64,000 nt of DNA from Candidatus Nitrosocosmicus oleophilus (GTDB lineage: Archaea > Thermoproteota > Nitrososphaeria > Nitrososphaerales > Nitrososphaeraceae): positions 992,001 to 1,056,000 of the forward strand of contig NZ_CP012850.1 in the NCBI RefSeq assembly GCF_000802205.1. Reading direction: 5' to 3'. Positions 1-64,000 of the stretch are shown here, one piece after another. The translations under genes were made by a program, and so were the position numbers. Under the pieces are notes generated by a model. It did not search any database. It had not been told where the DNA came from and saw only the letters and a program-made list of their open reading frames with translations. Within the stretch, counting starts at the first letter, position 1. Each line of letters opens with the position of its first letter.

Positions 1-59
1 ATGCTACCCGCAATATTTCTACAGAGTGGAGGGAATATGGGATGGATGTTATGATCTAG
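1..59 (+). other. Window edge, possible 3' tail of an upstream gene
   Basis: The third frame is open from the first base to a TAG at 57-59 and reads ATRNISTEWREYGMDVMI. It could be the end of a gene lying mainly outside the window, but all three forward frames are open here for a short way, so the assignment is weak. Confidence 0.2.
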
Positions 60-320
60 GTAATTTCTATATAAAATGCAATTATATTTAGAACTTGCCA
101 AATATGCAAAATATCAGTTGATGTGGTGTTTTCATCGCATATTGCATGTAAATTAAACTTAAAACATCATTGTCTTTTAATGCATTTATATGAATAATTA
201 TCTTTCTAAAAAGATATCAAATTTTATACCAACAGTATCGTCTAATAAATAATAAATAATAGATGTGAAATAATATTAGAAATAAATTACGTTTTATAAA
301 TAGGAACATATGACCGCATA

Positions 321-366
321 AGACTTCGGTGGCTTTCAATCCCTGAGAAATAAGGAAACCGTTAAG
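321..366 (+). repeat. Type A palindromic repeat, divergent copy
   Basis: Degenerate match to the type A consensus (GGTGGGCTTCGAATCC, CATGAGG, GGGAACTGTTAA) seen well preserved at 42519 and 63308. The rest of the gap 60-560 is AT-rich, and I see no gene in it. Confidence 0.5.
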
Positions 367-560
367 TTACCAACCCTTTTGAGAAAACAATTTGATTCAG
401 ACTTTGTTCTATTATTTTATTATGTAGCCAGATGTTTGATTATAGAATTAATGGCATATTGCACCATCTTACCAAAGAAATTGATCTTCAAAAATGCTTG
501 ATTGATGGGCATGTTGCGATGTGAAATATACATTAATACCTTAAAACTATATAAAATATA

Positions 561-1559
561 GTGCAACAAACTATCTTCTATTTTAATCAAAAAGAAATGA
601 TAGAAGAGAAAAATGATTTGAATGTAGATCTAAAAACCAACCATAATCTTTGGATCGACATAACAGATCCTACAGATGAAGATATTAGAGATTTAGAAAA
701 GAAGTTTTCACTAAACAAAAAAGCATTAGATCGAGTTATACAAAAATCAAAAAAACCAGTTGTAAAAGAAACAGAGCATGATAGTAAGTTCACTATTCTA
801 CTAGACCTCAAATTTAATAATTTACAACATCTTGAATCTTCTCCACTATACTTTTTTGTAGGAGATAAATGGCTGATCACAATTCATTCAAATAAAATAG
901 ATTTGGTAACTAAAGTAAAAACGATTCTCGCAGATAGAAAAACAATTTTGGAATCTTCAATCGATGCCCTTTATTACAGTATAATTTCCTATATCATAGA
1001 GGACTATGAAGAGCTTTTGACCGCAATCGAGCTCAAAGTATTTGACATAGAAAAAGACGCACAATATAGACCATCCAAACGAGTACTCACTTATTTGGAT
1101 ACATTGTCTCGGCAGGTTATCATACTTAGACGATATTTTTGGGATGCTAGAAATATAATCAACTATCATACCACTATGGAAAAAGACAAAGATGACATAA
1201 AATATATTCAAATCGTGTTCAATAATGTTAATCAGCTCATAGAAATGATTCAATCTTATCAGGATACAATAAATTCTACAAGAGAACTATTCGCTAGTAG
1301 TATATCTTTGCAGATAAACGAAACAATGCGAGTGTTGACTATCTTTTCTGCCATCGTATTACCTCTTTCACTTTTGATAGGTGTATTAGGCTTACAGGGA
1401 TTTGATTTAAACAACCTAGCCACAATACCAAAATATCTTGGCTTTTTGGTAATAGTTATGCTAGCCATAACTGTAGTATCGTTACTGGTATTTTGGAAAA
1501 AAAAATGGATATTTTCATACGATAAAGAAATCAAAACAAATCAAGATAATAAAAGGTAA
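561..1559 (+). CDS. CorA-like divalent cation transporter (2-TM-GxN superfamily)
   Basis: Inner-membrane transporter of the CorA magnesium/cobalt superfamily. A soluble N-terminal half (about residues 1-240) with long helices is followed by two C-terminal membrane helices at about 258-277 and 293-311 and a short basic tail, the normal CorA layout; 332 residues is within the usual length. The signature GMN at the end of the first membrane helix is not present: the loop reads GVLGLQGFD at 274-282. CorA pores need this loop for ion selection, so the substrate may differ from Mg2+. The start is a GTG at 561; an in-frame ATG lies at 597. The lipid kinase follows on the same strand after 64 bases, so the two may be co-transcribed. 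Confidence 0.8.
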   Translation: MQQTIFYFNQKEMIEEKNDLNVDLKTNHNLWIDITDPTDEDIRDLEKKFSLNKKALDRVIQKSKKPVVKETEHDSKFTILLDLKFNNLQHLESSPLYFFVGDKWLITIHSNKIDLVTKVKTILADRKTILESSIDALYYSIISYIIEDYEELLTAIELKVFDIEKDAQYRPSKRVLTYLDTLSRQVIILRRYFWDARNIINYHTTMEKDKDDIKYIQIVFNNVNQLIEMIQSYQDTINSTRELFASSISLQINETMRVLTIFSAIVLPLSLLIGVLGLQGFDLNNLATIPKYLGFLVIVMLAITVVSLLVFWKKKWIFSYDKEIKTNQDNKR

Positions 1560-1623
1560 AACAAAATATTCACAACAATTGTGAGTAACAGCACCGACAC
1601 ATTAATCAATACGGACATATACC

Positions 1624-2682
1624 ATGAAGAATATAGTAATGACCAAAAAGTCCATAGTCATAGTAAATCCAAATTCAAGTGGAGGTCAAACGGGAAAAAA
1701 TTGGGATTCCTTGCATGCTGTTTTAAAAAAATATTTCGGAGAAGACATCGAATACATATTTACAAAGAAAGCCGATGATGGAACCATTCTAACACGAGAA
1801 TATCTTGAAAAAGGTTATAACAATATAATTCCAATCGGAGGAGATGGGATGATAAATGAAGTTGCTAATGGATTTTTCAAAATAAGGATCGATAAAGGCT
1901 TTAACTTAGAGAACATCAAAGATAACAAGAATTCGTCCAAATTTGTTCATCTGGATGTTACTAATTCAGAAGCAATATTAACAGTTCTTCCTGGTGGAAC
2001 TAGAAATATTTTGGTAAAGTCGTTGGGATTGCCCTCAGAAATTGAAGAATGCTGTAAGACTGTGACTTCTACGGATAACTTCAAGAAAATCGACGTTATC
2101 ACAGCAGTTATCCACAATAGGAACGATGATAAAGATAAAGATTACGTTAGTCGTATTATTTTAAATGCAGCTGAAATAGGAGTTAGTGCGGAAATAATAA
2201 ATAGGTCTAAAATGGTTAGAGACAGAATCAGCAGTCGTCTGCTATCCACCATTACAGGAGTACTTGCAACATTACCAACCTATCAAAGCAATGTTTGTGA
2301 ATTGATTGAATACTTTAACGATACCGGTAATACAAATATCAAAACGCTTTTGACCAAGATGACGATGGCAATGGTATCAAACGGTAGTATTATGGGAGGA
2401 GGTTTTAATGCAGCAACAAGAGCTGAAATGAATGATGGATTGCTAGATACCGTTATAGTAAAAAATTCAGGTGGTTTCAAAATACTAGAAAAACTTGTGG
2501 ATATAAAAAGGGGTGAAGATTCTATTACCAATCAAGACGAGATCTATTATGGTCAATCACAGGCTATAGCATTGTTATCTGACCTTGAAAATAACATTAC
2601 AGTATCTGTAGATGGAGAGCCAATTGGTATTTTACCATCTTATTTCAAAGTTTTTCCATTGAGCATAAACATTAAGGAATAG
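1624..2682 (+). CDS. Diacylglycerol kinase family (YegS/LCB5-like) lipid kinase
   Basis: Predicted ATP-dependent kinase acting on a lipid hydroxyl group. The N-terminal catalytic domain shows IVIVNPNSSGG at 11-21 and the glycine-rich loop IGGDGMINEV at 71-80 (GGDGxxNEV is the family signature). A second conserved block LPGGTRNILVKSLGLP follows, with the C-terminal beta-sandwich carrying NGSIMGGGFN. The length of 352 residues fits YegS-type enzymes. In archaea the substrate is unknown; an ether-lipid precursor is an inference. It starts at ATG 1624, 64 bases after the CorA-like gene and in the same direction. Confidence 0.85.
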   Translation: MKNIVMTKKSIVIVNPNSSGGQTGKNWDSLHAVLKKYFGEDIEYIFTKKADDGTILTREYLEKGYNNIIPIGGDGMINEVANGFFKIRIDKGFNLENIKDNKNSSKFVHLDVTNSEAILTVLPGGTRNILVKSLGLPSEIEECCKTVTSTDNFKKIDVITAVIHNRNDDKDKDYVSRIILNAAEIGVSAEIINRSKMVRDRISSRLLSTITGVLATLPTYQSNVCELIEYFNDTGNTNIKTLLTKMTMAMVSNGSIMGGGFNAATRAEMNDGLLDTVIVKNSGGFKILEKLVDIKRGEDSITNQDEIYYGQSQAIALLSDLENNITVSVDGEPIGILPSYFKVFPLSINIKE

Positions 2683-2842
2683 CATTGATAAACTGAAAAA
2701 GCAAATTAGATTATCACCAGATTATGGTAATTTGACCAAATATTCATTTGACAATATTAAAATATTATGTACAGTAAAACTTTGTGGATTTAGATAAAAT
2801 GTAGACTTTGTGGGCTTGAGGGTTTGAACATGCATCAACCCT

Positions 2843-3046
2843 TTATGGAAAATAATAAGATACAATTGATTCTTTCTTAGCTGTAATTGTTTTTTGATTT
2901 GAAATGTCCATGAATCTATTGAAAATTATTAATAAATGCTCTAAAAAGTCTTTTTGCAGTTTTTTAAAACTTGATCTACAACCCATGAAATGAAAAATCC
3001 AGTATTCTTTTTCTAAGGCTGAAAGGACGTTTAAAACCCTTATCAT
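2843..3046 (-). CDS. Small hypothetical protein (uncertain)
   Basis: A 67-residue frame rich in aromatic and basic residues (EKEYWIFHFMGCRSSFKKLQ) with no domain I recognise. It sits alone in the gap between the lipid kinase and the small genes at 3.1-3.5 kb. No clear promoter or conserved motif backs it, so it may be a chance frame. Confidence 0.25.
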   Translation of the reverse strand: MIRVLNVLSALEKEYWIFHFMGCRSSFKKLQKDFLEHLLIIFNRFMDISNQKTITAKKESIVSYYFP

Positions 3047-3139
3047 TGAAACATAACCACATCAAATTCCCAGTTATTCGCGTCACTAATGACTAATCTC
3101 GTAACATTGTTAATTTATAAAATAAAGTCTTTTGTTGGA

Positions 3140-3292
3140 TTAATTCTCTAGAGAATGCTTGTTATTCGCAAATTTCCTTGCCTTTTCTATGATACTATGA
3201 TAATTTATCATTTGCTGAGCAGCCAAGCAAATTATAAAAGATATCGTAAAAATCACAGCCAAAAGAAAAGACAGGTAACCCAAGAAGTTCAT
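3140..3292 (-). CDS. Small single-span membrane protein, 50 aa
   Basis: Short frame starting ATG at 3292: residues 5-26 form one hydrophobic helix (GYLSFLLAVIFTISFIICLA) followed by a polar, basic tail (EKARKFANNKH). It lies 40 bases downstream of the acidic/basic small protein at 3333-3554 on the same strand, so the two could be one unit. Nothing is known of its function; the membrane helix and the close spacing are the only support. Confidence 0.4.
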   Translation of the reverse strand: MNFLGYLSFLLAVIFTISFIICLAAQQMINYHSIIEKARKFANNKHSLEN

Positions 3293-3332
3293 TAAATCTC
3301 AACTATATCCTTTTATTTTTCTTATTTTCAGA

Positions 3333-3554
3333 TTATTTTGTTTTTTCTTTATTATATTCAGATCCGAGGTCTTTGTCGGTATCCTTGACCTTGTTGATAA
3401 CAGCTTTTGTTCCTGCCTTTACTTTATCTACTGCTTCGTCAAGAACACTCTCAGACTCATCTTGAGGTCTTCCATTTTCATTATATTCGCTTGTTATGTT
3501 AACAAGATTTTCCCCACGGTTTTCGGTCTTTTTATTATTTTGATTTTTAGACAT
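3333..3554 (-). CDS. Small highly charged hypothetical protein
   Basis: A 73-residue, almost wholly hydrophilic protein rich in Lys, Glu, Asp and Asn. The centre (about residues 38-60, VLDEAVDKVKAGTKAVINKV) can form an amphipathic helix like those of CsbD-, LEA- or phasin-type stress proteins, but no family can be named. Strong charge bias and lack of competing frames suggest it is real. A possible membrane peptide follows 40 bases downstream. Confidence 0.5.
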   Translation of the reverse strand: MSKNQNNKKTENRGENLVNITSEYNENGRPQDESESVLDEAVDKVKAGTKAVINKVKDTDKDLGSEYNKEKTK

Positions 3555-4071
3555 TTCAATCTAGATTGTATAGCATTGCATAAATAGACAATAGAATAGT
3601 TGCAACATATTTTCTAGCGAATAAATCATTTAGATGGTAAAAATCAAATCTTGATTCTAATAATAGACAATGTTGGTAGAGATGGTTTTGTAGTTCTGCT
3701 ACTAGTGCTACCAGATCAATTTTCTAGATTCTTATTTCATGTATCTCTTTTCCAATTGGAAAAATTTTGTTTAGATCATATCTGGATATTTTAGCTGAGA
3801 CATATAGTAAAGGGCTATTTCTCTCTAAAACATATTTGTCAGAATTGGGTACCTTACATCATTAACAAAGCAATAAAAGAAATAATATTGAGCCGCAAAG
3901 TGCTTTTTGATCCGATCAATTTGGGTTCGAATTTTCATTGTTTCTTTCTTATATTTTGGTAATTGATAAAACATACTAACATATTTGAACCTTGTTTCTT
4001 GCTATCAGAAATATATGATCTTATTATAGTTTGATAGTTCATAGTCAATGTAAGGTGAGTAATTTTTTTAG
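3555..4071. other. Intergenic, no gene seen
   Basis: About 500 AT-rich bases between divergent genes. I see no repeat of the A-E family and no convincing small gene; promoters for both flanking genes must lie here. Confidence 0.5.
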
Positions 4072-4530
4072 ATGATGACTAAAAACAAGTACGTGGTCCC
4101 TATACCCATGGAGATGTTACAAAGAATAGATAGATCATCTTCTCCTGCTCATATTGGTAAGCTACGAAATGCTGTGGATTTTGTTACCCCTATAGGTACA
4201 CCTGTTCTTGCCGCAGCGGAAGGCATAGTAACTCAAATCAACGATGATTTTTATGTTGGGGGACCTGATGCTTCTTATTGGTTTTTCACTAATTTTATTA
4301 CTATTAGACATTCAAATGGAGAATTTTCTAGATATGACCACCTTGATTACCAGAGCTCCAAGGTCAAATTAAATCAAAAGGTTCTTGCCGGCGACGAGAT
4401 ATCCAAAGTTGGAATGACCGGGTATACCTATATTCCACATCTACACTTTCAAGTATATGTGTACACGGGATATAATATTTGGACTGATTTTGAAACAATA
4501 GAGATTAAAGATTTTAAAAATATATTATAA
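4072..4530 (+). CDS. M23 (LytM) peptidase-like protein with altered first zinc site
   Basis: A 152-residue single-domain protein of the M23 metallopeptidase fold. Recognisable blocks are AVDFVTPIGTPVLAAAEGIV (about 37-56), the strand ITIRHSNGEFSRYDHLD, GDEISKVGMTGYT and the HLHFQV motif (HxH) near 123-128. Active enzymes use HxxxD in the first block; here the aligned segment is LRNAVDF, so the first His ligand is missing although the Asp is kept. It may be a weakened or non-peptidase member. There is no signal peptide, unusual for cell-wall enzymes and consistent with an archaeon lacking murein. Start ATG 4072 or 4075. Confidence 0.75.
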   Translation: MMTKNKYVVPIPMEMLQRIDRSSSPAHIGKLRNAVDFVTPIGTPVLAAAEGIVTQINDDFYVGGPDASYWFFTNFITIRHSNGEFSRYDHLDYQSSKVKLNQKVLAGDEISKVGMTGYTYIPHLHFQVYVYTGYNIWTDFETIEIKDFKNIL

Positions 4531-4560
4531 TCATTTCTTGATAAACTAGGAAATTCATCT

Positions 4561-4590
4561 TGTAGCCGCCGCCGATCGGACCCGAGCGTT
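4561..4590. other. GC-rich island in intergenic DNA
   Basis: A short GC-rich stretch containing the palindrome CCGATCGG, followed by TTATATTGG. It stands out against about 30% GC around it and vaguely resembles the type E repeat core (GCCG, TCGGA, TTATATTG). Role unknown. Confidence 0.3.
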
Positions 4591-4788
4591 ATATTGGAAT
4601 TTTTTCTTTCTATTAATTATTATATAAAAATAAATTCCTTTTTTATGATGAGGTGTCGAGTCAAATACTCAGAAAAGGATCGAATTATACATTATGTAAA
4701 AAAATATTATATTGCGATTTCTTGAAATTTTTGTTAGGATTATTTCCCGCTAACGAAATGTGGAATGGAACTCCAAATTTTTACATTT

Positions 4789-5397
4789 TTAAGCTATTCC
4801 TGCTTCCTCTTTTTTTAATGGGGTTTCTTCCTCATTTTCTTCTGTCAAAAGTTTTGAAGATTTTTCGTTTTTATTCATAGTAGACTTCAAAGTATTTTCA
4901 AGCGGAATCTGTTCCTCGGATATGGTAGAGTCAATAATCTTATTTTCTACATCTGTTTCTTTATTTAAAACCGCAGCTTCCTTTACCACTTTCTTTTCTA
5001 TTTCCAAGTCTGCTTCCTCTGTTGTAGGTTGAATAAGCTCATCCCTAAGCGTATCATCAACTGCCTCATCGATTATTCCTTCAATTTTCGTTGAATCCGC
5101 CGTAGTGGTGACTATATCAAGTTTAGTATCAGAACCTGTCCCAACCTCTACTGGTCTTGGTTCAAAAAGTTTCTTATATTTTTCAATTGCTTCAATCTCA
5201 GATATGTTAAATTTAAGAACCATTCCATCATAACTATCTACTGCACTTTGTGGAAAACTAAATAATTCTTTATTTACTATACCACGTTGAGTCAAAACCA
5301 GACCATTAGAAACTTCTTGAACTTCGCCAAAATCAGCATCATTTAATCCTCTTGCCTCTTTTTTTATCACATCTACCCAATCAATATTTAAGCTCAT
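4789..5397 (-). CDS. PRC-barrel-like protein with long acidic tail
   Basis: Residues 1-75 (INTERPRETED as a small beta-barrel: DADFGEVQEVSNGLVLTQRG, then FSFPQSAVDSYDGMVLKFNI) resemble PRC-barrel/DUF2171-type modules that bind RNA, proteins or serve as stress-linked scaffolds. Residues 76-202 are low-complexity, Glu/Thr-rich and probably disordered. No signal peptide. The gene is alone on the minus strand and divergent from the secreted protein at 5599. The barrel assignment is from pattern only. Confidence 0.6.
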   Translation of the reverse strand: MSLNIDWVDVIKKEARGLNDADFGEVQEVSNGLVLTQRGIVNKELFSFPQSAVDSYDGMVLKFNISEIEAIEKYKKLFEPRPVEVGTGSDTKLDIVTTTADSTKIEGIIDEAVDDTLRDELIQPTTEEADLEIEKKVVKEAAVLNKETDVENKIIDSTISEEQIPLENTLKSTMNKNEKSSKLLTEENEEETPLKKEEAGIA

Positions 5398-5569
5398 GAT
5401 ATTATTGATTAAACATATTATAAATATGACAACAACTACGATTGTGTTAATTAATTGTTCATAGCATATTTATGATTAGCAAATTTTCTCATTTTTTCTA
5501 AAATACTCAAAATGAATGAGTCCCTAGTATTTAGAAACCCTCCTCTGTTGCATAAAGCTGTTAAATCCT

Positions 5570-5579
5570 TTTATATATA
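5570..5579 (+). promoter_or_regulatory. TATA box for gene at 5599
   Basis: TTTATATATA, centred about 25 bases before the ATG at 5599. This spacing would place the transcript start at or next to the start codon (leaderless mRNA), as is common in thaumarchaea. Confidence 0.55.
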
Positions 5580-5598
5580 GCGTGATAGCACCAAAGTA

Positions 5599-6120
5599 AT
5601 GGTAAATAGTTTCAACTCAAAAATATTGTGGTTATCAACATTTGTTTTAGGTATTTTTTTGTTAATAGGAGATAATTCTAATGCTCTAGCGGTTGCTAAT
5701 CATCCTATTTCACTTAATACATTAAATGGGTATGTTGATGGAGTAATGGTTTCCTATATAGTAACAGATACCTCCGATAATAAAACTGCTGTTTCCATTA
5801 CTGAGAGTCAAGGGCATCAAATAAATTTCGCTCCATTATTAGCGTCAGTACCAAATCAATTCCTTCAGCAAGGGTATGACTTTCTTAATGGGATAAAAGG
5901 AGAAGGGCCATTTGGATTTCAGCTTCCTGTTGGAACAGCACTACCAGGAGATAATGACTATAGCCCTTTAATTCATCTAAACTTTGTAAATTGGACAGAT
6001 CCGGGTCAAGCAAAGATCTTGAAATCAACCGAAGAAATTGTTCAAGCGGAGCAAAGTGGTAAAGTTCGGATAGCTCCATCAGGTATAATCATAAATAATC
6101 CTGCTGTGTGGCCTGAATAA
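5599..6120 (+). CDS. Secreted DUF7482-like protein
   Basis: A 173-residue exported protein: residues 8-31 are a hydrophobic signal segment (LWLSTFVLGIFLLIG) ending near ALAVANH. The mature part has NGYVDGVMVSYIVTD, a central helix region, SPLIHLNFVNWTDPGQAKIL and a closing KVRIAPSGIIINNPAVWPE. The last block, with its GIIINNP, is typical of an archaeal extracellular domain family of unknown function (DUF7482 type). TATA box 25 bases upstream supports the ATG. No neighbour hints at a role. Confidence 0.65.
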   Translation: MVNSFNSKILWLSTFVLGIFLLIGDNSNALAVANHPISLNTLNGYVDGVMVSYIVTDTSDNKTAVSITESQGHQINFAPLLASVPNQFLQQGYDFLNGIKGEGPFGFQLPVGTALPGDNDYSPLIHLNFVNWTDPGQAKILKSTEEIVQAEQSGKVRIAPSGIIINNPAVWPE

Positions 6121-6155
6121 CTTTGTCTATAGTTGTTTGAACCCATATGATATTG

Positions 6156-6200
6156 TGTCTGGCTGACTTCGAATCTATGAGGTAAATGAGATCTGTTAAT
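6156..6200 (+). repeat. Type A palindromic repeat, divergent copy
   Basis: GGCTGACTTCGAATC, TATGAGGTAAATG, ATCTGTTAAT match the A tail. It is preceded at 6134-6149 by TTTGAACCCATATGAT, a module also found before the repeats at 27462 and 53012. Confidence 0.75.
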
Positions 6201-6428
6201 TTGGAAAATATTAGCAAAGATGAGGTGGAATCGCTTCTCGAGAATGAGAATTATTTTACCTATCACTTTATGGTCTTTTTAGGTCGACATTTTTCTTAAA
6301 TTATGTAATTTCATCTATTCAAAACCTAAAATCAATGTTCCTTAGTGATCCGATTTGATACGGTGAATGTAAGGATTAGACTGGAGTCCTAAAAAATTAT
6401 TGAGGCAACATATCAATGATTTTATTGA

Positions 6429-7511
6429 CTAATCAAATCGAACTAGAGCCCTGCCCATGGTATCTCCTTTAAAAAGACTAACAAAGGCCTTTGGCGCATT
6501 TTCCAATCCTTCGACAATATATTCTTTAAGTTTTATCCTATCTTCACTAATCCATTTAGACATATTTGAATTAAATTCGCTCAAAATATCAAAATGATCG
6601 CTCCAAATAAAACCTTGAAGTTTAAGCCTATGTGAGACAGCCAAAGAAAGATTAGATGGTTCTAAAGATGGTGATTTGTTAATATGTTGATCTAGGTTAC
6701 CAGATGATATCTTGAGATCATCATTGTATTGAGATGTTGTTCCACACAGAGCAATTCTTCCAAAAGTATTCATGTTGTTAATGGCTGCCTCTAGGTGTTT
6801 ACCTCCAACATTATCAAAATATAGATCGATCCCGTTTGGACACACTCTACTTAATTTCTCAGAGATGTTATCCAACCCTATTTTTCGATAGTTAAAAGCA
6901 TAGTCTACTCCAAGTTCATCAACTAACCACCTTGCTTTCTCATCACTACCGCAGCTGCCTACGACTTGACAACCCTTTATTTTGGCAAGCTGACACACAA
7001 CAGAGCCCACTCCTCCTGCAGCTGATGATACAAACACAGTATCTTGTTTTTCTCTTAAATTGCAGATTTTAAAAAGACCAACATATGCTGTGATGCCTGT
7101 GATTCCAAGTAAACCTAGAAAGGATCTTAATGGCCCTAATGTAGAATTGACTTTTGATATGGATTTTTCTTCACTTTGAGTTTCTTTGCCTATCCAATAT
7201 TTCCTCCAACCAAAATTGGCTTTAACGTAGTCACCTACTTTAAACTTGGAACTTTTCGATTCAATTACTTTTCCAATGCATCCACCCTCAAGAGATTTGT
7301 TTAGCTCAAAAGGAGGTGCATGTTTAGTTCCTTTGGTCATATAGATGCGTAAAAATGGATCTACGGACATCCAAATAATTCGAACCAAAAAATCACCCTC
7401 CTCTTTGAGATCTGGAACTTCCATATTTACTAATTCAAAGTCTTCCACTTTTACCGATCCCACTGGATGCTTCTTTAGATGAATCTCATGACCTGTTCTT
7501 TTATTTTTCAA
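6429..7511 (-). CDS. NADPH-dependent MDR oxidoreductase (CurA/PTGR type)
   Basis: Zinc-free medium-chain reductase that reduces activated C=C bonds of enones with NADPH. It has the GroES-like N-terminal half with the family landmark WMSVDPFLRIYM at about 47-58, a Rossmann half with SSAAGGVGSVVCQLAKIKG (about 162-180), and FDNVGGKHLEAAI. No catalytic zinc Cys/His set is present. The length of 360 residues matches CurA and leukotriene B4 dehydrogenase-like enzymes (about 330-345). Start is a TTG at 7511. It stands alone; the role is probably detoxification of reactive carbonyls. Confidence 0.88.
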   Translation of the reverse strand: MKNKRTGHEIHLKKHPVGSVKVEDFELVNMEVPDLKEEGDFLVRIIWMSVDPFLRIYMTKGTKHAPPFELNKSLEGGCIGKVIESKSSKFKVGDYVKANFGWRKYWIGKETQSEEKSISKVNSTLGPLRSFLGLLGITGITAYVGLFKICNLREKQDTVFVSSAAGGVGSVVCQLAKIKGCQVVGSCGSDEKARWLVDELGVDYAFNYRKIGLDNISEKLSRVCPNGIDLYFDNVGGKHLEAAINNMNTFGRIALCGTTSQYNDDLKISSGNLDQHINKSPSLEPSNLSLAVSHRLKLQGFIWSDHFDILSEFNSNMSKWISEDRIKLKEYIVEGLENAPKAFVSLFKGDTMGRALVRFD

Positions 7512-7863
7512 TTTACAAACACATAGACGTTAATGATTCAAAAGAACTTTTTTGTTTGGATGAATTGTGTAAATCCAAGCGATCTGATAGTTTGATGAAA
7601 ATCAAATGAATAGTAACATAAGAGAATAGAGATCACTGTCCAACTTAGTTTGGACCTATCTGACGTAATTTAAGTGAGTACAAATAACAGATTTGGAATA
7701 CTCAATGGATTATCTACGAAAAGATCCTTAATCTATCTCTCGGTTGGACAAAATATATAGATCCTCTTCTTGAGGAACTGTCATGACGGTAAATTGACAA
7801 AAATGATTATTGCCTTAGAGCATTTCTTTAACCTATATGTTAATATTTTAATATTAGTTATAA

Positions 7864-7900
7864 ACGGGACCTGGGGATACAGGATGATATCAATCCTTTA
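7864..7900 (+). repeat. Type C palindromic repeat, divergent copy
   Basis: ACGGGACCTGGGG followed by CAGGATGATATCAATCCTT, a C-type hairpin (AGGAT / ATCCT arms). The rest of the 7512-8424 gap has no clear gene; a 61-residue Cys/His-rich frame at 8042-8227 on the minus strand could not be confirmed. Confidence 0.75.
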
Positions 7901-8388
7901 GAATGGGGTCTAATCTGTTTAAAAATTGGGAAATTCTTTATATACTTTCTAATTATGCAAAAGAGATTGTCAACACCTAGGCAAATACTTCTATCTCAAT
8001 CTGACTTACCATCTCAATTAATTTACAATTGTAATTTGAGTCTAATTGTGATGATTGTTCTTGGTATTGGTTTGCAATTCCTTAAGAGTCTTCACTGATT
8101 TCACCATCTTAGATTGCCAACATTTTTTCAATTCACAACTAGTTTGGTGTCTACATACATTGTAAGTGTTGCAAAACCAGGGAATTACTGTCTCACTGAT
8201 AATTTGGTTGTGATGATTGTATAACACTCAAGGATTGGTAACGATATTTCATAAATCTTGTAAATGGTATAGACTCATGCGTATATACACATTATTTTAT
8301 TGCTTAATAATAGGTATTAACATCAAATTTATTTAATAAATTCATGTGTTGTATGATGGACCTTAAATCCTATATGTTCATAGAGAAT

Positions 8389-8399
8389 TAATATATAGA
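8389..8399 (+). promoter_or_regulatory. TATA box for gene at 8425
   Basis: TTAATATATAG, about 26-30 bases before the ATG, the spacing seen at several genes here. Confidence 0.5.
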
Positions 8400-8424
8400 T
8401 GATTATTACTTAGAATTTAAGTAG

Positions 8425-8757
8425 ATGTTATCAAAAAATAAAGAAACTTTTAAGGTGGTAATAATGGTGGGTTTGATGTCTGTTTTAACCTTTGTTCCGT
8501 CAGCAAATCAGATCGGATTTTCCTCTCTTCCTCCTCCGCCATCTACGCAGCAACCTCAATCGCCATGCGTAGTTTTCGGGGACACGACCCTACCAAATCA
8601 GACAGTCATAATACGATCAAACGAATCTAATGAGCTCATCTCCAAGGATAGCTGCCAAAACCTTGTAGATGAATTAGTTGAACAGTTTGGATTCCGGGTT
8701 ATTAATACTTCAGAAGTTTCAGGTTGCGAATGTTTTGAGTGGATATTGAAAAACTAG
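8425..8757 (+). CDS. Small secreted hypothetical protein
   Basis: A 110-residue protein with a signal segment at about 9-30 (FKVVIMVGLMSVLTFVP), a Pro/Ser linker (SSLPPPPSTQQPQSP) and a compact C-terminal part holding four Cys residues (CVVFGD, DSCQNLVDEL, SGCECFEW) that may form disulphides or bind metal. No family recognised. TATA box at 8389-8399 supports the start. Confidence 0.55.
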   Translation: MLSKNKETFKVVIMVGLMSVLTFVPSANQIGFSSLPPPPSTQQPQSPCVVFGDTTLPNQTVIIRSNESNELISKDSCQNLVDELVEQFGFRVINTSEVSGCECFEWILKN

Positions 8758-8999
8758 GTATAGCCCTTCTAAAGTAATAATCTCCAATATTTCTATTTTC
8801 GACAAAATAGATAACTAATTCTTTTGAGTCTTATTTACACCTTTTCTAATTTCTTGAATTTTTCATCAACAAGATATTCTGCAAGTTTTTTCGTCATCAA
8901 ACATATATGTTTCCTCTTTTTCTAATAATTTGGATATTTGAAAAATATATTATTGTTTATTGTACTCTAAAAATATGTTTCTTCGGGAAAAGACAAGAT

Positions 9000-9035
9000 A
9001 GATGAGTTTAGTAATGGATATATTACATGTCGAGT
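9000..9035 (+). repeat. Type B palindromic repeat, headless divergent copy
   Basis: GAGTTTAGTAATGGATATATTACATGTCGAG keeps the B hairpin GTAAT / ATTAC but has lost the GGGCCCGG head. Confidence 0.7.
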
Positions 9036-9310
9036 GCTTGATTTTTTTAATGCTTTCATAATGGGGAACGGATAGATAATACGTGTCAATCATTAAAAAA
9101 GAATTTGTCAATCGACTTTGCATTTGAATACTGATCATTCATATTATTTACCACGAATTGATTGCTTTATTATGAATAGGTATTCATAATGGTCCCCAAA
9201 GACAATGGAATTATTATTATTGTTAAATGCCAAACAAGATCTATTTTGGTTTTTAATCACTGATTTAATTTATACTATGATATAAGGAAATATTCAAAAC
9301 CAATAGCAAA

Positions 9311-9320
9311 TCTTATAAAA
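9311..9320 (+). promoter_or_regulatory. TATA box for gene at 9341
   Basis: CTTATAAAAT about 25 bases before the GTG start; supports leaderless initiation at that GTG. Confidence 0.5.
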
Positions 9321-9340
9321 TAGGTTTAGATCTATAGTGT

Positions 9341-9622
9341 GTGCCAAATAAAAGACTATTTTATTTTTTGTATTTGATGACTTTGTTTATGACAACTGTT
9401 CCCTTGATTGCTTCACCAATTCAAATTCAAGGACAACCAATGCCAGAGGATGAATGTGCGTTTCCAAATTCACCAATTAGTTCAACAGCAGACGAGGATT
9501 CTTCCTGTAAAAAAAAGTCTACTTCTAACATAACTGATGTTAATTGTTTTGACACACTGCATGATGGCCCGACAATTTGTAAGGAAGCTCAGACTCCATT
9601 TGTTCCTTCAGGTGCAAACTAG
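9341..9622 (+). CDS. Small secreted hypothetical protein
   Basis: A 93-residue protein starting at GTG 9341. Residues 5-30 are a signal peptide (LFYFLYLMTLFMTTVPLIAS). The mature part is polar with four to five Cys residues (DECAF, SSCKKK, VNCFDTLHDGPTICKE). It resembles the small exported proteins common in this group. No function can be given. Confidence 0.55.
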   Translation: MPNKRLFYFLYLMTLFMTTVPLIASPIQIQGQPMPEDECAFPNSPISSTADEDSSCKKKSTSNITDVNCFDTLHDGPTICKEAQTPFVPSGAN

Positions 9623-9991
9623 GTATTGATTGAAGACTGATTTGTCCTCATGGAAGGGTACTAATCATGTTCTCTTCAAGTTTGATGAAGGAAATATAAA
9701 AGAAAGAATAGCAAATAATATGAGATTACCCATCCCAACAATTTTCACTATCATTTTTTTAGAAATTCAAATTAACAGTTATAACTTAGTCCGATCATCA
9801 GACTAATTCCACCTGTCAGTATTTTCTGATGAACCAAGCGGTTAGACGTTATATTTCTAAGGTATTACTACAAGTAATTTTATATTAGGTTCATATTTGT
9901 TTAATAAAGAAAGTATTATCTAGCACCAAAATATATGAACTTGGATAAGGAAAACGAACTCACTACTGAGCTGAAAGTCAAGAGAGATATC

Positions 9992-10030
9992 AAACGGGCC
10001 TGGTGGGCTTCAGTACTAAATCGGTCTTTG
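9992..10030 (+). repeat. Type C palindromic repeat
   Basis: AAACGGGCCTGGTGGGCTTC followed by a decayed C tail (AGTACTAAATCGGTCTTT). It lies 60 bases from the 3' end of the PPOX gene. Confidence 0.8.
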
Positions 10031-10090
10031 AAGGGGATTCTTTAATACTATCTATTAAATTAAAATTTGATATAACAGTATAGTATTTTT

Positions 10091-10561
10091 TCATCCATCA
10101 ATACTCGATTTCTTTACATTAAATTTGCCTTCTACAAAAACAGGTTCTTCTATTCCCCAACTCCATTTTTTTGTAGGTCTTATTCTTATATATCGAGATT
10201 GTGGATGATCTGTGTTAGACATGTAGCCTTCTTTCCGGTCAACCGTGTCTGCTAATCCATAAATTCTAATACCTCGTGGGTCCCATGGATTTATACTTCT
10301 TAAATCATCAATCACTAATGCAACTTTGTTATTCTTTATTACATTCTTATATTTCGTAGATTTTAGAATATTTATTCCACCAACATAAAAATACTCGCCA
10401 TCAAAATCAAAGCCTACTGGGACAACATCTGGTTGACTACTTTCAACATTTGAAGGAGAGATCGAAGACGTGGCTATTCTTGCAAGTCTTTGTGATTTAA
10501 TATATTCTATTTCTTTTTCTGTAAACAAATAATCTCTATTAATAATTAATCCGCATTGCAT
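10091..10561 (-). CDS. PPOX-class (F420/FMN-binding split-barrel) oxidoreductase
   Basis: A 156-residue flavin-reductase-like split barrel. Landmarks: EIEYIKSQRLARIATSS, the PDVVPVGFDFDGEYFYVGG strand pair, NNKVALVIDDL, and WDPRGIRIYGLAD typical of F420-dependent PPOX proteins, then RYIRIRPTKKWSWGIEE at the end. These proteins reduce small organic substrates with F420H2 or FMNH2; the cofactor here is inferred. A near-identical but broken copy of its last two thirds lies at 30240-30530. Start ATG 10561. Confidence 0.85.
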   Translation of the reverse strand: MQCGLIINRDYLFTEKEIEYIKSQRLARIATSSISPSNVESSQPDVVPVGFDFDGEYFYVGGINILKSTKYKNVIKNNKVALVIDDLRSINPWDPRGIRIYGLADTVDRKEGYMSNTDHPQSRYIRIRPTKKWSWGIEEPVFVEGKFNVKKSSIDG

Positions 10562-10650
10562 TTAAAATTAGTCACAGAATCAGGTTATCACTAGCTGTTA
10601 TGTCTTGTTAGATGGATTAGTTATTTATTTTGATGAATGGTGATTTAAAA

Positions 10651-10697
10651 TGGATCCGGTGGGCTTCGAATCCATGAGGTGTATGGGATCTGTAATT
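10651..10697 (+). repeat. Type A palindromic repeat
   Basis: GGATCCGGTGGGCTTCGAAT then CCATGAGGTGTATGGGATC; head partly changed (GGATCC for GGGCCC), tail good. The rest of 10562-11152 has no gene I can support. Confidence 0.88.
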
Positions 10698-11152
10698 AAA
10701 TAAATATTCCTTTAACTATTGATATACAAATAAATATCGTAATTATTTCTGCATCTCGGATAAACATAGATCACATCGGTATCTTAGTAAATGTAGCCTT
10801 TTGTCAGAGTCGGAGTTGGCCATTTTTAGTTCTGGAAAAAACCAAAAATCTATTGGCGATTAGAATAAAAGAACCAATAGTAAGATAGAAATGAGGCAGG
10901 AAAAGCACCTCATAGGATATATGTCGTCATAACATACCTCATTTAATGAATTGACGTCTCGATACTCCTGTAATGGATACTTGAGTAAACTGACATGTAT
11001 AAAATAGTATTTAACGATAATAAAAATAGCTGTGAGTGAGCACGATTAATCCGGCTAATAATATTAATAATTTTAAAAAATTGTTCTTGTTAAATGAAGA
11101 ATTGGGATAGATACATATTTGAATACAACTTTTGCGTTAGTTTATTTAGTAT

Positions 11153-11551
11153 ATGAAAAAGATCATTACTATTGTTTTCTCAGACCTTGATAATAAAAAT
11201 ATCAGACTCGAATTGGACAGTTCATTTTCTCCAAAGACTTTTAAAGCAATACTTGACCATCTGCCGGTCAAAGTCAAAATTAACAGATGGGGAGATGAGC
11301 TTTATACAGATCCAACAGAAATCGATGTTAAAGAGGAAGAAAATGCAAAGACGGAAGTTAATGAACTGGATGTTGCATATTGGCCTGAAGGTAAAGCCTT
11401 ATGTTTATTCTTCGGTCCAACACCCATAAGTAAAGATGGGAAAATATTGGCATATTCTCCTGTTAATGTTGTAGGTAATATTCTAGATCCACCACTGAAA
11501 GATGATATTTTAGATCATGTTGAAACTAAATCAAATGTAATAATAAATTAG
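11153..11551 (+). CDS. Cyclophilin-like fold protein
   Basis: A 132-residue protein of the archaeal/bacterial cyclophilin-like family (AF0124/TM1367 type, function unknown). Typical features: N-terminal strand with ELDSSFSPKTFKAILDHLP, the WGDELY box, DVAYWPEGKALCLFFGPTP and a late strand with SPVNVVGNI. It lacks prolyl-isomerase catalytic residues in the eukaryotic sense. A standalone gene with ATG 11153; no partner visible. Confidence 0.8.
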   Translation: MKKIITIVFSDLDNKNIRLELDSSFSPKTFKAILDHLPVKVKINRWGDELYTDPTEIDVKEEENAKTEVNELDVAYWPEGKALCLFFGPTPISKDGKILAYSPVNVVGNILDPPLKDDILDHVETKSNVIIN

Positions 11552-11963
11552 CAGAGTTTACTGAAAAAACATTTAATCATAATTCATCCTGCAAGAAGCT
11601 TGCAATAAAGATATGTTTTATGGGAACATAGGTAGGGGTTGGGTTGGGTAGGTAAAAGAGTTAAATAACAATAATGACGAAGGCAGAATTAATTATTCTT
11701 TTAATTTCAAGTAATTTATCAAAACGGTATGAACAAGAGTTTGTGCAGGTAGCGGTTCTATAGAAGTGGTTCTCTTTTGCACGTGATGTTTTAAAACGAA
11801 CTATTTTGTTATTCTATTTGTTTTTACATGGAATAAAAATAAATGTCTTGTAGAAGGTAAAAATTCTGGTATTAACTTCCATACCTGTTACTATTGTCAT
11901 ATAATTAAATACGATCAGTCATTAATCAGGGAATCATTTTTATCGTCATGGTGCAAGCTATGC
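11552..11963. other. Intergenic with a G-rich tract
   Basis: No gene seen. At 11630-11653 there is a plus-strand G-rich run (GGTAGGGGTTGGGTTGGG), unusual in this AT-rich DNA and able in principle to form a G-quadruplex. Confidence 0.4.
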
Positions 11964-12383
11964 TTATTCACCTATTACTTGTAATATGATTTTGCGTTCC
12001 CTCGATCTTGTATCCATCTCTATCAACACTATCTGTTGCCAGGTTCCAAGCGTTAGATGACCTTCTATGAATGGAATGGCTAAGCTTGGTCCAATTAACG
12101 ATGCTCTAACATGGGAGTGTCCATTTCCATCATGCCATGTATTATCATGAGCGTATTCAATATCTTTAGGCACTAGTCTCGATAACATGTCTGGGAAGTC
12201 ATTTTGCAATCCTGGTTCATACTCTATGGTTGTGATTGCCGCTGTTGACCCGACAACAAAAACTATGACAGCCCCGTTTTCTATTTTACTTTCTTTAACA
12301 ATCTTGGATACCTGATGTGTAATGTCAATAATGTCATTTTCTGATTTTGATTTGATCTGAATATTCTTCGTTATGACGGTCAT
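11964..12383 (-). CDS. YjbQ family protein (UPF0047, thiamin-phosphate synthase-like)
   Basis: A small, highly conserved enzyme-like protein; members can make thiamin phosphate weakly and are thought to have another main role. Seen: NGAVIVFVVGSTAAITTIEYEPGL, then DNTWHDGNGHSHVRASLIGPS with the conserved His-rich site, and LGTWQQIVLIEMD near the end. I place the start at ATG 12383 (140 residues, the usual length) because the extra 29 residues possible from 12470 are not part of the family and are unlike its usual N-terminus. Confidence 0.85.
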   Translation of the reverse strand: MTVITKNIQIKSKSENDIIDITHQVSKIVKESKIENGAVIVFVVGSTAAITTIEYEPGLQNDFPDMLSRLVPKDIEYAHDNTWHDGNGHSHVRASLIGPSLAIPFIEGHLTLGTWQQIVLIEMDTRSRERKIILQVIGE

Positions 12384-12623
12384 GTTTTGTATTAACATTT
12401 GAATTATTTTTATAAATAATAAAAATTTTTCATTGTCATCTATTGCACAAGAAAGTATTTGTCTAAACAAGTTGTTAGAAAAGTAATTATTTTGATTAGT
12501 GTTTCAAAATATACTTTTTATCTACTTAACCATCAGATCAATGCTTTAGTTTCTAAATTTTAATCTACAAATATTGATACTAATGAATAGACTTAATTCG
12601 ATTCCGTTTAATCGAATAATTAG

Positions 12624-12668
12624 TTTGGGTCCAAGGAGTTTAGTAATAGATATATTACAAGTCTAGAG
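12624..12668 (+). repeat. Type B palindromic repeat
   Basis: TTGGGTCCAAGGAGTTTAGT, then the hairpin GTAATAGATATATTAC and AAGTCTAGAG. Further decayed C-like sequence (GACCCACTGGACTTTCTG) follows at 12750, too weak to call. Confidence 0.85.
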
Positions 12669-12877
12669 CACTTTGGGATTTGATTCTGATATAATCATAT
12701 CGACTAAACTACGTATTATCATGAATTCGATTCAAAAATTAAAGAATAAGACCCACTGGACTTTCTGTACAAGCCTTGATAGTAAGGTGAATTAACACTG
12801 GGAAATTTTATTTTCACTAATATCGAGGACAATATTATCATATTCATTTATACTTTCATATACAATATTGAAATGAA

Positions 12878-13309
12878 ATGACCGAAGGTCAAAATCAACA
12901 TCCATTATCAGAATTAATTGTAGAAAAAAGGAGTGGTAATTCTGAAAAATTTGAGGAAGAGAAACTCGTGAGAGGAATTAGCAGGGCAGGAACACCGTTT
13001 ATGCTTGCTAAAGACATATCCAAATCCATTATCAATAAATTAAAAGAAAATCCGCCCATAGATAATTTTATTTATTCAAGTAAAATACGAGAATATGTTA
13101 CACAAGAATTAAAGCAAAGAAATCAAAATACAATAGCTGAATCATTTGCTGGCTATAGTAAAAATAATATAACCTCAATTAAAGAAGAGCAACTTAAAAA
13201 TAATAAATACGATTCAAAAGTTTTACAAACAAAAAACACTCAATCAAAACAGTTGGCAAAAGATAAAGATAACACTTCTGGAAGAGGTACAAAAACAGGA
13301 CTTCAATAA
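12878..13309 (+). CDS. ATP-cone domain protein
   Basis: Residues 10-95 form an ATP-cone, the nucleotide-sensing module of ribonucleotide reductase and NrdR: LIVEKRSGNSEKFEEEKLVR, then ISRAGTPFMLAKDISKSI. The remaining 45 residues are Lys/Asn/Gln-rich and probably disordered. There is no zinc ribbon, so this is not NrdR; standalone ATP-cones are common in thaumarchaea and may act as (d)NTP-level sensors. Alone on its strand; start ATG 12878. Confidence 0.75.
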   Translation: MTEGQNQHPLSELIVEKRSGNSEKFEEEKLVRGISRAGTPFMLAKDISKSIINKLKENPPIDNFIYSSKIREYVTQELKQRNQNTIAESFAGYSKNNITSIKEEQLKNNKYDSKVLQTKNTQSKQLAKDKDNTSGRGTKTGLQ

Positions 13310-13673
13310 TTACTAATCATTTATTCTTATAAAAATCCTTGGTATACACATAATGAAGGTATAAATTAATACTCCTTAACAGGGGACCCGAAAATAGTGG
13401 AAATTCATAATACGTTGGCTCGATTTGGTCCTTGATGACCTCGCATCTGTCTAATTCAGAACAGTTTCCCTGTACGTTACCTAATGATAATTAAAATCCT
13501 CAGTTAACCCCTCAGGCTTAAATTCAATGGTTCATTGATTCTTGTTCACAAAAATATTTTTGCGTTGATATGACAAATTAAGTTTAACTTTTTTTATAAA
13601 GATATCAAATTCTTAATGTAGTTTAATATCATAATCTACTAACTTTTATCTTGTATTAAAATAAAGAAGTATT

Positions 13674-13684
13674 AGTTATATAAA
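13674..13684 (+). promoter_or_regulatory. Candidate TATA box before cax
   Basis: GTTATATAAAT immediately before the ATG at 13686. The spacing is too short for a leaderless transcript from that ATG, so either the real promoter is the upstream AT-rich run or translation begins further in. The gap 13310-13685 otherwise holds only a faint repeat-like remnant near 13384. Confidence 0.3.
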
Positions 13685-13685
13685 T

Positions 13686-14789
13686 ATGGTAAAATTTAGC
13701 AAATCTTCCATACTATATCTTCTTTTAATATTTGCTCCAATATCTCTCTTTTTGGATCAATTTGATTCTAATGCCACACTTATTTTCATTGTATCTATAC
13801 TTGCATTGATTCCTTTGGCAAAACTAATCGGAGATTCTACCGAACACCTGGCTTCACATTATGGGTCTACAGTTGGGTCGCTTCTGAATGTGACTTTTGG
13901 AAATGCAGCTGAGATCATTATAGGTATAATTGCCATAAGCGCAGGTTTGATAGACTTGGTTAAAGCTTCTATCATAGGTGCTATTTTGGGAAATATTATG
14001 CTAATTTTTGGTTTAAGTATGATTGTGGGAGGATTCCGTCATAAAGAACAATCTTTTAATCGTGAAAATGCGGGCTTACAATCCTCAATGATATTTCTTT
14101 CTATCATTGGATTGGCAATACCAACATTGCTAGCAATAACTACATTTCAACCACAATCAGTTAACGGAGAAGCAAAGATCCAACTTCTAAGTGACTCGTT
14201 AGCTATTATTTTATTAGGTGTTTACATGGCCGGTATAATTTTTACATTTGTTACCCACAGATATCTTTTTACTTCTACTGAATATTCAAATGAAAATGAT
14301 AACACTTTATCTTCTCTAAGTCTGAAGCATTGGAGCAAGAAAAAGTCATTTTTGATACTTGGACTTAGTATGCTGGGTGTGGTAGTAGTAAGTGAAGTTC
14401 TTGTTGGTTCTGTAGAAGAAACAGGCGAAAAGCTAGGTTTTGGTGAAATGTTTGTTGGTGCCATCATAGTGGGTATTGTAGGAAATGCGGCTGAGCATAG
14501 TAGCGCGATACTCTTGGCAAGGAAGGGGAAAATTGATTTATCTATTGGTATAGCTGCAGGTTCGGGTACACAAATTGCCCTCTTTGTTGTTCCAATCCTA
14601 GTTTTTGCAGGAATTGCCCTAGGTCAACCTTTTACTTTGGAGTTTACAATATATGAATTGGTAACCCTTTTCTTAGCTGCAATAATACTTAACTTAATAG
14701 CCCACGATGGAAAAAGCAACTGGTTTGAAGGAGTGATGCTAACTGCTGTTTACATAATCATTGCCCTTGGATTCTATTTCCTTGGATGA
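13686..14789 (+). CDS. cax: Calcium/proton antiporter (CaX)
   Basis: Membrane exchanger of the Ca2+:cation antiporter superfamily, moving Ca2+ out against H+. It has about ten hydrophobic segments in two inverted halves, each with the family alpha-repeat: GSTVGSLLNVTFGNAAEIII (about 60-79) and IVGNAAEHSSAILLARKG (about 261-278), both with the catalytic Glu. The length of 367 residues fits CaX. A polar loop at about 200-218 separates the halves. It stands alone, with an unrelated permease about 350 bases downstream on the same strand. Confidence 0.92.
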   Translation: MVKFSKSSILYLLLIFAPISLFLDQFDSNATLIFIVSILALIPLAKLIGDSTEHLASHYGSTVGSLLNVTFGNAAEIIIGIIAISAGLIDLVKASIIGAILGNIMLIFGLSMIVGGFRHKEQSFNRENAGLQSSMIFLSIIGLAIPTLLAITTFQPQSVNGEAKIQLLSDSLAIILLGVYMAGIIFTFVTHRYLFTSTEYSNENDNTLSSLSLKHWSKKKSFLILGLSMLGVVVVSEVLVGSVEETGEKLGFGEMFVGAIIVGIVGNAAEHSSAILLARKGKIDLSIGIAAGSGTQIALFVVPILVFAGIALGQPFTLEFTIYELVTLFLAAIILNLIAHDGKSNWFEGVMLTAVYIIIALGFYFLG

Positions 14790-14930
14790 CTCTTCTTTTC
14801 GTCCTCCATTTACAACCTGATTCCTAAAAAAGTAAGTCAAAACTGATATCTGTTTTGCCCTTATTCTTGTTGTAATTCTATTTACAACTATTATTATCTC
14901 ATCTTATATTCCTGCTATATAGTAAAATTA

Positions 14931-14973
14931 CAACAGGCCTGGTGGGCTTCGTAATAGATATACTACGAGTTCA
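14931..14973 (+). repeat. Type B palindromic repeat
   Basis: CAACAGGCCTGGTGGGCTTC joined to GTAATAGATATACTACGAGT. Here the CTTC of types A/C is joined to a B hairpin, a mosaic form. Confidence 0.9.
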
Positions 14974-15137
14974 ATAAATCTTGGACTTTCTCTTTATTTG
15001 TAAAGGAAGATGGATTGTCATTTGACGATGTATTGGTAAAAACATACCATTTTACAAGTTTTCCAATTATTTGACAAAGCTCTTTTTTAATGACGAAATA
15101 CCTAATATACAAGATAAGAACATAGAGAAATGATCTT

Positions 15138-16190
15138 TTGTTATTTTACAAATCATGGATAGTCTTTGTGTACGCCCTTGCACTTTCCTTGGAATCAATC
15201 ATTATCGAATATCTTACGATATACTTTGTTAGGATTTCTCCTATAGTGCTTTCTTCTTTGAGTATTACGCTATCTGGTATAATGTTGTTATCGGTCGGAT
15301 CTATTATCTTTAAAAATTATAATGATCTTATAAAGATATTTACTAAAAGTTGGAAATCTCTTATTATGGCATCTTTGTCACTTTCATTAGGAATATATGG
15401 ATGGTATGACTCTATAAATCGAATAGGAGCTTCGAAAGAAGCCCTTATAGCTGCACCAATAGAAATCATTCTTATAATTATTCTAGCAAGAGTATTTTTG
15501 AATGAACGATTAAACAAATTTCAAATTGTTGGTATATTTATAGGATCTCTTGGGTTTTTCCTGTCTCTGGCTAGCGACGTGCCTTTTGATTATTTCAACA
15601 ATCCAAATCTCTCAAATTTCATTGTGGGTGCAAATATTAATTCAATATTTCATACAGTCTTCTCATTAGTCAGTTTCGGTGATTTGGAAGCAATCCTTTC
15701 TGCGGTAGGTTTCGCAGTTGGAGTATTATTTCTGGGAAAATTAGTCAAGAAACACTCTTCAATTCAGGTGGCAGGTGCATCCATGTTTCTTTCAGGCATG
15801 ATTCTTGTGATATTCATGGTTCTTTCATTGTTATACGAAACAGCGTTTACACCAGTACAATATTTGAATGAATCACCATCTCAGGTGGAATTGCTGTCGG
15901 TACATAGAAATCTAGTTCTCTTGTTTTTGTTTTCTCTAATTCCATTTATTGGTTCTTTATCTTATGTAATTGGCCTCCGTAGGATTGGTGCTTCTCTTAC
16001 GGCAACTATAGGATCTTCTAATATCGTAATTATACTCGTAATTCAAATAGTCTTAAAAGAATTAGGATATCCTAGTCATTTGCCTGAAAATATATTTTTG
16101 GCCACTTTTGGATGTATCATAGGATTTCTAGGGATTTTCGTAATTCATATGTCTGATCTTATAACCGCAAAATCAAAGAGATATTATTAG
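15138..16190 (+). CDS. EamA/DMT-superfamily permease
   Basis: A 350-residue inner-membrane protein with ten predicted helices arranged as two EamA repeats (first about 5-145, second about 185-340). Landmarks are GIYGWYDSINRIGASKEALI and GSLSYVIGLRRIGASLTATI, the equivalent 'RIGAS' helices of the two halves. DMT proteins export metabolites or drugs; substrate unknown. The middle loop (about 146-185) is longer than usual. The start appears to be TTG 15138; the nearby ATG at 15130 is out of frame. Confidence 0.8.
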   Translation: MLFYKSWIVFVYALALSLESIIIEYLTIYFVRISPIVLSSLSITLSGIMLLSVGSIIFKNYNDLIKIFTKSWKSLIMASLSLSLGIYGWYDSINRIGASKEALIAAPIEIILIIILARVFLNERLNKFQIVGIFIGSLGFFLSLASDVPFDYFNNPNLSNFIVGANINSIFHTVFSLVSFGDLEAILSAVGFAVGVLFLGKLVKKHSSIQVAGASMFLSGMILVIFMVLSLLYETAFTPVQYLNESPSQVELLSVHRNLVLLFLFSLIPFIGSLSYVIGLRRIGASLTATIGSSNIVIILVIQIVLKELGYPSHLPENIFLATFGCIIGFLGIFVIHMSDLITAKSKRYY

Positions 16191-16480
16191 CAGATAAATT
16201 ATTAAATTGTAAGAAGTCAATATCAACACTACATTCCTATCTAATTAAGATATATATTTACTTGATAAAGAATTCGTATCGTCAGACTAATATAACAAAT
16301 TCAAATAAGTTTGATAAATATTAAGTTCATTATTTCAATAATTATTTGTCTACTTGCCGATATTTTTGATCCAATTTTTACAAATAAAGCGATACCTTAT
16401 TGGTATTATGCATTTATGATACCTATGATTGTTCCACCGAATTAGATATTTGGTCCGCTTGGGTTTATCTCATATATCAA

Positions 16481-16516
16481 ATGGGCCCAGTGGGCTTCCG
16501 GACGATATCAGTCCTT
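16481..16516 (+). repeat. Type C palindromic repeat
   Basis: ATGGGCCCAGTGGGCTTC then CGGACGATATCAGTCCT: clear head and hairpin GGAC / GTCC. Confidence 0.92.
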
Positions 16517-16762
16517 TAATATTGATTCTAATATTTGATAGATTCAAATCTGATGATTATGGTTTTAGCACCATCCAAAGTGGAACATTCCATTTCCTTA
16601 TTACTGATTGAATTTTAAGTAAATAATCCGATTTACTAAAGCCAAAAAATAGGCAATACTCAAATCCCTCATTCACTACATCGTCAACATTATTTTCGTA
16701 TATATTAAACATCCTACGCAGATGCGACCTAAATTTATATAATATCTATCCAAGAAAAAATA

Positions 16763-17281
16763 ATGGAATTGCTTACAAAAATCGTAAAGCTGATCAAAGG
16801 GAAAGAACTTGAGATGTTAATAAAAAGGACTGGCAATGAAATCACTTTGAATGGGGCAAAGATAGGGTTTACAGATTTAAATATGGGTCTGGCGAACTTC
16901 TCTAATAAATTTATCGAATTTGTGAAAACAAATGAAGTTGCAACTTCACTTGATAATTGTCAGTATCACCTAAGCAAGACAATTACAAATATAAAAGATA
17001 ATGATAATTTTAAGCAAGAATGTCAACGAATTAGACTGATGATCATTGTAGCATTTCACCAACTAAGTCAAATAATAGGAACCGCTAAAATGACTTCGGA
17101 TGAGAGTCTAAAAGAACAATTGACAGAGTGGATTAGATATATGAATGACCTGATCAAGCATTCTATTTCGATACTGGAACCAGGACCAAAGTTAATCACT
17201 AAAGGACCAGTTTATGATCAAATTATGAAATATCAAGGTTTAAGTGAAAAAGATATGCAAGAGGCAATAGATAATTTATGA
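16763..17281 (+). CDS. Hypothetical helical protein
   Basis: A 172-residue soluble, mainly helical protein not recognised. After a charged N-terminus (KIVKLIKGKELEMLIKR) come amphipathic helices with NCQYHLSKTITNIKD and RLMIIVAFHQLSQIIGTAKM, ending PGPKLITKGPVYDQIMKYQG. No signal peptide or metal site. Codon use and composition match the neighbours. Standalone; start ATG 16763. Confidence 0.6.
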   Translation: MELLTKIVKLIKGKELEMLIKRTGNEITLNGAKIGFTDLNMGLANFSNKFIEFVKTNEVATSLDNCQYHLSKTITNIKDNDNFKQECQRIRLMIIVAFHQLSQIIGTAKMTSDESLKEQLTEWIRYMNDLIKHSISILEPGPKLITKGPVYDQIMKYQGLSEKDMQEAIDNL

Positions 17282-17997
17282 ATTTTGATTATTTGTTGAT
17301 TCTCCAATATAGTATTCATCTAAATAGGAATTTTAATCGGAGAGAGAACTGCTAGTATTAGTAATGAAAGAGGAATAATGTTCTTGTTAACGTTTTTGAG
17401 TCTGCTTAGTTTATTGAAGGATAATTGTGCATACAAGACCTATTAATTTATTATCATTCCTTAACTATTCATATGAATTATTTTCAGAAACTTTAAATTT
17501 TCGATTTCAATGTCTTACAATATCCTTACCTGTGATGACAATCATCTTCTATAAGACCAGAGACGGTTCCTTCTAATCCTACATCATATTTGGATACCGA
17601 TACGAAGTACTATACTGAGATATGTTAACACACACATATGCGATTCACAAGCCATCAAAAGATAAATAGTTTCTTGTTTGTATAAGTAATAACACGTATT
17701 ATTACTATTATTGGAATTATACTATAGACAAAGAAAACTCACAGCTAGATTCAACTTCTGCTAGCACTACCAAAAAATGGTATTGTAGATCATACCATAC
17801 ACTCTTATATCATTCTGATAATGGTGGGGCGATTATTCTTGCGAGCTGAATCATCGAGTTTTTTCCTCTTTGAATCAACTATAAGGAATTTTCAATATAC
17901 GCTGTGCATATGTTGAACAAAGATAAGAATCAGCCTTCCCCAGGAGTGTCTATAGTAAAAGTTTATCTTTAAGCAGATTATTATTCAAAATGAATTA
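17282..17997. other. Intergenic with a copy of the cyclase 5' region
   Basis: No gene is supported. Bases 17478-17537 match 56 of 60 bases of 20521-20580, the sequence that ends at the GTG-ATG start of the cyclase gene; similarity stops right after the ATG. Confidence 0.6.
17478..17537 (+). repeat. Duplicated 60-base promoter/start segment (copy 1)
   Basis: Contains TTATTTTCAGAAACTTTAAA and GATTTCAATG, ends GTGATG. It matches 20521-20580 with four differences. No open frame follows here. Confidence 0.8.
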
Positions 17998-18756
17998 ATG
18001 TTTAAAGTTACTCTGCCCAATGGTCGTACTATTGTACCTGCCTTAGTTGTTGTAGATATGCAAAATGGTTTCGTATCAAAGGGAGGATCTTATGATATAA
18101 TAGGATATAACACAGCCTTATATAGGGAAGTAATTCCAAAAATTAAAGATTCAATAGAATTCTGCAGAAGTATGGGTATTCCTGTCTTTTACACCGAGGC
18201 AGTGAAGGAGGAGAGTGGCATAGATATTCTTACAAACGTACATAATATCTTACCAAAATCAAGACAGGAGAGGTTGAAAGTACCTATCTGTGTTAGAGGT
18301 ACATGGGATGGATTAACAATCGATGAACTAAAACCGGATAAGAAAGATCCTGTAGTTATCAAAAGAAGGGATTCTGCTTTCCAGGATACAGATTTCAGAA
18401 TTATGCTTCAGAGTCAAAGTATTAATTTTTTGATATTTACTGGGATTGATACTTCTATTTGTGTAGAGACCTCATTAAGGGAAGGATTTAACATAGGTTA
18501 CGATGTAGCAATAATATCTGATGCTACGGCATCCGGAGATAAGAGACACTACGAAACAACACTAGAAAGGGTAAGAGATTACTATGGAATAGTAATGGAT
18601 ACAGAGAAGTTTAAAGAAGTTATTGGCAAACTGGATAAGATGCGAAAAGGTGAAGCCAAGGCCTTTGTGGGGTCACAAGAAGAAGCGAAAGCCTGGTTAG
18701 AGGAATTTAATTTACTAGACCCTAGGGGATTTCCTTCTGAACAAGTTAACCTTTAG
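17998..18756 (+). CDS. Isochorismatase-family cysteine hydrolase
   Basis: Cytosolic hydrolase of the isochorismatase/nicotinamidase superfamily. The catalytic triad is visible: Asp20 in VVVDMQNGF, Lys122 in PVVIKRRDSAF and Cys155 in GIDTSICVETSLREG, with a cis-peptide-type segment just before the Cys. Length 252 is a little above usual because of a C-terminal helical extension (EAKAFVGSQEEAKAWLEEF). Related archaeal enzymes act on amides or ureido compounds; substrate not determined. Standalone; start ATG 17998. Confidence 0.85.
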   Translation: MFKVTLPNGRTIVPALVVVDMQNGFVSKGGSYDIIGYNTALYREVIPKIKDSIEFCRSMGIPVFYTEAVKEESGIDILTNVHNILPKSRQERLKVPICVRGTWDGLTIDELKPDKKDPVVIKRRDSAFQDTDFRIMLQSQSINFLIFTGIDTSICVETSLREGFNIGYDVAIISDATASGDKRHYETTLERVRDYYGIVMDTEKFKEVIGKLDKMRKGEAKAFVGSQEEAKAWLEEFNLLDPRGFPSEQVNL

Positions 18757-19115
18757 AATAGGTTAGTCGTTGTAACACTTCATTTTTGTGCAGTTCATTT
18801 TAATATATGAAATTTAGTTTAGTTAAAATCCTCATGTCATACTATTTCTACTACCAAAGTGCCATCTATTCAAGTGTGGGGAATAGTTGTTCTAACGAGA
18901 TATTAGGCTACGACCAAGAATCATATCGTTTATAATTAGATTGTTTTGATCCTTTACTAAATGATTTTTATGATAATGATTTTTCTATGCAAGTAGCATA
19001 TCATTTTCATCTAGAGTTAAAGAATTAATTGCAAAACTATAAAAATTATCGAAGGGACAAAAAATTTTGACATAAAAAATTAAAGTTGATGTGAGCGTCT
19101 TGATAGCTTCTCTTG

Positions 19116-19967
19116 TTATTCTATGGTTACATTATCAGCGATAAAAAATGATACCAGTTCGTCATTATTTTCATAACCTATAACCATTTTCCAGGTAGAA
19201 AATCCATCATCTAGATTTGGTACTATGAAAAAATCAGTATTAAAAAATTTGAAGTGATCCAAAAACACCCTAGCAAATTCGTTTGAATCAAAACCTATAA
19301 TATTTCCGTTTTCAACATTCCTGCCAACCAAAAAAATATCTAAATCATCATAATCCTCTCCACCTTCTCTAGAAAATACAAATATTTCACCTGGTTCCAG
19401 AACCACATTATTTGGTTGTTGTAGATTGTTATAGTATGCTGTAATATCATTAGTATCGTCATTTTCTATAATTTCATAATCAAAGTCAATCCTGATCTCT
19501 TTGTCATTATTTGACAAAGTTACAGTACACGGAGTTTGGCCATTAATCCCAAGGAACTCTGAACTAGTACCATCTATCGTATTACATACTACTTCGTTTT
19601 CATTCGAAAAACCAGAAATATTGCCTATTGATTTATTTAATGCGAGACTTTGTAATACATTCCTGTCGACTTGTATTTGCCTTTGATTTTCATTTAAGGG
19701 AATAATAGAAACAAGTTTGTTATAGTTATTTGTTGAATCTGAATCATTTACTCCCAAATAAGTTGAATTCGAGTTTATTTTAGATATGTCAAGTTGAGAC
19801 ACGTTAGTGTTAAAACTTGCACGATCATTTGTCTTGATTGTATCGGAGCTGGCCAAAGCGTAGAAATCAGTATAGGGGATCGTTAATGTTAAAAGAATCA
19901 AAGATATAGTCAAAATACCTATTTCAAGTAGAGATGGTTTACAATTGCCAATCTTTATTATTGACAT
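19116..19967 (-). CDS. Secreted hypothetical protein, 283 aa
   Basis: N-terminal membrane/signal segment at about 15-37 (IGILTISLILLTLTIPY), then an Asn/Ser/Thr-rich extracellular part. The C-terminal half has strands with EPGEIFVFSREGGEDYDD and DHFKFFNTDFFIVPNLDDG. Cys129 and Cys147 (approximate) may pair. No family recognised. The product is likely a surface protein anchored or released by the single hydrophobic segment. Confidence 0.6.
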   Translation of the reverse strand: MSIIKIGNCKPSLLEIGILTISLILLTLTIPYTDFYALASSDTIKTNDRASFNTNVSQLDISKINSNSTYLGVNDSDSTNNYNKLVSIIPLNENQRQIQVDRNVLQSLALNKSIGNISGFSNENEVVCNTIDGTSSEFLGINGQTPCTVTLSNNDKEIRIDFDYEIIENDDTNDITAYYNNLQQPNNVVLEPGEIFVFSREGGEDYDDLDIFLVGRNVENGNIIGFDSNEFARVFLDHFKFFNTDFFIVPNLDDGFSTWKMVIGYENNDELVSFFIADNVTIE

Positions 19968-20520
19968 ATTAATGAATGGTTAGGGTACTACTTATAGTTT
20001 TGGCAATAATTCCAAATAACGTGAGTCATTGGGTATTCTAGGTAATCAGTTACAAATGTTTTCTATTCCTAAAATGGATCTTTTAACTAATAATAAACAT
20101 TCAGGCATTATAACGTCATTTATGTTTGCAAGATCAATTGGAATTTTTAAGTTAAAATTAAAAACTGATTACTCTAAGAGCACTTCTTAAAGATGTAGTA
20201 ATATTACCAAACCAATGTTTTTGGTAATGTTACCTTTTATATTTTGACATCTGCGATTTGGTCTATATGATAAGAGAAAATTGAATATTGCTAGTGAAAG
20301 AATTTATATAATTACTTACAGTTTATGAAGGTGATTTGTTTTCCAAAATCAAAAATTACGTATGAATGACGAATTATTGGAATCTCAGGTTCTTGCAATT
20401 GTTTGACAGAACTTAATTAATAATTCTGTTATATATTTAGGCACTAATACAAAAACAATCTCCAATACCAATAATTACCATTAAAATGCAATATTCCTAA
20501 ATACATGATATCTCAAGCAT
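19968..20520. other. Intergenic, no gene seen
   Basis: AT-rich DNA between divergent genes, without A-E repeats. It must contain both promoters; the last 60 bases before the cyclase start are duplicated at 17478. Confidence 0.45.
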
Positions 20521-20580
20521 TTATTTTCAGAAACTTTAAATTTTCGATTTCAATGTGTTACAATAACCTTATCAGTGATG
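20521..20580 (+). repeat. Duplicated 60-base promoter/start segment (copy 2)
   Basis: The copy that leads into the cyclase gene; ends exactly at the GTG-ATG start codons. See 17478-17537. Confidence 0.8.
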
Positions 20581-21834
20581 AGATATATAATATCTGAATT
20601 ATTGATATCTAAGATAGAGAATAATAATGATAAAAAGAATCGTGTTCAGTCAAAACTAATTCTAGTTAAAGAGCTAAATGAAGTACTTTCTATTGAAAAT
20701 GCAGCAACACTTAGAATAGCTTCCCGAATAGACAAAACTCCAATTCGAGGGTTAAAGCAGGTATTAAGAAGGCATCTTAAAGTAACAAATATTCAAAAGA
20801 TCAGACTTCGAGATATAATAAGCCAATTTGGAGAAAAACCCACAGATAAAAAGACCGACTTGTTATCATTATTCGTAACTACTAATGTAAACCCAACACA
20901 CTCTGAAATCAATCTTTCAGAGAATTCAAAAATAGAAGAACAGAAGAAGGATTTAAAACATTCTTTACCAGAGGACTATGAAATCATACAACTTAGACAA
21001 GATTTTGCGATAAATCATGGTGAATTAAGGGCGTACGAATCATTGATAGAGAACATGCAAAAGATTGACATTCCAAATAAACAAAAGAATTTGTCTTTAC
21101 TCGAAAAGAGTATGAAGGAAGAAGAATTGATGGTTTATTGGTACAAAACCCATACACCTTTGATACTTGATAACCTTTGGCCAAAGGTAATTCATTCTAC
21201 TGTGAGACGTGGTCAAAACTTTCTCCTTAGCCATGTCGGCACAAAGATCCCAATAATAATCATATACGCTGATCTAGTTGGTTCAACGAAGATGAGTATG
21301 ACCTTACCCATTGATAATCTTGTTTCTATTGTCCGGATTTTTGATTATCATATCTCAAACGTTGTAGATACTTTAGGTGGGTATGTCTTAAAATATGCTG
21401 GGGATGCAGTGATCTCTTTTTTTCCAAGTCACATTGATAATCAGAACAAATATTCTGCTTCAGATACAGCAATCGAATCTGGGAAATTAATGATAAAGTC
21501 GATCCAAGAGGAAGTGAATTCATTTATGCATAAAATATACAAGTTTCCAGAGCTTTCCGTCAAAATAGGGATAGATGCGGGAGAAAACGCAATTGTTCAG
21601 TTCGGATATGATCAACGCTCACCTATTGACATATTAGGATATGGTATGAATGTAGCATCGAAAATAATGTCAATAACAAGTCCAAACAAAGTGTCCATCG
21701 GGGAGAATATATATAAATCACTGGATCCTGATTTACAGAACGAATTTCACGAACTAACGATACCTAATGAGCGATGGAAATATGTGAACTATGGTACTAA
21801 AAAGCCATACAAATTATACACATCCAATACGTAG
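20575..21834 (+). CDS. DUF892 ferritin-like domain fused to class III nucleotidyl cyclase
   Basis: Two domains. Residues about 25-195 match the four-helix ferritin-like DUF892 (YciE/YciF) family: LVKELNEVLSIENAATLRIA, GLKQVLRRHLKVTNIQKIRL, NHGELRAYESLIENM and LLEKSMKEEELMVYWYKTH, with Glu41, His67, Glu150 and Glu183 at metal-type positions; the usual HLEET of helix B reads HLKVT, so one ligand is lost. Residues 225-415 are an adenylate/guanylate cyclase catalytic domain: YADLVGST (Asp233) and KYAGDAVISFF (Asp277) are the metal aspartates, GYGMNVASK holds Asn359 and Lys363 where Arg is usual. No membrane helix, so it is cytosolic. It would turn a redox or iron signal into cAMP-like messenger (inference). 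Start GTG 20575 or ATG 20578. Confidence 0.8.
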   Translation: MMRYIISELLISKIENNNDKKNRVQSKLILVKELNEVLSIENAATLRIASRIDKTPIRGLKQVLRRHLKVTNIQKIRLRDIISQFGEKPTDKKTDLLSLFVTTNVNPTHSEINLSENSKIEEQKKDLKHSLPEDYEIIQLRQDFAINHGELRAYESLIENMQKIDIPNKQKNLSLLEKSMKEEELMVYWYKTHTPLILDNLWPKVIHSTVRRGQNFLLSHVGTKIPIIIIYADLVGSTKMSMTLPIDNLVSIVRIFDYHISNVVDTLGGYVLKYAGDAVISFFPSHIDNQNKYSASDTAIESGKLMIKSIQEEVNSFMHKIYKFPELSVKIGIDAGENAIVQFGYDQRSPIDILGYGMNVASKIMSITSPNKVSIGENIYKSLDPDLQNEFHELTIPNERWKYVNYGTKKPYKLYTSNT

Positions 21835-21912
21835 AGATGAATTAATGGAAATATTCAATTATATAGGCAAGAGTGAAGCGATTTTTTTTATTATCTGTGA
21901 TTCCATAAAAAT

Positions 21913-21922
21913 GGGGGGGGGG
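21913..21922 (+). repeat. Homopolymer of ten G
   Basis: Ten consecutive G in an intergenic region of about 30% GC, followed by TCGGACTG. It is likely length-variable by slippage; no gene spans it. The rest of 21835-22232 holds nothing I recognise. Confidence 0.7.
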
Positions 21923-22232
21923 TCGGACTGATCATTTTGATATCCTAAATAATATACCTAATTGGATTTCAAGATTCTAAAATTGCGATAGTGCTAATAT
22001 TATGACTCACATACTATTATTCTATATTAACGAGCTTACTAAAGTTGAAGACTCATTATTTTTCCAAATTTAATTTAACTAGGTCATACAAGTGTTGTCT
22101 AGAGTTCAAAAAGACAAATTTCAAAACTCAATATTCTATTCTACGTATTGAAATCGTCTACCCCATTTAAATGGTTATAGACCTTTTTGACATTATATTA
22201 ATAAAATGTATGTAGTTTGGAAAGTGTATTAA

Positions 22233-22859
22233 ATGAATCTTTTTAATGACAAATTTGTTAATGTATTAAACAAAGATGGTGAAGCAAACTATTATGGAAT
22301 AATAATGACAACATCAGAAGCAAACACATACTATAATTTGTTACTAAAGAATATAAATTGGAAGAACGATGAGGCATTATATCACGGAAGACACATAGTT
22401 ACAAAGAGAAAAGTTGCTTGGTATGGTGATCAAGGTTTTCTTTACACTTATTCTAATACCACAAAGCAAGCACTACCTTGGACCAATGAGTTAATAGATC
22501 TGAAAAGAAAAACAGAATTAATAACAAATTCGCAGTTTAACTCTTGTTTACTTAATTTATATCATGATGGTAATGAGGGAATGACTTGGCATAGCGATGA
22601 TGAAAAATCCCTGGGAAAAAATACCGTCATAGCCTCTTTAAGTTTTGGCGCGGAAAGAAAGTTTTCATTTAAGCATAGGCGTACAAGACAAACAATCTCA
22701 CTACTATTAGAGAATGGAAGCTTGCTTGTGATGAGAGGTAATACACAATCAAATTGGTTACATTCCTTACCTCTCTCGAGCAAAATAAATCATCCAAGAA
22801 TAAATTTGACTTTTAGAACAATCATAGACGAACCAATCCATGACACAAAGTTGACTTAG
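22233..22859 (+). CDS. alkB: AlkB-family Fe(II)/2-oxoglutarate dioxygenase
   Basis: DNA/RNA repair dioxygenase that removes alkyl groups from N1-methyladenine or N3-methylcytosine with Fe2+, O2 and 2-oxoglutarate. The jelly-roll core carries the iron triad His120-x-Asp122 (MTWHSDDE) and His177 (NWLHSLP), and Arg189/Arg195 in PRINLTFR for 2-oxoglutarate. NLYHDGNEGMTWHSDDE and SLSFGAERKF are typical of the ALKBH2/3-like group. The length of 208 residues is normal. It precedes the LLM gene by 76 bases on the same strand but no functional tie is evident. Confidence 0.92.
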   Translation: MNLFNDKFVNVLNKDGEANYYGIIMTTSEANTYYNLLLKNINWKNDEALYHGRHIVTKRKVAWYGDQGFLYTYSNTTKQALPWTNELIDLKRKTELITNSQFNSCLLNLYHDGNEGMTWHSDDEKSLGKNTVIASLSFGAERKFSFKHRRTRQTISLLLENGSLLVMRGNTQSNWLHSLPLSSKINHPRINLTFRTIIDEPIHDTKLT

Positions 22860-22935
22860 ATAACATACTAATTTAGTTATTAATAAGATTGATTTTTAGG
22901 TAAATCAATAATAATCATTAAATGGGGGCTGTCAA

Positions 22936-23934
22936 ATGGGAAAGATTCTATTTGGAGTTCACTTGCCAGTTATGGGGTTTGATAAAACTAACCATGAGAA
23001 GAAAGGAATAGACGAATCGCCTAATACACGAGAACAGATATTATCTATTATAAAAAAGGCCGAACTTCTTGGATATGATTCATTAAGTGTAAATGATCAC
23101 ATCGTTTTTAGAACTAGCTGGTTAGATTCATTAAGTGTATTGTCTGTAGCAGCTGCAGTAACCGACAAGATAAAACTTGGGACTTCAATACTGAGTATAG
23201 TTGTAAGAACTCCTGTAATTTGTGCCAATGCTCTATCAGCCATAGACGTACTATCATCAGGACGCTTATTTGCAGCAGGAGTAGGACCTGGTTCACATAA
23301 AGGCGACTATGACGTATGTGGAATTCCTTTTGATCAGAGATGGAGTAGATTCGAAGAGGGATTAGAAATTTTGTATAAACTTTGGGATTATACACACGCA
23401 GAACAAAATTATGTATTAGATAAAGTAGATTATAATGGCAAACATTAGAAATTAGAGAAAGTATTTCTTGCACCTAAACCATATCAAAGACCTCATCCTC
23501 CTATTTTCATAGGAACTTGGGGATCATCAGAAGTAGGTCTAAAAAGAGTAGCAAAATATGGTGATGGTTGGATGGCATCTGCCTATAATATTACACCAGA
23601 TGAGTTCAAAGAAAAATGGGATATACTTTTATCGTATAGAAAAAGATTAGGTAAAGATGCTGAATTATTTGAAAATTCCATTATGTCGATGTTTGGATAC
23701 ATTGATGATGACAAATACAAAGTTAGAAAAACGGTAAAAGATATTCTATCTCCTGCATTGGGAAGACCTGTAGAGCAGTTAGAAGATTCACTACTTTTTG
23801 GCTCTATCGAAGAATGCATCCAAAAGATAAATGCTTTTTATGAAGCTGGAGTCAAACGAATACATTTTTGGCCCATAAGTGATTTTGAAGAACAGATCGA
23901 AATTTTTAAGAAAGACATAGCTTGTAACTATTAG
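22936..23934 (+). pseudogene. LLM-class flavin/F420 oxidoreductase interrupted by one TAG
   Basis: A luciferase-like monooxygenase fold enzyme, 332 codons, broken by an in-frame TAG at 23446-23448. Reading through gives an unbroken family match: SLSVNDHIVFRTSWLDSLSV, ATVTDKIKLG-type block, ALSAIDVLSSGRLFAAGVGP, then NGKH-stop-KLEKVFLAPKP, PPIFIGTWGSSEVGLKR and YGDGWMAS. Family members usually have Tyr or Phe at the stop position, so a single TAT/TAC to TAG change explains it. The rest of the frame has no other lesion, so inactivation is recent, or it is a sequencing error or read-through. Cofactor (F420 or FMN) not determined. ATG 22936; also ATG 22922 nearby. Confidence 0.85.
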
Positions 23935-24096
23935 ATTAAAAGAAAAGAGACAGATTAACAGAAGGTCCAAAGATTACATTTAGTTCACTACTCATAAAGT
24001 ATGAGATATGGCTATTGCATTTACTATGTTAATTCCATGCTATTTCTTCTATTTATTCAATAAAGAATATTATCTCGTATTTCTTGTAGTAATTAA

Positions 24097-24669
24097 ATGA
24101 GTGATAACCCAAACGATACCCGAATTAATAAGGTAAATACACGAATGCTGAAAACCATGTATGAGTCCCTTCAGAATAATCCTTCTGCAATGACAACAGC
24201 AACGTTTTATGTAAAATCGAATTGGAATGGTGGTTTTGGTGTTACTTCCAGTTCCAAAAATTTCAGCCTTGGTGGTAGAACCATGGAAAGGAATACAGAA
24301 TACAAAATGGATTACGATTTTCCCATTCAATTTTCAGGTGAAGGAAGCGGTCCCACTGTTTGTGAGGTCTGTATGGGTAGCGTAGCTGCGTGTTTAATAC
24401 AAACTATAGTAGTTCATGCTACATCAAGGGGGATCCTTATTGATAGCATTAATGTTGATGTAGAAGGTGATGTTAATTTGCGTGGTTTTACCGGCATAGA
24501 TTCAAGTGTTAGACCCGGGGCCCAGCAGTTTAGAGTAAATCTGAATATCAATAGCAATACTGCATCAAAGGAGCAAATTGATGAACTATATGAAATTGGA
24601 AAAAAGTTTTCCCCTGCGTTTGACACATTAACCAACGGAACTTCAGTTGTTATGGTTGGCTCTGAATGA
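24097..24669 (+). CDS. OsmC-family protein
   Basis: A 190-residue OsmC/Ohr fold protein, a class of thiol peroxidases for organic hydroperoxides. Visible are KSNWNGGFGVTSSSKNFSL, the dimer-core helix with GEGSGPTVCEVCMGSVAACL (Cys89, Cys92, Cys99) and the VEGDVNLRGFTGID strand. The second catalytic Cys of active OsmC (CPV motif) is replaced: the segment reads GKKFSPAFDTL. It may therefore use the clustered cysteines of the core helix or be non-peroxidatic. Standalone, start ATG 24097. Confidence 0.8.
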   Translation: MSDNPNDTRINKVNTRMLKTMYESLQNNPSAMTTATFYVKSNWNGGFGVTSSSKNFSLGGRTMERNTEYKMDYDFPIQFSGEGSGPTVCEVCMGSVAACLIQTIVVHATSRGILIDSINVDVEGDVNLRGFTGIDSSVRPGAQQFRVNLNINSNTASKEQIDELYEIGKKFSPAFDTLTNGTSVVMVGSE

Positions 24670-24719
24670 CGATATCTAGACTCTAAAATAACCAATTTAA
24701 ACATATTGAAGTGTCCGCA

Positions 24720-24932
24720 AATTAATGGCTACATTCTCCAGACAGTCCCTCATATATCAGTACGTTTGAATACTAAATATAATGGGACATTAGAAATGAA
24801 TTTATTTGTAGATTCGTTTACCCAATTGCGTACCATTTTTCTTGTTCGAAACATGATAAATGCCTTGACGATTAATACTCTAACAAAATTTTGGGTACTA
24901 GGGGGTTTATTTCGGTACATAACAGGATTCAA
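24720..24932 (-). pseudogene. Possible transposase N-terminal remnant
   Basis: The minus strand reads YRNKPPSTQNFVRVLIVKAF and IMFRTRKMVRNWVNES, a pattern like the start of IS4/ISH-type transposases (PS-x5-VRALLLK-x5-R-x2-R-x2-L). No catalytic DDE part follows. Low confidence; it could be chance. It is followed by a type C repeat at 25006. Confidence 0.25.
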
Positions 24933-25005
24933 TCTGGTATTTCACATACAGAACTTTGGTTTTAAATTTTTAAAGACATTACAGAGGAAAATTGTAGTAC
25001 TTAAT

Positions 25006-25040
25006 CCGGGTTCGGTGGGCTTCAGGACGATATAGGTCTA
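25006..25040 (+). repeat. Type C palindromic repeat
   Basis: CCGGGTTCGGTGGGCTTC followed by AGGACGATATAGGTCTA; clear copy with slight decay. Confidence 0.88.
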
Positions 25041-25186
25041 TATCATAGATTGTAATGAATGTTGTAAATGTTAATTTCAAATTTTTGAAGAATTTTGGTA
25101 ATTTGAGTTATGAATTAAGAGTTGTTATCATATATCTACGCGTCCTAAACCCTTTAGAGCATATAGAAGATAAAATGAAGAGTTCG

Positions 25187-25219
25187 TTTCAATCCTTGTT
25201 CTATTGGAATAGTCTTTCA
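25187..25219 (-). repeat. CRISPR-like 33-base repeat, copy 1
   Basis: On the minus strand the unit ends GGATTGAAA (followed by C), the usual 3' end of type I/III CRISPR repeats, and holds the small palindrome CTATTCCAATAG. Identical to 25405-25437 over 33 bases. Only two copies, 218 bases apart, and no cas gene, so this is a relic or a coincidence. Confidence 0.5.
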
Positions 25220-25404
25220 TAGGGCATGTTCGTTAATATCCATTTTCTAATCCAATATCCCTAATTTTACCAATGATAGTGCTATTGAAAATAATCCAAT
25301 ATAGAGAAAGATGATAAACCAGATAGCACCATCTACTTCTTTTAGTCTCTTAATTTTATTCATTTCATCTGTTCTTTTTGTATATTACCATTAAATATAT
25401 AATT

Positions 25405-25437
25405 TTTCAATCCTTGTTCTATTGGAATAGTCTTTCA
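25405..25437 (-). repeat. CRISPR-like 33-base repeat, copy 2
   Basis: Exact second copy of 25187-25219. The 185-base interval would fit three spacers and two lost repeats of normal size, but I cannot find those two repeats in recognisable form. Confidence 0.5.
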
Positions 25438-25648
25438 GAGAGCCTAAGTAGGCGTACAATTGAGCACATTCTACATCATTTTTTACCATTATCCTCAGAT
25501 ACGTCATCGGTATTAGCTATTAATGAGACCCTAATTAAAGATCCAACGCTGCATATTTTCCTATAACAACAACTAATGCACTCATTGCTAAAGTTTTGAT
25601 AGAATTCCTTTAATAATAATTTGATTGACAACACGCTCTTATTGTCAC

Positions 25649-25752
25649 AAAGGACTTAACTCTAGTTATATCAGAGTCGGTGCAAAAGATTCTTTTGAGA
25701 AAGTAGGTCTGTAATGCACCACTTATGATATCTACTATTCACCTAACCTAGA
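25649..25752 (+). repeat. Duplicated 104-base segment (copy 1)
   Basis: Homologous to 42398-42500. Both contain AAAGG, AACTCNAGTTATA, GTAGG-CT-TAATG and GATAT-TA-TATTCACCT. In one frame both read KGLNSSY and later GL-stop-C-T-DIYYSP, so they look like remnants of one old gene. Each lies 20-70 bases upstream of an A/B repeat. Confidence 0.65.
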
Positions 25753-25817
25753 AAAACACTATGCTGTAATACAAAAAGGGTACTCAAAGTTCAAATCAAC
25801 ATTATCTTGCAAAACTA

Positions 25818-25859
25818 ACGGGCCCGGTGGATTTAGTAATAGATAAATTATGAGTCTAG
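25818..25859 (+). repeat. Type B palindromic repeat
   Basis: AACGGGCCCGGTGG, then ATTTAGTAATAGATAAATTA and TGAGTCTAG. Confidence 0.92.
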
Positions 25860-25973
25860 TTGGTATGAAAATTTGATCAGAATGAGCTGATTAGTAATAA
25901 ATAAATCTTTTGGCTGGTGCTAAATACCAGTGGATACCTGCGGTTAAATAGTATAATAACACAAATTATTACA

Positions 25974-26603
25974 ATGTCTAAAAACGATAAAAGAGAAAAT
26001 TATGACCAAACTTCGTCTTTAAATAACAAAAATGTCGATAATCAACAAGATATTTACCAAAATAACCAAAGATTATATAATAGAATTATAGAAAAAAACA
26101 CCGAATCCCTTGAACAAGCTTTCGATGAGTCAAAAACAAATATAGATAAAAGTATCAGAGAAGCAAGAAATCAGATTCCACGTTATACTGAAACTGTCAA
26201 TCAAGTTCAAGAACAAACACTTCAGGCTACTAAAGATATTACAGAAAGCTACCTTGAATATCAAAAACAAACGATCGATTCTTTTCAATCAATATCTACA
26301 CCATATCTATACAATGTAAATTCCCAATTTTTGAATAATCAAGATTACTTTAGAAGAATACCAGAAATATACTCAAAAATAGTAAATAATTTTGCAGAAA
26401 ATACTATATCTATGAGCAAAATTTTTAATGATATGGCATTCTCTAATATCGAATTATTCAAAAATGTAGTTGATAACACAAAAAAACAATCCAAACATCT
26501 TGCAGAAATAGGAAAAAGAAATATATCAGCATATGAGAGAATCGAAAGAGAAAACAACGATGTATTATTATCAACTCAAAAGTATCATCAGTTTAAAAAT
26601 TAA
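25974..26603 (+). CDS. Coiled-coil, phasin-like hypothetical protein
   Basis: A 209-residue, Asn/Gln/Lys-rich, almost entirely helical protein. Long amphipathic heptads (residues about 40-110 and 150-200, for example FDESKTNIDKSIREARNQI and VNQVQEQTLQATKDITESY) recall phasins or PhaE-like granule proteins, but sequence identity to them cannot be judged. I place the start at ATG 25974 rather than the TTG-type frame start at 25917, because the first 19 extra residues are unlike the hydrophilic rest. No polyhydroxyalkanoate gene is adjacent. Confidence 0.55.
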   Translation: MSKNDKRENYDQTSSLNNKNVDNQQDIYQNNQRLYNRIIEKNTESLEQAFDESKTNIDKSIREARNQIPRYTETVNQVQEQTLQATKDITESYLEYQKQTIDSFQSISTPYLYNVNSQFLNNQDYFRRIPEIYSKIVNNFAENTISMSKIFNDMAFSNIELFKNVVDNTKKQSKHLAEIGKRNISAYERIERENNDVLLSTQKYHQFKN

Positions 26604-27183
26604 AAGAGATAGATGAATTAGTCTTCTCTAATTCTGTCAATTTTTCATTTGTAGTTTTATAGAAAACCTACTAGATCTCAAGAAATGAGATAAATTGATC
26701 ATCAAAGCCTGTTATTCTTCTGGATTAGTATGTACTCCCCATTAGTAAAAATCGAATTTAACCAAAGTACACTGGAACACTTTGGACAATTATTTTGATT
26801 ATAATGGCAATTATCGTTATAGTAGTTTAATTACGATTTCTTTTTGGAATATTAGTCATAGCTCCTGTAGGATTGGAATTCGTTAAACCTGGTACAACCA
26901 TCGATACAGCGTTATCGCTAGTTACTGGCATCTAGTAATTGGCGAAATGACATATGCGTCTAGAACACCTATGATTCGTGATGAGAGACAGTTGGGGATC
27001 GATTCTATCGCGTTGATAGGTTTTAACACAAGTGTGAACTGGTTATCGGGTTAACTTCAGAATAATAAATTAGATAGTGAAGGATTAAAGTAATTTATTG
27101 GTTGTTAGTCATTAAACATGTGAAAGAGATCAATTCTATATTGAATAAAGAGGACATTGGCTTTACTAATGCAAAAAATATAG
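26604..27183. other. Intergenic with degenerate coding-like sequence
   Basis: Between about 26780 and 27060 the plus strand reads in broken pieces (VGLEFVKPGTTIDTALSLV, then several stops). It looks like a decayed gene of unknown kind. No intact gene. Confidence 0.3.
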
Positions 27184-27330
27184 TTATCTTTGTGTCCTAT
27201 TTCTGGAGAACACATTTCTATGAGATGTAGTACAGTAACCACAAAAATCTACAATACCGGGTTTGCCATGACACATACATTCACAATTATTTCCTAATGA
27301 AAATCTTTGTCTCACAACCATATGTACCAT
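27184..27330 (-). CDS. Small Cys-rich, probably metal-binding protein, 48 aa
   Basis: Frame from ATG 27330 to TAA 27184. The centre reads NNCECMCHGKPGIVDFCGYC: five Cys and one His as CxCxCH...CxxC, an arrangement suited to one zinc or other metal ion. Flanking residues are basic. Small proteins with CxCxCH and a later Cys pair occur in thaumarchaea, but no function is known. The spacing of the Cys residues is the main support. Confidence 0.5.
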   Translation of the reverse strand: MVHMVVRQRFSLGNNCECMCHGKPGIVDFCGYCTTSHRNVFSRNRTQR

Positions 27331-27447
27331 CCATGCCTTATAATAATATGTAATGATTTGGCTTTAGTATAATAGTTATATCAGACTGGGTTATAATTCC
27401 AAACAAATAAAGATCATCTTATAGAGTATCATATTCTGGAATTATTT

Positions 27448-27495
27448 GAATCCATATGGTTAACGGGCCTGGTGGGCTTCTGGACAATATCGGTC
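27448..27495 (+). repeat. Type C palindromic repeat with upstream module
   Basis: TTTGAATCCATATGGT (27447-27462), then AACGGGCCTGGTGGGCTTC and TGGACAATATCGGTCA. The upstream module recurs before the repeats at 6156 and 53012. Confidence 0.88.
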
Positions 27496-27787
27496 ATATA
27501 TCTTGGGATCTACTTAATACTATAGATGTTTCTTTCAAAAGTTTGAAGAAAATTAGTTAAATCTAGCTAATTTTGACGTACATCATAAAAATATTCTTAA
27601 TTTATATCGATATTTTTCATTTCGATTTATTTCTAAATTAGTTCATCCAAGATCCAGTATTTGAGCATGCAAAACAACATGAGTAAATGAGAAAATATCA
27701 CCAATATCAAGAAAATTTTACAATATCACTAATAGCTGATATTTTAATATCTTTATAAACTGACCATCAAAACTATACATTTTACAG

Positions 27788-28333
27788 ATGATAACTAAAG
27801 AAAAATATGACTTGATTGTCAAGTTGTTAAAAGAAGGTCGTACTAATAGAGAGATTTGCAAAATTGCTAGATGTTCACCTAACGAGATTACCCCAATTCG
27901 AAAAACAATCTTTGATGAAAATACAGTTACAGATGTAGACATGAAAGGTAAATCTATCTGCGCTCAAGTATTCGACTTATTAGAAAAAGAGATCTCCTTA
28001 TCCCAAATTGTAATAAAAGTTGATATCGATCCCGAAGAGGCTATGAAATTACAAGAAAAATATCTCTGTGTGTCAAAAAGGGATAAAATCGTCAATTTAC
28101 TAAATGATCAAAAAAGCATGGATTTAACTATCGATATATTAGAATTTCTAAAAGCAAATCCCGATCTTCTGAACAAAATCAAAGGCTTTAAAGACTTACA
28201 ATTGTTGGTTTGGAATTTGATGATTGATAGAAAAGAGATTGAAAATGATATAAAAGTAGATAAAACTCTACTCAAACATTTTGATAAACAAATAGAAAAT
28301 AGACGAGAAGAATTGGGACTTGAAAAGTTTTAA
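27788..28333 (+). CDS. Helix-turn-helix DNA-binding protein
   Basis: A 181-residue soluble protein whose residues 5-40 form a HTH of the sigma-region-4/resolvase type: YDLIVKLLKEGRTNREICKI then ARCSPNEITPIRKTI. A helical domain follows (KSICAQVFDLLEKEISLSQI), and a C-terminal coiled coil (ENDIKVDKTLLKHFDKQIEN). This layout is common in thaumarchaeal regulators found next to mobile or chromosomal border regions. Target unknown. Start ATG 27788. Confidence 0.7.
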   Translation: MITKEKYDLIVKLLKEGRTNREICKIARCSPNEITPIRKTIFDENTVTDVDMKGKSICAQVFDLLEKEISLSQIVIKVDIDPEEAMKLQEKYLCVSKRDKIVNLLNDQKSMDLTIDILEFLKANPDLLNKIKGFKDLQLLVWNLMIDRKEIENDIKVDKTLLKHFDKQIENRREELGLEKF

Positions 28334-28430
28334 CTAAGGCAAAAAATAAATCCTCTTGTCATGTTTGCTTAGTCATCCATATCGATTTCACTACCCACAC
28401 TGAACTCCGATGGGACAATCTATTATTACA

Positions 28431-28472
28431 GCGGGCCCGCTGGGCTTCGTAATAGATATATTACGAGTCTAA
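28431..28472 (+). repeat. Type B palindromic repeat
   Basis: GCGGGCCCGCTGGGCTTC joined to GTAATAGATATATTACGAG; a CTTC-B mosaic like 14931. The remaining gap 28334-28738 is plain AT-rich DNA. Confidence 0.92.
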
Positions 28473-28725
28473 AGTACCTTTATTTCTTTTATATAGGGGA
28501 ATATTACTCAATGAACGTTAATCAATCTTTTCAAAGCATATGGTTAATCATAGAAGCATTTGGAGATATGGGCTGGATAAATATTAGTAATATTCTAATA
28601 CTTTCTCATGTATACTTACACATTTGAATCACGAAATTTTTAGATCTAACACAAATACAGTGTTACTTGTAGAATTTATACAATATTTTAAAGTAGTTCA
28701 AAATTTATCATTATGTACAAATTTT

Positions 28726-28730
28726 GGAGG
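28726..28730 (+). promoter_or_regulatory. Shine-Dalgarno site deciding the start at 28739
   Basis: GGAGG eight bases before ATG 28739. The frame could open at TTG 28724, but that codon overlaps the site, so 28739 is preferred. Confidence 0.6.
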
Positions 28731-28738
28731 ATGGTATT

Positions 28739-29608
28739 ATGTCTAAAATAGCACAAGCAAGGGAATTTATTGATAACTTTCCAATTCAAAAAATCATGGT
28801 AGGAGATATGGAAACAGAATACAAAGTTCTTGACAATCAAAGTACTAGTGGCAATAATAAGGACAGTACTCCTCTCCTTTTCGTACCTGGATTGCGGATA
28901 ACTATGGACATGTGGCCGCCAACTCTATTATATGATTTTGCTCAGTCTAATTACAGAGTTATAGTCTACAATAATAGGGGCACTGGAAATTCTTCTGATG
29001 GGACTAAAGAGTATACAATTGGTCAGCTCGCCAGTGATGCTGCAGGATTATTAGATGTACTTGCCATAGGTAAAGCCCACATTCTAGGTTGGTCAATGGG
29101 TTCATATATTGCGGAAGAATTGGCCCTTTTACATCCGGATAAAGTCAGTAGTCTTATTTTGTATGGTGCGGGTCCTGGTGGTGACAAAGCTATTCCTTCT
29201 AGTGCTGAACTAATGCAAACGTTGGGTGGAGTTTCGGGTACTCCTGAAGAACAGGCAAGACAAATACTTTCATTTTTTTTCCCTCAGTCATGGCTTTCGA
29301 ACAATCCAGACTATATAAATCAATTTCCCCTGCTTAAAAGCACAGTATCCATGGAAACTACTCAAAAACAAGCACAAGCAATAGTTGGTTGGAATGGAAT
29401 GTATGATTCCCCATCATTGATTACTCACCCAACATTAGTCTTGATGGGTACAGAGGATATCATTACGACCCCTAAAGCAGCATTATCATTAGTCGAAAAG
29501 ATTCCTCTAGCGTCACTTATACAGGTAAAAGATGCAGGCCATGGATGGATGTATCAGTATCCAGAAAAGTTCACGAAAATAGTAAATACATTTTTAGAAA
29601 TCATTTGA
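28739..29608 (+). CDS. Alpha/beta hydrolase
   Basis: A 289-residue serine hydrolase fold protein. The nucleophile is Ser119 in HILGWSMGSYIAEEL; the acid is the Asp of LVLMGTEDIITTP and the base the His of VKDAGHGWMYQYPE. The oxyanion-side motif VPGLRITMDMW and NNRGTGNSS are also seen. Substrate unknown (esterase, haloperoxidase-like or C-C hydrolase). A membrane-exported paralogue lies at 57988-59085 with the same GTEDI and GHG motifs. Start chosen at ATG 28739 by its Shine-Dalgarno site. Confidence 0.88.
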   Translation: MSKIAQAREFIDNFPIQKIMVGDMETEYKVLDNQSTSGNNKDSTPLLFVPGLRITMDMWPPTLLYDFAQSNYRVIVYNNRGTGNSSDGTKEYTIGQLASDAAGLLDVLAIGKAHILGWSMGSYIAEELALLHPDKVSSLILYGAGPGGDKAIPSSAELMQTLGGVSGTPEEQARQILSFFFPQSWLSNNPDYINQFPLLKSTVSMETTQKQAQAIVGWNGMYDSPSLITHPTLVLMGTEDIITTPKAALSLVEKIPLASLIQVKDAGHGWMYQYPEKFTKIVNTFLEII

Positions 29609-30239
29609 GAATGGGTTGTAAGGCAATACTACTGTATTTTCAGGAACCAGTATATTATTTAGTAATATGTTAAACATAAATAATTCGATAAAACAAGAAT
29701 AAAGTGGTTACCTCTTTCGTCAATTTCATAATCCCGTAGCATTACTATGGGGAGGATAGCAAATTAACATAAGACAAGGCTAAGGCCAGGAGAATTGGAC
29801 ATACACGACATTGTTGGATCGAATATTAGATAGTTTAAATGTCGATTTGATATGACCTAGTTACCCAACGAAGATCTTTATGAAATCCATTACCCTGACG
29901 GAATAATTTAATTGCTTTAAGATAATAAGGAACTGTAGATGCCCGTGGGGTAAGTTCCTACTGGTAATAGGGATCGACTAATTTCTTCAAACTATTAAGG
30001 AAAATCAGTATTTTCCAAATTGCAGTAGATGTTCTAAGAAAGCTAATTAGACAACATTCCTTCATGTATGGTATTTAATCCATTGTTATCTATTATTTAT
30101 TTTAAAGGTAGCCGGAATGATTCTATCTTCTTGTGAAAAGTCTTCTTGATAGCAAGAACAAAATGATACTAAATTTAGATCTTACATTTCACTTCCTTCT
30201 TATAGGCCAATTGCAAATTTAGATATACATGATAATACT
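29609..30239. other. Intergenic, no gene seen
   Basis: About 630 bases with stops in all frames. A weak GCCCGTGGGG...GGTAATAGGGAT stretch at 29941-29974 could be an old B repeat but is too poor to call. Confidence 0.4.
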
Positions 30240-30530
30240 TTTTTTCCAACCATCACTACTCGATTTCTTTACATTAAATTTACCTTCTACAAAAACAGGT
30301 TCTTCTATTCCCCAACTCCATTTTTTTGTAGGTTTTATTCTTATATATCGAGAATGTGGATGATTTGTGTTAGACTTGTAGCCTTCTTTCCGGTCAACCG
30401 TGTCTGCTCATCCTTAAATTCTAATACCTCGTGGGTCCCATGGATTTATACTTCTTAAATCATCAATCACTAATGCAACTTTGTTTTTTTAAGACATTTT
30501 GATATTTCATAGATTTTAATATATCTATTT
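30240..30530 (-). pseudogene. Truncated, nonsense-mutated copy of the PPOX gene at 10091
   Basis: Nearly identical to 10088-10380, the last two thirds of the PPOX gene, in the same orientation. Two stops are seen where the intact gene has Tyr and Leu: TAA at 30414-30416 and TGA at 30408-30410 (minus strand). Similarity decays after about 30490, and the first third of the gene is missing. The high identity elsewhere points to a fairly recent duplication. Confidence 0.85.
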
Positions 30531-30655
30531 CTCTTACCAAAGATACTCCTAAACTAAAGCAAAATCCACAAGCGAGGATACGGATTAGATATCTACTAAG
30601 TAAAAAGCCCTCTACTCTTGTATTCTATCTGGAAAGCCTCTTGGTTAGGTAAAAT

Positions 30656-30661
30656 AAGGAG
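30656..30661 (+). promoter_or_regulatory. Shine-Dalgarno site before FMN reductase
   Basis: AAGGAG ten bases before GTG 30672. Such sites are rare here, in line with an imported gene. Confidence 0.5.
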
Positions 30662-30671
30662 AAAAAAGCAT

Positions 30672-31223
30672 GTGTATGTCCTGACTATGAAAAATGTTAT
30701 AGCCCTAATCGGAAGCGCCACGACGTCATCGGCCAATCATAAACTGATTGAGTACATCCGGACAGAAGCTAGTGATACTTTCCAGGTAACGATTTATGAC
30801 CGGTTGAAAACATTGCCACATTTCGACCCGGAGCTGTCTCTGGAACATACCCCGTCAGCAATTAGAGAGATGCGCAATCTTATCGAGGATGCGGATGGAG
30901 TCATAATCAGTACGCCGGAGTACGTGTTCAGCATACCGTCGGGGTTAAAGAACGCCATAGAATGGTGCGTGGCCACTACCGTCTTTTCCGGAAAACCCTT
31001 AGGAATTATTACCGCTTCCACAAGCGGGATTAAAGGTCACGAAGAATTGCAGTTGATCATGCATACCCTTACGGCAACCTTTACACCCGAAACCACTTTG
31101 CTGATCCAGGGTGTTAAGGGAAAAATTGATGCACACGGAGTTATTATCGATCTCGAGACTAGGGAAAGCTTGCGGCTCTTCACAAAAGCCTTATCGGCCT
31201 TATTGGGTAACGAATCACATTAG
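30672..31223 (+). CDS. NAD(P)H-dependent FMN reductase (ChrR/YhdA-like)
   Basis: Flavodoxin-fold quinone/chromate/azo reductase type enzyme binding FMN. Motifs: IALIGSATTSSANHKLIEYI (phosphate loop) and STPEYVFSIPSGLKNAIEW, the family signature, then GKPLGIITASTSGIKG. About 183 residues, a normal size. Its GC content and codon use (GCC, GGC, CGG, ACC) are clearly higher than those of all neighbours, with a Shine-Dalgarno site upstream; the sequence looks bacterial (Bacteroidetes-like by impression). Recent transfer is likely. GTG 30672 is favoured by the ribosome site; ATG 30687 matches the usual family start. Confidence 0.88.
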   Translation: MYVLTMKNVIALIGSATTSSANHKLIEYIRTEASDTFQVTIYDRLKTLPHFDPELSLEHTPSAIREMRNLIEDADGVIISTPEYVFSIPSGLKNAIEWCVATTVFSGKPLGIITASTSGIKGHEELQLIMHTLTATFTPETTLLIQGVKGKIDAHGVIIDLETRESLRLFTKALSALLGNESH

Positions 31224-31523
31224 AATAGTAAAATCAGTCGACGTCTGGTTACTGCTACCCTTTTACAATATGTATCTAGATATCTCATACAAAAACAATA
31301 TAATGATTCTTAAACACTACCGCTCATGGTTTCAATAATTTGACATACCATTATTAGAATTAATGAAGACAATTCTGGTCTTGCGTTCCCTTACATGGAG
31401 AATGCACGCACTGATAACGATCAGTGATAATCCAGATGATATAATAAGGCTATGGCCATGTCATATGTTTACCTTCAATAGGAAACAAAGTATGAGAAAG
31501 TGAGGCATTCTACATAATAGAGA

Positions 31524-31566
31524 GGCGGGCCCGGTGGGTTTAGTAATAGATATATTACGAGTCTAG
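31524..31566 (+). repeat. Type B palindromic repeat
   Basis: GGCGGGCCCGGTGGGTTTAG and GTAATAGATATATTACGAG; the best B copy. The rest of 31224-31699 has no gene. Confidence 0.95.
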
Positions 31567-31699
31567 ATTGCAGATAAAGACATCATAGGTTCTTCCATAA
31601 TCTATTTAGCCAAATATGTGGGAGCGTTAACCAAAAAAGTATTAAAACCCTCTCAAAATTATTAAAAGTTACTTCGCAAATTATGTTATCTGTAACCAT

Positions 31700-32707
31700 T
31701 TAATTTATAACTGTGAGAGGCTTTCTTCCATGTAATAATAGATTAATGTTATTTAGAATAATATCTGTTGTTGTATTTGTTGCTTCTAATGTCCATCCTG
31801 CAATATGGGGAGTATATACAAAATTATCTAAATTCAACAATTTATCAATAGGATTAGCTGGTTCCTCATAGAATACGTCAAAGCCTGCTCCCGCAATTGT
31901 TCTTGAAGTCAAAGCATTGTATAAAGCATCTTTATTTACTATAGATGCTCTTGAAACGTTTATCAGAAAAGAAGATCTTTTCATACGAGCAAATTCTGTT
32001 CTTCCTATCATATTTTTTGTTTCTAAAGTAAGAGGAGTATGGATGGAAACAACATCGGCTTTACCTAAAGTATTTTTTAAATCGGTAATACCTTTAATTT
32101 CATCCACCAGTAAGCATTCTGAAACGCAATATTGAAGAGTACTAATGTCTTTAGATGTATTGTAATTCATAGTGACCTTATTCCTTAATTCAGGTCTTTT
32201 TGTAACTGATATGACATTCATACCAAAAGCCTTAGCTCTTTTTGCAACCTCTATTCCAATTGCTCCCAAACCTATTATAACCATTGTCTTATTATATAAT
32301 TCAGTTCCTAAGACGTTTACAACTCTTCGTTCCTTTATTCCTTTTTCTGCACCTTTTATGTTTTTAGCAAGATAGATCATAAGGAATATGGTATGCTCAG
32401 CCACAGAGATATTGTTGACATGAGGAACATTAGCTACATAAATAGATTTTGAAGCACAGTATGATACGTCCACATTATCCACTCCTGTTCCTATTTGTTG
32501 AACAAGTCTTAATTTAGGACAGAAATCGATTATCTGTCTATCCAATTGTCCTAGACCATTTATAAGAATGTCTGAATTAGATATTTGATTTCTAATTGGT
32601 TTATTGTAATCTACTCTATATGCTGTTAGACCCAAAGGTTTAAGCTTACTACAAAGTTCTGCTTCTAATCCTGCTGCATAAGTTAACATACTGATTTTCA
32701 AAGTCAA
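31700..32707 (-). CDS. D-2-hydroxyacid dehydrogenase (PGDH-like)
   Basis: NAD(P)-dependent reductase of 2-oxoacids. The catalytic triad is Arg253 (INVSRASIV), Glu282 (FDVFYEEPAN) and His301 (YTPHIAGWT); the dinucleotide loop is IGLGAIGIEVAKRAKAFG at about 145-162. The residues after the second strand (SVTKRPE) lack the acidic residue of NAD-specific forms, suggesting NADP(H). 335 residues, no ACT domain, so not the full SerA. TTG start at 32707 with AAGGAG at 32715-32720 (minus strand) seven bases away. The first 25 codons are copied at 60221-60300. Confidence 0.88.
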   Translation of the reverse strand: MTLKISMLTYAAGLEAELCSKLKPLGLTAYRVDYNKPIRNQISNSDILINGLGQLDRQIIDFCPKLRLVQQIGTGVDNVDVSYCASKSIYVANVPHVNNISVAEHTIFLMIYLAKNIKGAEKGIKERRVVNVLGTELYNKTMVIIGLGAIGIEVAKRAKAFGMNVISVTKRPELRNKVTMNYNTSKDISTLQYCVSECLLVDEIKGITDLKNTLGKADVVSIHTPLTLETKNMIGRTEFARMKRSSFLINVSRASIVNKDALYNALTSRTIAGAGFDVFYEEPANPIDKLLNLDNFVYTPHIAGWTLEATNTTTDIILNNINLLLHGRKPLTVIN

Positions 32708-33119
32708 ATATCATCTCCTTAAAGCTTGTATACTCCTGTCTCCCTAGAAAAATAACAATATACGTTTAAATCCTCAATTCTTTGTCTGAAAAATTTAGAT
32801 AGATCTACAATAAAAAATATTTTTAAAATTGGACTCTCTATCGCATGAAGATTTTGTGTTATGTTTTTGGAAATGATAGTTCTTTTGTTAGGATAACTGA
32901 TATGGTACGTTGACACTAATATCAGTAAACTCTTTGAAATAATGGCAATAAATAATATTAACAGATAACTAATTGACATACTGTACATATATAATAGGAT
33001 TATATTTAATTTAATCTTTATTAGTATTGGGTCTGTTTAGCAATGGATAGCATTTTCATTAACTGATAAATACTAGGAGGTACTAAAATATATTAAATTA
33101 ATAGTAAAATACAAAAAAA

Positions 33120-33590
33120 TTAATGTTTAAAGATTAGTGTCTGTACCGAATTGGGTTCAACTTCTAAGTTGTTCATTACTTTATATTCTCCATCAGGAAA
33201 ATAAGCTATTATCACATATTTTCCTGGATTCAAATTTTGAAATACATACTTTCCTTCTTGTGTTAAGTCTGTCCTTGTTGTTTTAGATAGGCCATCTTGT
33301 CCTGCGGCTATCACAATCGTTCCAAGGGCTGGTAATCCTGATGAGGTAAAAACATATCCATTCACAGCTCCTAGTCCATTATCATATACTGGTAATGGAT
33401 CAAAGATAGACCCCATTGTAGCATTAGGCGATGAAACACTATCCAGGAGATATCCGATAATTAGAATCGTTGATATCATTGTTACGCTAATGGTTATTGT
33501 TTTCCTGTGTATTCTAAGTAGATTTAGTATATGTGACTGCTTTGTTTGCTGTATTTCATTGTGTTTGTGTTTTATTGTGATATATTGCAT
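33120..33590 (-). CDS. Membrane-anchored carboxypeptidase-regulatory-like beta-sandwich protein
   Basis: A 156-residue protein: a cytoplasmic basic N-terminus, one membrane helix at about 31-50, then an extracellular prealbumin-like domain. The core GAVNGYVFTSSGLPALGTIV, EGKYVFQNLNPGKYVIIAYF and NSVQTLIF match the CarboxypepD_reg/SpaA-type fold (strand-rich, PGKY turn). Such domains act as adhesins or stabilisers. The paralogue at 60706-61176 shares the layout and the strings MGSIFDPLPVY and PGKY. Start ATG 33590. Confidence 0.75.
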   Translation of the reverse strand: MQYITIKHKHNEIQQTKQSHILNLLRIHRKTITISVTMISTILIIGYLLDSVSSPNATMGSIFDPLPVYDNGLGAVNGYVFTSSGLPALGTIVIAAGQDGLSKTTRTDLTQEGKYVFQNLNPGKYVIIAYFPDGEYKVMNNLEVEPNSVQTLIFKH

Positions 33591-33800
33591 TGTAATAACA
33601 ATATCATATAATAATCATTTTATTTAAGTCTTTGTGATTGCTTTCCAAAATCTATATGTTGTGTTCATTTTTTTAAAATAATTCTATGAAGTAATAAGTA
33701 TTGTTATAAATTTTTGTATATTTACTATTGAAGGTGTTAAGAATAACAATCAGTAGACTTCATTTGGATATTCTTGTTGAATTAAAGTGGTGATAGAATT

Positions 33801-33852
33801 ACAGCGGGCCCGGTGGGCTTCGAATCCATGTGGTACATGGGAACGATTAATT
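33801..33852 (+). repeat. Type A palindromic repeat
   Basis: GCGGGCCCGGTGGGCTTCGA then CCATGTGGTACATGG. First of four modules in tandem (A, B, E, D) between 33801 and 34180. Confidence 0.95.
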
Positions 33853-33901
33853 TATTAAATTTTTGTAGAGATCAATGAGTCATTTCTGGCATTAATTATA
33901 A

Positions 33902-33942
33902 GGCGGGTCCGGTGGGTTTAGTAATAGATATATTAAAAGTCC
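33902..33942 (+). repeat. Type B palindromic repeat
   Basis: GGCGGGTCCGGTGGGTTTAG then GTAATAGATATATTAAAAG. Fifty bases after the A copy; the same A-B pair recurs at 61366-61505. Confidence 0.95.
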
Positions 33943-33984
33943 AAAATTCCGAATTAGTTATTCTGATTTTGAAGGTTTTGGTTT

Positions 33985-34025
33985 GAGCCGTGTCGGATTT
34001 ATATTGTTAACGGTACAAATTTGAG
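33985..34025 (+). repeat. Type E repeat
   Basis: GAGCCGTGTCGGATTTATAT followed by TGTTAACGGTACAAAT; matches 39715-39760. Confidence 0.7.
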
Positions 34026-34130
34026 GTTATTGTGAGATACTTGTGATCATTCCAGAAAGCGATCTTTCTTAAACTCGCATACCATATTGATTATTTATTT
34101 CCATCCTTTAACTTAATCTGTAGAGGATAA

Positions 34131-34180
34131 AGGTTCGGGGCAAGAGTTTCCCGTTGTGCTATCACCGCTAAAATTGGATT
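34131..34180 (+). repeat. Type D repeat
   Basis: GGTTCGGGGCAAGAGTTTCC then GTTGTGCTATCACCGCTAAA; matches 37433 and 53041. Weaker similarity to the 53 kb copy goes on to about 34280, where GGGTTGGGATTTGAACC looks like a reversed tRNA T-arm. Confidence 0.7.
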
Positions 34181-34404
34181 CAATCCCTATACTTACCAAG
34201 AAATAATTAAACTTTTAGAAAAATTAGTTTGCTCTTGCATTAAGCGACTTTATGGATCAAAGAGGGTTGGGATTTGAACCTTTTTCTTCCATTCATCAGT
34301 TCGTGCAGCTGTCCAATAATAAATGGTTGAAAGTCAATATGTTTGGTGCCATCTCTTTTTTTTGAGATTCCTCGATGGACTTATTTTTCTACTTTTAAGC
34401 AAGG

Positions 34405-35226
34405 GTGTTAATAAAAAGTTGGATGAAGAGACATGTTTTACTAATTATAATTGCAATTACCGTATATTTGGTGTGGACATTTGCCACCTACCTTTTTGAA
34501 GGTAGAATAAACCTACTACACATAGATGATCCAATTGGACGATTGGAATATTCTGTTATTGTAAACATGATCATAGGAACTGTGATAGCATTACTAGTTA
34601 TCAGGCCATTTATTATAGAGTCAGTTATAGAGTCAGGTCAATTGTCGTTGAGTCAGATAGGGTTTAGATCGATAAAAAACACGGTTGTGTTAGTAGCTGT
34701 TGCAGGAACGATAGGGTTTCTGTTATTTGTCATTCAAGGATCTGCGTCACTAAATCCTATTGTATTTTCAAATGTATTTTCTCAGACATTACCTACATCC
34801 ATAGCAGAAGTGGTAGTATGTTGGGCTGTCATGGGTGCTAGCATGGAATCTTTTTCAAAGAACAAATTTGGGAAAAAACTTTCAGTTATAGTAGGCATCA
34901 TCACATCCACAGTGCTTTTTGGTGTTTATCACTTTGCTCATAGTGAGCCTTTCAATCAGATCAACACGGTTATGATACTAATGTTGCCCGGTTTATTAAC
35001 AAGCATTGTTTATTTCGTTGGACGCAATATTTATGCTACTATCGTTTTCCATAATTTCCAAGCTTTATTCGGTGTATTGGCTTCTGTTGAAATTGAACAC
35101 ATGTTACAAATACAGTTTCTGGTTGTAATGCTTGCAGTAGCCTCAGTTTTGGTATTGATAATTATGGATAGATTCATACTCCGCAGAAAATCAGATAGCA
35201 TTTTTGAATGGAAAATGAAAAGGTAG
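34405..35226 (+). CDS. CPBP (Abi/CAAX protease-like) membrane protein
   Basis: A 273-residue protein with seven to eight membrane helices. The last part resembles intramembrane metalloproteases of the CPBP family: LFGVYHFAHS and YATIVFHNFQALFG correspond to the two later His-bearing motifs. The first motif (EExxxR) is poorly kept: the aligned helix reads MGASMESFSKNKFG. It may thus be a non-catalytic member. Start GTG 34405, or ATG 34423 which gives a normal membrane N-terminus. Confidence 0.65.
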   Translation: MLIKSWMKRHVLLIIIAITVYLVWTFATYLFEGRINLLHIDDPIGRLEYSVIVNMIIGTVIALLVIRPFIIESVIESGQLSLSQIGFRSIKNTVVLVAVAGTIGFLLFVIQGSASLNPIVFSNVFSQTLPTSIAEVVVCWAVMGASMESFSKNKFGKKLSVIVGIITSTVLFGVYHFAHSEPFNQINTVMILMLPGLLTSIVYFVGRNIYATIVFHNFQALFGVLASVEIEHMLQIQFLVVMLAVASVLVLIIMDRFILRRKSDSIFEWKMKR

Positions 35227-35269
35227 GAAAAAAAGAGAAGTCACCCCCTTTCAATTACCATTTATAATA

Positions 35270-36142
35270 TCAATATTTAATAGGATTATCATATTGTATC
35301 TCCTTTATCTTGAACTTGGCATAGGTAAAGTTACCTACTTCACTATTCCATGATACCTCGATGTCCCACGGAACCAGTATATTTTTAGTAACAGCATAAT
35401 TTGAATAGTGACCAAGCCATTTTTCTTTTACAAAAGAATTATCAACTGCACGGTATCTGTCAGCATTCATTTGTACGATTTCACCTTTTTTATCGAAATG
35501 AAATAATGCCTCAACTCTAGTCCTACCGTAATCAATTATGGCCTTTGCAGAATCAGAATCCACAGGTTCCCAGTGTAAATAACTACTGGGCAATAATGCA
35601 GTCGGAAATAAAGGTGCTTCTGCAAGCCATCTCATAAGCTCGCTCTCATCCAACTCCTTACCTGTTGGATCATCTGCTATTGTGAAGATAGACATTATTT
35701 TTATTTGAAATGTGCCCCTACCTTCCAAATACTTGTCAACGCCGGTAATCCATACTAAAGGTAACAATGATATTTTTCCAATCCAAATAAAACCTGGTGT
35801 CTCAGTGGTAAAGTACTCTTGTCCTTCGATTGACATCCATTTTTGATTTTCACCTTGACGGAACTCTCCCGTATGCTTTAGTTTAATATAACTGACGTAA
35901 TGTTGACCCTCCTCTAAGGAATGTGTGAAGTATCTCTTAACAGGCTCTGGAAGATTCTTTATCTGGTCCATGGAAAAAGTTTTGTTTGATACATCCTTTG
36001 AAGCAGAATAAAGTCTTTCAATTTCTCTTTCTATTTGTTGTTTGAATAACATATCACTGAGACCAATAGTAACAAAGTATGCAAAAACTGCAACAGAAGA
36101 TATTATTATCGCTAGTATCAAGACTTTGTAGCAGAATTTCAC
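35270..36142 (-). CDS. DUF6544-like membrane-anchored protein
   Basis: A 290-residue protein with one N-terminal membrane helix (about 6-28) and an exported domain. Recognised pattern: LPEPVKRYFTHSLEEGQHYV, LKHTGEFRQGENQKWMSIEG, FIWIGKISLLPLVWITGVDK, LMRWLAEAPLFPTALLPS and WDIEVSWNS, typical of the DUF6544 family (lipocalin/LolA-like outer domain by impression). Function unknown. It lies 67 bases downstream of the nitroreductase gene on the same strand, so the two may share a transcript. Confidence 0.7.
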   Translation of the reverse strand: MKFCYKVLILAIIISSVAVFAYFVTIGLSDMLFKQQIEREIERLYSASKDVSNKTFSMDQIKNLPEPVKRYFTHSLEEGQHYVSYIKLKHTGEFRQGENQKWMSIEGQEYFTTETPGFIWIGKISLLPLVWITGVDKYLEGRGTFQIKIMSIFTIADDPTGKELDESELMRWLAEAPLFPTALLPSSYLHWEPVDSDSAKAIIDYGRTRVEALFHFDKKGEIVQMNADRYRAVDNSFVKEKWLGHYSNYAVTKNILVPWDIEVSWNSEVGNFTYAKFKIKEIQYDNPIKY

Positions 36143-36209
36143 AGGTTGACATCGCCTTGTCTTTACTATCCACTAAGCATGACTTTCTTCTTCACCGATT
36201 CTTCACCGA

Positions 36210-37340
36210 TCATTCTTCACCAAGCATAGTTTGTTCGATTGACCTTCTTGGTGTTGGCAGCACTTCTCTATCCGAATAGCCTATTCGTAGAAGTAATTGT
36301 GGATTTTTGTCAATATGGTCAAGTATTAGACTGCCTAGTCTTTTTCTTAGATCTGGGACTTCTATAGGTTGGTTTAGGTAAGAAGACCATATATTCTCAG
36401 ATTTGAGATACAAAAGTATGTTTGACATAGCTAGTCCCACATTCATCCATGAAAGAGTGTTATCAGTGTTTGTACCTATCACTAACAGAACAGGAGAACC
36501 TATAGCAAGTTCCTTGTCTTTAGCTGCTTGTCCTTTGCCAAAGTCAAACGTTCGTATTACAAACGGGCCGACTAAAGACATGATATCACCAAATCCAAAC
36601 GCATAACCGGGCATTCCATCTCCAAGATGATTTCTATTTGCGTGGACCCATGAAGCCAATTCCCTCCTAAGCTTTTTGTCGGACATTTGAATGATGTCTC
36701 CTTCTGTAATCAGTTTAGCAATTTGCTCTTTTTCCTCTTTGTTCTTCTCAATATGAAGCCAGACACTGTCATATTTATGAGCGATGGATTGAAGGTTGGA
36801 CAGAACCTCTTGCGAGATTTCCTTATCTTCATCAAATCTAAATCTGTTTGTTCTTCTCATAGTGATCGAGTTAAACAATCTTTTTAGTTCGTCATTCTTA
36901 TTTTTCTCTTGTTTTTTATGGATGTCCATTACCTTAACGATAGCCAACAAATCATCATCGTCGCCCTCATTTTCTCTTTCTCCTTTTTGTTGTTGTGATA
37001 ACAAGGTTGCTTCAAATCTATAGCCAAAATATGATATTGCTAACTGCAAATTAAACAAGGCGGAACCACAACTTATTATTAATTCTCTGTCGTCAGGATC
37101 TACAACAGGTAATGCTCTGGTTCTGTCAGCATACAGATGAATTGTGTTATCATCAGCAAATATTCTAAATGCCCAAGGCTGGGTATTGTGACCTGATGGG
37201 GCTAAAATAGCATAATTGAGAAAAAATTTTAACTTATCAAATGGTTTATCATAACTTGAGAACCGAGTTTCAGATACCTTCCAAGGTTCAAGACCTTTAT
37301 TATCTGTGTCTTTTTTTGTTGATAACGGCATGATATTCAA
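36210..37340 (-). CDS. Acg-type nitroreductase family protein
   Basis: A 376-residue FMN-binding nitroreductase fold, closest in layout to the long Acg/Rv2032-type proteins. The N-terminal signature is LNYAILAPSGHNTQPWAFRI; then DRTRALPVVDPDDRELIISC with GSALFNLQLAISYFGY, MRRTNRFRFDEDKEI, and near the end GLAMSNILLYLKSENIWSSY. Acg proteins bind FMN and are linked to dormancy or nitrosative stress in bacteria; whether this one reduces nitro compounds is open. Start ATG 37340. Confidence 0.85.
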   Translation of the reverse strand: MNIMPLSTKKDTDNKGLEPWKVSETRFSSYDKPFDKLKFFLNYAILAPSGHNTQPWAFRIFADDNTIHLYADRTRALPVVDPDDRELIISCGSALFNLQLAISYFGYRFEATLLSQQQKGERENEGDDDDLLAIVKVMDIHKKQEKNKNDELKRLFNSITMRRTNRFRFDEDKEISQEVLSNLQSIAHKYDSVWLHIEKNKEEKEQIAKLITEGDIIQMSDKKLRRELASWVHANRNHLGDGMPGYAFGFGDIMSLVGPFVIRTFDFGKGQAAKDKELAIGSPVLLVIGTNTDNTLSWMNVGLAMSNILLYLKSENIWSSYLNQPIEVPDLRKRLGSLILDHIDKNPQLLLRIGYSDREVLPTPRRSIEQTMLGEE

Positions 37341-37432
37341 AGAAGGAGCAATTAGAAAAGTATTATGTGTTGTATACAGAGTTATTTGACAGAATTTTTT
37401 AGATATTCTATGAGTGTATAATGGTAAACATT

Positions 37433-37484
37433 GTCGGGTGGGACTTAGGCCAGAGGTTTCCGTTGTGCTATTACCACTAAAAAA
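37433..37484 (+). repeat. Type D repeat
   Basis: GTCGGGTGGGACTTAGGCCA then GTTTCCGTTGTGCTATTACC and ACTAAAA. Sits between divergent genes. Confidence 0.7.
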
Positions 37485-37543
37485 GTATCAAACATGAATC
37501 TAAAACTTTAAGGTAGGAATACTACTTTAAACATTATCTGTAA

Positions 37544-38104
37544 ATGCATAATGAAGATAATCAAAAAATAGATCTTGTTTGGACAAGACGATTTATTACA
37601 GCAGCCATAGTTCAAGGAGCAATTATCGTAGGTCTAACAGTCTTCATAATATTTGGAGAAATATCGATATTAGAACCAGGTGTATCTAGAGTGATAGCAT
37701 CAGGAGGAGCAGGTACATGGTTTTCTCTAGGCTATGTAATGTACATCGTTGTTGGAGTAATAGGCGTTGCAGTATCAGCATTGTTTTATTTATATATAGA
37801 ACGAGTCCTTAAAAAACAGTACAAAGATCATAAAGGTGCAAGAGTAGTAGCTTGGATACATCTTATCCTTATGAATATAGGTACTACCTTTGCAATGGGT
37901 CTATTGATGCTAGCCGGGTATAAAGGCGGAGCAGCCATGCTTCCAACTTCGGTAGGTGGATTAGGATATAATGCCGGACAAGCACATGAAATTCTTGCAC
38001 CTTTTGTAGAACCCATTGCTGCTGCTATATTGATATTAATTATTGGTGTGATCTGTGGTGGAATCGGATTCTTGGTAATAAGCCGGAAAGAAAAGGACAA
38101 ATAA
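37544..38104 (+). CDS. Membrane protein with four or five helices
   Basis: A 186-residue protein. Hydrophobic segments at about 17-38, 63-88, 103-125 and 153-180; Gly-rich loops (IASGGAGTWFSLGY, LAGYKGGAAMLPTS). A charged end ERVLKKQYKDHKGAR lies inside. The pattern recalls small haem-copper-oxidase-associated subunits but no His ligand pattern confirms it. ATG 37544; standalone. Confidence 0.6.
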   Translation: MHNEDNQKIDLVWTRRFITAAIVQGAIIVGLTVFIIFGEISILEPGVSRVIASGGAGTWFSLGYVMYIVVGVIGVAVSALFYLYIERVLKKQYKDHKGARVVAWIHLILMNIGTTFAMGLLMLAGYKGGAAMLPTSVGGLGYNAGQAHEILAPFVEPIAAAILILIIGVICGGIGFLVISRKEKDK

Positions 38105-38342
38105 GCTTTTCATATACACAGAACCGCTATAAAGGTCCTTAAGTCCACGGACAATCTTTGCGATTGAGGGCAGTATATGATAATAGAAAATCGCTTTGAC
38201 CAAATGTTGGTCATTCATGATGATTTTGGAAATACAAGAAAATTATCATTCATGTATATGATGTTGTACAATGTAGGTCATTGTATTAAATAATTGCAAC
38301 TAATTCATACACAATAAATAGTCTGAAGATTAAATCAAAAGA

Positions 38343-38957
38343 ATGACAAAAACTAAACACTTGTTAATAGCTAGTACGGTGCTGTTTACTGCCGCAGTAG
38401 TTTTAGTCGCATCAATGAATAGCAACAATGTGATGGCTCAGTCAGCCGATGGGATAAACACCTTTAGTGCTCAAGGGTCTATGGGAAACTTGGTGCTATC
38501 TCCTGAAGCTATGCAATCATTGAATGCATCGCAAGATACGAACTTGAATTATGTAACTGGTGGAAACTGGAGCTTTGATGTGTCAAACGGACAATTGCAA
38601 GACTTCAAAGTCGAACTAAATCGACATTCATTAGGAGGTCATGAAGTTGAAACTCACGTTATAGACGGATTAACCGATGTTACTCCCATAATAAACACCA
38701 CGGGAAATAATGAGCTTGTCTTAGTTGGTAATAATACACAATTTAAGGGTCTAGCTAATATTAAAACTGTTGAGACAGGTAAAGTATGGGAAGATGTTCC
38801 AATATTAGCTTATTTGATCAACGGACATATACTTAACATATCTTTTGATCCAGCAAAAACTGAAGGACATTTCTTGAATCTTCCATTGTTAGGTGTGGTA
38901 ACATCATTAACAGAAGGTAGTAGTGGTAGCCAAGCAAACTCAACTGCAACCCAGTAG
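38343..38957 (+). CDS. Secreted hypothetical protein, 204 aa
   Basis: Signal peptide at residues 1-32 (LLIASTVLFTAAVVLVASM, cleavage probably after VMAQ). The mature part is beta-rich: NLNYVTGGNWSFDVSNGQLQ, DFKVELNRHSLGGHEVETH, then GLANIKTVETGKVWEDVPIL and NGHILNISFDPAKTEGHF. The pattern is that of a thaumarchaeal exported family of unknown role. Ser/Gln-rich tail. ATG 38343. Confidence 0.65.
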   Translation: MTKTKHLLIASTVLFTAAVVLVASMNSNNVMAQSADGINTFSAQGSMGNLVLSPEAMQSLNASQDTNLNYVTGGNWSFDVSNGQLQDFKVELNRHSLGGHEVETHVIDGLTDVTPIINTTGNNELVLVGNNTQFKGLANIKTVETGKVWEDVPILAYLINGHILNISFDPAKTEGHFLNLPLLGVVTSLTEGSSGSQANSTATQ

Positions 38958-39867
38958 TTGATTATTTCTCAATTTTTTTTGATCTTTTATTTGGATAAAT
39001 TATTTCTAGATTTTGCTTATGTGAGTGCATTATTTGGTATCATACATCTGCGTATAAATTCTTAATAAACTAGAAATCTTGTAAACTCGCTTATGTAACT
39101 AATTTATCACTCAATACTTGCATTATTGTTATTATTGATATTCAAGTTCGCATGATGTAAAATGATTGTTTTACACACTCAACAGGAAGATAAAGAGAGT
39201 TTTAAATACTATAACTACTTATCAAATGTAACTGTGCACCAAATTGGGTCATGGTAACAACCTTTGCTGCAAGAAAGATTGGTTATGAAGTCAAGTTTCA
39301 CAATTGATTTTTAGAATTGATAGTAGCAAATGTGCTTATTGAAACTTCACCAGTTTTGTATTTTCATTAATTAGAAAATACGAGCGCTAAGAATAGTTGT
39401 TTAATTGAAATAAATGCTTGTTATCATAACCAAAAAGATCTTTTAACATCTTGTTTTAGATGCTTTATGTCCCTTCTTTCAAAAGGTGAGATTCAATACC
39501 TTGAGGGTCGCAAGCAGATGTCCAATTCATAAGAGAGAGAAATGAAATGCATAATACTAAAGAGGATTCAAACCTTAAGAAGAGATATTTTTCTAATAAG
39601 CAAAACTAATTCCTATAGACCAAATATTTGACATGAAAAATCCGATTATCACAGCCAATACTGAATCCTATAAAACACAATATACAGTTGCTGGACGACT
39701 TACCGCTACTGAACCCATATGGGCCGGGTCGGATTTATATGGTTAAAGGTACAATTTTTGGGTTGTCCGACTAACTACATGTTACACCAATTCAGATAAG
39801 CATAGGATATATCCATTTACCCTGTCAGGTTTGGTCCAAATTTTGGATTTTGTATGCAGTAATCACA
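38958..39867. other. Long intergenic region with one type E repeat
   Basis: About 900 bases with no intact gene. Holds the type E repeat at 39715 and a weak relative near 39236 (GGGTCATGGTAACAACC). Confidence 0.45.
39715..39760 (+). repeat. Type E repeat
   Basis: CCATATGGGCCGGGTCGGAT followed by TTATATGGTTAAAGGTACAA; matches 33985-34025. A partial relative (GGCGTGTCGGATT) lies at 59212. Confidence 0.7.
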
Positions 39868-40764
39868 CTAAACATTTCCTATCTTTCTATCCAATATCGA
39901 GTTGATATAAATTTTTAAATGTTGACGTGCAATATTATTCCATATTAACTCTGGTTTAAACTCTTCAACTTTTTGAACATATTCCGAGTAACCCACTTCC
40001 AATCTCTTAAGGGCACCCTCAAACTCGCCTGGTTTTCTTTTTACTGTAATACCAAGGCCCTTTTTTTCAAACTCTTTAAAAAAACCCAAATCAGTTGCTA
40101 TAAAAGGAAGACCATGGGCCAGGGCATCAAAAAGAACTCCTGAACCAGAGGTAACGGTATACGGTAGAATGATAACATCAGAACTATAAAGCAAAATGGA
40201 GAGATCCATGTCGGTTAAAAAACTTTGATTTAAATTGATGATTTTCCGGTCTCCGTTATTAGCATACCCTTTGATTTTGTGATCTAAATATTCAATTGTT
40301 GTGACTGTTGCATGATCTTTTGTCCCATAAAGGTTTTTTGATTGGTTAATCACTATAACCCAGTCATGGGGAATATTTAGGCTACTTAACAAGTCCCAAC
40401 CCTTGGTGTCTGTTGCGAATCCAAAGAGTAATCCTATTTTCTTATCTACCGGTAATTTAAACTTTTTTCTAGCCAATTTCCTTTCTAGAGGCACAGGTAA
40501 AGTAGGTTCTCCACCATGGTAAACAACAAACAAGTTGTTCTTTTTTGAGATCGACTTAGTCATGACTATTCCATTTGATATCAGATGACCTAAATAATCT
40601 GAAAATACAATATTGGAACTACTTTTTTTCATCTTGTTTTTATTGGATTTCTTAAACTCATAATAGGTTGACAGGGATATCATGAATTCATTGATTTTCT
40701 TGAAAGGATTAATTGAATTCGTATTTGTATAATTTTCTTGATTGTATAATAATTTGGATGGCAA
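39868..40764 (-). CDS. GT-B (family 4-like) glycosyltransferase, N-terminally truncated
   Basis: The C-terminal sugar-nucleotide domain is complete: GLLFGFATDTKGWDLL, SSDVIILPYTVTSGSGVLFD with the EX7E-like region, ALAHGLPFIATDLGFFKEFE. The N-terminal acceptor domain is short: 298 residues against about 360-400 usual, beginning with low-complexity polar sequence. A TTG at 40764 is the first possible start, just after an in-frame stop. It overlaps by 23 bases, head to head, the likewise truncated gene at 40742. Function as surface-glycan transferase is doubtful. Confidence 0.7.
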   Translation of the reverse strand: MPSKLLYNQENYTNTNSINPFKKINEFMISLSTYYEFKKSNKNKMKKSSSNIVFSDYLGHLISNGIVMTKSISKKNNLFVVYHGGEPTLPVPLERKLARKKFKLPVDKKIGLLFGFATDTKGWDLLSSLNIPHDWVIVINQSKNLYGTKDHATVTTIEYLDHKIKGYANNGDRKIINLNQSFLTDMDLSILLYSSDVIILPYTVTSGSGVLFDALAHGLPFIATDLGFFKEFEKKGLGITVKRKPGEFEGALKRLEVGYSEYVQKVEEFKPELIWNNIARQHLKIYINSILDRKIGNV

Positions 40765-41212
40765 TGTATTTTATGCAGAGGTAAAATACAATGAGAAAAA
40801 TAAAACAATATCCTTGGTCAAAGGACATGGATGGGCCTTTAATGGCAAATCAGCATGGAAAAGTATTCTAGAAAGATGGCCAAACGAAACAAAGGATTGG
40901 GTTGGGAGTAACTATTTTTGTTATCTATGTGTTAAAGGATTTAAAAACAATCCATTTAATTACTTTCCTCATGAGGAACAACAGGTTACAAATCCTAAAG
41001 ACATAATACTACTTAGCTATAATCCCTTCGGAATACAAGAGCATTTGAACAAAAATGCTACAGTGGCAACATACGAACTCAATTACGGAAAGGGAAGGAC
41101 AATAGCATTAGGAATTTATTCAGATGATATTATAGAGAATGGACAATTTGATAGATTCTTTGATAGTCTTATAGTAAAATATGGACTGCATAACGACACT
41201 TTATCAAAATAG
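40742..41212 (+). pseudogene. C-terminal fragment of a larger, possibly hydrolase-type protein
   Basis: A 156-residue frame opening at TTG 40742 directly after TGA. It reads KGHGWAFNGKSAWKSILERW, FCYLCVKGFKNNPFNYFPHE, and near the end NYGKGRTIALGIYSDDI, IENGQFDRFFDSLIVKYGL. The last block is the usual end of secreted hydrolase and glutamine-amidotransferase-like domains (GKGRVIALG...FDSLI). No signal peptide or N-terminal domain is present, so I read it as the tail left by a deletion or inversion. Confidence 0.55.
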
Positions 41213-41311
41213 TTAGTTTATTTCATACGGCTCTTTTAGATTTACTATTGTGTCATTTTCAAAAGCATTGTACTATCCAGTCTAGTCAAAATCACTATTA
41301 TTCTCAAAATC

Positions 41312-41349
41312 AAACGGGCCCGGTGGGCTTCAGGACGATATCGGTCCTC
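41312..41349 (+). repeat. Type C palindromic repeat
   Basis: AAACGGGCCCGGTGGGCTTC plus AGGACGATATCGGTCCT, the best C copy with a perfect AGGAC / GTCCT stem. Confidence 0.95.
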
Positions 41350-41614
41350 TGGAGTAGGTCCTAATGCTTTTATAAATATCATGAATTAAATGTTTCTCTA
41401 TCTTCATAGTTACAATATATATAATTGTTAGAGGAAGAAAAGTTTAGTAAAGCGTTTAATTAAATTTTTGATGTTATCATAATGAATAAATCATTCTATT
41501 TCAATTCTGCATATTGTTTCTAGGAATGATCTGTAAATCTTGTTGATAAATTAGTCATTGATTTTTGAATTTCATTAAAATTCGATAAGAATTTCAATAA
41601 AAAAGAGGTTTTAA

Positions 41615-41836
41615 TTAACAGCCCTTGCAATGGAAGAGACTGTTATAACCATTAGAGTTTTCGAAGGACTTTTGACTTGAGCATTTGGATTTATATTCAC
41701 CGGTATCGGCATCGTAGTGAGCGTTACAAGCGGCAGCGTTTACCTCTTGTACAGACAAGGCCGTTCCAATCATGACCGATATTGTTCCAAATGTTGCTGC
41801 AATGGCAACTATTGTCAATATTGTGTAAGTTCTCAT
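41615..41836 (-). CDS. Small secreted Cys-rich protein, 73 aa
   Basis: Signal peptide at residues 1-35 (ILTIVAIAATFGTISVMIGT, ending EVNAA). The 38-residue mature part has four Cys: ACNAHYDADTGEYKSKC, then FHCKGC at the end, a small metal-binding or disulphide-linked peptide. The ATG 41836 lies at an AT-rich promoter region. No known family. The 680-base gap on its 5' side (41837-42518) holds the 104-base duplicated segment and a type A repeat but no gene. Confidence 0.6.
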   Translation of the reverse strand: MRTYTILTIVAIAATFGTISVMIGTALSVQEVNAAACNAHYDADTGEYKSKCSSQKSFENSNGYNSLFHCKGC

Positions 41837-42397
41837 TAAATTGTTATATAAGTAACATATATAAAAAAATATTGAATTGCTTAAATCTAATTTTAATACA
41901 TTATATTAAATTAATAAATTATATTAGTTTTTTAAAATAATAACTTAAATCCTTATACACCATTAAAATAATTATAATGTTAATATCATGATATTGGTAA
42001 TTAATGTCAATAACGTAAAGGATATAAAAATATGTTATAAAATAAATTCATTGATATTTCTCTCATACAGGCCGGTCAGAACAGTCTGAAATTGAATTTG
42101 GGATAGACTAAATATGGTTTTACGAATGCGACAAGTCAATGCATCTATCAACAGAGTATGAATCTTCATTTACAGTGGATTGAATGTCACCAGTCAAAAA
42201 CTAGACACAAAAATTATTAATAACTACTATACCAAAAATCAAATTAATTTTTGCCTTTCACTTATTGGTTAATCTTCTCAGAAAGTTGTGAATTTCAATT
42301 CTGTGTATTCTCTCAATTAATATAATTGTGAACAAATTATTATTTTTATCTTGAATGAATTATCATAAGTTCAATTGAATACTCTCCATTTTATCCT

Positions 42398-42500
42398 AAA
42401 GGTTTAAACTCAAGTTATACTAATTGGGGCCAAACAAACCTTCAACATAGTAGGCCTATAATGTATCACATGTGATATTTATTATTCACCTGACTTATTA
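42398..42500 (+). repeat. Duplicated 104-base segment (copy 2)
   Basis: Homologue of 25649-25752, ending 19 bases before the A repeat at 42519. Reads KGLNSSY in one frame and GL-stop-C-T-DIYYSP in another: the remnant of a shared ancestral gene with one indel. Confidence 0.65.
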
Positions 42501-42518
42501 AAGCAGTATACAAATCAA

Positions 42519-42566
42519 ACGGGCCCGGTGGGCTTCGAATCCATGAGGTACATGGGAACTGTTAAT
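42519..42566 (+). repeat. Type A palindromic repeat
   Basis: ACGGGCCCGGTGGGCTTCGA, hairpin CCATGAGGTACATGG and GAACTGTTAAT: consensus copy. Confidence 0.97.
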
Positions 42567-42637
42567 TTATTAAATCTATTATTTAGTAAATATTGATTTC
42601 AAAATTATCCCAAAAAATACCTTGTGTAATGGACTTA

Positions 42638-44080
42638 TTATACGGTATCATTGTCAGAAGATGTAATCTTTACGACTGAACTATTCTCAAAATCCTCACC
42701 TTCCTTTATTAGCTTGTCTATGGTTTCTGAGGTATAATCTGCCCACTTATTATATACACTATGTATATCGTCCTTGCGTTCTATAGTCACTATTCTTTTT
42801 AAATCAAATCTGCCTTCGATAAGATCCTTATAGGTTCTATCCTTTCCCGTTCGTTTTTTACTTTCAATTACTGTACTTAATAGGACTTCGAGATTATTTT
42901 GGAACGATTCATATTCATTTTGGTCCTTGATGTGTATTTCTGCAATCTCTTTGGTTTTCTTATAGAGATTCAAATAGTCCGTAACTAGTGCAGCAATTTT
43001 TTGATCATATTCTGTTTTGTCACTATGTGTGAGATCACTATTTCGTTCCTTAATTCCATCGTAGTCTGATGGAATAGCCTTTTCTACCGATGGCCAAACG
43101 CCAATAATATAGACCTTCAAGTCTGGAACTAAAGCATCTTTATTTCCTTTGCCTACATCTTTATACCAGTAATCACGATGTGCTTGCAAAAGCTCCCTTA
43201 ATGGCGTATTGCTTAAGATTCCGCCATCACATAATTTATGCCCGTCTACTTCCTCATAGTCAAAGTACAATGGAAATGATGCACTAGCCATTACATGTTC
43301 CTTCATAATACCCTCGTCATATTGTATGATATCATCTACATTTTTTGATAAATCCGGATCATAAGAATCCAATACAGATTTCAGTAAATAGCTATCAAAG
43401 GTAACAGGTTTACCTTGTTGTACATCAACACTTACTGCAAGGAATCTCGGTTCATGTGCTTCAAAACTTGTAGATAAGGGAAAATTAACAAATTTATCCC
43501 CATGACGGTCTCTGTGTTCAAGACTATTTCTTAATGGAGAATTGCTATAACGGGTCCAGAGATTTGTTGGTGGAAATAATGGATTATTATCAAAAAATCG
43601 ATAGTCAAGTTGTGGGAACGGAAAGGAGGGTGAAAATACATTTGGTACACCATATGCAAAAAAATACTTTGTAGAGTAATATCGTCTTGCAGCCTCCTCA
43701 GATGCAATCTTGCTATTGCCATTCCACAGTTCGTAGTATTTTCCTCCCCACCATTGGTAGATCTCTTCCCACCATTGCGTCCCAAATTTTGCAGCTATGG
43801 GCGTATGGGTAGATAAGTGCTCTCTCCAGTACTCCTCGAGTTTTTCAGCTGAACCCTTCCATGTTTTTTTTTCTTTAACATGACTTGTCAATATGGCTGC
43901 GTTTACAGCTCCAGCTGATGTACCTGCAACAATATCAAACATCCTTGATTCCCAGTTTGGATCTTCTTTTTTAATAATTTCGTACAATTTTTTAAAAACC
44001 CCTGCTTCGAAAGCCCCTAAAGCAACACTACCTTGCAAAATCAGGGCTCTTTGTGTAGTTGGAATTTCTGAATTAGACAT
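42638..44080 (-). CDS. Patatin-like phospholipase
   Basis: A 480-residue lipid acyl hydrolase. The Ser-Asp dyad is Ser55 in DIVAGTSAGAVNAA (GxSxG) and Asp285 in GHKLCDGGILSNTPL (DGG). The oxyanion loop near the N-terminus reads LILQGSVALGAFEAGV, where G-x-G-x-x-G is loosened. A further strand, PDLKVYIIGVWPS, follows. The C-terminal 150 residues are helical and specific to this subgroup. No signal peptide, so it acts on cytosolic or inner-face lipids; ether-lipid archaea have few esters, so the substrate is unclear. ATG 44080. Confidence 0.88.
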   Translation of the reverse strand: MSNSEIPTTQRALILQGSVALGAFEAGVFKKLYEIIKKEDPNWESRMFDIVAGTSAGAVNAAILTSHVKEKKTWKGSAEKLEEYWREHLSTHTPIAAKFGTQWWEEIYQWWGGKYYELWNGNSKIASEEAARRYYSTKYFFAYGVPNVFSPSFPFPQLDYRFFDNNPLFPPTNLWTRYSNSPLRNSLEHRDRHGDKFVNFPLSTSFEAHEPRFLAVSVDVQQGKPVTFDSYLLKSVLDSYDPDLSKNVDDIIQYDEGIMKEHVMASASFPLYFDYEEVDGHKLCDGGILSNTPLRELLQAHRDYWYKDVGKGNKDALVPDLKVYIIGVWPSVEKAIPSDYDGIKERNSDLTHSDKTEYDQKIAALVTDYLNLYKKTKEIAEIHIKDQNEYESFQNNLEVLLSTVIESKKRTGKDRTYKDLIEGRFDLKRIVTIERKDDIHSVYNKWADYTSETIDKLIKEGEDFENSSVVKITSSDNDTV

Positions 44081-44483
44081 AGAATGATTGACCTATCCAA
44101 ATGTTTGAGCAATTATCATTTCGTTCATATCGCAAAGAATGTCCTCCATTCAATTTTGTCTCGATATGATTCAAACAAAGCCATTGAACTAATATCATCC
44201 GAGGAATTGTAGATATTGGCATTATTGCCAATTTGTGGAATTGAATCACAAGATTATTGAAATAAGCTTGTTAATAAATATTTGTTCATAAAGTCTATTA
44301 ATTATTATGGATTATTGCAATTGGGTATTATTGGCAAAGGAGTTTAAATTCAAGAATTTTCTGAATGTAGCACAGTTGGTTTTAATACATCCGTGAAGAC
44401 AGTGTTCAAGGTTGAATACGATCCTGACTACTATTTTATAAAAATTAATGAAAACAGCCTAAACTACTTGGTGTTAACAAAGT
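44081..44483. other. Intergenic, no gene seen
   Basis: 400 AT-rich bases between two minus-strand genes. No repeat of the A-E family. Confidence 0.4.
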
Positions 44484-45362
44484 CTAGCCATTCGTAACCT
44501 CAAGACTTTTTACTTCGTTCCAGTATTTTTCAAATAAGATTTGCTGGACTAATACTTTGTTTGAATTGTTTGTAAAGGTCCCTACGAATGAACCATTATT
44601 ATCTTGTCGGATTTGAAGAATATATTTTCCATCAAAACAGATAATCATTTCATTGAATTCACCTAGTCTATCCGAATATTCTAATTGGATCAAACTAGTC
44701 CTATCGTTATTATTCAAAACTTCAATTTGATTTTGTATGTGGTGATCATAGTTATCCACAAGGATTTTACTTACTATATTATCTTGTAATTTAGCATTTA
44801 AATTAATTAACATATTTGAATCGAATATGCGTTTCAAAATTTCATAATTAGAAAATATTGTTAACTCCTGTTTGGCGTGCTCAACAAGAAAATTTATTTC
44901 GTTTTGAATGTTCTCAATGCCGAGAAAGGATTTAGTATATCCATCATTATTTTGAAATTCTAATTCTTTGATTCGTGTAGTCAAAGGTTTAGCCATATTC
45001 CACAAATCATTATAGATAGACAATTGTTTTTCAACTAAAGACTTTGAATTGCTAAAAAAGGATTGTAAAAGTTTGCCGTTATCTCTATCCTGCATTATGA
45101 CTACGGTGTATAATCTTTCGTCATACAAACCAAAATTACCTCTCAATCCCTCCAAATGCCTAATTTCTAAGAAATCTAGTGTTTTCAGAAAGTCTATGTT
45201 CTCAGAAGTAGCCTCAACTAATAATTTGCCTGACAATTCTTTTTCTTTTACCATTCTTTGTTTAATGAGTTCTAATGTCTCTACATAATATTTTGAGGCC
45301 CATTTACAGATTTCTGCGTCCCCAATAAGCACAAGCAGTTTTCTCCCATTTTGTAATGCCAA
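44484..45362 (-). CDS. Sensor-like protein, possibly frameshifted at its start
   Basis: A 292-residue soluble protein: KLLVLIGDAEICKWASKYYV, then KGKLLVEATSENIDFL-like beta-alpha units, NIQNEINFLVEHAKQELTIF and GKYILQIRQDNNGSFVGTF. This order resembles the TrmB-type/PLD-like sensor regions of thaumarchaeal signal proteins. It opens at TTG 45362. Just upstream, in another frame, codons read NDLVDRLLFNQLRESGFRSP and EISDIVYDQDQFLELI up to the same point, so a one-base shift near 45365 may have split off an N-terminal part. Confidence 0.5.
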   Translation of the reverse strand: MALQNGRKLLVLIGDAEICKWASKYYVETLELIKQRMVKEKELSGKLLVEATSENIDFLKTLDFLEIRHLEGLRGNFGLYDERLYTVVIMQDRDNGKLLQSFFSNSKSLVEKQLSIYNDLWNMAKPLTTRIKELEFQNNDGYTKSFLGIENIQNEINFLVEHAKQELTIFSNYEILKRIFDSNMLINLNAKLQDNIVSKILVDNYDHHIQNQIEVLNNNDRTSLIQLEYSDRLGEFNEMIICFDGKYILQIRQDNNGSFVGTFTNNSNKVLVQQILFEKYWNEVKSLEVTNG

Positions 45363-45721
45363 TATGTATTAACTCAAGAAATTGGTCCTGATCATAAACT
45401 ATATCCGAAATCTCAGGACTTCTAAAACCGGATTCCCTTAATTGATTGAAGAGTAATCGGTCCACTAAATCATTTACTTTAATATTTGTTAAAAACCTCG
45501 CGGTCTTAATGACTGACAGAGTTTATCTTCCACATATCTTTCACCATCGCATAGATCCGTTGGGATACGGTTCAAGATTAACTAAAATCCCAACTCTATA
45601 TCATCAAAACAGATGAAAATTGATGGTTAAGATATGACATAAATATTCTGACGGCTTTATTTTACCTTACGCAGTGTATTAATGTGTATAGTTATATATA
45701 GTCAAGAGTAAGATAATATAA

Positions 45722-46255
45722 ATGAGTTCTTTAGACGTCTCCAATATTAATTCAAAAAATTGTGTGTACGGTTGCAACACCAAAATCTACTGGAATACCC
45801 TAAATAGCGAATATTTAGAGGTTCTTACGAAGAAGAAACATTTTTGTCCAAACAGATCAATCGATAAGAATAGATCAGGAGGTGCAGCGACAATTAACAA
45901 TCATATCTCATCAAAGCCCCCATTTTACAAAAATGATCGCGTGAATAATTATAACAGCAAGAACAATTACAATTATAAAAAATCAGGGTATAACTCAAAT
46001 AACAAACAGCCTATGGATAACTCTTTGGAAATACTGCAAGGATCACCCCTTACGATCACAAAACAATATGAGGTGTTATCTGATTTGATAAAGGAGTTCA
46101 ATGGGAAAACTCATGGTTCTCAATCACACACTTTGCCAGATAACTCCTTACAGATAGTAGTCTATTACGAAGTACCGGAAGGAACGAGAGATGAAATCAA
46201 AAGAATGTTTCAGAGCGGTACAAAAAATGAAATGGAACTTCCTCATCAACTATAG
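45722..46255 (+). CDS. Hypothetical protein with possible N-terminal zinc finger
   Basis: A 177-residue protein. The N-terminus NCVYGCNTKIYWN with HFCPNR about 27 residues on gives three Cys and one His that could bind zinc. The middle (residues 55-100) is Asn/Tyr/Lys-rich and disordered. The end holds SDLIKEFNGKTHGSQ and NSLQIVVYYEVPEGTRDEIK, a small folded domain. Such proteins recur in Nitrososphaerales; no role known. ATG 45722, 63 bases before the surface protein at 46318. Confidence 0.6.
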   Translation: MSSLDVSNINSKNCVYGCNTKIYWNTLNSEYLEVLTKKKHFCPNRSIDKNRSGGAATINNHISSKPPFYKNDRVNNYNSKNNYNYKKSGYNSNNKQPMDNSLEILQGSPLTITKQYEVLSDLIKEFNGKTHGSQSHTLPDNSLQIVVYYEVPEGTRDEIKRMFQSGTKNEMELPHQL

Positions 46256-46317
46256 CAAATTAGTTTTACAGAAAAAAGTTTGGAAATTCATAAATTAATC
46301 TATAAATTCTAAATATT

Positions 46318-47544
46318 GTGAGATATGTTGCTGGTTTATTTATTATTTCTGTGATATCGGCTATCCTACCTTGTGATTTTGTTTTTGGAGAACCCTCATT
46401 GAGAATAACTGATTGTATACAATCAAAACATCAACTAAGGTATAATGTATACGCAGATGGTTTTATTCCTAATACAAGACTAGTCCTGTCGTACATTATG
46501 CCAGATGCCGAAAGACCTAACAGTGCTAGCTCTTATACCGATTCTTCTGGAAGTTGGAAATTTGAAGGAGCAGGCTATACTTCGTCTGTGGGAGTATCCA
46601 ATGGAACCACAACATTTGAGGCATTTAATGTAGATGAAAAACGAAATATGATCCCTGATGGTCCATATGCAACAGCAGAATTAATTACTCCATGTCCTTT
46701 TGTATCTGATCCGCCTAATACAGAGGTATATGCATCTGTAAATGACAGGCAAATTTTTGATGATGACGAAGTAAGCTTGAATTCTATTCATTTTACATAT
46801 TACATAAGAGACAATTTTGCACCTTATGCACAATTTGATTGTAAGTTAGACGAAGAACAATATGAGCATTGTACAATCGAAAGATGCGAAATACCCGGTA
46901 CATGTATTCCTAATACGTTATGGTATGGCGAAAAGGATTATGATAATCTTCTCCCTGGACAACATACTTTCATGGTCAGGGCTACTGATGATGCAGATAA
47001 TACCGATCCAACACCTGCCGAGTTCACATGGATAATTTTAAAACCCGTTGCTGATGCTGGAAATGACCTCACTGTAAGTAGTAATGACATAGTCACTTTG
47101 AATGGCGGTAACAGTTCGGATCCGACTGGATCTTCCTTGAATTACTTTTGGAATCAAACTGCAGGACCAGAAGTCACTTTACGTGATTCAACGTCATCGA
47201 ACCCAACCTTTACAGCACCTGAAGTAAATGAACAAACTGACCTCAGATTTGAACTAACTGTAGTCAACGAAGAAGGTATTGTTAGCGAGCCGGATGAAGT
47301 AGTAATAACTGTAAACCCCATTGTTATACCTCCACCGACAGAAGAACCCCCTAAAACAGTCGGTGACCTTATTAAAGGAATTATTCAGAATCCCCTCGAC
47401 GTAACAAACTCTATTAAATCTGCAGATAAAATTTATGATATTTTAACAGACAATGACCGTGACAATGATCAACTTGTTTGCGACTTGATAAATTCAGAGG
47501 ATGAACATACTACATTTAACATTAGGAACATTCTTGATTGTTAA
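46318..47544 (+). CDS. Secreted PKD-type surface protein
   Basis: A 408-residue exported protein starting at GTG 46318 with a signal peptide (LFIISVISAILPCDFVFG). Residues about 130-240 form an Ig/PKD-like domain with Cys pairs (CKLDEEQYEHC, RCEIPGTC) and LLPGQHTFMVRATDDADNTD; residues 243-335 are a classic PKD/REJ domain (VADAGNDLTVSSNDIVTLNG, SSDPTGSSLNYFWNQTAGP). A Pro-rich linker and a polar tail with a last Cys follow. Probable cell-surface adhesin or matrix protein. Confidence 0.75.
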   Translation: MRYVAGLFIISVISAILPCDFVFGEPSLRITDCIQSKHQLRYNVYADGFIPNTRLVLSYIMPDAERPNSASSYTDSSGSWKFEGAGYTSSVGVSNGTTTFEAFNVDEKRNMIPDGPYATAELITPCPFVSDPPNTEVYASVNDRQIFDDDEVSLNSIHFTYYIRDNFAPYAQFDCKLDEEQYEHCTIERCEIPGTCIPNTLWYGEKDYDNLLPGQHTFMVRATDDADNTDPTPAEFTWIILKPVADAGNDLTVSSNDIVTLNGGNSSDPTGSSLNYFWNQTAGPEVTLRDSTSSNPTFTAPEVNEQTDLRFELTVVNEEGIVSEPDEVVITVNPIVIPPPTEEPPKTVGDLIKGIIQNPLDVTNSIKSADKIYDILTDNDRDNDQLVCDLINSEDEHTTFNIRNILDC

Positions 47545-47753
47545 TTGAGAATTGTTAGAAATTATAGTCATGGAAACACATGGTGGAATTAAATATACAA
47601 AATGTTATGGAAACTATATTAGGTTTTATCATAAATACGATTTAAGGTTTAAGAATACCGTGTATCCATAATCAACTTTCACCATAGTTACAGTTTGGTT
47701 TTAAACCTTTATTTTCCAAAAGAATTGAATGGGAACGTACAATATGATAAGAA

Positions 47754-47794
47754 TTCAATGGGCTTCGAATCCATGAGGTACATGAGAACTGTAA
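47754..47794 (+). repeat. Type A palindromic repeat, head lost
   Basis: TTCAATGGGCTTCGAAT and CCATGAGGTACATGAGAACT; tail well kept, GGGCCCGG replaced. Confidence 0.88.
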
Positions 47795-47841
47795 GCTGAT
47801 AAATATTTAGGTTTAAACTATAAACAGATCAAATATACTGT

Positions 47842-48315
47842 ATGTACAAAAAAGTTCTTAGATTTATAATTTCAATAATTATTTGTCAGTCAGCAGGTAT
47901 ATTCGGTTCTTTATTTACTTTTGAAGCAGTTCCAGACTGGTATATCACATTGGAAAAACCTTTCTTTGCTCCACCTAATTGGATATTTGGTCCTGTTTGG
48001 ATTATTTTGTATTATCTTATGGGTGTATCTTTGTACATAGTCTGGAAAGATGAGTTAAAATCAAAGACCAGAAACGTCTTTTTTGTAGTATTTGCAATCC
48101 AATTGATTCTAAATGCTTTGTGGTCATTGTTGTTTTTTGGATTAAAGTCGCCTCTGCTTGGACTAATTGACATTTTGATTTTAGATGTCATGCTAGTAGT
48201 TACAATATTTTATGCCAAGAGAGTTTCAAAATATGCTGCTATGCTCTTAATCCCATATATGGTATGGATAATTATTGCTTCAGTATTAAATTATGCAATT
48301 ATGGTGTTAAATTGA
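47842..48315 (+). CDS. tspO: TspO/MBR family protein (tryptophan-rich sensory protein)
   Basis: A 157-residue, five-helix membrane protein binding porphyrins or related ligands; linked to tetrapyrrole and stress control. The hallmark is present: EKPFFAPPNWIFGPVWIILY with YLMGVSLYIVWK (about 31-66), then AIQLILNALWSLLFFGLKSP. Length and helix count are normal. ATG 47842; it follows an A repeat and stands alone. Confidence 0.92.
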   Translation: MYKKVLRFIISIIICQSAGIFGSLFTFEAVPDWYITLEKPFFAPPNWIFGPVWIILYYLMGVSLYIVWKDELKSKTRNVFFVVFAIQLILNALWSLLFFGLKSPLLGLIDILILDVMLVVTIFYAKRVSKYAAMLLIPYMVWIIIASVLNYAIMVLN

Positions 48316-48342
48316 TCAAAGTGCTTTCTATTATTTTTTTTT

Positions 48343-48730
48343 TCATGGCACATAATTTTCATCTAATCTTTTGCTTCCTTTTGATATCTTTCTTCCTAGT
48401 GTAGACTGAATTACTACTACAACAAGTATTCCAAAGATGATGGAGATTGGTATATGTGATGGTATCTTAAAATAGTCTGAAATTATCATTTTTATTTCCA
48501 CAAACGCCTTTATTGCTACTAGCCAAGGTTTAAGATAGTAGAACTTGTCCAGCATTCCTATCAACAAAAAGTACAAACTTCTCTAACCAAATATTGTAAA
48601 TAGAGTGCAGTTATTACGACAAAGTTGTCGATTGTAATTGCCCCTAGGATGGTAATTGGATCTAAATCAAATATTAAATCGGTTGCCACAATTATTATTA
48701 AGGCTACAAGTATTGGCTTTGCTTACATGA
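48343..48730 (-). pseudogene. Decayed TerC-family membrane protein
   Basis: The minus strand gives KPILVALIIIVATDLIFDLD, ITIDNFVVITALYL, then after a one-base shift near 48580 RSLYFLLIGMLDKFYYLKPW, VEIKMIISDYFKIPSHIPIS and IIFGILVVVVIQSTLG. These are the conserved middle and last helices of TerC/Alx proteins (E/D-DLIFALDS, LR-LYF, KM-L-D). The first half of the gene is missing and the frame is broken, so it is a pseudogene. Confidence 0.8.
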
Positions 48731-48954
48731 CAATATTGTTATAATTTTAAATTCTTATCATAAATTTACTTCCATGTAACTGGCGTATTGGGGAGGGATT
48801 TCTTTAAAATACTTATACAATACTTTATCTTCTTCTTTCTTATCTACTATTATTCTGATGTTGTAAAAAGTAAGAGCTCCAGAAATATATATTATGTAAT
48901 TAAAGGTTTTAAGCAATGGTATCCCTGGTAAAATCAAAACAATATGTTAACGAA

Positions 48955-49293
48955 TTATTCAAATCCTATTGACGTTTTTTCTATATCTAATGAATATTTT
49001 TTTATACTCATAATAATGGCTAATAATTTAATTCCACTATTCTTGATAATAAATACCTGATTTGTTCCATCATATAAGATCAGACCATATTCAATCAAAT
49101 AATACAAGTATTTCTTTATAGTGTGTATTGTTAATGACGATATTTGACCAGAAGAAGATGTAGAGTTTCTAATTAATTTATCAATATCGCTTGTAGCGAG
49201 ACCTTTTATTGTAGCTCTTAGTAGTAATGCAACTAATTTTGCTTTTAATTTTGGTGCCTTTGAATCATCACTACAATCTATTAGTGAAATCAT
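48955..49293 (-). CDS. Winged-helix DNA-binding protein
   Basis: A 112-residue protein of the ArnR1-like archaeal winged-helix type: KLKAKLVALLLRATIKGLAT (helix 1), SDIDKLIRNSTSSSGQ, LTIHTIKKYLYYLIEYGLIL (recognition helix and wing start) and DGTNQVFIIKNSGIKLL (wing). Probable local transcription regulator; target unknown. ATG 49293. Confidence 0.7.
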   Translation of the reverse strand: MISLIDCSDDSKAPKLKAKLVALLLRATIKGLATSDIDKLIRNSTSSSGQISSLTIHTIKKYLYYLIEYGLILYDGTNQVFIIKNSGIKLLAIIMSIKKYSLDIEKTSIGFE

Positions 49294-49997
49294 TCGCTAC
49301 TCCGTTACTTCTACTTACATTGGTATCAATGTCAAAGCAATGTAATTTATTATTACATGACGGACATATACTAATTTGTTTTACGGTGGAAAAAAAGACT
49401 GTTCTTAAATGTGTTGATGACATCCAACAACAATTTTCACAGATGAGGAAATACTTATCCTTACCAAAATTAAATGAATTTTGATCATTTAAGTGGCTAC
49501 CTGTTGAGTCTCTGCTTAGATTGCTCGTATATGATCTCCTCGACTCTTTCTACTACTCTCTACCCTTTGAATCGCGAAATACGTTCCCATAGGAATTAAA
49601 TAAATTTTAATTTTAGACAAATTATGAATAATTGTTCTAACCATTTTTGACAAATTGATTTTTTAATTTTCGTTATTATGATATTTAAGATAATAACTAA
49701 CCTTGTAATCGATTGGCACTATTATACGAGAAGACTATCAAATTTCTAATGTATTTGTATGATAGTGATCGAGGTATTTTATACATCAAATAACATCAAA
49801 GTAACCATAAATATGGGCTGTCGTTGCTAACTTAGCGGTTCAAATAGAATGACTTTGAGAATTTTGTTGTTATATCATTTATCTGATAATGATTTTTTAA
49901 TAATCCTTGAGAATCATTTTTAAACAATCCTCCCCCCGTTAGGCACTATCACAGAATTTGGGAATTGGTTAAATATCTTTAATTAAATATTATTTTT
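49294..49997. other. Intergenic, possibly one tiny gene
   Basis: No repeat of the A-E family. A 51-codon frame from ATG 49332 (MSKQCNLLLHDGHI...) ends at 49484; nothing confirms it. The remainder has stops in all frames. Confidence 0.3.
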
Positions 49998-50564
49998 ATG
50001 AGTTCATTAAATATTCGTGAATCTCCTAAAATGTTTATTCTTTATTGTTCTTTGGCAGGCTTTATTGCTGCTTGGGGAATCTCTGGATTATTAGTTAGTA
50101 TCGACTTAATCTCTCAATCACCACCTGGTTCTTTTTTTGGGATAATAGGGATTTCTCTTGGATATTACGATCCTTTTACTGCTCCACTTATTGGATTTGT
50201 TCTACATGTCGTAACTGGAACTATAGCAGGAAACATATATGGCCAGGTATCCTTGTTCTGGAAACGCATGTCACCCTATAGTGCTAGGCATGGGCTAAAA
50301 ACTGGGATGATTGTAGGGGTAGTATTATGGGCGGTATTTTTTGTTCCAGTTGCATCACTACTTATTCAACCTATGATAGATAATTTTAATAGCGGAATAA
50401 CTCCAAATCAGTATGTTTATTCGGTTGCCTCAAGCTTTAATGGATTATATGGAATAATCATAGGAGGTTCCTTAATATTTCACTTGATTTATGGCGCTTT
50501 GCTAGGTTATATGTCGGGCAGGATGACCGATATCAAAGCATTTGTATACCCTAAAACTATATGA
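49998..50564 (+). CDS. Membrane protein, four helices
   Basis: A 188-residue protein. Helices at about 12-34, 60-85, 102-125 and 150-175, with Gly-rich segments GYYDPFTAPLIGFVLHVVTG and IIIGGSLIFHLIYGALLGYM that repeat the pattern H-x3-G. No family named. It lies 53 bases before the membrane SDR gene on the same strand, so the two are probably one operon. Confidence 0.65.
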   Translation: MSSLNIRESPKMFILYCSLAGFIAAWGISGLLVSIDLISQSPPGSFFGIIGISLGYYDPFTAPLIGFVLHVVTGTIAGNIYGQVSLFWKRMSPYSARHGLKTGMIVGVVLWAVFFVPVASLLIQPMIDNFNSGITPNQYVYSVASSFNGLYGIIIGGSLIFHLIYGALLGYMSGRMTDIKAFVYPKTI

Positions 50565-50617
50565 TATAAGGAAACTATCTAAGTTATCAAAAAATCTTTT
50601 TATTCATATTATGAACC

Positions 50618-52090
50618 ATGGCATTTACAACTCAAAATAACAGAAGAGGATTTTCAAAATTGACAGATGAATATCGATCACCGGAGCGGAAAAACAACGA
50701 TCTCAAAATTCTGATTACAGGTGCCAGTGGCTTTATCGGAAGCAGATTGCTAAAGCAATTAATAAAGATCAATATTGAAACCTCAGATAATCAAGGCGCT
50801 AAATATTCAATTCGTTGTTTGACTCGAAATAAAAAAACCTTTGGTAGTTCTGACATGGACAAAAAGCATGAATCGTCAAAAGTAGAGGTCATTGAAGGAG
50901 ATTTAAGCAACTATGAGGATTGTTTAAATGCGCTCAAAGATGTAGATATAGCATATTATCTTGTTCATTCAATGGAGGGATCTTCAAAGAATTGGAAAAA
51001 GTTTTCAGAAAAGGAACAAAAAACTGCTGAGAATTTTGCAAATGCAGCAGACAAACGAGGAGTCAAAAGAATTATCTATTTAGGCGGTTTAACACACGCA
51101 AAAGAGTCCGAACTTTCTCAACACATGCTTAGTAGAAAGCAGGTAGGAGATATATTAAGAAAATCACACGCGAAGGTGACAATTTTTAGAGCAGCCGTTA
51201 TACTGGGAAGTGGTGGGGGCTCTTTTGAAATGCTAAGGTATCTAGTTGAGAGATTACCTGTAATGATTTGTCCTAAATGGGTGCTGACTAAATGCCAGCC
51301 AATATTCATAGATGATGTAATTACATACCTCTTTAACTCGATTGAAAAACCACAAACTGAAGGAAAAACATTCGATATAGGAGGCCCAGACATACTTACT
51401 TATTTTGATATGATGAAAATTTATGCTAAAATACTCGACAAATCCATTAGAATCTTGATCATTTCATTCCTAACTCCAAGACTTTCATCCTATTGGGTTG
51501 ACTTGGTTACCCCCATAAAAGCATCGTTGGCAAGGCCATTAATTGATAGTCTTAAACATGAAGCAATAGTTAAGGATGATTCGATCAAGAAAGTTATTCC
51601 TATAGAATTAAAATCGTTTGAGGATTCGTTGCGATATTGTATTAATGAAGAAGATAAGTACACAAAGAAGAAGGATAAGAGTCTAATAAAAAAAGAACGG
51701 ACATCCATGTCTGCTAACTACAAGATTCTATTGATTTCTTTATTCTTACTTTTGGCAATAGGTACGACCTACTACTTTTTAGAAGACAGAGCTCAATTTT
51801 TGGAGCCCTTCTGGCTCTTCATAGCAGTCATCTGGTATTTACTTATCTTCACTTCAATTTACTTTGTACGCTTTGGAGCTAGACTTGGTGCACTGATAGC
51901 CGGGATACTGGGATGGGCAAGTCTGGTATTTTGGTTGTTGGATAACTTTCATATGGTTTCTGGATATTCTATTATAGCTGAAAGACCTAGTAACAATGAA
52001 GTTTGGAGAGATATTGTCGGAATAGTTATAGCATCTTTTACTGTCATCTCATCACATAATATCTTTCATAAAATACGGTTACATGGCTGA
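50618..52090 (+). CDS. Membrane-bound atypical SDR (NAD(P)-binding) protein
   Basis: Residues 28-330 are an extended atypical short-chain dehydrogenase of the YbjT type: ILITGASGFIGSRLLKQL (NAD(P) loop), VEGDLS-like VIEGDLSNYEDCLNALKDVD, AYYLVHSMEG, IYLGGLTHA and FIDDVITYL. The Tyr-x3-Lys catalytic pair is not evident, as in redox-sensing relatives. Residues 365-490 add four membrane helices (LLISLFLLLAIGTTYYF and others). The joined architecture suggests a membrane quinone or lipid reductase or assembly factor (inference). ATG 50618. Confidence 0.8.
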   Translation: MAFTTQNNRRGFSKLTDEYRSPERKNNDLKILITGASGFIGSRLLKQLIKINIETSDNQGAKYSIRCLTRNKKTFGSSDMDKKHESSKVEVIEGDLSNYEDCLNALKDVDIAYYLVHSMEGSSKNWKKFSEKEQKTAENFANAADKRGVKRIIYLGGLTHAKESELSQHMLSRKQVGDILRKSHAKVTIFRAAVILGSGGGSFEMLRYLVERLPVMICPKWVLTKCQPIFIDDVITYLFNSIEKPQTEGKTFDIGGPDILTYFDMMKIYAKILDKSIRILIISFLTPRLSSYWVDLVTPIKASLARPLIDSLKHEAIVKDDSIKKVIPIELKSFEDSLRYCINEEDKYTKKKDKSLIKKERTSMSANYKILLISLFLLLAIGTTYYFLEDRAQFLEPFWLFIAVIWYLLIFTSIYFVRFGARLGALIAGILGWASLVFWLLDNFHMVSGYSIIAERPSNNEVWRDIVGIVIASFTVISSHNIFHKIRLHG

Positions 52091-52251
52091 TTGGAAGAGT
52101 TAGAAAATACATAGTAAATTTTCTATTAAAATTCTCCTTAAATTAACTCGTGATCAGAACTGATCTTTAACAATAATCTTCTATGGATCCACGTTAGCAC
52201 TAGCGTATTATATAATAATTGATTAATATTCTATGATTTGGTATTAAAAAT

Positions 52252-52476
52252 ATGGCTTTTATTCGAACTAAAAAGATAAAGGGACATGATTATTATTACC
52301 TTGTAGAAAATCAATGGGATCCGGTTAAAAAAAAGTCTACTCAGCAGGTTATCAAATATTTAGGTAACATAAAAAATTTCACTATTAACGATATTCCAGA
52401 AGAACACCGAAATAATCCTAAAATATTATATTTACTAGACTTGGGTTCAAAGATTGAAAAGAAAAAAATAAATTAA
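52252..52476 (+). CDS. Small conserved protein resembling a transposase N-terminus
   Basis: A 74-residue basic protein: FIRTKKIKGHDYYYLVENQW then STQQVIKYLGNI. This pattern (KKIKG-YYYLVE...KVIKYLG) is the first domain of IS1634/IS1380-type transposases but is also widespread as a standalone archaeal protein of unknown role. No remaining transposase sequence follows, so I take it as the standalone form. ATG 52252. Confidence 0.65.
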   Translation: MAFIRTKKIKGHDYYYLVENQWDPVKKKSTQQVIKYLGNIKNFTINDIPEEHRNNPKILYLLDLGSKIEKKKIN

Positions 52477-52720
52477 CTGATGCAAGTAAATAGTCTTTGC
52501 CAATAATTATTAAAATATAATACCAACAAATTAAGAACAGGCTACATATTTATAAATGGTAAATCCCCATTTTTAGGAATAATCGTAATTATTTTATCTC
52601 AACCTTCCAGTTTTTAATTAAAGTGTATCTTTTTAAAAAAACATATTTTAAATATCGTTATTTCTTAATTTTCTTTTATATAAAATTAGTTTTTGAATTA
52701 AATTTCCCTCCAGACCCTTG

Positions 52721-52972
52721 TTATGATATCAAACCGAGTAGATGTTTATTTCGACATTTAAAAATGGGATTTTTTTGAATTTGATAAAATGTTATATGAT
52801 TTCCTAAGTGCTCTGCATATCGTATTAAGACTTTGAGCAAACCATTTTGATAGTTTTCAGAAGTATCTGTGTTCTGAAGATATTTGTAAAAGTCCTTAAT
52901 TATTTGTCTGTTGGTCTGATTTGTGACCTTGATTTCTATATTTCTAATAGTTGTGGTTAACTCAGCGGGCAA
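52721..52972 (-). pseudogene. Tyrosine recombinase (integrase) N-terminal remnant
   Basis: 83 residues from TTG 52972 with GGAGG upstream: IRNIEIKVTNQTNRQIIKDF, YKYLQNTDTSENYQNGLLKV, then LIRYAEHLGNHITFYQIQKN. This is the SAM-like N-terminal domain of thaumarchaeal XerA/phage-type integrases. The catalytic domain (R-K-HxxR-H-Y) is absent; the frame ends in unrelated sequence. A truncated remnant of an integrated element, next to a type D repeat. Confidence 0.65.
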
Positions 52973-53011
52973 TAATGTACCTCCTTTTATCGTCTCTTAA
53001 TCAACCACGAA

Positions 53012-53072
53012 TAATTTGAACCCATGTGATTAACGGGCCCAGTGGTTTCCGCTGTATTTTTACCACTAAAAG
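53012..53072 (+). repeat. Type D repeat with upstream module
   Basis: TTTGAACCCATGTGATTAAC, GGGCCCAGTGGTTTCCGCTG, then TACCACTAAAA. AGTGGT and ACCACT can pair. Weaker similarity to 34180-34280 continues to about 53165. Confidence 0.82.
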
Positions 53073-53329
53073 AGGACTCATGTACTATTTCTAAAGAATT
53101 AATTAAACTTTTGGGCAGTCTATGGATCAATGATCGTTAATAGGAGCAGGATTTGCTGGAGTGTTATCATCTATTCTTTGAACACATAAAAGAAAGAAGA
53201 GAAAGGAAGTCTAAGAAGTAATTGTTTCACTGGCATCGTCAATTGATCTACAATTATATCGTATTCTAACGCTTAGATAATTTTTTCTTGCTAATATTAA
53301 AAATGGTAAACAAATATAAAATTAGAGAA

Positions 53330-53536
53330 TTATAGTAATTGATGGGCATTCCTACCGTGTTCTTTTAATTCCTGTTGTGTATTAAATTTTTGATCGCACT
53401 TATCACATATAAAAGATGAATCGCCGTCGGTTGATTGTACCTCAGAATTATTCATATTTTCTAACTCATATTTATCGACTATAGCTAATAAATTATGTAT
53501 CATATGAGCATTCAAATTCGTTATCTCAATACTCAA
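53330..53536 (-). CDS. Small C2H2 zinc-finger protein
   Basis: A 68-residue protein whose end is one canonical finger: FICDKCDQKFNTQQELKEHG then RNAHQLL (C-x2-C-x12-H-x4-H). The first 40 residues are helical. Single-finger proteins of this size are frequent in archaea and may bind DNA or proteins. ATG 53536, divergent from the secreted gene at 53587 with only 50 bases between. Confidence 0.75.
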   Translation of the reverse strand: MSIEITNLNAHMIHNLLAIVDKYELENMNNSEVQSTDGDSSFICDKCDQKFNTQQELKEHGRNAHQLL

Positions 53537-53586
53537 GAATCTTTATTTAGAAAAGCCTTAAATATTTTCAATCAATTTATTTTCCA

Positions 53587-54006
53587 GTGTATTGTAATTC
53601 AGCGAATTTCAAATACTTACTTACGTTTACAATTATTTCATTTATTGCATCAATTTTGATAGTATCTATAGGATCTGTGCAAGAAGCCGATGCAAGATGT
53701 CTTGGTGAGTTATCTGGTGTATGGGTTGGAAATGATGGTGCAACTTATTATATACAACAAAATGGGCAAAAAGTGTGGTGGGTTGGAGGAACGACGTATA
53801 ATGAAGGTACAACTTTTGTCAACGTTTTTTTTGGACAACGATCAGGAGATAGTATACATGGAAACTGGGCAGACGTACCCTTGGGGAAATATAGGGGACA
53901 TGGCGAAATAACACTCGTATGTAGTCAAGATGTTCATAACTATATTTTGACTAAAACTGACTCTACTGGAGGATTTAGTGGCTCAGTTTGGGAAAAATAT
54001 AGGTGA
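53587..54006 (+). CDS. Secreted W-rich beta-domain protein
   Basis: Starts at GTG 53587; residues 10-35 are a signal peptide (FTIISFIASILIVSIGSV, cut near EADA). The mature domain, about 105 residues, reads LGELSGVWVGNDGATYYIQQ, KVWWVGGTTYNEGTTFVNVF, HGNWADVPLGKYRGHGEITL. The same domain forms the C-terminus of the protein at 54350, the next secreted gene. It resembles a small lipocalin- or avidin-like barrel; role unknown. Confidence 0.68.
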   Translation: MYCNSANFKYLLTFTIISFIASILIVSIGSVQEADARCLGELSGVWVGNDGATYYIQQNGQKVWWVGGTTYNEGTTFVNVFFGQRSGDSIHGNWADVPLGKYRGHGEITLVCSQDVHNYILTKTDSTGGFSGSVWEKYR

Positions 54007-54321
54007 ATGGACCATATAGAAAATTTTCTCTAGGCAAAGTTAATATCCTAAATATCAAAATATTGCCGTAAAACTAAACGTGATATTAAATACATGAAAG
54101 TTTTAGTCGAGATCAAATGAGAACTTTGAGTTTAATTAATGACAATTCAAAGAAAGAGATAATACCTGACTCTTGCTGGACATCACTTTACATTTGTTTA
54201 ATTTTGTTTTTTGCAAAAAATAAAGTAAACTATATCAGAAGATACATAATTATATTTTTATAAACGCTAAATCAAAATACTGGGCTGCAATAGGATGATA
54301 TTGATTAACTACGGTAAAGGC

Positions 54322-54330
54322 CTATATATT
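54322..54330 (+). promoter_or_regulatory. TATA box for gene at 54350
   Basis: CTATATATT centred 24 bases before ATG 54350 and only 15 before ATG 54341. The spacing favours a leaderless start at 54350. Confidence 0.55.
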
Positions 54331-54349
54331 TGCGAGTTAAATGGTTGAC

Positions 54350-55414
54350 ATGAAACATAAACCATCAAATTACTCTAATCTTCCTTTTTCCATATTTCTT
54401 TTTGTTGTGTTCACTGTTAGTACTTTGTACTTTTTGGGGTATCAACAAAACAATAGTGTTTATGCGCTCAATCAACAAGACTATAAACGATATTTTCATT
54501 TTGTTAGTGAACAAGACACAGAATGTACAGAAAATTTGCCTGAAGAACAGACACAAATGAGTGAATCTGTCTGTATGCAGATATGTCCCACTGATCCAAC
54601 TTCTGCAATTCCAGAACAGTGTGTCCAACAACAACCCCAAGGAGAGGATCAATCATCAAAGGAAGAGCAACAACAACCGCCTCTAGACCAACAGCAACAA
54701 CAACCGCCTCTAGACCAACAGCAACAACAACCGCCTCTAGACCAACAGCAACAACAACCGCCTCTAGACCAACAGCAACAACAACCGCCTCTAGACCAAC
54801 AGCAACAACAACCGCCTCTAGACCAACAGCAACAACAACCGCCTCTAGACCAACAGCAACAACAACCGCCTCTAGACCAACAGCAACAACAACCGCCTCT
54901 AGACCAACAGCAACAACAGCAACCAGAGAGCGATTTTACTAGTCCAAACAATGCCTCTACCAATAAATTTGTTGGTGTACAGAATTTTGGACCAAGCAGT
55001 TCAACAAATGTGAATTTTTCACCCGCTTCTGAATGTTACAGAGATTTAACTGGAAAGTGGATAGGAAATGATGGCGGAAAGTATTACATTAGACAAATAG
55101 ATAAGACGGTTTGGTGGTTTGGATTTAATACCCTTTCAATTGGAGAAGGTTTTAGCAATGTTTTTCATGGCATTAGGAGTGGGAATGGTTCAGGCGACCC
55201 TACGATATTTGGTCAATGGCAAGATGTTCCTCTGGGAGGAACCAAAGGCAGCGGATCGTTTGATATTCAAATAGATCCAACAGGGACTAAATTAACAAAA
55301 TTCAATTCGAATGGTGATTTCTTTGGTGCATCAGAATGGACAAAGTCTGATCCCTGTTCAAGAATATCTTCAGGTGACATCACAGGTCCGAGTGGAGAAG
55401 TCCTAAAACACTAA
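54350..55414 (+). CDS. Secreted protein with Gln/Pro repeat and W-rich domain
   Basis: 354 residues. A membrane/signal segment (LPFSIFLFVVFTVSTLYFLG), a Cys-containing polar region (SVCMQICPTDPTSAIPEQCV), nine exact 9-residue units PPLDQQQQQ, and a C-terminal domain CYRDLTGKWIGNDGGKYYIR, VWWFGFNTLSIGEGFSNVFH, GQWQDVPLGGTKGSGSFDIQ that is a paralogue of the protein at 53587. Probably a surface-exposed domain on a flexible stalk. Start taken at ATG 54350 from the TATA spacing (54341 is also possible). Confidence 0.75.
   Translation: MKHKPSNYSNLPFSIFLFVVFTVSTLYFLGYQQNNSVYALNQQDYKRYFHFVSEQDTECTENLPEEQTQMSESVCMQICPTDPTSAIPEQCVQQQPQGEDQSSKEEQQQPPLDQQQQQPPLDQQQQQPPLDQQQQQPPLDQQQQQPPLDQQQQQPPLDQQQQQPPLDQQQQQPPLDQQQQQPPLDQQQQQQPESDFTSPNNASTNKFVGVQNFGPSSSTNVNFSPASECYRDLTGKWIGNDGGKYYIRQIDKTVWWFGFNTLSIGEGFSNVFHGIRSGNGSGDPTIFGQWQDVPLGGTKGSGSFDIQIDPTGTKLTKFNSNGDFFGASEWTKSDPCSRISSGDITGPSGEVLKH
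54677..54919 (+). repeat. Minisatellite: nine 27-base units
   Basis: Nine units starting every 27 bases (54677, 54704 ... 54893), each CCGCCTCTAGACCAACAGCA plus ACAACAA, with no visible base differences. In-frame, coding PPLDQQQQQ. The perfect identity points to recent copy-number change. Confidence 0.95.
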
Positions 55415-55480
55415 ATTAAACATTCTCTATAACATGCCTCCCATGACAGACTTTTATTAGGCTAATTTGTTGGTAAAATG

Positions 55481-55489
55481 CTTATATAG
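55481..55489 (+). promoter_or_regulatory. TATA box for gene at 55514
   Basis: CTTATATAG about 28 bases before ATG 55514. Confidence 0.5.
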
Positions 55490-55513
55490 ATTTAAAAATA
55501 TTTTTTAATACTA

Positions 55514-55920
55514 ATGCAGAAATTATTAATATTATCCGTTCTCTTGATTGGTGCTTTTGTAGGAACTTTGTTTGGATGGACTCAATTGGGCTCTGTCCAG
55601 GCAACGTTTAATCGGTCCGGCCCTGTCCATCTAGTAGTGTTCAATGTATTACAGCACCTTGTAACTATCAGTCCCCTCCACCCTTATCATCGTCAGCAAA
55701 CTTAGACGGTAACGACAATACGATTGCCGCACCAAAAAGTGGGATAGAAACATCTGATGAAATTCAAAATAGCAATGATAAAAATGAACCATGTCTTTCT
55801 CCATGTTCACGAGGAACAGAGATGTGTATCCAAATGTGCAAACCAACAGGTCAACAAGGATTAGTTAACGAAGAACCACAAAGTGATTCGCAACAAGAAT
55901 CTAATTTCTCACCCCAGTAA
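55514..55920 (+). pseudogene. Frameshifted small secreted Cys-rich protein
   Basis: The first frame gives a good signal peptide (LLILSVLLIGAFVGTLFGWT) and ends at an early stop at 55705. From 55621 another frame continues as PCPSSSVQCITAPCNYQSPP and later EPCLSPCSRGTEMCIQMCKP to TAA 55920. The two parts are out of phase by one base between 55611 and about 55621 (a stop in the second frame lies at 55609). PCPSGVQC-TAPC is a common thaumarchaeal exported motif, so this is one gene with a frameshift, real or from sequencing. Confidence 0.75.
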
Positions 55921-56048
55921 TGCAGAAAGAAGCACAAGTTGAAGGATTTAGCATATTACCTTTATCACAAGAATAAATCAAGATCCTAGAACTATTTGAT
56001 CTTTTATTAGAAGCGTTTATTTTTTTTTAATTCCAGTTGGACTTGAAA

Positions 56049-56489
56049 TTATCTTACTACTAAAACAGAACACTTTGCATTGGTCATCACGCCTTGGGCT
56101 ACGCTACCGACCAACATTCTATCAAGCCTTGACTTACCAGTACTACCTAAAACAATCAAGTCAATATTTTCTGCATCGGCACTTCTAATAATTTCATTCA
56201 CAATTGATGATGTAGTCTCTTTTACCAATGCCTTAAAATGAATATTCTTTTCATTGGCCTCTATCATAATATTCTTTAACCATATTTTCATCTGCTCATC
56301 ATCATAAGCGCGTAGTTCTTCCCATCCACTTTGAGGCAACCGTCTTAAATAATATGGAATCAATGAAATATGAATTGCAATAACTTCTGCGCTGTATTTT
56401 TTTGCCATGTCTAAAACCTTTCTTACGGCTTTGATTGAAGCCTCAGACCCATCTATACCGACCATTATTTTAGAGATCTCTTCAGACAC
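56049..56489 (-). CDS. Universal stress protein (UspA family)
   Basis: A 146-residue nucleotide-binding stress protein. It opens with IMVGIDGSEASIKAVRKVLD and ends with VLGSTGKSRLDRMLVGSVAQ, the ATP-binding G-x2-G-x9-G-S motif, then NAKCSVLVVR. Length is typical; single domain, cytosolic. Members accumulate under starvation or oxidative stress. ATG 56489. Confidence 0.92.
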   Translation of the reverse strand: MSEEISKIMVGIDGSEASIKAVRKVLDMAKKYSAEVIAIHISLIPYYLRRLPQSGWEELRAYDDEQMKIWLKNIMIEANEKNIHFKALVKETTSSIVNEIIRSADAENIDLIVLGSTGKSRLDRMLVGSVAQGVMTNAKCSVLVVR

Positions 56490-56657
56490 AGGGTAAGGAT
56501 TTCTCCAAATGATAATAAATTCATTTGTTTGTTCTTTAATAGGTATTGATTGATAATCTTTACAGTTGAGTTTTACATAGCTGCATGATATTTATTCTGT
56601 ATTAATAAAAAGTATTAAATTAGTCAATTATAACAAAATGTCAACAACCCATTCTAG

Positions 56658-56701
56658 ATTCAGTGGGGTTCGAGTCCATGAGGTACATGGGAACTATTAA
56701 T
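56658..56701 (+). repeat. Type A palindromic repeat, head lost
   Basis: TTCAGTGGGGTTCGAGTCC and ATGAGGTACATGGGAACTAT; followed 60 bases on by a type C copy. Confidence 0.9.
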
Positions 56702-56762
56702 TAAATAAAATCTTATTTCAAGGAAACATATTGATCCTTTGCTAATAAGAGAAAAGATTACA

Positions 56763-56795
56763 TGGGGCCCGGTAGGCTTCAGGACGCTATTATCA
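56763..56795 (+). repeat. Type C palindromic repeat
   Basis: TGGGGCCCGGTAGGCTTC then AGGACGCTATTATC; head good, hairpin decayed. Confidence 0.85.
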
Positions 56796-56996
56796 ATTTG
56801 TATAGTATTCCAGATTCATAACTTGAGAAAATGTTTGTTATTAAAACATTAATTCGAAATTGATTCTACAAGATATTAAAACCCCTTGTCGATTTCTTCA
56901 ATTCTTTATTGTAATTTCTATTTAGTAAAACGTAGACTGACTAGATTATATATTAATAACATACGTTTTAAATCATTAATATTTAATAATCTAATT

Positions 56997-57521
56997 ATGT
57001 GGGGGGATTTGGATATAGGTCAAATTGATGATCTTCTAAAGTCAGAATTAATAGGAAGAATAGGTTGCTTTGATGGTAACAAAGTGTATGTTGTTCCTGT
57101 TACATACGCTTATGATAATGGATATATTTATGGACATACAAAGAACGGGTTAAAAATTCGTATGATGCGAAAAAATCCGAATGTCTGTTTTGAAATTGAT
57201 TGGATGAGAGATATGAGCAGTTGGAAAAGTGTTATCCTTTATGGAACCTTTGAGGAACTAAAAGGAAATGATGCAAACAATGGATTGAAGATTCTGATGA
57301 AATCCATTATGTCTAATTTGGATAGAAAATCTCCTCCTCCGATTGAAGCCTCTGACTATAATTTTCGGGGCATCGAAAATCTTGCATTTTTGCACTCATT
57401 TTTGTCACCGTTTTTACACAGCAAGAACAATGAAATTTTTGAAATCGTGGTATATCGCATCAAAGTAAACGAAGCTACAGGAAAATTTGGAGATAATAAA
57501 AAATCTAATTCATACTACTAG
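56997..57521 (+). CDS. PPOX (NimA-like) flavin-binding split-barrel protein
   Basis: 174 residues from ATG 56997. DLDIGQIDDLLKSELIGRIG then VYVVPVTYAYDNGYIYGHTK, RMMRKNPNVCFEIDWM and WKSVILYGTFEEL match the pyridoxamine-oxidase-like FMN proteins of the NimA type, which reduce nitro compounds or bind FMN/haem. The frame is open back to 56886, but the extra 37 residues are not family-like, and ATG 56997 fits the usual start. The gene is preceded by repeats A and C. Confidence 0.82.
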   Translation: MWGDLDIGQIDDLLKSELIGRIGCFDGNKVYVVPVTYAYDNGYIYGHTKNGLKIRMMRKNPNVCFEIDWMRDMSSWKSVILYGTFEELKGNDANNGLKILMKSIMSNLDRKSPPPIEASDYNFRGIENLAFLHSFLSPFLHSKNNEIFEIVVYRIKVNEATGKFGDNKKSNSYY

Positions 57522-57596
57522 AACAGGATTTCCATTGGTTCTCTAATTTAATGAAAGTTTCATTTATTACTAATTATTTCATCCCGTATTTACATA

Positions 57597-57830
57597 CTAC
57601 CAACAGTATGTAAATAGTATAACAGATATACAAGCCGTTTTAAAGTGCACATTAATGTCAGTTACATATGTTTTTTGTTCAGTTGCATTTAGTGTTTGTG
57701 CTTGTGCTTGGTTGATAGCTTGAGTGAGGATTGAACTATATGCTGAAATTATGGTCACTATTAGTACTGCCGTAATCCCAAACATTGCAATTGTCGTTTT
57801 CCAATTGTTTATTTTATTAGGTTTTTTCAT
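57597..57830 (-). CDS. Small exported peptide, 77 aa
   Basis: Residues 12-36 form a signal/membrane helix (TTIAMFGITAVLIVTIISAY), followed by AINQAQAQTLNATE and a short tail rich in hydrophobic residues (TACISVILFTYCW). The end may be out of true frame, since it becomes hydrophobic abruptly. It lies close to the secreted hydrolase but is separated by its own promoter. Function unknown. Confidence 0.45.
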   Translation of the reverse strand: MKKPNKINNWKTTIAMFGITAVLIVTIISAYSSILTQAINQAQAQTLNATEQKTYVTDINVHFKTACISVILFTYCW

Positions 57831-57987
57831 TTTATATTGACAAGAAAATAATGTTACTCTTGTTTATACATTTTTATAATTATTCAATTTACAGTAAAAA
57901 TCTCTTTTTAAAAATATCTAAAAGTAGACAGGATAGGTTCGCTTCCTTCCTTGTCAGTATATCAATTTTTATTTGTAGTTCAAAAGA

Positions 57988-59085
57988 TCAAATAATAGAA
58001 AGAAAGATCTCTATTATTTTATCCACAGTCTCAGGATACTGTTGCATCACTCCATGACCTCCACCATCTATCTGAATTAACCAAGCAATTGGTATTTTTT
58101 CTGCTATTTTTAATGAATTAATAGGTGGAGATGTAATATCTTCGGTTCCAGTAATAACCAACACAGGTTTATCGATATTTGATATGCTATCGCAGGAGCC
58201 TTTCCATTTGCTCACTGCTTCGCCATATTTTAAGAGAATTTCTTGAGAAACCTGAGGAAGAGCAAATGTTCTGTTTATCTCATCACTATTTTCTCGTATC
58301 CAATTGTCTGGAAATAAAGCATGTAAAAATAGTGACTTATTTGCCGTTCCAGTTTGCATACTTTGTAGATCTCTTGGTGATAGTTGTGGTGGTAAAGATT
58401 TTTCTCCTCCACAGGATGAGGCAACCACAATAAGATGATTTACAATTTCTGGATGTGACATGGCAAGTTCTTGTGCGATCATTCCCCCTAGTGAAAGTCC
58501 CAGCACATCAATTGGTTTTTCAATCTCTAATGCTTCTATAAGCCCAACTATATCATTGATAAATTGGTTCATTGAAAAAGTCCTATTACCTGCAGTTGTT
58601 TCTCCAATTCCCCTGTTATCGAATATAATAACAGTGTGATTCTCAGACAAGTCATTCAATATCGGTCCCCACATTTCTTTAGTCATTGAAAAACCTGGAA
58701 TCATTAAGACGGGATCTCCTTTTCCAAATAATTTGTATGCTATATCTATATCTCCTACTTTTACCTTTTGAGAAGTCGCATTGTTATCTGTTATTAATGC
58801 ATCTTTAGAAGGAAAAGTATTTTTTTGGATTTGACTATCGTTTATTTGGCCAGTAACATTCGGAATGTTATTATTTATATTATTAATAGTCTCTGTAATC
58901 GTTTGCTGAACTTTTTTATTAATTTCAGACTGCAATTCCTCCTGGCTTTGTTGAATGGATTGGTCTAGAGATGTTGTTGCATAAACTGGACTAGTTCTCA
59001 AACTCGATATAAATAGACTGCTTACAATACTTGACGAAAAAATACTGATAGTTAATACAAAAGTTGCGGCTTGAGAGATTTTCAT
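57988..59085 (-). CDS. Exported alpha/beta hydrolase
   Basis: 365 residues. A signal or membrane segment at 8-31 (TFVLTISIFSSSIVSSLFI), a Gln/Asn-rich linker (about 40-105), then a serine hydrolase domain. Catalytic residues: Ser198 in VLGLSLGGMIAQELA, the Asp of VITGTEDITSPP, and the His of GGGHGVMQQYPE. IFDNRGIGETTAGN is also conserved. The domain parallels the cytosolic paralogue at 28739. Acts outside the cell or on its surface; substrate unknown. ATG 59085. Confidence 0.85.
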   Translation of the reverse strand: MKISQAATFVLTISIFSSSIVSSLFISSLRTSPVYATTSLDQSIQQSQEELQSEINKKVQQTITETINNINNNIPNVTGQINDSQIQKNTFPSKDALITDNNATSQKVKVGDIDIAYKLFGKGDPVLMIPGFSMTKEMWGPILNDLSENHTVIIFDNRGIGETTAGNRTFSMNQFINDIVGLIEALEIEKPIDVLGLSLGGMIAQELAMSHPEIVNHLIVVASSCGGEKSLPPQLSPRDLQSMQTGTANKSLFLHALFPDNWIRENSDEINRTFALPQVSQEILLKYGEAVSKWKGSCDSISNIDKPVLVITGTEDITSPPINSLKIAEKIPIAWLIQIDGGGHGVMQQYPETVDKIIEIFLSII

Positions 59086-59485
59086 ACAATGTTTACTTTG
59101 ACCTTGTTAATAAGATTTAGAACAAAAAAATTTTACTGCTACTTTCATAGTTGATATATCATTTTCAAACCATCATCTAATATTATTTAAATAGATAATT
59201 AAGTGTAATCCTGGCGTGTCGGATTAAGTTCACTATGGTAACGAGGTTCTTATCGTGAGGAATTTCCAACATCATTTCATAGATTATACATAAATATCTG
59301 TATATCTCGCTTAAATAGCTTAAATAGAAGTCAAGTCAATTGATAAAATAAACAAGTATTATTAAAATAAGGTCTTGAAAGATTCCTTGTAATGGAATAA
59401 GTAATCCTCTATACTTGTCGCAATAATTGCCGAAAATTAATTGAATACGACGGAGATAATTATATTTTCTATGACTAAACTTGAT
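59086..59485. other. Intergenic, no gene seen
   Basis: 400 AT-rich bases. A partial type E motif (GGCGTGTCGGATT) lies at 59212-59224; nothing else recognised. Confidence 0.4.
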
Positions 59486-59692
59486 TAGTCCGTAGTTTCA
59501 TTATCGATAGGGGTATTGGCCTCGCTCTCACTTTCAAACATATTGGTTTCTTCACTCTTCTCATCGTTTGAACCAGTATCAAATTGTGGTGCTTGTTCCA
59601 TAATACCTACTCGTGGAGCATCTGTTTTAATTCCATCGCCAAACTGAGGTATTGATTGGTTTGGCTCTTGTTCTAGTACAGGTAAATCATTC
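59486..59692 (-). pseudogene. Acidic C-terminal fragment of a lost gene
   Basis: The minus strand reads NDLPVLEQEPNQSIPQFGDG ... NMFESESEANTPIDNETTD and ends in TAA at 59486. Upstream there is a stop at once (TGA) and no start codon. It looks like the disordered end of an exported protein whose main part was lost, next to a plus-strand beta-propeller fragment. Confidence 0.5.
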
Positions 59693-59772
59693 CTCTGTCA
59701 GGTAAGATGCGGCCAATATGCGGGGTTGATGTTCGTGGTTGAGTGACTTCACCGCAGTTAGTGTGTGTTTGA

Positions 59773-60220
59773 GTGCTAGGGTCGTATGTACGTGCTGACA
59801 ATATCGAGAATGGCAATATATATGCTACAATGCAACAGAGACTTGGTGGCTCTATTTCAATCGTTATTATAGATGGGAAAACCAATGATGTCATTGATAA
59901 AATTGTCATCGGAGATCAACAAGAAGATCTCGATCGCCAGGCCATCGCTTATAATCCAACTAATGGTAACATGTATATTGTTAGTCCTTCTATAAACGAA
60001 GTAGTTATTCTTGGTGGATCCACTAACACGGTTATAGGAAAACTAATGTTGGTAACAAGCCAGAAGCTATTGCATTTAATGAGAAAAACGGCAATATGTA
60101 TGTATTATGTACTGGCTCGCAAGTTATTAGTGTAATAGATGCGAAAACCGATAAGGTTATTGAAAATATTCTAGTAGGACCAAATCCTACTGATATCTTG
60201 TATAATTCAGCCAATGATGC
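59773..60220 (+). pseudogene. Truncated and frameshifted YVTN-type beta-propeller
   Basis: Reads ADNIENGNIYATMQQRLGGS, ISIVIIDGKTNDVIDKIVIG, AIAYNPTNGNMYIVSPSINE; after a one-base shift near 60043 it continues NVGNKPEAIAFNEKNGNMYV and SQVISVIDAKTDKVIENILV, GPNPTDILYNSAND. These are three blades of an archaeal surface propeller. Start, most blades and the end are missing; the 3' side breaks exactly where the segmental duplication begins at 60221. Confidence 0.85.
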
Positions 60221-60705
60221 CAAAGGTTCAAGCTTACTACAAAGGTCTGCTTCTAATCCAGCTGCATATGTTAACACACTAATTTTTAAAATTAACTATC
60301 AATCTCCTTAAGGATTGTATACTTTGTCTCCTTAGGGAAATAACAATCTCTTTCAAATCCCCCGATTCTTTGTCTGAAAGATCTAAAGGGATCAACAATA
60401 AAAAATATTTTTGAAATTGGACTTTCTACTGCATGAAGATCTTGCGTTTTGTTTTTGGAAATGATAGTTCATTTGTTAAAATAACTGATATGGTACGTTG
60501 ACCCTAGCATCAGTAAACCTTTTGAAATAGTGGCAATAAATAATATTAAAGAATAGCTAATTGATATAATATATACATATATCAGAAGATTATATTTAAG
60601 TTTTATAATAATTGGGTATCTATACCAATATACAACATTTTCATTATTTGATAAATAATGGGAGATACTAAAATATATAGAATAAATAGTAAGACTGAAA
60701 AAAAA

Positions 60706-61176
60706 TTAGTATTTGAAAATTAGTGTCTGCACCGAGCTGGATTCTACTGGGATATTATTTATCACCCTGTACTCACCATCTGGGAAAAAGGCTATAATCA
60801 TATATTTTCCTGGTTTTAAATCTTGAAGTACATATTTCCCATCATGTTCCAAGCCTACACTCACTGTCTGAAAATGTCCCCTCTGATCTGCTGCAACTAT
60901 GATTGTTCCAAGAATGGGATTTTGAGGTGAGCCAATTACATATCCGTTAATAGCCCCGAAACCATTTTTATAAACTGGTAAGGGATCGAAAATAGAACCC
61001 ATACTTACATTAGGTAACGGGACACTTCCTAGAATATAAGCTAACGTTATAAAAATAGTTATTGTTGCTATAACTATACTAATTATCTTTTTCTGTACTT
61101 TTATATTGCCTCGGACCTTTAATTGCTCTTGATATAAATCTCCATAGATTTTGTGTTTATTTGTTATTAATTGCAT
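60706..61176 (-). CDS. Membrane-anchored carboxypeptidase-regulatory-like protein (paralogue)
   Basis: A 156-residue protein equal in length to that at 33120. One membrane helix (about 31-50, IISIVIATITIFITLAYIL), then VSMGSIFDPLPVYKNGFGAI, NGYVIGSPQNPILGTIIVAA, HDGKYVLQDLKPGKYMIIAF, SSSVQTLIF. The frame has stayed open while its surroundings drifted, so both copies are probably under selection. Outer-face beta-sandwich, possible adhesin. ATG 61176. Confidence 0.75.
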   Translation of the reverse strand: MQLITNKHKIYGDLYQEQLKVRGNIKVQKKIISIVIATITIFITLAYILGSVPLPNVSMGSIFDPLPVYKNGFGAINGYVIGSPQNPILGTIIVAADQRGHFQTVSVGLEHDGKYVLQDLKPGKYMIIAFFPDGEYRVINNIPVESSSVQTLIFKY

Positions 61177-61365
61177 TTATAACACAATATCGATATGCGT
61201 TGATCATATTAAAAGTTTTATTATTATTTCTAAAATTTGTATCACATTCATATATGAATGTAATAATTGTAAGAAATGACGTCAAAATATAAATTTTTTA
61301 TATGGATTTCAGAGTCCTAAATATCAAAATATTTGTCATCATCCATTCGATTTAAGATCTTTAAG

Positions 61366-61410
61366 GCATTTGTGGGCTTCAAATCTATATACTCCGTGGG
61401 AACTGTTACT
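61366..61410 (+). repeat. Type A palindromic repeat, divergent
   Basis: GGCATTTGTGGGCTTCAAAT then TACTCCGTGGGAACTGTTA; counterpart of 33801 in the segmental duplication. Confidence 0.8.
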
Positions 61411-61462
61411 TCAATAAAATTTTTTGAGATCACTGAGCCATTTATGACAGATGTTAATTATA

Positions 61463-61505
61463 AGGCGGGTCCGGTGGGTTTAGTAATAGATATATTACGA
61501 GTCTG
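61463..61505 (+). repeat. Type B palindromic repeat
   Basis: GGCGGGTCCGGTGGGTTTAG then GTAATAGATATATTACGAG; counterpart of 33902 and right boundary of the duplication. The gap to 61808 has nothing more. Confidence 0.95.
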
Positions 61506-61808
61506 AATTTCAGGCTTGAAAAAGATATGAACTCATTGTTATATATCGATCTGAGACCATATTTACTGTAATTCATATCTACGATTTCAAAAGACTAATT
61601 ATGAAGGGCAGGTCAGAGAAGAATCAAGATCAATAAAACTGTTTTTGATAATTAAGCAAGAGATCTGTCCTTATAATAAAACAAAAGCAATAAATCAATT
61701 TAGGTATAACACCCCAGGTATGCTCATTCATCATCAAAATAATGATTTAAAAGATGATAACAAAAAACCCAAGAATGTTTATTTTCCACCTGCTATTAAC
61801 TAATAAAT

Positions 61809-62249
61809 ATGATTAGGATAAATTATCATAACAATACTATCGTACAAAAAATTAGCAATTTAACAATTTCTGCATTATTCATAATCTTATTTGCAGTATC
61901 TCTTCCTGTTGTCAATGCACAGCTGCAACAGGGGCCAGTAGGATCAGTCCCACCATTACCTGATAGAATAAACCTTTCTATATCGAACATAACAGTTATC
62001 GAAAGCCCTACGGGCTTGACTGGTATAGATGGCATTATTTTAAACAATTCAACTGAAAATGTAAAAGATGTCAAAGTAGATATTATCTTATTTGATCCAC
62101 TAAACAAAACAATAGAGGATACAACCAGGTCCATTACATCTCCACTATCTACAATGGAACCAGGCTCTACAGAAGGTTTTAGTTTCCTTATGAGTACGAA
62201 GGATATTGATCATTATGATGCACGTTCCTATGGTCTAAGAACAGAATAA
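61809..62249 (+). CDS. Secreted FxLYD-like protein
   Basis: 146 residues: signal peptide (about 12-37, LTISALFIILFAVSLPVVNA), Pro-rich linker, then one beta-sandwich: LSISNITVIESPTGLTGIDG, ILNNSTENVKDVKVDIILFD, TMEPGSTEGFSFLMS. The order (VxNxxxxxxxxVxVxxxLxD...PGxxxxF) is that of FxLYD/transglutaminase-linked Ig domains. Probably surface-associated. ATG 61809. Confidence 0.65.
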   Translation: MIRINYHNNTIVQKISNLTISALFIILFAVSLPVVNAQLQQGPVGSVPPLPDRINLSISNITVIESPTGLTGIDGIILNNSTENVKDVKVDIILFDPLNKTIEDTTRSITSPLSTMEPGSTEGFSFLMSTKDIDHYDARSYGLRTE

Positions 62250-62701
62250 AAGACCCGACCTGAAGGATTTTGAAGATCGAACAATAGATTTGTTACAGGT
62301 AGATAAAAGGGTTAAATCAAGTCTATTATTAAATAAGATGATATGATTTTTCGGCGCTGTTAACTTAAGCATGGATCATCTCCTCGTTATGATAATTCAC
62401 AAATAGATTCAACCAGTTTTGTAAATGCTTTAGTTTACATTTCTTTATTCTACATTGAAAGTATCTTTGACATATTGGATGGTTCTCCCAATTAGGATTT
62501 TCTCTTTTTTTTAGCTACAAAGGAATGAATATGATGCTTTAATCCAAGAAATCTACATGCCATTGGGTACTCTGTCCATCGGCTGAAGAGATGATATATT
62601 CATCAGATCTGGTGTTCTTTCATCCGAATCAAATAACTAAGAAATCTTTGACCTATTGCCACGGATAGCACTTTATATTCAATGATTTTCATACAAGCTT
62701 C
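62250..62701. other. Intergenic, no gene seen
   Basis: 450 AT-rich bases without A-E repeats or a convincing small gene. Confidence 0.4.
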
Positions 62702-63178
62702 ATGAACAAACATCTTATGATGGGAGCTGTCATGATAACTTTAGCAACAGTTGGAATAATTACAGCCGCCACACTGATAGCCCAACAATCGTTCGGAATC
62801 TCAATGCCCACATTACAACGCGGCACAGGCTCGGGCGATGAGGGGGGACCAAAAGCACCAATCGCCATATCTGGGGATAATATATACATTACATGGTGGA
62901 CTAACGCGACTGGAAATGAGGAGATTATGTTTAGAGCTTCGAATGACGGAGGTACAACATTTGTGGATAAAATGAATCTAAGCAATTCCACAGAGGCAGA
63001 CTCGGAAGACGTAGAAATAGCAGCAGATGGCGATCACCTAGTTATCACCTGGTGGGAACGCAACCAGACAGCAGAAGAGCCCGTTGTTAGAATAAGCTCA
63101 GATGCGGGAGCAACATTTGGACCATTACTGAAATTAGCAACTAATGGAACGATTGGAGTAGCATCGGAAGAAGAATAA
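62702..63178 (+). CDS. Secreted BNR/Asp-box repeat protein, short
   Basis: 158 residues. Signal peptide at 1-33 (MITLATVGIITAATLIAQQS), then two sialidase-type blades: PKAPIAISGDNIYITWWTN, RASNDGGTTFVDKMN (Asp-box) and DGDHLVITWWERN, RISSDAGATFGPLLKLA (Asp-box). Full family members have five to seven blades, so this is a short form, possibly truncated or working as an oligomer. GC content is higher than that of its neighbours. ATG 62702. Confidence 0.68.
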   Translation: MNKHLMMGAVMITLATVGIITAATLIAQQSFGISMPTLQRGTGSGDEGGPKAPIAISGDNIYITWWTNATGNEEIMFRASNDGGTTFVDKMNLSNSTEADSEDVEIAADGDHLVITWWERNQTAEEPVVRISSDAGATFGPLLKLATNGTIGVASEEE

Positions 63179-63307
63179 AAGTAGTTCATCAATTAAAATA
63201 GCCTATTTATTTTATATTTTTTTTCAATTTGAATTAGATAATTGTAATTCTTTGTTTAAGTACAGCGTCTTTATACAAAGTCGTTACCCTATAATAGTAA
63301 ATATAGA

Positions 63308-63355
63308 GCGGGCCCGGTGGGCTTCGAATCCATGAGGTACATGGGAACTGTTAAT
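63308..63355 (+). repeat. Type A palindromic repeat
   Basis: GCGGGCCCGGTGGGCTTCGA, CCATGAGGTACATGG, GAACTGTTAAT; consensus copy identical over its core to 42519. Confidence 0.97.
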
Positions 63356-63512
63356 ATTAAAAGGTATTTTCAAATGCATCGAGTGTCTAACTTGAATTAT
63401 TACTAATATCAATAATAAAAGTTTGTAAATCTTGGTAATGGGTAGATTGGCAGATATAAATTCAAAATCTTATTGATGGTTATATGTTAGGAAAGTATAA
63501 AAAATAAAAAAA

Positions 63513-64000
63513 TTAGTCCGAGTCTACATCATCATCAGATGATGAGGGTACTACTGCTGGAGCTGGAACTACTACTACTTGTTTTCCACTGGCGCTGATC
63601 AATGCATTTTGAATCTGAACTAAACTATCTTGTGCGGCACTAGTATTATCATCATTTAATGCAAGAATAGCAATATTTGTATAATTAAGCAATTTTTCGT
63701 TCATTTCAGGATCTTGTTGCTTTGACTGGTTAGATTGTTGCTGTGTTGGAATGGCTTGCTCTTCCTGTTGTTGAGCTTGTTGTGTGGTATTCTGTCCACT
63801 AGTTTGGTTGGCTTGTGCTAGCTGTTGTTGTGTTTGATTAGATACTTGTTGTTGAGTTTGGTTGGCTTGTGCAAGTTGTTGATTGGCTTGCTCTAAATTT
63901 TGTTGAGCTTGTTCTGTAGTGTTTTGACCGCCGGTTTGGTTGGTTTGATTTGTCTGATCTATTATTTGTCCATAGATACTGGCGCTTCCAGTATTTAGTA
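63513..64000 (-). CDS. Gln/Asn-rich exported-type protein (partial, runs off the window)
   Basis: The frame is open from TAA 63513 to the window end, so the start lies outside. It reads NTGSASIYGQIIDQTNQTNQ, QNLEQANQQLAQANQTQQQV, QQDPEMNEKLLNYTNIAILA, LVQIQNALISASGKQVVVVP and ends with SSSDDDVDSD. The repeated QANQ/QQ blocks suggest a coiled or flexible surface stalk ahead of a short helical domain (LLNYTNIAILALNDDNTSAA). Such Gln-rich exported proteins are common in this group. A possible internal ATG at 63704 starts the helical part only. Confidence 0.65.
   Translation of the reverse strand, partial: LNTGSASIYGQIIDQTNQTNQTGGQNTTEQAQQNLEQANQQLAQANQTQQQVSNQTQQQLAQANQTSGQNTTQQAQQQEEQAIPTQQQSNQSKQQDPEMNEKLLNYTNIAILALNDDNTSAAQDSLVQIQNALISASGKQVVVVPAPAVVPSSSDDDVDSD

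Follow-up and report, generated by a model that had tools for sequence, protein, structure and literature searches.

The window, by which we mean the whole 64,000-nucleotide stretch of Candidatus Nitrosocosmicus oleophilus DNA analyzed here, carries a gene that joins a ferritin-like DUF892 domain to a class III nucleotidyl cyclase:

20575..21834, + strand: DUF892-class III cyclase fusion gene, 419 aa (open reading frame, Pfam domains, orthologous fusions)

The frame is uninterrupted for 419 codons, from a GTG at 20575 (or an ATG at 20578) to the stop codon ending at 21834, and is located at G000:C1:1012575 in the host genome (G000), which is archaeal and consists of a single contig of 3.43 Mb. 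Over its first 27 residues the protein diverges freely from its counterpart in genome G003, so the true start perhaps lies slightly downstream. The first-pass annotation of this DNA had placed a DUF892 domain and a nucleotidyl cyclase in one open reading frame, and both indeed score above the curated Pfam cut-offs: DUF892 (PF05974; cut-off 23.7 bits) with 28.6 bits in the whole protein and 31.9 bits in the N-terminal 205 residues, and Guanylate_cyc (cut-off 21.9 bits) with 38 bits over residues 227-391. The DUF892 match spans residues 29-103, i.e., helices A and B only; four other fused proteins score 28.5-38.5 bits against the same family. With a highest 19-residue Kyte-Doolittle mean of 1.5, the protein is likely to be cytosolic, as had been proposed. 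It contains no cysteine.

The N-terminal half comprises the following features:

20656..21189, + strand: DUF892 (YciE/YciF) ferritin-like four-helix domain, residues 28-205 (Pfam PF05974, PDB profile match, AlphaFold2, Foldseek)
20635..20736, + strand: helix A, residues 21-54, with conserved E41 (AlphaFold2; E41 in 26/26 relatives)
20746..20826, + strand: helix B, residues 58-84, with H67 and V70 (AlphaFold2; E70 in 20/26 relatives)
20968..21063, + strand: helix C, residues 132-163, with N147 and E150 (AlphaFold2; E147 in 22/25 relatives)
21079..21228, + strand: helix D, residues 169-218, with E182/E183; candidate signaling helix into the cyclase (AlphaFold2)

AlphaFold2 modeling of this domain from 12 sequences gave four long helices at a mean pLDDT of 80.7, and the DUF892 structures 3hiu, 3ogh, and 2gyq were the top Foldseek matches of the model in the PDB. 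The DUF892 structures 7tmv, 4eru, and 2gs4 came next, the target TM scores of the DUF892 matches ranging from 0.72 to 0.85; bacterioferritins and Dps proteins were intermixed behind the top DUF892 structures. A profile built from fused and stand-alone sequences recovered every one of the six solved DUF892 proteins and, beyond these, only a marginal bacterioferritin. Stand-alone DUF892 proteins of the Nitrososphaeraceae align across residues ~17-208, with identities of 35-43% for the closest. The four-helix DUF892 pattern read earlier from the sequence thus reappears in both the profile match and the predicted structure, in which a four-helix ferritin-like fold spans the whole domain with DUF892 as its nearest relative. 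Helix D extends beyond the bundle, reaching residue 218 in the models of both the whole protein and the N-terminal domain; AlphaFold2 is confident to about residue 200 and less so beyond.

The remainder of the protein is the cyclase:

21193..21825, + strand: class III nucleotidyl cyclase domain, residues 207-417 (Pfam PF00211; PDB CyaC/CyaB/Cya2; Foldseek)
21271..21273, + strand: first metal Asp, D233 (in every homologue covering the position)
21391..21405, + strand: K273, the adenine-specifying Lys, to D277, the second metal Asp (homologue alignment)
21628..21630, + strand: D352, the adenine-specifying Asp, in the motif PIDILG (homologue alignment)
21649..21663, + strand: N359 to K363, the transition-state Asn and the Lys in the Arg position (Lys in 28/28 homologues covering it)

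In phmmer searches the protein matched CyaC (E 6e-9), CyaB, and other class III cyclases, and Foldseek searches with the whole model returned class III cyclases at E <0.001, although this half of the model is of low confidence. With only five sequences covering it, its pLDDT lies mostly in the range 30-60, and no structural detail has been drawn from it. Both metal Asp residues attributed to the domain are present (D233 and D277), and its assignment to class III is borne out by Pfam and by similarity to solved cyclases. Among 29 distinct homologous cyclases, the metal Asp pair and the Lys/Asp pair are invariant wherever covered, while the transition-state Asn is sometimes Ser; all fused proteins covering these positions retain D233, K273, D277, D352, and N359. 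Since both pairs are kept, we predict that the enzyme is an adenylate cyclase. The presence of Lys at position 363, where the transition-state Arg is expected, is confirmed. It had been suggested that it may tune or weaken catalysis; because all 28 homologues that reach this position have Lys, the substitution is a property of the clade and no loss special to this protein.

The fusion has a narrow distribution. Apart from the host genome, full fusions occur in G013, which has two copies (94 and 65% identity), and in G003 (80%). G082, of another genus, holds a fusion of about 60% identity (59%) that a contig end truncates. The G078 gene, from a third genus, joins helices C and D to the cyclase; helices A and B are missing, and it was for that reason rejected as a full fusion. 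The G007 copy has two internal TGA stops and lacks helices A and B, G083 and G023 contain fragments, and G084 has a piece at a contig end. Our survey of the order confines the fusion to a few Nitrososphaeraceae among about 400 genomes; no further example was found in these or in 398 genomes of the phylum, and none outside the Nitrososphaeraceae. Plasmid records gave no match over most of the query, the matches listed being to the cyclase only; bacterial chromosomes were covered by one conserved-peptide scan of genome contigs. The host genome has no DUF892 domain besides the fused one.

In the cyclase tree the fused sequences form one clade (support 94/94), and in the DUF892 tree they do so again (93/97), with the G078 half-fusion as their sister (100/97). 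The branching orders of the two trees are compatible, and the fused sequences are nested among those of Nitrososphaeraceae. That both halves give concordant single clades indicates that the fusion arose once. The narrow, patchy distribution and the decayed or truncated copies (G007, G078, G083, G023) indicate in turn that the gene is dispensable. Upstream of the G078 half-fusion, in another frame (about 5310-5420 of L055, on G078:C137), we noted the peptide KVLVPIDGSEPSFHAA, which by eye resembles the beginning of a universal stress protein and suggests that the N-terminal half of that gene may have been replaced by recombination.

Between the host genome and G003, dN/dS is 0.04 for helices C and D, 0.06 for the cyclase, 0.16 for helices A and B, and 0.43 for the loop at residues 99-130; these are rough values, synonymous divergence being high in some comparisons. 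They indicate purifying selection on the DUF892 and cyclase halves alike. The remnants in several genomes might be taken as signs of an assembly or annotation artefact, or of a chance fusion in decay. The likelihood of this is negligible: an orthologous fusion is present in independently assembled genomes (one complete, plus public Nitrosocosmicus records), the trees agree, and selection is purifying, so that the orthologues refute the idea. It is also highly improbable that the cyclase is dead or makes another product, as Lys363 in place of the catalytic Arg might suggest. Few of the predicted archaeal cyclases belong to class III, and most archaea probably rely on another, unknown class for cAMP (PMC8646023), which would fit such a reading; the Lys shared by all 28 homologues, found alongside the other catalytic residues, and the low dN/dS of the domain speak against it.

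Operon context was rejected as a clue to the stimulus, since the fusion loci share no neighbors except an isochorismatase-family gene. This gene adjoins the G078 half-fusion (L055:4444-5208); in the window it precedes the fusion by about 1.8 kb (17998-18756; 58% identical to the G078 gene), and it is also found beside the 94% orthologue. No iron or peroxide genes were found in a conserved neighborhood. Shortly downstream of the fusion gene, an AT-rich stretch is interrupted by a run of ten G residues (21913-21922). Further on, a luciferase-like monooxygenase seems to be spread over two open reading frames (22936-23448 and 23572-23934, + strand), probably a broken gene, with Pfam support for its first half; the 94% relative likewise has just a short frame matching the second half.

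A possible recipient of the cyclic nucleotide was sought among PF00027 proteins. The sole such protein of the host genome (G000:C1:775585-775827; L075:1324-3045, a 574-codon frame) combines an N-terminal cyclic-nucleotide-binding domain with a pyridine nucleotide-disulphide oxidoreductase resembling thioredoxin reductase. PF00027 frames of similar length are present in several relatives. In the other fusion genomes checked, PF00027 is absent (G003) or limited to a sub-threshold fragment (G013), and this oxidoreductase was therefore rejected as the cAMP effector.

The polar positions of the bundle were compared with DUF892 rows shorter than 320 codons, i.e., stand-alone proteins and two short remnants of fused genes. 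Conservation in these is high for E41 (26/26), H67 (24/26), and E70 (20/26) in helices A and B and for E147 (22/25), E150 (24/25), E182 (23/24), and E183 (21/24) in helices C and D. From the ferritin-like fold and the alignment we infer that these carboxylate and His positions are metal ligands. The PDB title of 3OGH refers to a di-iron four-helix superfamily, proposed metal pockets have been reported for YciF (PMC6727835), and DUF892 proteins expressed in E. coli sequester iron (PMC5126674). The window protein retains E41, H67, E150, E182, and E183 and has lost E70 (to Val) and E147 (to Asn), leaving the full ligand set of helices A-D incomplete. Loss of the helix-B Glu had been described, correctly, from the motif HLKVT (residues 67-71), and it is lineage-specific: of the five fused proteins with a whole domain, three have Val and two have Glu at this position. 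The helix-C loss had been missed and is the broader of the two, E147 being absent from all five (Asn in four, Lys in one). E41 is Thr in one of the five, whereas E150, E182, and E183 are invariant, and Y154 is likewise kept in every intact fused domain. The half-fusion of G078, sister to all of the fused sequences, has E147. The simplest order of events would be loss of E147 after the G078 lineage split off, followed by loss of E70 in the window lineage or of E41 in the second copy of G013.

With two conserved Glu positions lost, a classical di-iron oxidase role for the fused domain is unlikely; a single-metal site, a site for another ligand, and a scaffold remain as candidate roles. In a protein whose translation is free of cysteine, a thiol peroxide switch is excluded. 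The sensor of iron, oxygen, or peroxide envisaged in the first-pass annotation thus keeps its place among the possibilities, in weakened form. In such a sensor the bundle would still bind iron or another metal, and through it the cyclase would respond to iron, oxygen, or peroxide. We consider this doubtful. The iron sequestration by related proteins and the five ligand positions that remain are in its favor, and the oxidoreductase fused to the only PF00027 domain of the host would be a conceivable redox output; that protein is, however, not co-conserved with the fusion, no conserved neighborhood offers anything related to iron or peroxide, the fusion protein has no thiol, and ligand loss spreads along the fusion clade. 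Only tentatively might one suppose that the carboxylate bundle now switches an archaeal adenylate cyclase under the control of a metal or of redox state; losing two ligands would then have turned an oxidase into a sensor. If this were true, it would link the metal or oxygen status of the cytosol directly to cAMP in ammonia-oxidizing archaea.

The reading that we prefer, and to which we give an even chance, is that of a soluble homodimeric class III adenylate cyclase in which the DUF892 bundle acts as an N-terminal input and dimerization module. Class III cyclases act as dimers, in which two domains must lie next to each other. YciE and YciF are dimeric as well (PMC3843698), and helix D (residues 169-218) would pass unbroken from the bundle toward the first cyclase strand, which together would provide a plain route from the bundle to the cyclase geometry. 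If a metal or another ligand bound to the bundle, or if its packing changed, the two cyclase domains would shift relative to each other, and the rate of cAMP synthesis would change accordingly. A conserved helical segment joining sensors to effectors, including receptor cyclases, is a known theme (PMC1592074). The ancestral carboxylate site would have been eroded stepwise after the fusion, with E147 gone from all whole-domain fused proteins and E70 from the sub-clade of the window, and this makes a repurposed sensor more likely than an iron oxidase or store.

The dimeric state of DUF892 structures would also suit a bundle that senses nothing and serves only to keep the cyclase dimeric or in an assembly. 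The very strong conservation of the helix C/D core, while ligand positions drift, agrees with such a scaffold, as do the other N-terminal regions found in most cyclases of the family. We think it unlikely, as E150, E182/E183, and Y154 are kept in all intact fused domains, where a scaffold has no obvious need of them.

Compared with known proteins, the bundle shares its four-helix fold and HMM score with YciE (3OGH), YciF (2GS4), XCC3681 (3HIU), and YcfI (2GYQ), as well as the helix-A Glu, helix-B His, second helix-C Glu, and helix-D Glu pair. Unlike them, it is without the Glu of HLEET in helix B and the first Glu of ExxE in helix C, and it is fused to a cyclase, whereas the DUF892 members compared here mostly stand alone, with lengths of about 160-250 aa. 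The cyclase has two metal Asp and the transition-state Asn in common with the adenylate cyclases CyaC (1WC0) and P. aeruginosa CyaB (3R5G) and with the guanylyl cyclase Cya2 (2W01), and its Lys/Asp adenine pair is as in adenylate cyclases. It differs from the matched solved class III cyclases in the Lys at the transition-state Arg position and in the ferritin-like N-terminal domain, which none of them possesses. Stand-alone Nitrososphaeraceae cyclases (for example G000:C1:39645-40418 and G022:C177) are 46-56% identical in the catalytic domain, share its key residues, Lys363 included, and have short unrelated N-terminal regions where the fusion has DUF892. Weak alignments from residue 131 or 160 raised the possibility that helices C and D persist in such cyclases, which was rejected on account of those N-termini.

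Mycobacterial Rv1264 (1Y10) was among the Foldseek matches of the whole model. In this soluble cyclase, an N-terminal helical domain governs activity via a helical linker. The two proteins thus share a soluble cyclase with an N-terminal helical domain and are set apart by the pH response described for the regulatory domain of Rv1264, which to our knowledge has no ferritin-like character. Within the open-access literature searched, which leaves out most subscription journals, no paper was found that joins a DUF892 or ferritin-like domain to a nucleotidyl cyclase, in keeping with the earlier view that the pairing is undescribed. The novelty is in the architecture; both halves belong to known families.

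Archaeal cAMP signaling is largely unexplored, and few of the cyclases predicted in archaea are of class III (PMC8646023). The fusion provides a cytosolic class III cyclase with a recognizable input domain in an ammonia oxidizer, its hosts being a few soil ammonia-oxidizing archaea, and would represent a ferritin-like domain used as a signaling module after partial loss of its presumed metal ligands. There are 12 class III cyclase genes in the host genome. Two loci (G000:C1:661352-661828 and 698840-699364; L079 and L081) have the class III cyclase followed by a C-terminal response-regulator receiver domain, an unusual order that Pfam confirms; L078 and L085 probably show the same arrangement, to judge by sequence only.

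Follow-up and report, generated by a model that had tools for sequence, protein, structure and literature searches.

A tRNA-derived repeat of Candidatus Nitrosocosmicus oleophilus as a probable attachment-site junction in an array built by serial integration at tRNA-Arg(TCG)

How can a short repeat that looks like the reversed 3′ end of a tRNA come to recur among the genes of an archaeal chromosome? The repeat in question occupies positions 42520-42566 of a 64-kb window (the whole stretch of DNA analyzed, genome 992001-1056000) of Candidatus Nitrosocosmicus oleophilus, and its sequence agrees with an earlier description. This sequence-only reading left two origins side by side, a family dispersed as SINEs are and attachment sites of tRNA-targeting integrases. 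To our knowledge, the way in which soil ammonia-oxidizing archaea gain accessory genes is a largely open question. Here we argue that the repeat is very probably an attachment-site junction, belonging to an array that grew as one unit after another was integrated site-specifically at the 3′ end of tRNA-Arg(TCG). The source tRNA, the uniform orientation, the anatomy of the junctions, the exchange of neighbors between species and the integrase adjacent to the tRNA are the supported parts of this explanation.

Where does the tRNA-like sequence come from? The head of the repeat (CGGGCCCGGTGGGCTTCGA, window 42520-42538, plus strand) is the exact reverse complement of the final 19 nt of tRNA-Arg(TCG), a real gene on the minus strand at genome 1132849-1132923, 98 kb downstream of which the focal repeat lies, and the ATCAAA just outside the 19-nt match is also common to both. 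The "reverse tRNA" look of the head therefore arises because tRNA-Arg(TCG) is encoded on the minus strand. If the 17-nt end of this tRNA is searched with up to 3 mismatches, 25 matches on the plus strand and none on the minus strand are found in the 183-kb array, while 137 kb of neighboring control DNA gives none on either strand; counted in this manner for 30 of the 37 tRNA hits of the genome, tRNA-Arg(TCG) outscores every other tRNA tested in number of array matches. The first impression of a reversed tRNA 3′ end is thus borne out, and comparison with the tRNAs of the host, as the sequence-only reading had proposed, singles out one of them, Arg(TCG), so that a matching host tRNA, on whose absence the idea was to fall, does exist. 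Its argument that A-C mismatches in the T-stem make the repeat no functional tRNA is weaker than it was put, because the T-stem of the parental tRNA itself has a non-standard pair in the cmscan alignment. An Rfam scan of the window gave no match. The 39-nt form of the repeat has three copies in the window at no more than 1 mismatch and none in 100 shuffles, each of the three best type A copies being within one base of the 39-nt query, and the 12-nt core GGGCCCGGTGGG occurs 27 times in the window at up to 3 mismatches against 3.7 expected. Over the 3.43-Mb genome, the 16-nt head has 14 occurrences at up to 1 mismatch, 13 of them on the plus strand; one is the reverse-complemented tRNA 3′ end, and another three, at 648 kb, at 1366 kb (the sole minus-strand match) and at 1834 kb, fall outside the array. 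Two related 45-nt repeats at window 39720 and 33984 begin with 17 nt that are like the 3′ end of tRNA-Val(GAC), with 1 and 3 mismatches, respectively.

What stands on the two sides of a head? At each junction the order is the right-end flank of one unit, the tRNA 3′ end (head), and the left-end tail of the next unit. At least four types of tail, A (GAATCCATGAGGTACATGGGAAC), B (GTAATAGATATATTACGAGTC), C (AGGACGATATCGGTCC) and D (TTTCCGCTGCATTTTTACCGC), combine with several recurring flanks, F1 (ATCAAAC), F2 (ATTACAGC), F3 (TATAAGGC-like), F4 (TTTGAACCCATATGATTAAC) and F5 (GGGAACGTAC), and by sequence tails A-C contain short inverted repeats. What had been called type A is therefore just one kind of tail; at least three others follow the same tRNA-derived head. 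The T-loop pieces that had been listed as relatives of the repeat (TTTGAACCCATATG) correspond to F4: those near 27447 and 52994 are present, but as near rather than exact matches, and they are not heads but right-end flanks just to the left of a head. This same flank adjoins tRNA-Arg(TCG) itself in three other species. For the focal junction, F1 (AATCAAA before the head, 42512-42519, plus strand) is the right end of the left unit, with the same ATCAAA that adjoins tRNA-Arg(TCG), and tail A (GAATCCATGAGGTACATGGGAACTGTTAAT, 42537-42566, plus strand) is the left end of the right-hand unit, one of 13 A junctions in genome 880001-1200000. From junction to junction this unit covers 42521-47750, and has an ORF for a patatin-like phospholipase (42638-44080, minus strand) and three more ORFs of at least 100 amino acids. 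At position 1512 of locus L091, a copy of tail B has the four-base loop inverted between the arms (GATA to TATC).

The other junctions of the window are all on the plus strand. From the left end, F4 with tail A behind a decayed head (6155-6200) is followed by tail C (7865-7900), tail B behind a decayed head (8995-9032), F1 with tail C (9995-10030), tail A (10651-10695) and tail B (12627-12665). F2 meets tail B at 14934-14972, where a 1.5-kb unit begins whose one ORF (15138-16190) encodes an EamA transporter, and F1 meets tail C at 16482-16520; tails C (25007-25042) and B (25819-25858) come next, and then F4 with tail C (27464-27500), F2 with tail B (28432-28470), F3 with tail B (31526-31565), F2 with tail A (33805-33850) and again F3 with tail B (33904-33942). 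A weak junction-like place with tail D (34137-34172, 21 bits), a tail D junction with a different head (37446-37482) and F1 with tail C (41315-41350) lead to the focal unit, whose right-hand neighbor begins at a junction of F5 (GGGAACGTAC...) and tail A lacking the tRNA acceptor half (47751-47795). Further on, F4 with tail D (53034-53071), tail A (56656-56700), F2 with tail C (56764-56800), a decayed tail A (61365-61410), F3 with tail B (61466-61505) and an F3-like flank with tail A (63309-63355) are found.

Some features of this anatomy do not fit easily to serial integration. A fixed pairing of tails and flanks was sought, and left tails and right flanks turned out to pair loosely; fixed two-ended elements are thus not obvious. 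At several A junctions AATTC stands in place of the tRNA acceptor half, which counts against the explanation because simple insertion at the tRNA does not yield such junctions. Also hard to fit are gene-less units of near-constant length: after 7 of the 13 A junctions of this genome the next junction comes within 99-109 bp, as at window 33805-33904 (99 bp), 56656-56764 (109 bp), 61365-61466 (102 bp) and four more places in the genome, and gene-less A units of about 100 bp are present in relatives, too. A 1.3-kb duplication (window 32632-33949 and 60220-61511, 72% identical) has an A-B junction pair within both copies.

How are the junctions arranged relative to the tRNA? Within 880001-1200000, every one of the 29 heads besides the tRNA itself (up to 4 mismatches in 17) is on the plus strand; they start at 984 kb, run up to the tRNA and do not continue past it. 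Tails without a clear head extend back to about 954 kb. The lone minus-strand head match, at window 33796, coincides in part with a plus copy, GGGCCC being a palindrome. Profile HMMs of the four tail types, with matches under 17 bits or short of the tail left out, detect 50 junctions and the tRNA in this genome (G000), none on the wrong strand, and there are likewise no wrong-strand junctions in the relatives G004, G001, G003 and G012, in which the direction is given by the tRNA. These orientation counts rest on G000, G004, G001, G003 (its 1890-kb piece) and G012; G002 and the 875-kb piece of G003 were excluded, as the direction of the array would there be set by the hits themselves. The array is fine-grained, with 44 units in the 149 kb from 984 kb to the tRNA and a median junction spacing of 1,975 bp (97 intervals, all regions), and only 1 of its 44 junctions falls inside an ORF of at least 100 amino acids, against 27 expected for random points; the lists of 44 junctions used for this and for the alignment-end and attC tests omit the six weakest and most distant ones, before 984 kb. 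The farther a B tail lies from the tRNA, the more mismatches it tends to have (Spearman 0.76, 23 B tails), and the trend is weaker for the 18 better B copies (rho 0.56) and for 25 heads (0.43). One 24.7-kb stretch without a detected junction counts against serial integration. Could the repeat have spread instead to intergenic sites in a SINE-like or MITE-like manner? Its head is indeed derived from a tRNA, and the junctions do lie between genes. However, the copies of the array have one orientation, are placed on one side of the parental tRNA and end at it, the sequences differ on both sides of the head, and the neighboring control DNA has none, so that we consider such spread extremely improbable. 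A SINE or pseudo-tRNA origin was set aside on account of the uniform orientation and one-sidedness, and the case shows that a tRNA-like dispersed repeat can be mistaken for a SINE-like family.

If units were added one after another at the tRNA, what should be seen in relatives? The gene for tRNA-Arg(TCG) is present in 14 of the 15 genomes of the genus, and tail B with the head is found in 11 of the 15 (this one included) and in 12 of 70 genomes of the family, the twelfth, in another genus, having six copies. Three contigs of the named collection, all from MAGs and labelled Nitrosocosmicus, Nitrosopumilus and Nitrososphaerales, have it as well. The flank that abuts the tRNA depends on the species: it is F1 here, F4 in G001, G003 and G004, and F3 in G012, and G002 also differs. 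F1, F3 and F4 all recur at internal junctions of the array, and about 275 bp to the left of the F4 junction at window 53034 match the tRNA-abutting DNA of G001, G003 and G004. Homology between related units often begins or ends at a head. The first 1.8 kb of the focal unit are present in G012 with the same head and tail A and another left flank and neighbor; the unit to the left of window 27464 is shared between G012 and this genome up to the same head, after which tail B and tail C follow, respectively; for one unit of G004 the match runs from junction to junction and the neighbors differ; and two 1,056-bp copies, 99.9% identical, begin exactly at a head, the second terminating inside a truncated gene. 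The right end that bears the integrase adjoins the tRNA here, and its homologue in G003 stands 33 kb away from the tRNA, with an A unit after it, the left part of which is that of the unit at window 47751 (a TspO ORF just inside the same left end), standing after F1 in G003. Some short units are flanked by junctions on both sides in two species. When alignments of at least 150 bp are considered, 14 of 244 distinct ends fall within 20 bp of a junction against 3.0 expected, and only 1 of 2000 shifts gave a number as high. Most alignment ends between related arrays are nevertheless off the junctions, which speaks for heavy later deletion and rearrangement and against a simple history of addition.

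Is tRNA-Arg(TCG) the only target? In the 20 kb downstream of 36 further tRNA hits, 23 head matches have the orientation of the tRNA and none the opposite one; they stem from 7 of the 36 hits, and the overlapping stretches of tRNA-Gly(CCC) and a partial copy count some places twice. The head of tRNA-Arg(TCT), CGGGCCCGAAGGGCTTC, is followed by tail A at 2.6 kb from that tRNA in this genome, and by tail B in G004. It is therefore the target that supplies the head, and the incoming unit that brings the tail. Downstream of tRNA-Gly(CCC) at 3387913 and tRNA-Lys(CTT) at 1344188 there are more arrays of tRNA 3′ ends in the same orientation with other tails, and in the tRNA-Gly array the shared stretch extends through the T-arm. 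Outside the array, at genome 1364969-1366735 (minus strand), two array segments (99% and 88% identical to array copies) are joined at a head. This composite at 1365.9 kb would suit homologous recombination between the direct repeats of head and tail, rather than an integrase, as what shuffles and deletes units, and the repeats are indeed direct and numerous. Still, heads have only about 17 nt in common, the flank next to the tRNA itself is not the same in all species, and tails A and B stand behind the own head of a second tRNA, so that we think this explanation improbable.

Which enzyme may carry out the integration? Beside tRNA-Arg(TCG), about 54 bp from its 3′ end, the ORF at 1131482-1132795 encodes a tyrosine integrase of 437 amino acids. 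The catalytic set of tyrosine recombinases is R-K-HxxR-H/W-Y, and R170, K195, H304, R307 and Y337 (R, K, HxxR, Y) are invariant in 13 homologues of this protein, H329 being nearly so. PF00589 is detected in 9 of the 13 homologues at E up to 0.01, while the tRNA-adjacent protein itself scores under the Pfam cut-off and is recognized as a PHROG integrase at E 2e-5. Genome searches with PF00589 and PF16795 were empty in the array and missed it (PF00589 gave one locus, outside the array); its position, and then its own sequence, led to it. Relatives exist in 14 of the 15 genomes of the genus, and 8 hit rows in this genome include some beside other tRNAs (516184, 2219331 and 2596654); within the array, the family is represented by the tRNA-adjacent integrase and a short decayed piece at 1060621, with no others. 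The integrase had no match in plasmid and phage collections and no convincing sequence match in PDB, and scans of viral contigs yielded 0 matches for each of tails A, B and C, so no free virus bearing such ends turned up. The integrase belongs to an intact element of 14.7 kb (1118187-1132850) with integrase, MCM and PolB genes at the tRNA, whose left junction (1118187) has a degenerate head although the element should be the newest, a point against serial addition.

The idea of attachment sites of tRNA-targeting integrases is thus backed by the tRNA source, the orientation and the junction anatomy, and the array was probably formed as follows. An incoming unit would recombine with the tRNA gene in its 3′ part, around the T-stem and T-loop, with the crossover probably in the shared GGTGGGYTT region. 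The tRNA would be restored at each step, and a copy of its 3′ end, the head, would be left at the far side, followed by the left end that the unit itself brings (tail A, B, C or D). The next unit would enter between the tRNA and the previous unit, and junctions would accumulate in one orientation with the oldest most distant from the tRNA. Tyrosine integrases of occasional complete elements, such as the one now adjacent to the tRNA, may do the cutting.

What do the units carry? The 44 units between 984 kb and the tRNA include 11 without an ORF of at least 100 amino acids, 11 with one and 10 with two, and array genes run on both strands (68 plus, 45 minus). Pfam families were scanned in 80 array ORFs outside the intact element, picked mainly by length (50 from the window and 30 from 1055-1111 kb). 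Proteins of metabolism, transport or stress are numerous: CorA, sodium/calcium and sodium/hydrogen exchangers, EamA and major intrinsic protein for transport; alcohol and aldehyde dehydrogenases, FMN reductases, nitroreductase, isochorismatase and patatins among enzymes; and further OsmC, TspO and universal stress proteins. Many of the scanned ORFs had no Pfam hit. None of the 80 belongs to an integrase, replication or virion family at E 0.001; the sole mobile-element family above the cut-off is a DDE (IS) transposase, and a weak resolvase-type HTH appears twice. An insertion sequence of about 1 kb with a DDE transposase has three identical copies in the array (genome 984980-985978, 1091552-1092548 and 1107291-1108290; L050, L055 and L056), and near-identical relatives are at 1374456-1375471. 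The resolvase-type (HTH_7) paralogues, at window 27788-28333 and genome 1110583-1111137, each have an F2-B junction immediately to their right, and in G004 a B junction likewise comes after a homologous stretch; these proteins are possibly an accessory factor of the units. Inside the ORF at window 54341-55414, which has no Pfam hit, there is a tandem array of a 27-nt sequence with ten registered copies (54609-54972).

The lack of integrase, replication and virion families in the scanned cargo, together with its many metabolic, transport and stress proteins, suggests an integron-like cassette array served by integrases in trans, and we lean slightly towards regarding the many units that lack an integrase as mobile cargo cassettes moved in this way. 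Alternatively, the same array may have been accreted from complete integrase-bearing elements only, with interiors deleted later and small units as leftovers, no action in trans being required. The intact element at the tRNA, the decayed integrase piece at 1060621, the decay of old junctions, the second 1,056-bp copy that stops in a truncated gene and the minority of alignment ends at junctions are all in accord with such a history, which we regard as plausible and yet rather doubtful, since the 80 scanned proteins lack the families mentioned above and include one IS transposase beside many proteins of metabolism, transport and stress, in two species some short units have a junction at either end, and the G004 array has no integrase of this family. 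Is it then a true integron? The array does have short, often single-gene units, its repeats are direct, and one end carries an integrase gene. The attC box consensus is RYYYAAC...GTTRRRY, but none of the 44 junctions has such a box pair (0.37 expected by chance), genes run both ways, the docking site is a tRNA gene, and the integrase is not recognizably IntI; we give a true integron almost no credence and rejected the attC idea. On the reading with action in trans, the genus might keep a tRNA-anchored, integron-like platform of gene capture, in which dozens of small cassettes, mostly integrase-free and with genes for metabolism, transport and stress, are docked serially at tRNA-Arg(TCG), a common pool of ends (tails A-D, flanks F1-F5 and others) is recognized in trans by a tyrosine integrase family, the order of units is the order of capture, and smaller arrays exist at other tRNAs. 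Our belief in this wider proposal is evenly divided. If it is true, a one-way ordered record of insertions at one tRNA, with ends shared across species, would be a readable log of gene capture and a directly testable route of it in archaea.

How does the array compare with known systems? Tycheposons of Prochlorococcus, which are tRNA-associated cargo elements moved by tyrosine recombinases, bear a likeness to it. Integrated elements of Thaumarchaeota, as described in excerpts of PMC6563490, enter tRNA genes at the 3′ end, have short att repeats (median 17 bp) and include tandem insertions; the cryptic ones span 2.6-98 kb and by definition have an integrase in common, unlike the small integrase-less units here, and no long array of such units was found in these excerpts. 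Tandem insertions in archaea are also known from a part of PMC8371274. Archaeal integrons, according to a portion of PMC9668308, are likewise cassette arrays, mostly without a nearby integrase, but they have attC/attI and IntI, whereas attC box pairs are absent here. PMC11559005 and PMC7603488, on this clade and its relatives, gave no match to the word "integrase" and, in the portions consulted, no tRNA-linked arrays, and similar arrays may be in print elsewhere. The closest known system is the ssrA islands of Dehalococcoides, which, in the excerpted text of PMC3146451, lie in tandem within 100 kb downstream of the RNA gene, are bounded by 20 bp direct repeats of its 3′ end, carry cargo genes, and have an integration module in 16 of 31. 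The likeness consists in the tandem arrangement on the downstream side of an RNA gene, in short direct repeats that match the 3′ end of this gene, and in the cargo, while a bacterial tmRNA gene and a serine recombinase are used there against an archaeal tRNA gene and a tyrosine recombinase family here, and 31 islands over several strains compare with about 50 junctions in one genome, at a median spacing of 2 kb and with at least four tail types (PMC3146451).
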